This document shows, in pieces, positions 1 through 11,046 of a DNA stretch of 11,046 nucleotides. Under the pieces are notes generated by a model. That model saw nothing but the letters and a program-made list of their open reading frames with translations. It had not been told where the DNA came from and searched no databases. The stretch covers positions 1 to 11,046 of the forward strand of contig JAPLUS010000085.1 in NCBI GenBank assembly GCA_026397495.1. The letters are read 5' to 3'. The first letter of the stretch is position 1. The number at the start of each line of letters is the position of its first letter. This stretch comes from Candidatus Zixiibacteriota bacterium (lineage in GTDB: Bacteria > Zixibacteria > MSB-5A5 > GN15 > PGXB01). A program made the position numbers and the translations under genes.

Positions 1-24
1 ACTGCAGACAATTTTCTTGGTTTC

Positions 25-52
25 AGGACCGTCCGAAATAGCTTGAGGTCCT
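25..52. promoter_or_regulatory. Inverted repeat upstream of the gene cluster, possible operator or hairpin
   Basis: AGGACC at 25-30 is the exact reverse complement of GGTCCT at 47-52, with a 16-base spacer. It sits about 100 bases before the first gene of the cluster. It could be a regulator-binding site or the remnant of a terminator of a gene left of the window. No T-run follows it, so a classical terminator is unlikely. A six-base repeat can also occur by chance. I found no convincing -35/-10 pair in 1-155. Confidence 0.2.
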
Positions 53-140
53 ATAGATTAGATTGATGCGCGGGATCAAAACCTTGTGTTTGCGACATAG
101 GAATGCAGCGTGACAATTGCCCATTTTAACATCTCAAAAC

Positions 141-146
141 AGGGAG
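141..146 (+). promoter_or_regulatory. Ribosome binding site that selects the ATG at 156
   Basis: AGGGAG lies 9 bases before ATG 156. The open frame could be extended to a TTG at 117, but that codon has no Shine-Dalgarno sequence in front of it. The ATG at 156 is therefore preferred. Confidence 0.6.
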
Positions 147-155
147 CAAGCGAAA

Positions 156-707
156 ATGCCTGAATGCCAACACCAGTGGGAAATGACGAATGTTCAATTT
201 GGTTTCGTCGCTTTTGAAAAATGCTACCATTGCAATGGCATGGAGACATTCTTCACCACCGAAGATACCCCTATTTTAGGCGATAAATATCGCCATGGTG
301 ACTGTTTCTGGAGCCGGGTGGAAAATGCCCAGTCTTTCAGATTTGACCTTTGTTGCTCCAAGTGCCATCATCTTGAAAGTTTCAACGACCTCATGGGGTT
401 CTTACACTGTACAGGATGTCTGGCCGATTGTATGGTAGATATCCTGCAAAAGAGATATGAAACCGAAAGGACGTGGATTCTCGTTGCCTTTGGTTTTATC
501 TCAAAATCAAAAAAACGATCAATCCCCTCATACAAATTGGATATACTGACTGATTATTTCAATCAGCACCGAGACATCTCCCGCTCAAAGATTAAGATTG
601 TCTCCTTTGACTTGATAGAAGATCTTTCTCATTGCCGGGGTGATTTCATTCATGATATAGGGATGCTGTCCACCGAACCGCCCACCGAGAGAAAACCGAT
701 ATTTTGA
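156..707 (+). CDS. Cysteine-rich, probably zinc- or Fe-S-binding protein of unknown function
   Basis: I cannot assign a function. The protein is 183 residues from ATG 156, which has AGGGAG 9 bases upstream; a TTG at 117 would add 13 residues. It has eleven cysteines, all but one in the first 92 residues: C4, with H6 and W8 close by, then CxxC pairs at C23/C26, C67/C70 (C66 adjacent) and C85/C88, plus C50 and C92. This spacing is typical of zinc-ribbon-like metal sites, though an Fe-S site cannot be excluded. The C-terminal half (about 105-175) is cysteine-poor apart from C160 and looks like a mixed alpha/beta domain. No signal peptide or membrane helix is visible, so it is probably cytoplasmic. 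It is the first gene of the run that leads into the DRTGG, GHKL and hydrogenase-like genes, so a regulatory or maturation role in that module is possible but only inferred from position. Confidence 0.7.
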   Translation: MPECQHQWEMTNVQFGFVAFEKCYHCNGMETFFTTEDTPILGDKYRHGDCFWSRVENAQSFRFDLCCSKCHHLESFNDLMGFLHCTGCLADCMVDILQKRYETERTWILVAFGFISKSKKRSIPSYKLDILTDYFNQHRDISRSKIKIVSFDLIEDLSHCRGDFIHDIGMLSTEPPTERKPIF

Positions 708-748
708 TTTAAGCATGGATATATTCTCAGTTACATAGGAGAGCTTTC

Positions 749-1096
749 ATGACCACCCAAGATTTAATTGACAAAATCGGACTAAAGCCCTTAAGCAAAT
801 TTGAACACCGAAATGTGGATGGTGTGTTTATCTCAGATATGATAAGTGACGTCATGGCCGGGGCCAAATCCGGGAATCTGTGGTTAACAGTTCAGACCCA
901 TAAGAGCATTGTTCCGGCCGCTAATCTGGTCGACGTTGCCGCCATCGTCATTACCAGCGGTAAGGAGGTCCCACAAGAAACCATTGCTTTGGCCAGTAAA
1001 TACAATATCGGGATTCTATGCACCGGACTTCCAACTTTCGAGCTGGTAGGTAAGCTTTATGCATCTGGTCTATCGCCCAATAATCCGTTAAAATAA
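749..1096 (+). CDS. DRTGG-domain protein, single-domain, probable regulatory ligand-binding protein
   Basis: This 115-residue protein is essentially one DRTGG domain. Diagnostic stretches are the VDGVFISDMISDVMAG segment (about 24-39), WLTVQTHKSIVPAANL (about 45-60) and the ILCTGLPTFELVGKLY segment near the C-terminus. The DRTGG fold also occurs beside CBS domains and in phosphotransacetylase-type proteins, and is thought to bind a small ligand; no catalytic residues are evident. The start is ATG 749 with AGGAGAG at 737-743. Single-domain DRTGG proteins are commonly encoded next to bifurcating hydrogenase (HydABC-type) loci, which fits the downstream genes. The second half of the following gene's N-terminal domain is a divergent copy of this one, suggesting an old duplication. 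The protein is soluble. Its ligand and partner are unknown. The family call is secure and the role is inferred. Confidence 0.85.
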   Translation: MTTQDLIDKIGLKPLSKFEHRNVDGVFISDMISDVMAGAKSGNLWLTVQTHKSIVPAANLVDVAAIVITSGKEVPQETIALASKYNIGILCTGLPTFELVGKLYASGLSPNNPLK

Positions 1097-1110
1097 GGGA
1101 AAGAAATATT

Positions 1111-1141
1111 ACCGGTAAATCAAGGCAGAGAAACCGGTAAA
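1111..1141. repeat. Pair of 9-base direct repeats ACCGGTAAA spaced 22 bases apart
   Basis: ACCGGTAAA occurs at 1111-1119 and again at 1133-1141, start to start 22 bases, close to two turns of B-DNA. Each copy contains the self-complementary hexamer ACCGGT. The pair lies in the 80-base gap between the two DRTGG genes, just ahead of the start of the DRTGG-GHKL fusion gene. The phasing would suit two bound regulator dimers on one DNA face, but this is inference from spacing alone. Confidence 0.45.
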
Positions 1142-1163
1142 ATTTGGATGTTGGGAAATTGCT

Positions 1164-1170
1164 AAAGGGA
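1164..1170 (+). promoter_or_regulatory. Ribosome binding site that selects the ATG at 1177
   Basis: AAAGGGA lies 6 bases before ATG 1177. The frame stays open to a TTG at 1144, but no purine-rich Shine-Dalgarno sequence lies at the right distance from that TTG, so the shorter protein is preferred. Confidence 0.5.
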
Positions 1171-1176
1171 ATTAAG

Positions 1177-1971
1177 ATGCAGATAAGAATGATAAAAGAA
1201 GCCCTGGGGGCTTCCGTGATTGAATCAGAAGATAGACTTGATACGGTAGTTGAGCATATATATGCTTCTGATCTCATGAGCGATGTTTTGGCCTTTGGCA
1301 AGCCCAATTCGATTCTCCTTACGGGTCTTGCCACCCAACAGGCAGTGATTTCCACCTATATGGCCGAATTCAAGGGGGTTGTTTTTATCCGTGGGAAAAG
1401 GCCAAAGGATGGTTCCCTCAAATTCGCAAAAGACAATCATCTCATCTTACTTTCCACCGAGCTGGACATGTTTGAGGCTTGCGTCAGAATAGATGCCTTC
1501 AGTAAGGGACGACTGCTTAAACCGGGAACAGGTGTTGTGGAAGAAAAGCCGGCGATGTTGCTGAATCACGAGTTATTTATAAATGGCAGTGATTTTGCAA
1601 ATGCCGGAATGGTTTCTACGGAGGTGAAATCCATTTTGAAAAAAATCGGGTTTGACCCCAAGTTAATTCGTCGCGTGGCTATTTCCACTTACGAGGGAGA
1701 AATGAATGTGGTTATGCACGCCATCCGGGCCAGAGTCACTCTCGCCGTAACTCCCAAGGTCATTGAAGTGGTTATCGATGATGAAGGAAAAGGGATTCCC
1801 GACGTTGAGCAGGCCATGCAGGAAGGATATACCACAGCCACCGAGGAGATGAGGGCTATGGGTTTCGGTTCAGGGATGGGTCTACCCAATATAAAAAGAA
1901 ATTCGGATGAACTTGTGATAAAAAGCGCGATCGGAAAGGGAACTATTTTGCAGATGAAGTTTTTCATTTGA
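1177..1971 (+). CDS. DRTGG domain fused to a GHKL (anti-sigma-factor/histidine-kinase-like) ATPase domain
   Basis: The protein is 264 residues from ATG 1177, preceded by AAAGGGA; a TTG at 1144 would add 11. Residues 1-115 form a DRTGG-type domain (HIYASDLMSDVLAFGK near 27-42, LLTGLATQQAV near 48). Residues about 125-264 form a HATPase_c domain of the RsbW/SpoIIAB type. The N-box residues are E175, N177 and H181; the G1 box is D202-x-G204-x-G206-I; the G2 lid is GFGSGMGLPNIK (229-240). All ATP-binding elements look intact. There is no phospho-acceptor histidine domain, so it is not an ordinary sensor kinase. RsbW-type proteins bind or phosphorylate partner proteins in the cytoplasm, and the target here is unknown. 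The gene lies between the single DRTGG gene and the hydrogenase-like gene, 32 bases from the latter, consistent with one regulatory unit. The domain calls are strong and the function is inferred. Confidence 0.85.
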   Translation: MQIRMIKEALGASVIESEDRLDTVVEHIYASDLMSDVLAFGKPNSILLTGLATQQAVISTYMAEFKGVVFIRGKRPKDGSLKFAKDNHLILLSTELDMFEACVRIDAFSKGRLLKPGTGVVEEKPAMLLNHELFINGSDFANAGMVSTEVKSILKKIGFDPKLIRRVAISTYEGEMNVVMHAIRARVTLAVTPKVIEVVIDDEGKGIPDVEQAMQEGYTTATEEMRAMGFGSGMGLPNIKRNSDELVIKSAIGKGTILQMKFFI

Positions 1972-1987
1972 AAGACGCCTGCTAATC

Positions 1988-1999
1988 AAAGGATGTGAT
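1988..1999 (+). promoter_or_regulatory. Extended Shine-Dalgarno sequence supporting a TTG start
   Basis: AAAGGATGTGAT matches the full anti-Shine-Dalgarno complement AAGGAGGTGAT except for one base and ends 4 bases before TTG 2004. The next in-frame ATG falls after the first ferredoxin cysteine, so the TTG start is needed to keep the Fe-S motif whole. Confidence 0.6.
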
Positions 2000-2003
2000 A
2001 TAA

Positions 2004-3272
2004 TTGACTCAATTTTATCATGCTCATAAGGTACTGGAGGAAAAATGTCACGGGCATATGTCATGCATGCGCCGCTGTCCCACTCAGGCTATCAGAGTGA
2101 AATGGGGTAAGGCAATCATCTCCGATGAGCTCTGTGTTGACTGCGGGATTTGCATCCCCGCCTGTCCCTCAAATGCCATCGTTCCCATAACTGATCCTCT
2201 TGCCGAAATTTCCCGCTTTAAGTATAAAGTGGTGGTGCCGTCTTCGGTGCTCTATTCGCAATTTGAGCCAAATATCCACCCCTATATTATTCATTTAATT
2301 TTTAAGAAACTGGGGTTTGACGAAGTTATTGATATTGGATCCTTCTATTCTGCTTTGACCAGGGCCTTATGCAGATATATCGGGACATATCAGAAACGTC
2401 GACCGTTGATTTCTTCACAATGCCCCTCGATTCTAAGATTAATTCAGGTTCGGTATCCGGACCTGGTAGAACTGGGTTTACCTTTGGATGTTCCTCGGGA
2501 ACTCGCGGCGCGTGAAATCAAAAAAATCCTGCCCGCCAGGCTGGGACTGAAGCCGGAAGATATTGGAATAATCTATGTCGCCCCATGCCCGGCCAAGATT
2601 GTCTCTATCAAACAACCGGCCGAGAAAGCCCGATCCTGGTTTGACGGAGCGGTTTCGATTCGGGACGTATATTCAGTTTTGCTACCGCATATTGCGGAAA
2701 TAAAGGAGAAGTTTGACCCAAGCCAAGTGCCGGAGGGGTTTGCTTTTAAAGGCAGTTGGGCAATCCTTGGAGAGGGGACGCGCGGAGCGGAAATGGAGAA
2801 CTGGCTGTCCGTCTCCGGTTTGGATCATGTGATGAAGATATTTGATGACATAGAAAATTCACGTCTGCGGAATATCGATTTTGTCGAGGCCCTGACCTGC
2901 ATGCTGGGGTGTATCAACGGGCCGTTCACGGTTGAAAATCCGTATATCGCTCGTGCCAATAGCATCAGGCAAAGGGCTAAATACGAAAGCAGCGTTGAGC
3001 TTGATGACGCTGATATCGACCGGAAGCTTGAAGAGGGGTATTTTAGTTTGGGAAACCCGGTACTGCCCCGTCCCACAAAATATTTCGATACCGATCTTGA
3101 GACTTCCATAAAAAGGATGAGAGAACGGGAAAGAATATATCATAAGCTCCGTCAGATAGATTGCGGTTGTTGCGGCGCGCCGACATGTATGGCTTTTGCC
3201 GAGGACCTTGTCCGGGGCGAGGCGCAACTTACAGATTGTATATATTTGTATCAGACATGGAATGAAGAATAG
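2004..3272 (+). CDS. [FeFe]-hydrogenase-like sensor protein with ferredoxin and C-terminal Fe-S domains (HydS-like)
   Basis: The protein has 422 residues and starts at TTG. Residues 12-60 are a two-cluster ferredoxin domain: the second site is canonical (C44, C47, C50, C54), while the first is C15, H18, C21, C25, with His where the second Cys normally is. Residues about 70-320 match the H-cluster domain. L1 is SSQCP (C140), L2 is APCPAK (C195, K198) and L3 has C299 and C303, so all four cluster cysteines remain. The proton-relay cysteine before C140 is Q139, the L2 glutamate is missing, and the glycine-rich part of L3 is replaced by INGPFTVENP. Residues 387-412 form a C-x2-C-x4-C-x16-C Fe-S domain (PF04060 type). 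Catalytic hydrogenases need the relay cysteine, so a sensory, H2- or redox-responsive role is more likely. No PAS domain is present, unlike some HydS proteins. The gene is 42 bases upstream of the nuoE-like gene. Confidence 0.85.
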   Translation: MTQFYHAHKVLEEKCHGHMSCMRRCPTQAIRVKWGKAIISDELCVDCGICIPACPSNAIVPITDPLAEISRFKYKVVVPSSVLYSQFEPNIHPYIIHLIFKKLGFDEVIDIGSFYSALTRALCRYIGTYQKRRPLISSQCPSILRLIQVRYPDLVELGLPLDVPRELAAREIKKILPARLGLKPEDIGIIYVAPCPAKIVSIKQPAEKARSWFDGAVSIRDVYSVLLPHIAEIKEKFDPSQVPEGFAFKGSWAILGEGTRGAEMENWLSVSGLDHVMKIFDDIENSRLRNIDFVEALTCMLGCINGPFTVENPYIARANSIRQRAKYESSVELDDADIDRKLEEGYFSLGNPVLPRPTKYFDTDLETSIKRMRERERIYHKLRQIDCGCCGAPTCMAFAEDLVRGEAQLTDCIYLYQTWNEE

Positions 3273-3300
3273 CAATATTTTTAGCCGCGGCGGAACCCAG

Positions 3301-3306
3301 AAGGAG
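3301..3306 (+). promoter_or_regulatory. Strong ribosome binding site for the bifurcating-complex operon, selects GTG 3315
   Basis: AAGGAG at 3301-3306 lies 8 bases before GTG 3315. An ATG at 3324 is in the same frame but 17 bases from this site. The strong site after a 42-base gap suggests that translation of the NuoE-like gene is initiated independently of the hydrogenase-like gene before it. Confidence 0.6.
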
Positions 3307-3314
3307 ATTTAATT

Positions 3315-3767
3315 GTGACGGTTATGGAATATAGGAATGTCCTCGCCGAATTCCAGGGGGAAGAGGGCGAATTAATTCCCATCCTCCAGAGAATTCAGGA
3401 AAAATTTGGATATATCACCGAAGATGCTATCAAGAATATATCGCCTTTTCTCAAGATTTCAGAAAACCAGATTTATGGAGTGGCTTCATTCTATTCTCAA
3501 TTCAGGTTTACAGAACCAGGGCGAAACTCGATTAAGGTTTGTATGGGAACGGCCTGCCATATGCGAGGGGGACAAATTTTGGGTGAAGCGGTCGAAAGAG
3601 AGCTTGATGTCAAACCCGGGCAGACAACCAAAGACAAGCGGTTCGATTTCCACAGAGTGGCCTGTTTAGGGTGTTGCGCCTTGGCCCCGGTGATTCAGGT
3701 CAATGAAGATATCCGAAGCCGGATGAATGTGATTAAACTCAAAGAGATGCTGGACAAATATGAATAG
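3315..3767 (+). CDS. nuoE: NuoE/HydC-like [2Fe-2S] subunit of a bifurcating oxidoreductase
   Basis: This 150-residue thioredoxin-like ferredoxin subunit matches the 24-kDa NuoE family, including HydC and HndA of bifurcating hydrogenases, in length and motifs. The N-terminal helical part (LIPILQRIQEKFGYI, then YGVASFYSQF) is typical. The [2Fe-2S] ligands are C76 and C81 (CxxxxC, followed by HMRGG) and C117 and C121 (CLGCC, followed by ALAP). In the complex this cluster passes electrons to or from the FMN of the NuoF-like partner. The start is GTG 3315 with AAGGAG upstream. The 3' end overlaps the NuoF-like gene by 8 bases (ATG 3760 inside the last codons), a sign of translational coupling and fixed subunit ratio. 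The protein is cytoplasmic. The family call is very secure; whether the complex is called Hyd, Hnd or Stn depends on the partners downstream. Confidence 0.93.
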   Translation: MTVMEYRNVLAEFQGEEGELIPILQRIQEKFGYITEDAIKNISPFLKISENQIYGVASFYSQFRFTEPGRNSIKVCMGTACHMRGGQILGEAVERELDVKPGQTTKDKRFDFHRVACLGCCALAPVIQVNEDIRSRMNVIKLKEMLDKYE

Positions 3768-5664
3768 CTTCCAACAGTTGCAAAAAGAAGCCGGCAAGGA
3801 ATGGGATTTGCTCCAGAAAAGTACCCTTCCGGTCATCTATGTCGGAACTGCTTCCTGCGGCCGGGCCGCCGGCGCCAAGGATCTGCTGGAGTCGATCAAA
3901 AAAACTCTGGAAGAAAATCAGCTCACGGCAAAAATTGTCGAAGTGGGATGTATCGGCCTCTGCTATTTGGAACCACTGATGGATATCAGACTTCCGGGAC
4001 GCCCCAGAATAAGTTATGCCAACGTTACTCCCGATAAGGCCAGGCGGATTATAGAGGGCCTTATTATCAACGGTAATCCTCAGGCTCAAATGGCCCTTGG
4101 TTATTTCGGCGACGAAGACGGTGATCTTACTCATGGTATTCCACGTTTCTTCGAGCTTCCCATGCTAAAACCCCAGGTCAGAATTGTCCTTAAGAATTGC
4201 GGTTTCATTGATCCCGAAGCGATTGATCATTATATGGCCAATGGGGGGTATGCCGGTTTAATGACCGCTTTCGGAAAAGGACCGGAAGGTGTTATTGCCG
4301 AAGTTCGGGAGGCGGGTCTGCGTGGAAGAGGCGGCGCCGGTTTTCCCACCTACAAAAAATGGGAAACCTGCCGAAATGTCCCGGGCAATATCAAATATAT
4401 GATTTGCAATGCCGATGAGGGGGATCCCGGCGCCTTCATGAATCGTTCCCTGATTGAAGGCGATCCACACTCTGTTTTGGAGGGATTGCTGATTGCCGCT
4501 TATGCTATCGGGGCCACCCACGGATATATCTATATAAGAGCCGAATATCCCCTGGCCATAATCCGTCTTAAAAAAGCAATCGCCCAGATGCACCGCTATG
4601 GCCTTCTTGGCAAGAATATTCAGAACTCGGATTTCGATTTTGATATAACCATAAAGGAGGGTGCCGGCGCTTTTGTATGTGGCGAAGAGACGGCCCTTAT
4701 TGCCTCGATAGAGGGTAAGAGAGGAATGCCAAAGTCACGGCCTCCTTATCCGGCCATTTCCGGACTTCATAATAAACCCACCATCATCAATAATGTCGAG
4801 ACCTTGGGGACATTGCCGAATATTTTGCGAAATGGGGCAACCTGGTACAGGCAATATGGAACACCGGGAAATTATGGTACAAAAACATTCTCTTTGGTGG
4901 GCAAGATACGTCGCTCCGGTCTGATTGAAGTTCCTCTGGGAACGCCCTTGCGGCAAATTATATTTGACATTGGCGGCGGTTCACTCAAACCGTTCAAGGC
5001 AGTCCAGACCGGCGGACCTTCGGGCGGATGTCTTTCTTCGGAGTTTCTCGATACTCCGGTCGACTACGAGTCCCTGGGGGCGGCCGGTTCTATAATGGGC
5101 TCAGGCGGACTGATTGTAATGGATGAAGATACCTGTATTGTCGATGTGGCGAGATATTTCCTTGATTTTACTCAGAAGGAATCATGCGGCAAATGCTCAC
5201 CTTGCCGAGTCGGCTCCGGACATATGGTTGAAATTCTGGAGAGAATTACTAAAGGACAGGGACAGCCCGAAGATTTGATCAAATTACAGACTTTGGGCGA
5301 GACGGTCAAACGGGGCTCTCTCTGTGGGTTGGGACAAACCGCTCCGAATCCCATCTTGACTACCCTACGATATTTCCGGTCGGAGTACCTGTCACATATT
5401 AAAGAAAAGCACTGTCCAGCCGCAGTCTGCAAAGAGCTGATAGAATACAGAGTTGTCCCTGATAAGTGCACCGGGTGCCGACGTTGTGTCAATGTCTGTC
5501 CCACCGGAGCTATCACCGGTCCAAGAGCGGAACCCCACAACCTTGACCCAACCAAATGTATAAAGTGCCGGGCCTGCTATGAAATATGTCGTTTTGATGC
5601 CATAGCCGGCGATGCCATTATTATTAGATCCAGGCGGAGTATTCCCGATGAGCAAACCATCTGA
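3760..5664 (+). CDS. nuoF: NuoF/HydB-like FMN and NADH-binding subunit with N- and C-terminal Fe-S domains
   Basis: A 634-residue flavoprotein, the NAD(H) module and likely site of bifurcation. Residues 1-115 form a thioredoxin-like ferredoxin domain with only three cysteines visible (C33 in SCGRAAGA; C64 and C68 in CIGLC). Residues about 130-550 are the Nqo1/NuoF core. FMN and NADH binding elements are GRGGAGFPTYKKW (189-201), NADEGDPGAFMNR (217-229) and GAGAFVCGEETAL (301-313). The core [4Fe-4S] site is C476, C479, C482 and C522. Residues 565-615 are a two-[4Fe-4S] ferredoxin (C570/573/576/580 and C600/603/606/610), as in HydB and HndC but absent from ordinary complex I NuoF. That extension is characteristic of bifurcating HydBC-type cores. 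It overlaps the preceding gene by 8 bases, and its 3' end overlaps the NuoG-like gene by 17 bases. The protein is cytoplasmic. The family call is very secure. Confidence 0.93.
   Translation: MNSFQQLQKEAGKEWDLLQKSTLPVIYVGTASCGRAAGAKDLLESIKKTLEENQLTAKIVEVGCIGLCYLEPLMDIRLPGRPRISYANVTPDKARRIIEGLIINGNPQAQMALGYFGDEDGDLTHGIPRFFELPMLKPQVRIVLKNCGFIDPEAIDHYMANGGYAGLMTAFGKGPEGVIAEVREAGLRGRGGAGFPTYKKWETCRNVPGNIKYMICNADEGDPGAFMNRSLIEGDPHSVLEGLLIAAYAIGATHGYIYIRAEYPLAIIRLKKAIAQMHRYGLLGKNIQNSDFDFDITIKEGAGAFVCGEETALIASIEGKRGMPKSRPPYPAISGLHNKPTIINNVETLGTLPNILRNGATWYRQYGTPGNYGTKTFSLVGKIRRSGLIEVPLGTPLRQIIFDIGGGSLKPFKAVQTGGPSGGCLSSEFLDTPVDYESLGAAGSIMGSGGLIVMDEDTCIVDVARYFLDFTQKESCGKCSPCRVGSGHMVEILERITKGQGQPEDLIKLQTLGETVKRGSLCGLGQTAPNPILTTLRYFRSEYLSHIKEKHCPAAVCKELIEYRVVPDKCTGCRRCVNVCPTGAITGPRAEPHNLDPTKCIKCRACYEICRFDAIAGDAIIIRSRRSIPDEQTI
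5633..5639 (+). promoter_or_regulatory. Ribosome binding site inside the nuoF-like gene, selects ATG 5648
   Basis: GGCGGAG lies 8 bases before ATG 5648. The frame is open to an ATG at 5612, which has no such site. Residues from 5648 also begin right at the [2Fe-2S] domain, as expected for the family. Confidence 0.55.
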
Positions 5665-8200
5665 GACGATTACCATAAATATTGACAATCAATTCCTGCA
5701 AGTGGGAGCGGGAAAAACCATTCTTCAGGCCGCCGAACAAAACCATATCTATATTCCCACGCTTTGTGCTTATAAGGATCTGACTCCCTTTGGTGGCTGC
5801 CGTATGTGTATTGTGGAAGTAGATGGATTGCGCGGTTTTCCCACCGCCTGCACGACTCCGGTCGTTGAAGGAATGAATATTAGGACCAATACCGTCCAGC
5901 TCCAAAATATAAGATCTGAAATTTTACAGTTAATATTGAGTGAACATCCCTGCAGTTGCCTCATATGTGATGAGCAGGAGGAATGCAAGGAATTCAGCGG
6001 CACTATCCGCAAGGCGACCGTGACAACCGGCTGTCGCTATTGCCCCAATGACGGACAATGTGAATTAGCGGAAGTGGCAAAAAAGGTAGGCGTCAAGGAA
6101 ATCAATTACCCCATCAATTATCGTTACTATCGCGTTGAAAGAGAAGATCCCTTCTATGACCGCGATTATAATCTTTGTATCCTTTGTGGAAGATGCATTC
6201 GAATGTGTCAGGAGATTCGCGCCGCCAATGCCCTGACCTTCAAACAGAGAGGACAAAAGACGGTTATTGGCCCGGCTTATAATCGCACCCATATCGAGGC
6301 CGGTTGCGAGTTCTGCGGCGCCTGCGTTTCAATCTGCCCTACGGGAGCTCTCTCTGAGAAAACCCGAAAATGGGAAGGGAAAGCGGAGCGGGAAGAAATT
6401 ACAACCTGTGCTTTATGTGGGGTCGGATGTCAGGTTCATCTCCAGATTAAAGGCCGCGACATCATTGGCGCACTACCGGCCGATGATCCACTGATCAACA
6501 ATGGACAGCTTTGTGTAAAAGGCCGCTTCTGTATCCCTGAATTGATCAATAATCACCAACGCCTTAAGAAACCTTATCGGGCCCATGATGGCCTTAAGAT
6601 AGAGCTTACCTTCGAACAGGCCATTGAGGAGGCGGCAAAAAAACTTGCCGTCTGCCCGCCCAATGAATTTGGCATGATCGTTTCGCAGAATATTACCAAC
6701 GAGGACCTTTATATTGCTCAGAAGTTTACCCGCGCCGTTATGGGGTCCAATAATATTGACACTATGGCCAGAATATATTATGGGGCCGGTCTCAATAATT
6801 ATGTCGGTTTAATGAAATCTTCCGCGACTCTCGAATCGCTCCGCAAAGCCGCGACTATTCTTTGTATCGGATTGGATACAAGATATGGAGGATCGGTGGT
6901 CGGCGTTGAATTGCGAATGGCAAACAGGAAGGGCGCCAAAATAATTACTATCAATTCCCATCCGCATAACTTATCTATAGTTGCCCACACCTGGTTGAAG
7001 CCGGAATCCGGTGAAGAGGTCGGCTTTATTCAATCGCTGGCACGCCTGATAGGAAAAGCCAAAAGCAAAAGGCCGGATGCCAAATCAGAGACAAAACCCC
7101 ATCCATCCGACAACGATATTGAGACCGCCGCCAGGATTCTGGCCGAGTCGTCCTCAGTAATCATCCTCATCGGTTCGGATGTCTTTAAATATTTGAATAG
7201 TCCCAAGGTCCTCGAAGAAATAGGGAAATTGGCACGGAGTCTTCAGGCCGAGATTATGCCCTTGCCCGCCCAAAATAATTTCAATGGCGCTCTTTTAATG
7301 GGAGCATATCCCGAGCTTCTACCGGGTGGATTTTCTTCTGCAAGAAAAGATAAACAGGCGCAGTTGGGTGAGATCTGGGGCTCTCAAATTCCGGATTGGG
7401 CGACCTCGTGGAATGCCGAAGCGGTTATGACAGGCAAAAGAATGAAAATTCTTTATCTGATCGGCGAGGTTCCTTTGAGAGAACGCCCGGCATCCGATTT
7501 TCTAATCTTTCAAAATCTTTATCCCCCTGAGTCCATTTATCGGACAGATTTGGTCCTGCCCTCGGCGGCCTTCACCGAAATCGATGGTACCTTTATTAAC
7601 GGAGAAGGAAGGTTGCAGAGAGTAAGAAAAGCTGTGGAACCGCCCGGTTTTGCCCTGCCGGATTGGAAAATACTCTGTCTTATAGCCCAAAAAATGGGCA
7701 AGAAGGGTTTTGATTTCGATTCCGTCGACGATGTCCATAAGGAGATTTCATGTCAGGTAAATGGATTCAGCAGCTTGGACAATATCAAGAGGGAGACGGT
7801 TATTATGACGCTGGAACCTGCTTGTCTGACAGGCAAGTCTGATTTTGCAATCGATCCATACCAAGCTCCGGATTCCGGAAAAGCAAACATGGAATTCCCT
7901 TATCTTTTGCACACGGCGATAAGCGAGCATACTTACCGCGGTTTTCCTCTCGCCTCCTATGTCGAGGGGCTAAAAAAACTATTTATAGAAGCGACACTGG
8001 AGATTAGTCCGGAAGATGCCAAGAAGGCCGGCCTAATTTCGGGAGATGAGGTAATTGTAACATCGGCTAAATTCGAGAAAACCTGGCCGGCCAGGATTAT
8101 GGCGGAGCAAACCGCCGGGATATTGCATGTTACCTTGCCTCAGGGTGAAGTGCCGGGGCGCAATCCCTATCCTGTCAGAATAAGGAAAAAAAATGTTTAG
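5648..8200 (+). CDS. NuoG / formate dehydrogenase-like Fe-S subunit without a catalytic Cys or Sec
   Basis: The protein is 850 residues from ATG 5648 (an ATG at 5612 would add 12). Residues 5-80 are a plant-type [2Fe-2S] domain (C40, C51, C54, C68). Next comes a His-Cys3 site (H100, C104, C107, C113) and a second C-x2-C-x5-C set (C129, C132, C138). Two [4Fe-4S] sites follow (C177/180/183/187 and C220/223/226/230). Residues 254-295 are the Fe4S4 part of the molybdopterin oxidoreductase fold (C254, C257, C261, C289). The molybdopterin-like domain spans about 300-730 and the C-terminal dinucleotide-binding beta domain about 775-845. Where formate dehydrogenases have Cys or Sec in an R-V-C/U-H-G context, this protein reads ARIYYGAG, with Tyr377. 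Formate oxidation is therefore unlikely, and an electron-wire or scaffold role as in NuoG is more plausible. Its neighbours are a HydBC-like core upstream and NfnAB-like genes downstream, with 8 bases of overlap. Confidence 0.88.
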   Translation: MSKPSETITINIDNQFLQVGAGKTILQAAEQNHIYIPTLCAYKDLTPFGGCRMCIVEVDGLRGFPTACTTPVVEGMNIRTNTVQLQNIRSEILQLILSEHPCSCLICDEQEECKEFSGTIRKATVTTGCRYCPNDGQCELAEVAKKVGVKEINYPINYRYYRVEREDPFYDRDYNLCILCGRCIRMCQEIRAANALTFKQRGQKTVIGPAYNRTHIEAGCEFCGACVSICPTGALSEKTRKWEGKAEREEITTCALCGVGCQVHLQIKGRDIIGALPADDPLINNGQLCVKGRFCIPELINNHQRLKKPYRAHDGLKIELTFEQAIEEAAKKLAVCPPNEFGMIVSQNITNEDLYIAQKFTRAVMGSNNIDTMARIYYGAGLNNYVGLMKSSATLESLRKAATILCIGLDTRYGGSVVGVELRMANRKGAKIITINSHPHNLSIVAHTWLKPESGEEVGFIQSLARLIGKAKSKRPDAKSETKPHPSDNDIETAARILAESSSVIILIGSDVFKYLNSPKVLEEIGKLARSLQAEIMPLPAQNNFNGALLMGAYPELLPGGFSSARKDKQAQLGEIWGSQIPDWATSWNAEAVMTGKRMKILYLIGEVPLRERPASDFLIFQNLYPPESIYRTDLVLPSAAFTEIDGTFINGEGRLQRVRKAVEPPGFALPDWKILCLIAQKMGKKGFDFDSVDDVHKEISCQVNGFSSLDNIKRETVIMTLEPACLTGKSDFAIDPYQAPDSGKANMEFPYLLHTAISEHTYRGFPLASYVEGLKKLFIEATLEISPEDAKKAGLISGDEVIVTSAKFEKTWPARIMAEQTAGILHVTLPQGEVPGRNPYPVRIRKKNV

Positions 8201-9035
8201 GGTTATAGAAAATCGGATGATTGTTCCCAATATCCATTTATTGGAAATAGAAGCCCCCGCCGTGGCCAGTGAAGTCAGGCCGGGGCAATTTGTGATTCTG
8301 CGTGTCAACGAGGATGGCGAGAGAATACCAGTATCTATCGCCGATTGGGATAGGGAGAAAGGGACAATAATGACCACCATTCTGACCATAGGCGGTACGA
8401 CCGGCGATCTGGCTAAGGTCCCGGCCGGGGCGGATATTCCCACCGTCGTCGGACCTCTCGGTAATGCCACCGCGATTGATATGTTTGGCACGGTCTTGTG
8501 CATTGGCGGCTGTTATGGAATCGGGAGTATTTATCCCATAGCTCGGGCGCTGAAAGAAAAGGGCAATCGAGTCATCACGGCCATTGAAGCCCGCAGTTCA
8601 TACCTTTTTTACTGGGAAGATAAACTGGAAAAAGTATCGGATCGAATTATTCATATCACCCGTGATGGTACCAAAGGATTCCGCGGGCATGTGGGCAGAA
8701 TTTTGGAAATTATGAAGGCCTCCTCGGAAACAATCGATCGAATAATAATCAATGGCTGCACATTTCTTATGAAAAGGGGAACCGATGCCAGCCGTCCTTT
8801 CGGTATCAAGACTATAGTCAGTCTAAATCCGATTATGATTGACGGTACCGGTATGTGCGGGGTCTGCCGAGTAACGGTCGGTTCGAATACAAAATTCGCC
8901 TGTGTCGATGGACCCGACTTTGATGGACATCAGGTTGATTGGCAGGAACTCTTACAGCGCCGGAAGACCTATGTTCGAGAAGAAGCTGTCGCCTTTAGAA
9001 CCAGCCGGTGCGAAGAGCATCGCACAAAACCTTAG
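8193..9035 (+). CDS. nfnA: NfnA/SudB-like FAD and [2Fe-2S] ferredoxin-NAD(P) reductase subunit
   Basis: A 280-residue protein of the ferredoxin-NADP reductase/PyrK family, most like NfnA (gamma subunit of NADH-dependent ferredoxin:NADP+ oxidoreductase) and SudB. The FAD-binding motif is RIPVSIAD (44-51), GPLG lies at 87-90, and the nucleotide-binding loop is GGCYGIGSIYP (105-115). The C-terminal [2Fe-2S] segment is DGTGMCGVCR (217-226) plus C237 in KFACVDGPDFDGHQVDW; in Nfn an aspartate joins three cysteines as ligands. Nfn homologues usually have a third Gly where C107 sits and Ala-Pro in the next turn, so this loop is slightly unusual. ATG 8193 has AAGGA 6 bases upstream and overlaps the NuoG-like gene by 8 bases. 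It stands 12 bases before the NfnB-like gene, its usual partner. It acts in the cytoplasm. A PyrK or SudB role is possible, but the neighbours favour an Nfn-type transhydrogenase. Confidence 0.88.
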   Translation: MFRVIENRMIVPNIHLLEIEAPAVASEVRPGQFVILRVNEDGERIPVSIADWDREKGTIMTTILTIGGTTGDLAKVPAGADIPTVVGPLGNATAIDMFGTVLCIGGCYGIGSIYPIARALKEKGNRVITAIEARSSYLFYWEDKLEKVSDRIIHITRDGTKGFRGHVGRILEIMKASSETIDRIIINGCTFLMKRGTDASRPFGIKTIVSLNPIMIDGTGMCGVCRVTVGSNTKFACVDGPDFDGHQVDWQELLQRRKTYVREEAVAFRTSRCEEHRTKP

Positions 9036-9039
9036 GAAG
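9034..9039 (+). promoter_or_regulatory. Ribosome binding site that selects ATG 9047
   Basis: AGGAAG, overlapping the TAG stop of the nfnA-like gene, lies 7 bases before ATG 9047. The frame could start at ATG 9008, inside the preceding gene, but that site has no good Shine-Dalgarno sequence. Confidence 0.55.
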
Positions 9040-9046
9040 AAATAAT

Positions 9047-10453
9047 ATGGCTGAGCCGCAGAAAAAGAAGCTTGATTTAAATCGAAGAGAAATGCCCAAG
9101 CAACCTCCGGAAGTAAGAAAGCACAATTTTGGCGAGGTGGCTCTCGGGTATTCAATCGAGAATGCGGTGCGGGAGGCCGAGCGGTGTCTTCAATGCAAGA
9201 AACCGTTATGTGTCTCCAAGTGTCCGGTGGAAATTGATATCCCCGGATTTATCAAGAGCGTGGCTCAGAGGGATTTCACGACCGGGATCAAGGTGCTGAA
9301 AGAGAAAAATCTACTGCCGGCTGTCTGCGGTCGAGTATGTCCGCAGGAGGAGCAATGCGAAGAAGTATGTGTGCTTGTGAAAAAGGGCGGGCAGATTGCC
9401 ATCGGTCGCCTTGAAAGATTTTTGGCCGATTGGGAGGCCTCCCAGGAAACGGTGGGAATACCGGAAATTCCTCCATCTACGGGCCGAAAGGTCGCCGTCG
9501 TTGGTGGAGGACCGGCGGGATTGACGGTGGCCGGAGATTTGATAAAATTGGGCCATCAGGTCACGATTTTCGAAGCTCTTCATAAGTTGGGAGGTGTTCT
9601 TACCTATGGCATCCCGGAGTTCAGGCTTCCCAAGGCCATAGTCAACCGTGAGGTTGATTATCTCAGGCGGCTGGGCACAGAAATAGTACCCGATTTCGTG
9701 ATTGGCAAAACCAGAACAATCGAAAGTCTTCTAAAGGAATATAATGCCATTTTTATCGGCGCTGGGGCCGGTCTCCCCTGGTTTATGAATATTCCCGGCG
9801 AGAACCTCAATGGAGTCTATTCGGCCAATGAATACTTGACCAGGATGAATTTGATGAAGGGGTTTCTCTTCCCCGAATATCGCACCCCTATAAAAGAACA
9901 TAAACAGGTGGCGGTCGTCGGCGGCGGGAATGTCGCCATGGATTGTGCCCGAACAGCGCTCAGATTGGGCGCTGAAACCAGAATTATATATAGAAGATCC
10001 AGAGAGGAATTGCCGGCCCGCCTTGAAGAAGTAGAAAATGCCGAAGAGGAGGGAATTATTTTTGAATTCCTGACCTTGCCGATTCGATATATCGGCGACG
10101 AGAACGGCTGGGTAAAGGAAATTGAATATTTGAAAATGAAGCTGGGCGAGCCGGATGCTTCCGGAAGAAGAAGCCCGATTCCGATAGAAGGTTCGCAGAC
10201 AAAGCTTTCAGTCGATGCTGTCGTCTGTGCCATCGGAAATAGCCCTAATCCTCTTATTCCCGCGACGACTCCCGGGTTGACCATGGGCAAGAAAGGTAAC
10301 ATTGTTGCTGACGAACAGACCGGCAAAACCTCGATGGATAGAATTTGGGCCGGAGGCGATGTTGTGACCGGAGCCGCTACCGTCATCCTGGCCATGGGGG
10401 CCGGGCGCAAAGCGGCCAGATCCATACATGAGTATCTTTGCTCTTTGAGTTGA
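9047..10453 (+). CDS. nfnB: NfnB/GltD-like FAD- and NADPH-binding Fe-S subunit
   Basis: The protein is 468 residues from ATG 9047, the usual length for NfnB and for the small subunit of glutamate synthase. Residues 40-110 carry two [4Fe-4S] motifs: C47, C50, C55, C59 (CLQCKKPLCVSKCP) and C94, C98, C104, C108 (CGRVCPQEEQCEEVC). An acidic residue near the second motif can serve as ligand in known NfnB. FAD binding is shown by VAVVGGGPAG (149-158) and the C-terminal GGDVVTGAATVI (436-447). The NADPH site has VAVVGGGNVAMDCA (288-301) followed by the basic pair R316-R317 in YRRSREELPAR, typical of NADP(H) preference. No glutamate synthase large subunit is nearby, so the glutamate synthase label often given to this family is not supported here. 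In this operon it most likely provides the NADPH arm of the transhydrogenase. It is the last gene of the run and cytoplasmic. Confidence 0.9.
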   Translation: MAEPQKKKLDLNRREMPKQPPEVRKHNFGEVALGYSIENAVREAERCLQCKKPLCVSKCPVEIDIPGFIKSVAQRDFTTGIKVLKEKNLLPAVCGRVCPQEEQCEEVCVLVKKGGQIAIGRLERFLADWEASQETVGIPEIPPSTGRKVAVVGGGPAGLTVAGDLIKLGHQVTIFEALHKLGGVLTYGIPEFRLPKAIVNREVDYLRRLGTEIVPDFVIGKTRTIESLLKEYNAIFIGAGAGLPWFMNIPGENLNGVYSANEYLTRMNLMKGFLFPEYRTPIKEHKQVAVVGGGNVAMDCARTALRLGAETRIIYRRSREELPARLEEVENAEEEGIIFEFLTLPIRYIGDENGWVKEIEYLKMKLGEPDASGRRSPIPIEGSQTKLSVDAVVCAIGNSPNPLIPATTPGLTMGKKGNIVADEQTGKTSMDRIWAGGDVVTGAATVILAMGAGRKAARSIHEYLCSLS

Positions 10454-10463
10454 ATTCCCGAAG

Positions 10464-10497
10464 TAACCTACCGCCGCCAAGGCGAACCAAAAGGTTA
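10464..10497 (+). terminator. Weak stem-loop after the bifurcating-complex operon, possible terminator
   Basis: TAACCT (10464-10469) pairs with AGGTTA (10492-10497), enclosing CGCC (10472-10475) that pairs with GGCG (10481-10484). It begins 10 bases after the nfnB-like stop codon. The stem is interrupted and no clean T-run follows (ATCTCTTCTTC), so an intrinsic terminator is possible but weak. The remaining 125-base gap to pilT shows no clear promoter. Confidence 0.3.
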
Positions 10498-10578
10498 ATC
10501 TCTTCTTCAACTATCCAAGTTTTTTACCGATAATAAAAAAGATCACCAGACTACCAACACCCTGGCGATATTGGAAAT

Positions 10579-11046
10579 ATGGCAAAGATTGACCAACTGC
10601 TGCAAATCGTCAAAGAGGCCAATGCTACCGACCTTCATCTCATGGCCGGCGAAGTCCCCTTTATAAGAGTTCATGGCCAGCTGGAGAAGACTAAACACAA
10701 ACATCTCACCAATGAGGGTGTGAAGCAGCTTATTTATGAAATTTTGACTGACAATCAAATAAGACAGTTCGAAAAAAGCGGCGACCTGGATATGGCCTAT
10801 GGGGTTAAGGATCTGGCTCGTTTTCGGATTAATATCTATCAGACTTATCTCGGTCTGGGTATCGCCATTCGTCTGATTCCCGACGATTGCCCCGATCTAA
10901 TCACCCTCGGATTTTCCAGAGCGATCTCCAAATTAGCCGAAAACAAATCCGGTCTGGTACTGGTTACCGGCCCGACTAATTCCGGCAAGACAACCACGCT
11001 GGCGGCAATGGTCGACCATATCAATACCAATTTTTCCAAACATATT
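10579..11046 (+). CDS. pilT: PilT, type IV pilus retraction ATPase (partial, cut by window end)
   Basis: The first 156 residues are in the window and the gene continues past 11046. ATG 10579 is the only usual in-frame start, because a TAA lies upstream at 10534 with no ATG, GTG or TTG between. The N-terminal domain (about 1-100) has the PilT signature ATDLHLMAG (16-24), where most homologues have SDLH, then ARFRINIYQT and IAIRLIP. The Walker A motif is GPTNSGKTTT (131-140), followed by LAAMVDHIN; PilT proteins usually have GPTGSGKS here, so Asn and Thr replace Gly and Ser, but the Lys is kept. The hexameric cytoplasmic ATPase depolymerises pilin for twitching motility. The Walker B, Asp-box and His-box motifs and AIRNLIRE lie beyond the window, so the PilT versus PilU choice rests on the N-terminus. 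It is separated from the redox operon by 125 bases and functionally unrelated to it. Confidence 0.88.
   Translation, partial: MAKIDQLLQIVKEANATDLHLMAGEVPFIRVHGQLEKTKHKHLTNEGVKQLIYEILTDNQIRQFEKSGDLDMAYGVKDLARFRINIYQTYLGLGIAIRLIPDDCPDLITLGFSRAISKLAENKSGLVLVTGPTNSGKTTTLAAMVDHINTNFSKHI

Follow-up and report, generated by a model that had tools for sequence, protein, structure and literature searches.

The Stn or Nfn-Bfu Type 1 enzymes (StnABC of Sporomusa ovata and Nfn-Bfu of Thermococcus sibiricus) combine a HydBC-type core, a NuoG-like relay, and a GltD/NfnB-like NADP(H) part. In StnABC, the NfnB-like domain feeds NuoG and the HydBC core, and the FdhF-like domain of StnC is catalytically inactive (PMC10482914). 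The GltD domain is inserted within StnC, and Stn has no NfnA. A cluster-ligand position held by Glu in NfnB is reported to be Lys170 in StnC, and a role is considered for an Arg near FAD N5 (PMC10482914). StnABC has been produced in E. coli. NfnAB itself (T. maritima, 4ylf; P. furiosus NfnI, 5jca) comprises two subunits carrying FAD and Fe–S motifs, with both this Glu and this Arg in NfnB. P. furiosus NfnII (Xfn, 5vj7) is an NfnAB in which the nucleotide domain of NfnA is changed, and it is reported to lack NAD+-dependent activity, providing a precedent for an NfnA without NAD use (PMC6405883). Fdh-Bfu contains NuoE, NuoF, and NuoG with a BfuA of the formate dehydrogenase (FDH) type. In Bfu Types 2 and 3 (BfuABC plus extra catalytic subunits, e.g., NiFe-Bfu and Wor-Bfu), separate subunits handle the third substrate and feed BfuA; no type described in the available text of that survey has a separate NfnAB (PMC9304861).

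The window analyzed here spans the whole of contig C298 (11,046 bases), from an assembly that is 78% complete and broken into 473 contigs. It contains genes for NuoE, NuoF, a NuoG-like protein, NfnA, and NfnB, all on the + strand and in one run, and gene coordinates together with Pfam and NCBIfam matches confirm the overlapping arrangement and the domains given in a preliminary description. No earlier description of this combination was found in the parts of the open-access literature searched. The NuoG and NfnA genes overlap by 8 nt in the window; among 32 loci (window included) with both ends placeable, an overlap is present in 28 and is exactly 8 nt in 21, with start codons picked by a script rule. 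The gene set and the rebuilt nucleotide pocket of NfnA suggest a transhydrogenase of an assembly not yet described. Gene set and order, co-inheritance, and the ligands and motifs kept or lost, all read from the sequences, point with moderate confidence to one soluble complex of five subunits that would reversibly couple NADPH to NADH and reduced ferredoxin, with NfnAB as its NADP(H) module. NuoE and NuoF would form the HydBC/Bfu bifurcating core, binding NAD(H) and ferredoxin, and electrons from NADPH would pass through the NfnB FAD, the NfnB [4Fe-4S] clusters, and the Fe–S chain of NuoG to the FMN site of NuoF. NfnA may relay or gate electrons inside the complex, or reduce another acceptor.

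With respect to the core, NuoE (BfuC; 3315..3767) is a thioredoxin-like [2Fe-2S] subunit (2Fe-2S_thioredx, E 2.6e-46), the C76, C81, C117, and C121 residues of which are kept in 21/21 rows. NuoF (BfuB; 3760..5664), identified as the FMN- and NADH-binding subunit with extra Fe–S domains by its domains and its matches to solved structures, has 23 Cys residues, each present in 21–23 of 23 operon rows and most also found in Stn-type and FDH-type NuoF. Thus, the Bfu family features of BfuB (the FMN domain and extra Fe–S Cys B1–B5) and of BfuC are recognizable by sequence. As a witness to descent, NuoF alone is equivocal: its best solved matches (9n5u_B, 9bov_B, and StnB, 8oh5_B) are Stn-type, and its sister in the tree is two Chloroflexota clusters combining FDH-type genes with NfnAB (100/99), with StnB next and the long-branched L008, whose FDH-type NuoEFG has no adjoining NfnAB, further off than StnB. 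The rows of this tree and of the wider NfnA tree discussed below were chosen by hand (27, 53, and 46 rows).

The NuoG-like subunit (BfuA; 5612..8200, with an inner ATG start at 5648 also likely; 862 aa; Molybdopterin, E 8.2e-30) would serve as an Fe–S relay built on a retired FDH scaffold. By motif, 22 presumed Fe–S ligand Cys residues are present in 23/23 rows, and in an alignment with the 120 best homologues, 23 presumed ligand positions are kept in 117–120. The preliminary description was right about the full FDH length of this part, but the active site is lost: alignment places Tyr389-Tyr390 (codons 6776..6781) at the catalytic Cys/Sec-His. The first site is F in 113, Y in 4, S in 2, and H in 1 of the 120 best homologues, with no Cys or Sec; no catalytic Cys occurs there in the 23 operon NuoG rows. 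The next position, His in FDH, is Y in 118 of the 120 (C in 1 and F in 1). An H-cluster domain as in HydABC is absent by Pfam, NCBIfam, and fold comparison, which show a molybdopterin fold instead.

NfnB (GltD-like; 9008..10453, the GTG start being uncertain and an ATG at 9047 being the alternative) has an FAD, an NADP(H) domain, and two [4Fe-4S] sites by sequence, and its best solved match is T. maritima NfnB (4ylf_B, E 1.9e-171). Glu136 (codon 9413..9415) occupies the cluster-ligand position of StnC Lys170, as mapped through the StnC-like 9bov_A, and alignment equates Arg206 (9623..9625) with NfnB R201 near FAD N5, an Arg also kept in StnC. Glu136 counts against the five-subunit coupling complex proposed above, since a passive, StnC-like NADPH input, with Lys, would not need it.

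The preliminary description had also listed an added NfnA homologue. The gene (8193..9035) is indeed present, but the protein is no ordinary NfnA: the FAD motif and [2Fe-2S] ligands are present, and both NAD(H) motifs, GxGxxP and GP, are gone. The first has become CYGIGS, with Cys107 (codon 8511..8513) being C in 24/24 operon rows and G in 24/24 standalone rows, and the second has become GC (NGCT in the window), with Cys189 (8757..8759) being C in 24/24 operon rows and P in 24/24 standalone rows; in a wider set, the two Cys residues are found in 32/32 operon and 0/29 standalone rows. The pocket is thus rebuilt with two invariant Cys residues, and NfnA would therefore no longer use NAD(H). The predicted model (pLDDT 89.3) has 5jca_S as its nearest fold. 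P. furiosus NfnII carries other changes, with no GCYG or GCT in the alignment. Operon NfnA forms one clade (100/98) among 62 rows, and does so in that narrower set only, since in the wider tree G212 NfnA falls among database rows. Among the rows read in the two main phyla, NfnA is altered if and only if NuoEFG adjoins it. Chloroflexota L204 breaks this rule, as its five genes include an NfnA with canonical NAD motifs; linkage thus does not require the altered pocket, and this exception tells against the complex proposed here. Altered NfnA also occurs in Desulfatiglandales, Aminicenantes, and Elusimicrobiota. If the proposal is correct, the altered NfnA is a natural experiment on where Nfn needs NAD(H), and GCYG plus GC would be a candidate marker for such complexes in uncultured bacteria.

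Comparisons across genomes support the earlier view of the five genes as one evolutionary unit. A distinct operon-class NfnB (73–86% identity) occurs in 25 of the 132 genomes of the window's phylum, and NuoG lies directly upstream of NfnA on the same contig in 23 of these 25, the other 2 being cut by contig ends. Near standalone NfnAB, NuoEFG was found at 0/26 loci within the stretch read (26 of 68 places). The linkage is kept in a second phylum, where the genes are apart in 2/8 genomes, both retaining a C-terminal fragment of NuoG adjoining NfnA. A usual separation of nfnAB from the NuoEFG-like genes in relatives, which would have told against the unit, was sought and is seen in neither phylum. 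In the second phylum, the set persists through reordering, once as NfnB-NuoE-NuoF-NuoG-NfnA: L138 and L109 carry NfnB-NuoE-NuoF-NuoG and NuoG-NfnA, and their ends overlap by 146 nt (the first 126 identical). Subunit exchange is evidently tolerated, as G003 has divergent NuoEF and the NfnB of G212 falls outside the operon clade on a long branch of unsure place; the NfnB tree omitted L042, L043, L044, and L084, the extracted sequences of which began upstream of an in-frame stop. Correlation of distance matrices was dropped as proof of interaction: NfnB values were low in a first run (0.11–0.27) and those of NfnA/NfnB against NuoE/F/G reached 0.70–0.81 over 14 of 16 loci (leaving out L044, with divergent NuoEF, and L083, with a broken NfnB), but the neighboring regulatory genes C and D (see below) score 0.49–0.87 against the other subunits, so the correlation says nothing on interaction.

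The same operon could instead encode two enzymes, one a variant of NfnAB and the other a NuoEFG that bifurcates independently with another third substrate; their joint production would reflect a shared set of redox pools. NfnAB is complete on its own elsewhere, the bifurcation residues of NfnB are retained, L008 shows FDH-type NuoEFG without adjoining NfnAB, and in G209 and G210 a break inside nuoG divides the cluster. We nonetheless regard this arrangement as unlikely: NuoG has no FDH catalytic residues, which leaves a separate Bfu core with no known third substrate; NuoEFG sits between NfnB and NfnA in G212; and operon NfnA is sharply unlike the standalone NfnA of the same genomes. Standalone NfnAB indeed accompanies the operon in nine genomes (L096–L101 and L140–L142), and G041 and G044 carry Stn-type loci in addition to it. 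The operon is therefore not plainly redundant with NfnAB or Stn.

Two bifurcation sites in one complex, the NfnB FAD and the NuoF FMN, are possible on the residues retained. The NfnB FAD could split NADPH electrons: the low-potential electron would go to NuoG, and the other, of high potential, would leave by way of NfnA for an acceptor that is not NAD+. At NuoF, a further split or merge would involve NAD(H) and ferredoxin. Glu136 and Arg206 of NfnB, an NfnA with [2Fe-2S] ligands and an FAD motif and without NAD(H) motifs, and the Bfu cysteines kept in NuoF are all consistent with such sites in series, as is Bam-Bfu, for which a union of Bfu and HdrA bifurcation modules has been proposed (PMC9304861). 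The scheme is doubtful, however, as there is no known acceptor for the NfnA branch, its energetic need is not evident, and the Arg is kept also in StnC, the FAD of which is reported to be non-bifurcating (PMC10482914). An equally tentative elaboration gives the two sites different chemistries (NfnB FAD and NuoF FMN/Fe–S), with Cys107/Cys189, in the former NAD(H) pocket of NfnA, as a flavin-side dithiol or metal site from which the high-potential electron either reaches a fourth partner or returns to the NuoG/NuoF chain; the origin of such a complex might lie in the union of NfnAB with a bifurcating FDH whose formate site later fell out of use. For the single coupling complex preferred here, the implication would be that a complete NfnAB pair can power a Bfu core, and that two bifurcation systems seen as alternatives can be combined.

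A complex in which the molybdopterin domain of NuoG still converts formate, or some other oxyanion, and which NfnAB links to NADP(H), is very improbable: the FDH fold would suit it, and the related Chloroflexota clusters L179 and L204 keep Cys-His in an FDH-like NuoG, but the catalytic Cys/Sec and the next His are replaced in the window and the best homologues, and, with the former lost throughout the operon rows as well, we reject an active formate dehydrogenase. These clusters bear on origin. The preliminary description placed the locus between Nfn and Stn; its separate NfnB and NuoG-like genes (9008–10453 and 5612–8200) stand, unlike the fused StnC, but an intermediate position is doubtful and not preferred, as the uninterrupted NuoG best matches NAD-FDH alpha subunits (330 and 316 bits, versus 208 for StnC), NfnB has Glu rather than Lys, and NuoF is equivocal. 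Descent by way of a formate dehydrogenase seems the likelier course, because StnC is more distant from NuoG than FDH is, and because NfnAB accompanies FDH-type NuoEFG in two Chloroflexota clusters; compared with Fdh-Bfu, the window lacks the active-site Cys/Sec and has NfnAB added. The related clusters thereby suggest a path from a formate enzyme to a transhydrogenase. The names nuoEFG and nfnAB alone would allow a chance juxtaposition, or nfnAB next to the N-module of an ordinary complex I. Both are scarcely credible: linkage conserved in two phyla refutes this reading, and a Pfam scan of nine window proteins found no genes of the complex I membrane or quinone module.

The conserved unit exceeds five genes, as four upstream genes, also on the + strand, keep the same order across the window's phylum; the usual cluster is thus of nine genes, and the four besides the enzyme subunits look regulatory. 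Gene A (117..707), a conserved Cys-rich protein of no assigned function (9 Cys in 18/18 rows including the window), has no match in Pfam or NCBIfam. Gene B (749..1096) is a DRTGG-type, probably regulatory protein (Pfam DRTGG, E 5.7e-5, just under the cut-off) with 70–84% identity in 17 relatives. Gene C (1144..1971), also probably regulatory, joins DRTGG to an anti-sigma-like HATPase (HATPase_c_2, E 9.9e-9; its anti-sigma F-like NCBIfam match is under the cut-off). The absence of a catalytic hydrogenase subunit, claimed earlier, holds with the qualification that gene D (2004..3272; Fer4, Fe_hyd_lg_C, and FeS domains; Fe_hyd_lg_C, E 1.5e-22) is a homologue of the Fe-hydrogenase large subunit. 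Of the four Cys that we take to be its cubane ligands, three are present in 21/21 rows and the fourth in only 11/21, so gene D probably has no working hydrogenase function and is more probably sensory or regulatory. In Hydrogenedentota, hydrogenase genes of groups C3 and A3 are reported to occur together (PMC11406978). A scan of viral_contigs with P0352 gave no match. In L106, the order of the cluster is A,B,E,F,G,H,I,C,D, with E–I denoting NuoE to NfnB. L211, which falls within the altered NfnA clade of the wider tree (25 rows, 100/99) with a pocket altered differently and no NuoEFG nearby, tells against the single coupling complex.

The NuoE-, NuoF-, NuoG-, NfnA-, and NfnB-like genes named in the preliminary description (genes E–I) are all present, on the forward strand at 3315–10453: NuoE at 3315–3767, NuoF at 3760–5664, the NuoG-like gene at 5612–8200, NfnA at 8193–9035, and NfnB at 9008–10453. 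The window is the whole of contig C298, part of a draft genome of 1.93 Mb in 473 contigs (78% complete). Conserved upstream of NuoE, on the same strand, is a four-gene set (117–3272) encoding a Cys-rich protein (A, 117–707), a DRTGG protein (B, 749–1096), a DRTGG and HATPase protein (C, 1144–1971), and an Fe-hydrogenase-like protein (D, 2004–3272). From 10579, also on the forward strand, the window contains only the first part of a gene for a PilT-like ATPase, as read from the sequence without a family search. The core cysteines of NuoE and NuoF are kept, and the pair thus constitutes a bifurcating (Bfu) core by the criteria of PMC9304861; among solved structures, NuoF matches 9n5u_B, 9bov_B, and StnB (8oh5_B) best.

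Three of six related contigs from named genomes are labelled Zixibacteria or Zixiibacteriota. Among 132 genomes sampled from the window's phylum, 24 contain a NuoG match at E <= 1e-100, with an additional partial copy at a contig end in genome G049. NfnB at E <= 1e-100 was found at 93 places: 25 of a distinct class, here called the operon class (73–86% identity, the window itself being 100%), and 68 with 51–66% identity. For 23 of the 25, NuoG sequence immediately precedes NfnA within one contig, and in the other two (G071 and G075) the contig end is reached before NuoG could show. At the 26 of the 68 other places that were read, NfnA and NfnB were present and NuoEFG was absent from the 3–14 kb covered. 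All nine genes A–I occur in order on one stretch in the window and 14 relatives (loci L042–L051, L006, L082, L083, and L087), with NfnB interrupted by an in-frame stop in one of them (L083, 13463–14350; G106). In L044, NuoE and NuoF (11264–13641) are 57–58% identical to those of the window and the other seven genes 59–80%; judging from these sequences, the core pair seems to have been exchanged in place.

The second phylum examined is that of genome G132, which contains L009, a locus labelled Krumholzibacteriota. Of 80 genomes sampled, 7 contain NuoG at E <= 1e-70 and 8 contain operon-class NfnA (52–68% identity); in the eighth, G154, a more divergent NuoG adjoins this NfnA (L145). The gene orders vary between loci—A–I with NfnB cut in L103, A,B,E,F,G,H,I,C,D in L106, and G,H,I,C,D, then cut, in L145—indicating that the presumed regulatory genes move; genes C and D are thus downstream rather than upstream in L106 and L145. 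In G212, NfnB-NuoE-NuoF-NuoG (L138) and NuoG-NfnA (L109) lie on two contigs overlapping by 146 nt, the first 126 identical, so NfnB and NfnA can flank NuoEFG on opposite sides. The proposed co-occurrence of the five genes therefore holds across reordered loci, with the exceptions of G209 and G210, where NuoEFG and NfnAB are about 0.9 Mb (L102/L136) and about 1.1 Mb (L104/L137) apart, respectively. A C-terminal piece of NuoG remains just before NfnA in both, indicating a break of the cluster within nuoG, whether in evolution or in the assembly.

Comparison of 24 operon with 24 standalone NfnA rows from the window's phylum showed two classes. Position 107 is Cys in all operon rows versus Gly in all standalone rows, and position 189 Cys versus Pro; Thr versus Asp at 84, Glu versus Gly at 132, and Arg versus Asp at 157 are equally complete (24/24 each), whereas Ser112 and His166 (both 24/24) are replaced by Pro and Phe, respectively, in 21/24 standalone rows. 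Positions 47, 190, and 250 likewise differ. In the second phylum, GCYG and GCT are present in 8/8 operon rows and absent from five standalone rows. Mapped by motif, operon NfnA reads CYGIGS in place of GxGxxP and GC in place of the second motif's GP, while the FAD motif and [2Fe-2S] ligands are retained. In the AlphaFold model (pLDDT 89.3; closest in fold to P. furiosus NfnA, 5jca_S, E 4.8e-38), Cys107 and Cys189 follow strands 100–106 and 183–187, respectively; with the strand order that we presume for a Rossmann-like sheet, both would lie at the same sheet edge. Cytochrome b5 reductase is related in fold (7rom is among the matches of the model); according to PMC8745658, its GxGxxP and CGPPPM are pyridine-nucleotide motifs, with P275 packing the NAD diphosphate. 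The NADH domain of P. furiosus NfnII differs as well, and this enzyme is reported to lack NAD+-dependent activity (PMC6405883). We infer that operon NfnA probably lacks the usual mode of NAD(H) use.

The altered NfnA extends beyond these phyla. Among 400 Chloroflexota genomes, 51 contain NfnA at E <= 1e-75 to the query P0352, and all 51 loci (L178–L228) were read. NuoEFG adjoins NfnA at two, both having a NuoG with Cys-His: L179, with altered NfnA, and L204, with canonical NfnA. GC[YF]G occurs in none of the NfnA of the remaining 49; L211–L213 have a different pocket change (CSTFG / FGRVF) and do not adjoin NuoEFG. NfnB of L179 is of the local Chloroflexota type, yet its NfnA falls inside the altered clade, indicating that parts were exchanged while the set remained unchanged. 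In two database searches, GC[YF]G was found in 240/240 and the second Cys in 238/240 of the best NfnA (best 120 each of some 8,000 matches, window included); the names attached to these 240 proteins include Desulfatiglandales, Aminicenantes, and Elusimicrobiota.

Operon NfnA forms one clade (32/32 rows, 100/98), as does operon NfnB (28/29 rows, 100/99; four rows left out), with G212 outside on a long branch. Both phyla interleave within the operon clade, which excludes the standalone copies from these genomes. In a wider NfnA tree with added database and Chloroflexota rows, 15/16 operon rows group together, with G212 among database rows, and an altered clade of 25 rows (100/99) contains all operon rows, these database rows, L179, and L211. 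For NuoF, 17/19 operon rows form one clade, with the two Chloroflexota FDH+NfnAB clusters as sister (100/99) and StnB next; L044, L138, and L008 are further off.

The NuoG-like subunit scores highest against alpha subunits of NAD-dependent formate dehydrogenase (FDH), and its model (pLDDT 73.4, lowest in 1–16 and 165–251) matches the folds 9ktl_A and 6tg9_A first. The FDH catalytic Cys-His aligns with Tyr-Tyr; among the best 120 of 4184 database homologues, the Cys/Sec site is F in 113, Y in 4, S in 2, and H in 1. In the same 120, 23 presumed Fe-S ligand positions (22 Cys and His112) are kept in 117–120 and Cys307 in 104. Tandem cysteine motifs at residues 111–150 (C116/C119/C125 and C141/C144/C150) are invariant in the rows read. 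They lie close to the site at which StnC carries its GltD insertion, but are also present in FDH-type NuoG. L008 (2456–5284) encodes an FDH-type NuoG with TGA, probably selenocysteine, at the catalytic position, in a NuoEFG without NfnAB. Window NfnB keeps Glu136, unlike StnC, with Lys170 at the equivalent position, and Arg206 (the NfnB R201 position); further differences from standalone NfnB lie at W258, H298, V309, N344, and other positions.

The best explanation, which we consider fairly probable, is a single complex whose Bfu core receives NADP(H) electrons from NfnAB. Its origin may have run from an FDH-type NuoEFG, through the joining of NfnAB and the change of the NfnA pocket, to loss of the formate site; this series fits the clusters seen, its step order being drawn from two Chloroflexota clusters. 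No case of a Bfu core with a separate NfnAB was found in the open-access literature searched, including passages of PMC9304861, PMC10482914, PMC7483475, PMC6405883, PMC11406978, and PMC5736913. Stn-type clusters (L056–L059), with StnC-like frames of ~1245 aa, occur in the taxonomic order to which the window's genome belongs; two lie in genomes that also contain the operon (G041 and G044), and G055 has a second match of 971 aa. On contig C437 of the window's own genome (L060, 5291–8339), another Bfu-type NuoF is accompanied by a short BfuA-like protein (258 aa) and a small 4Fe-4S protein.
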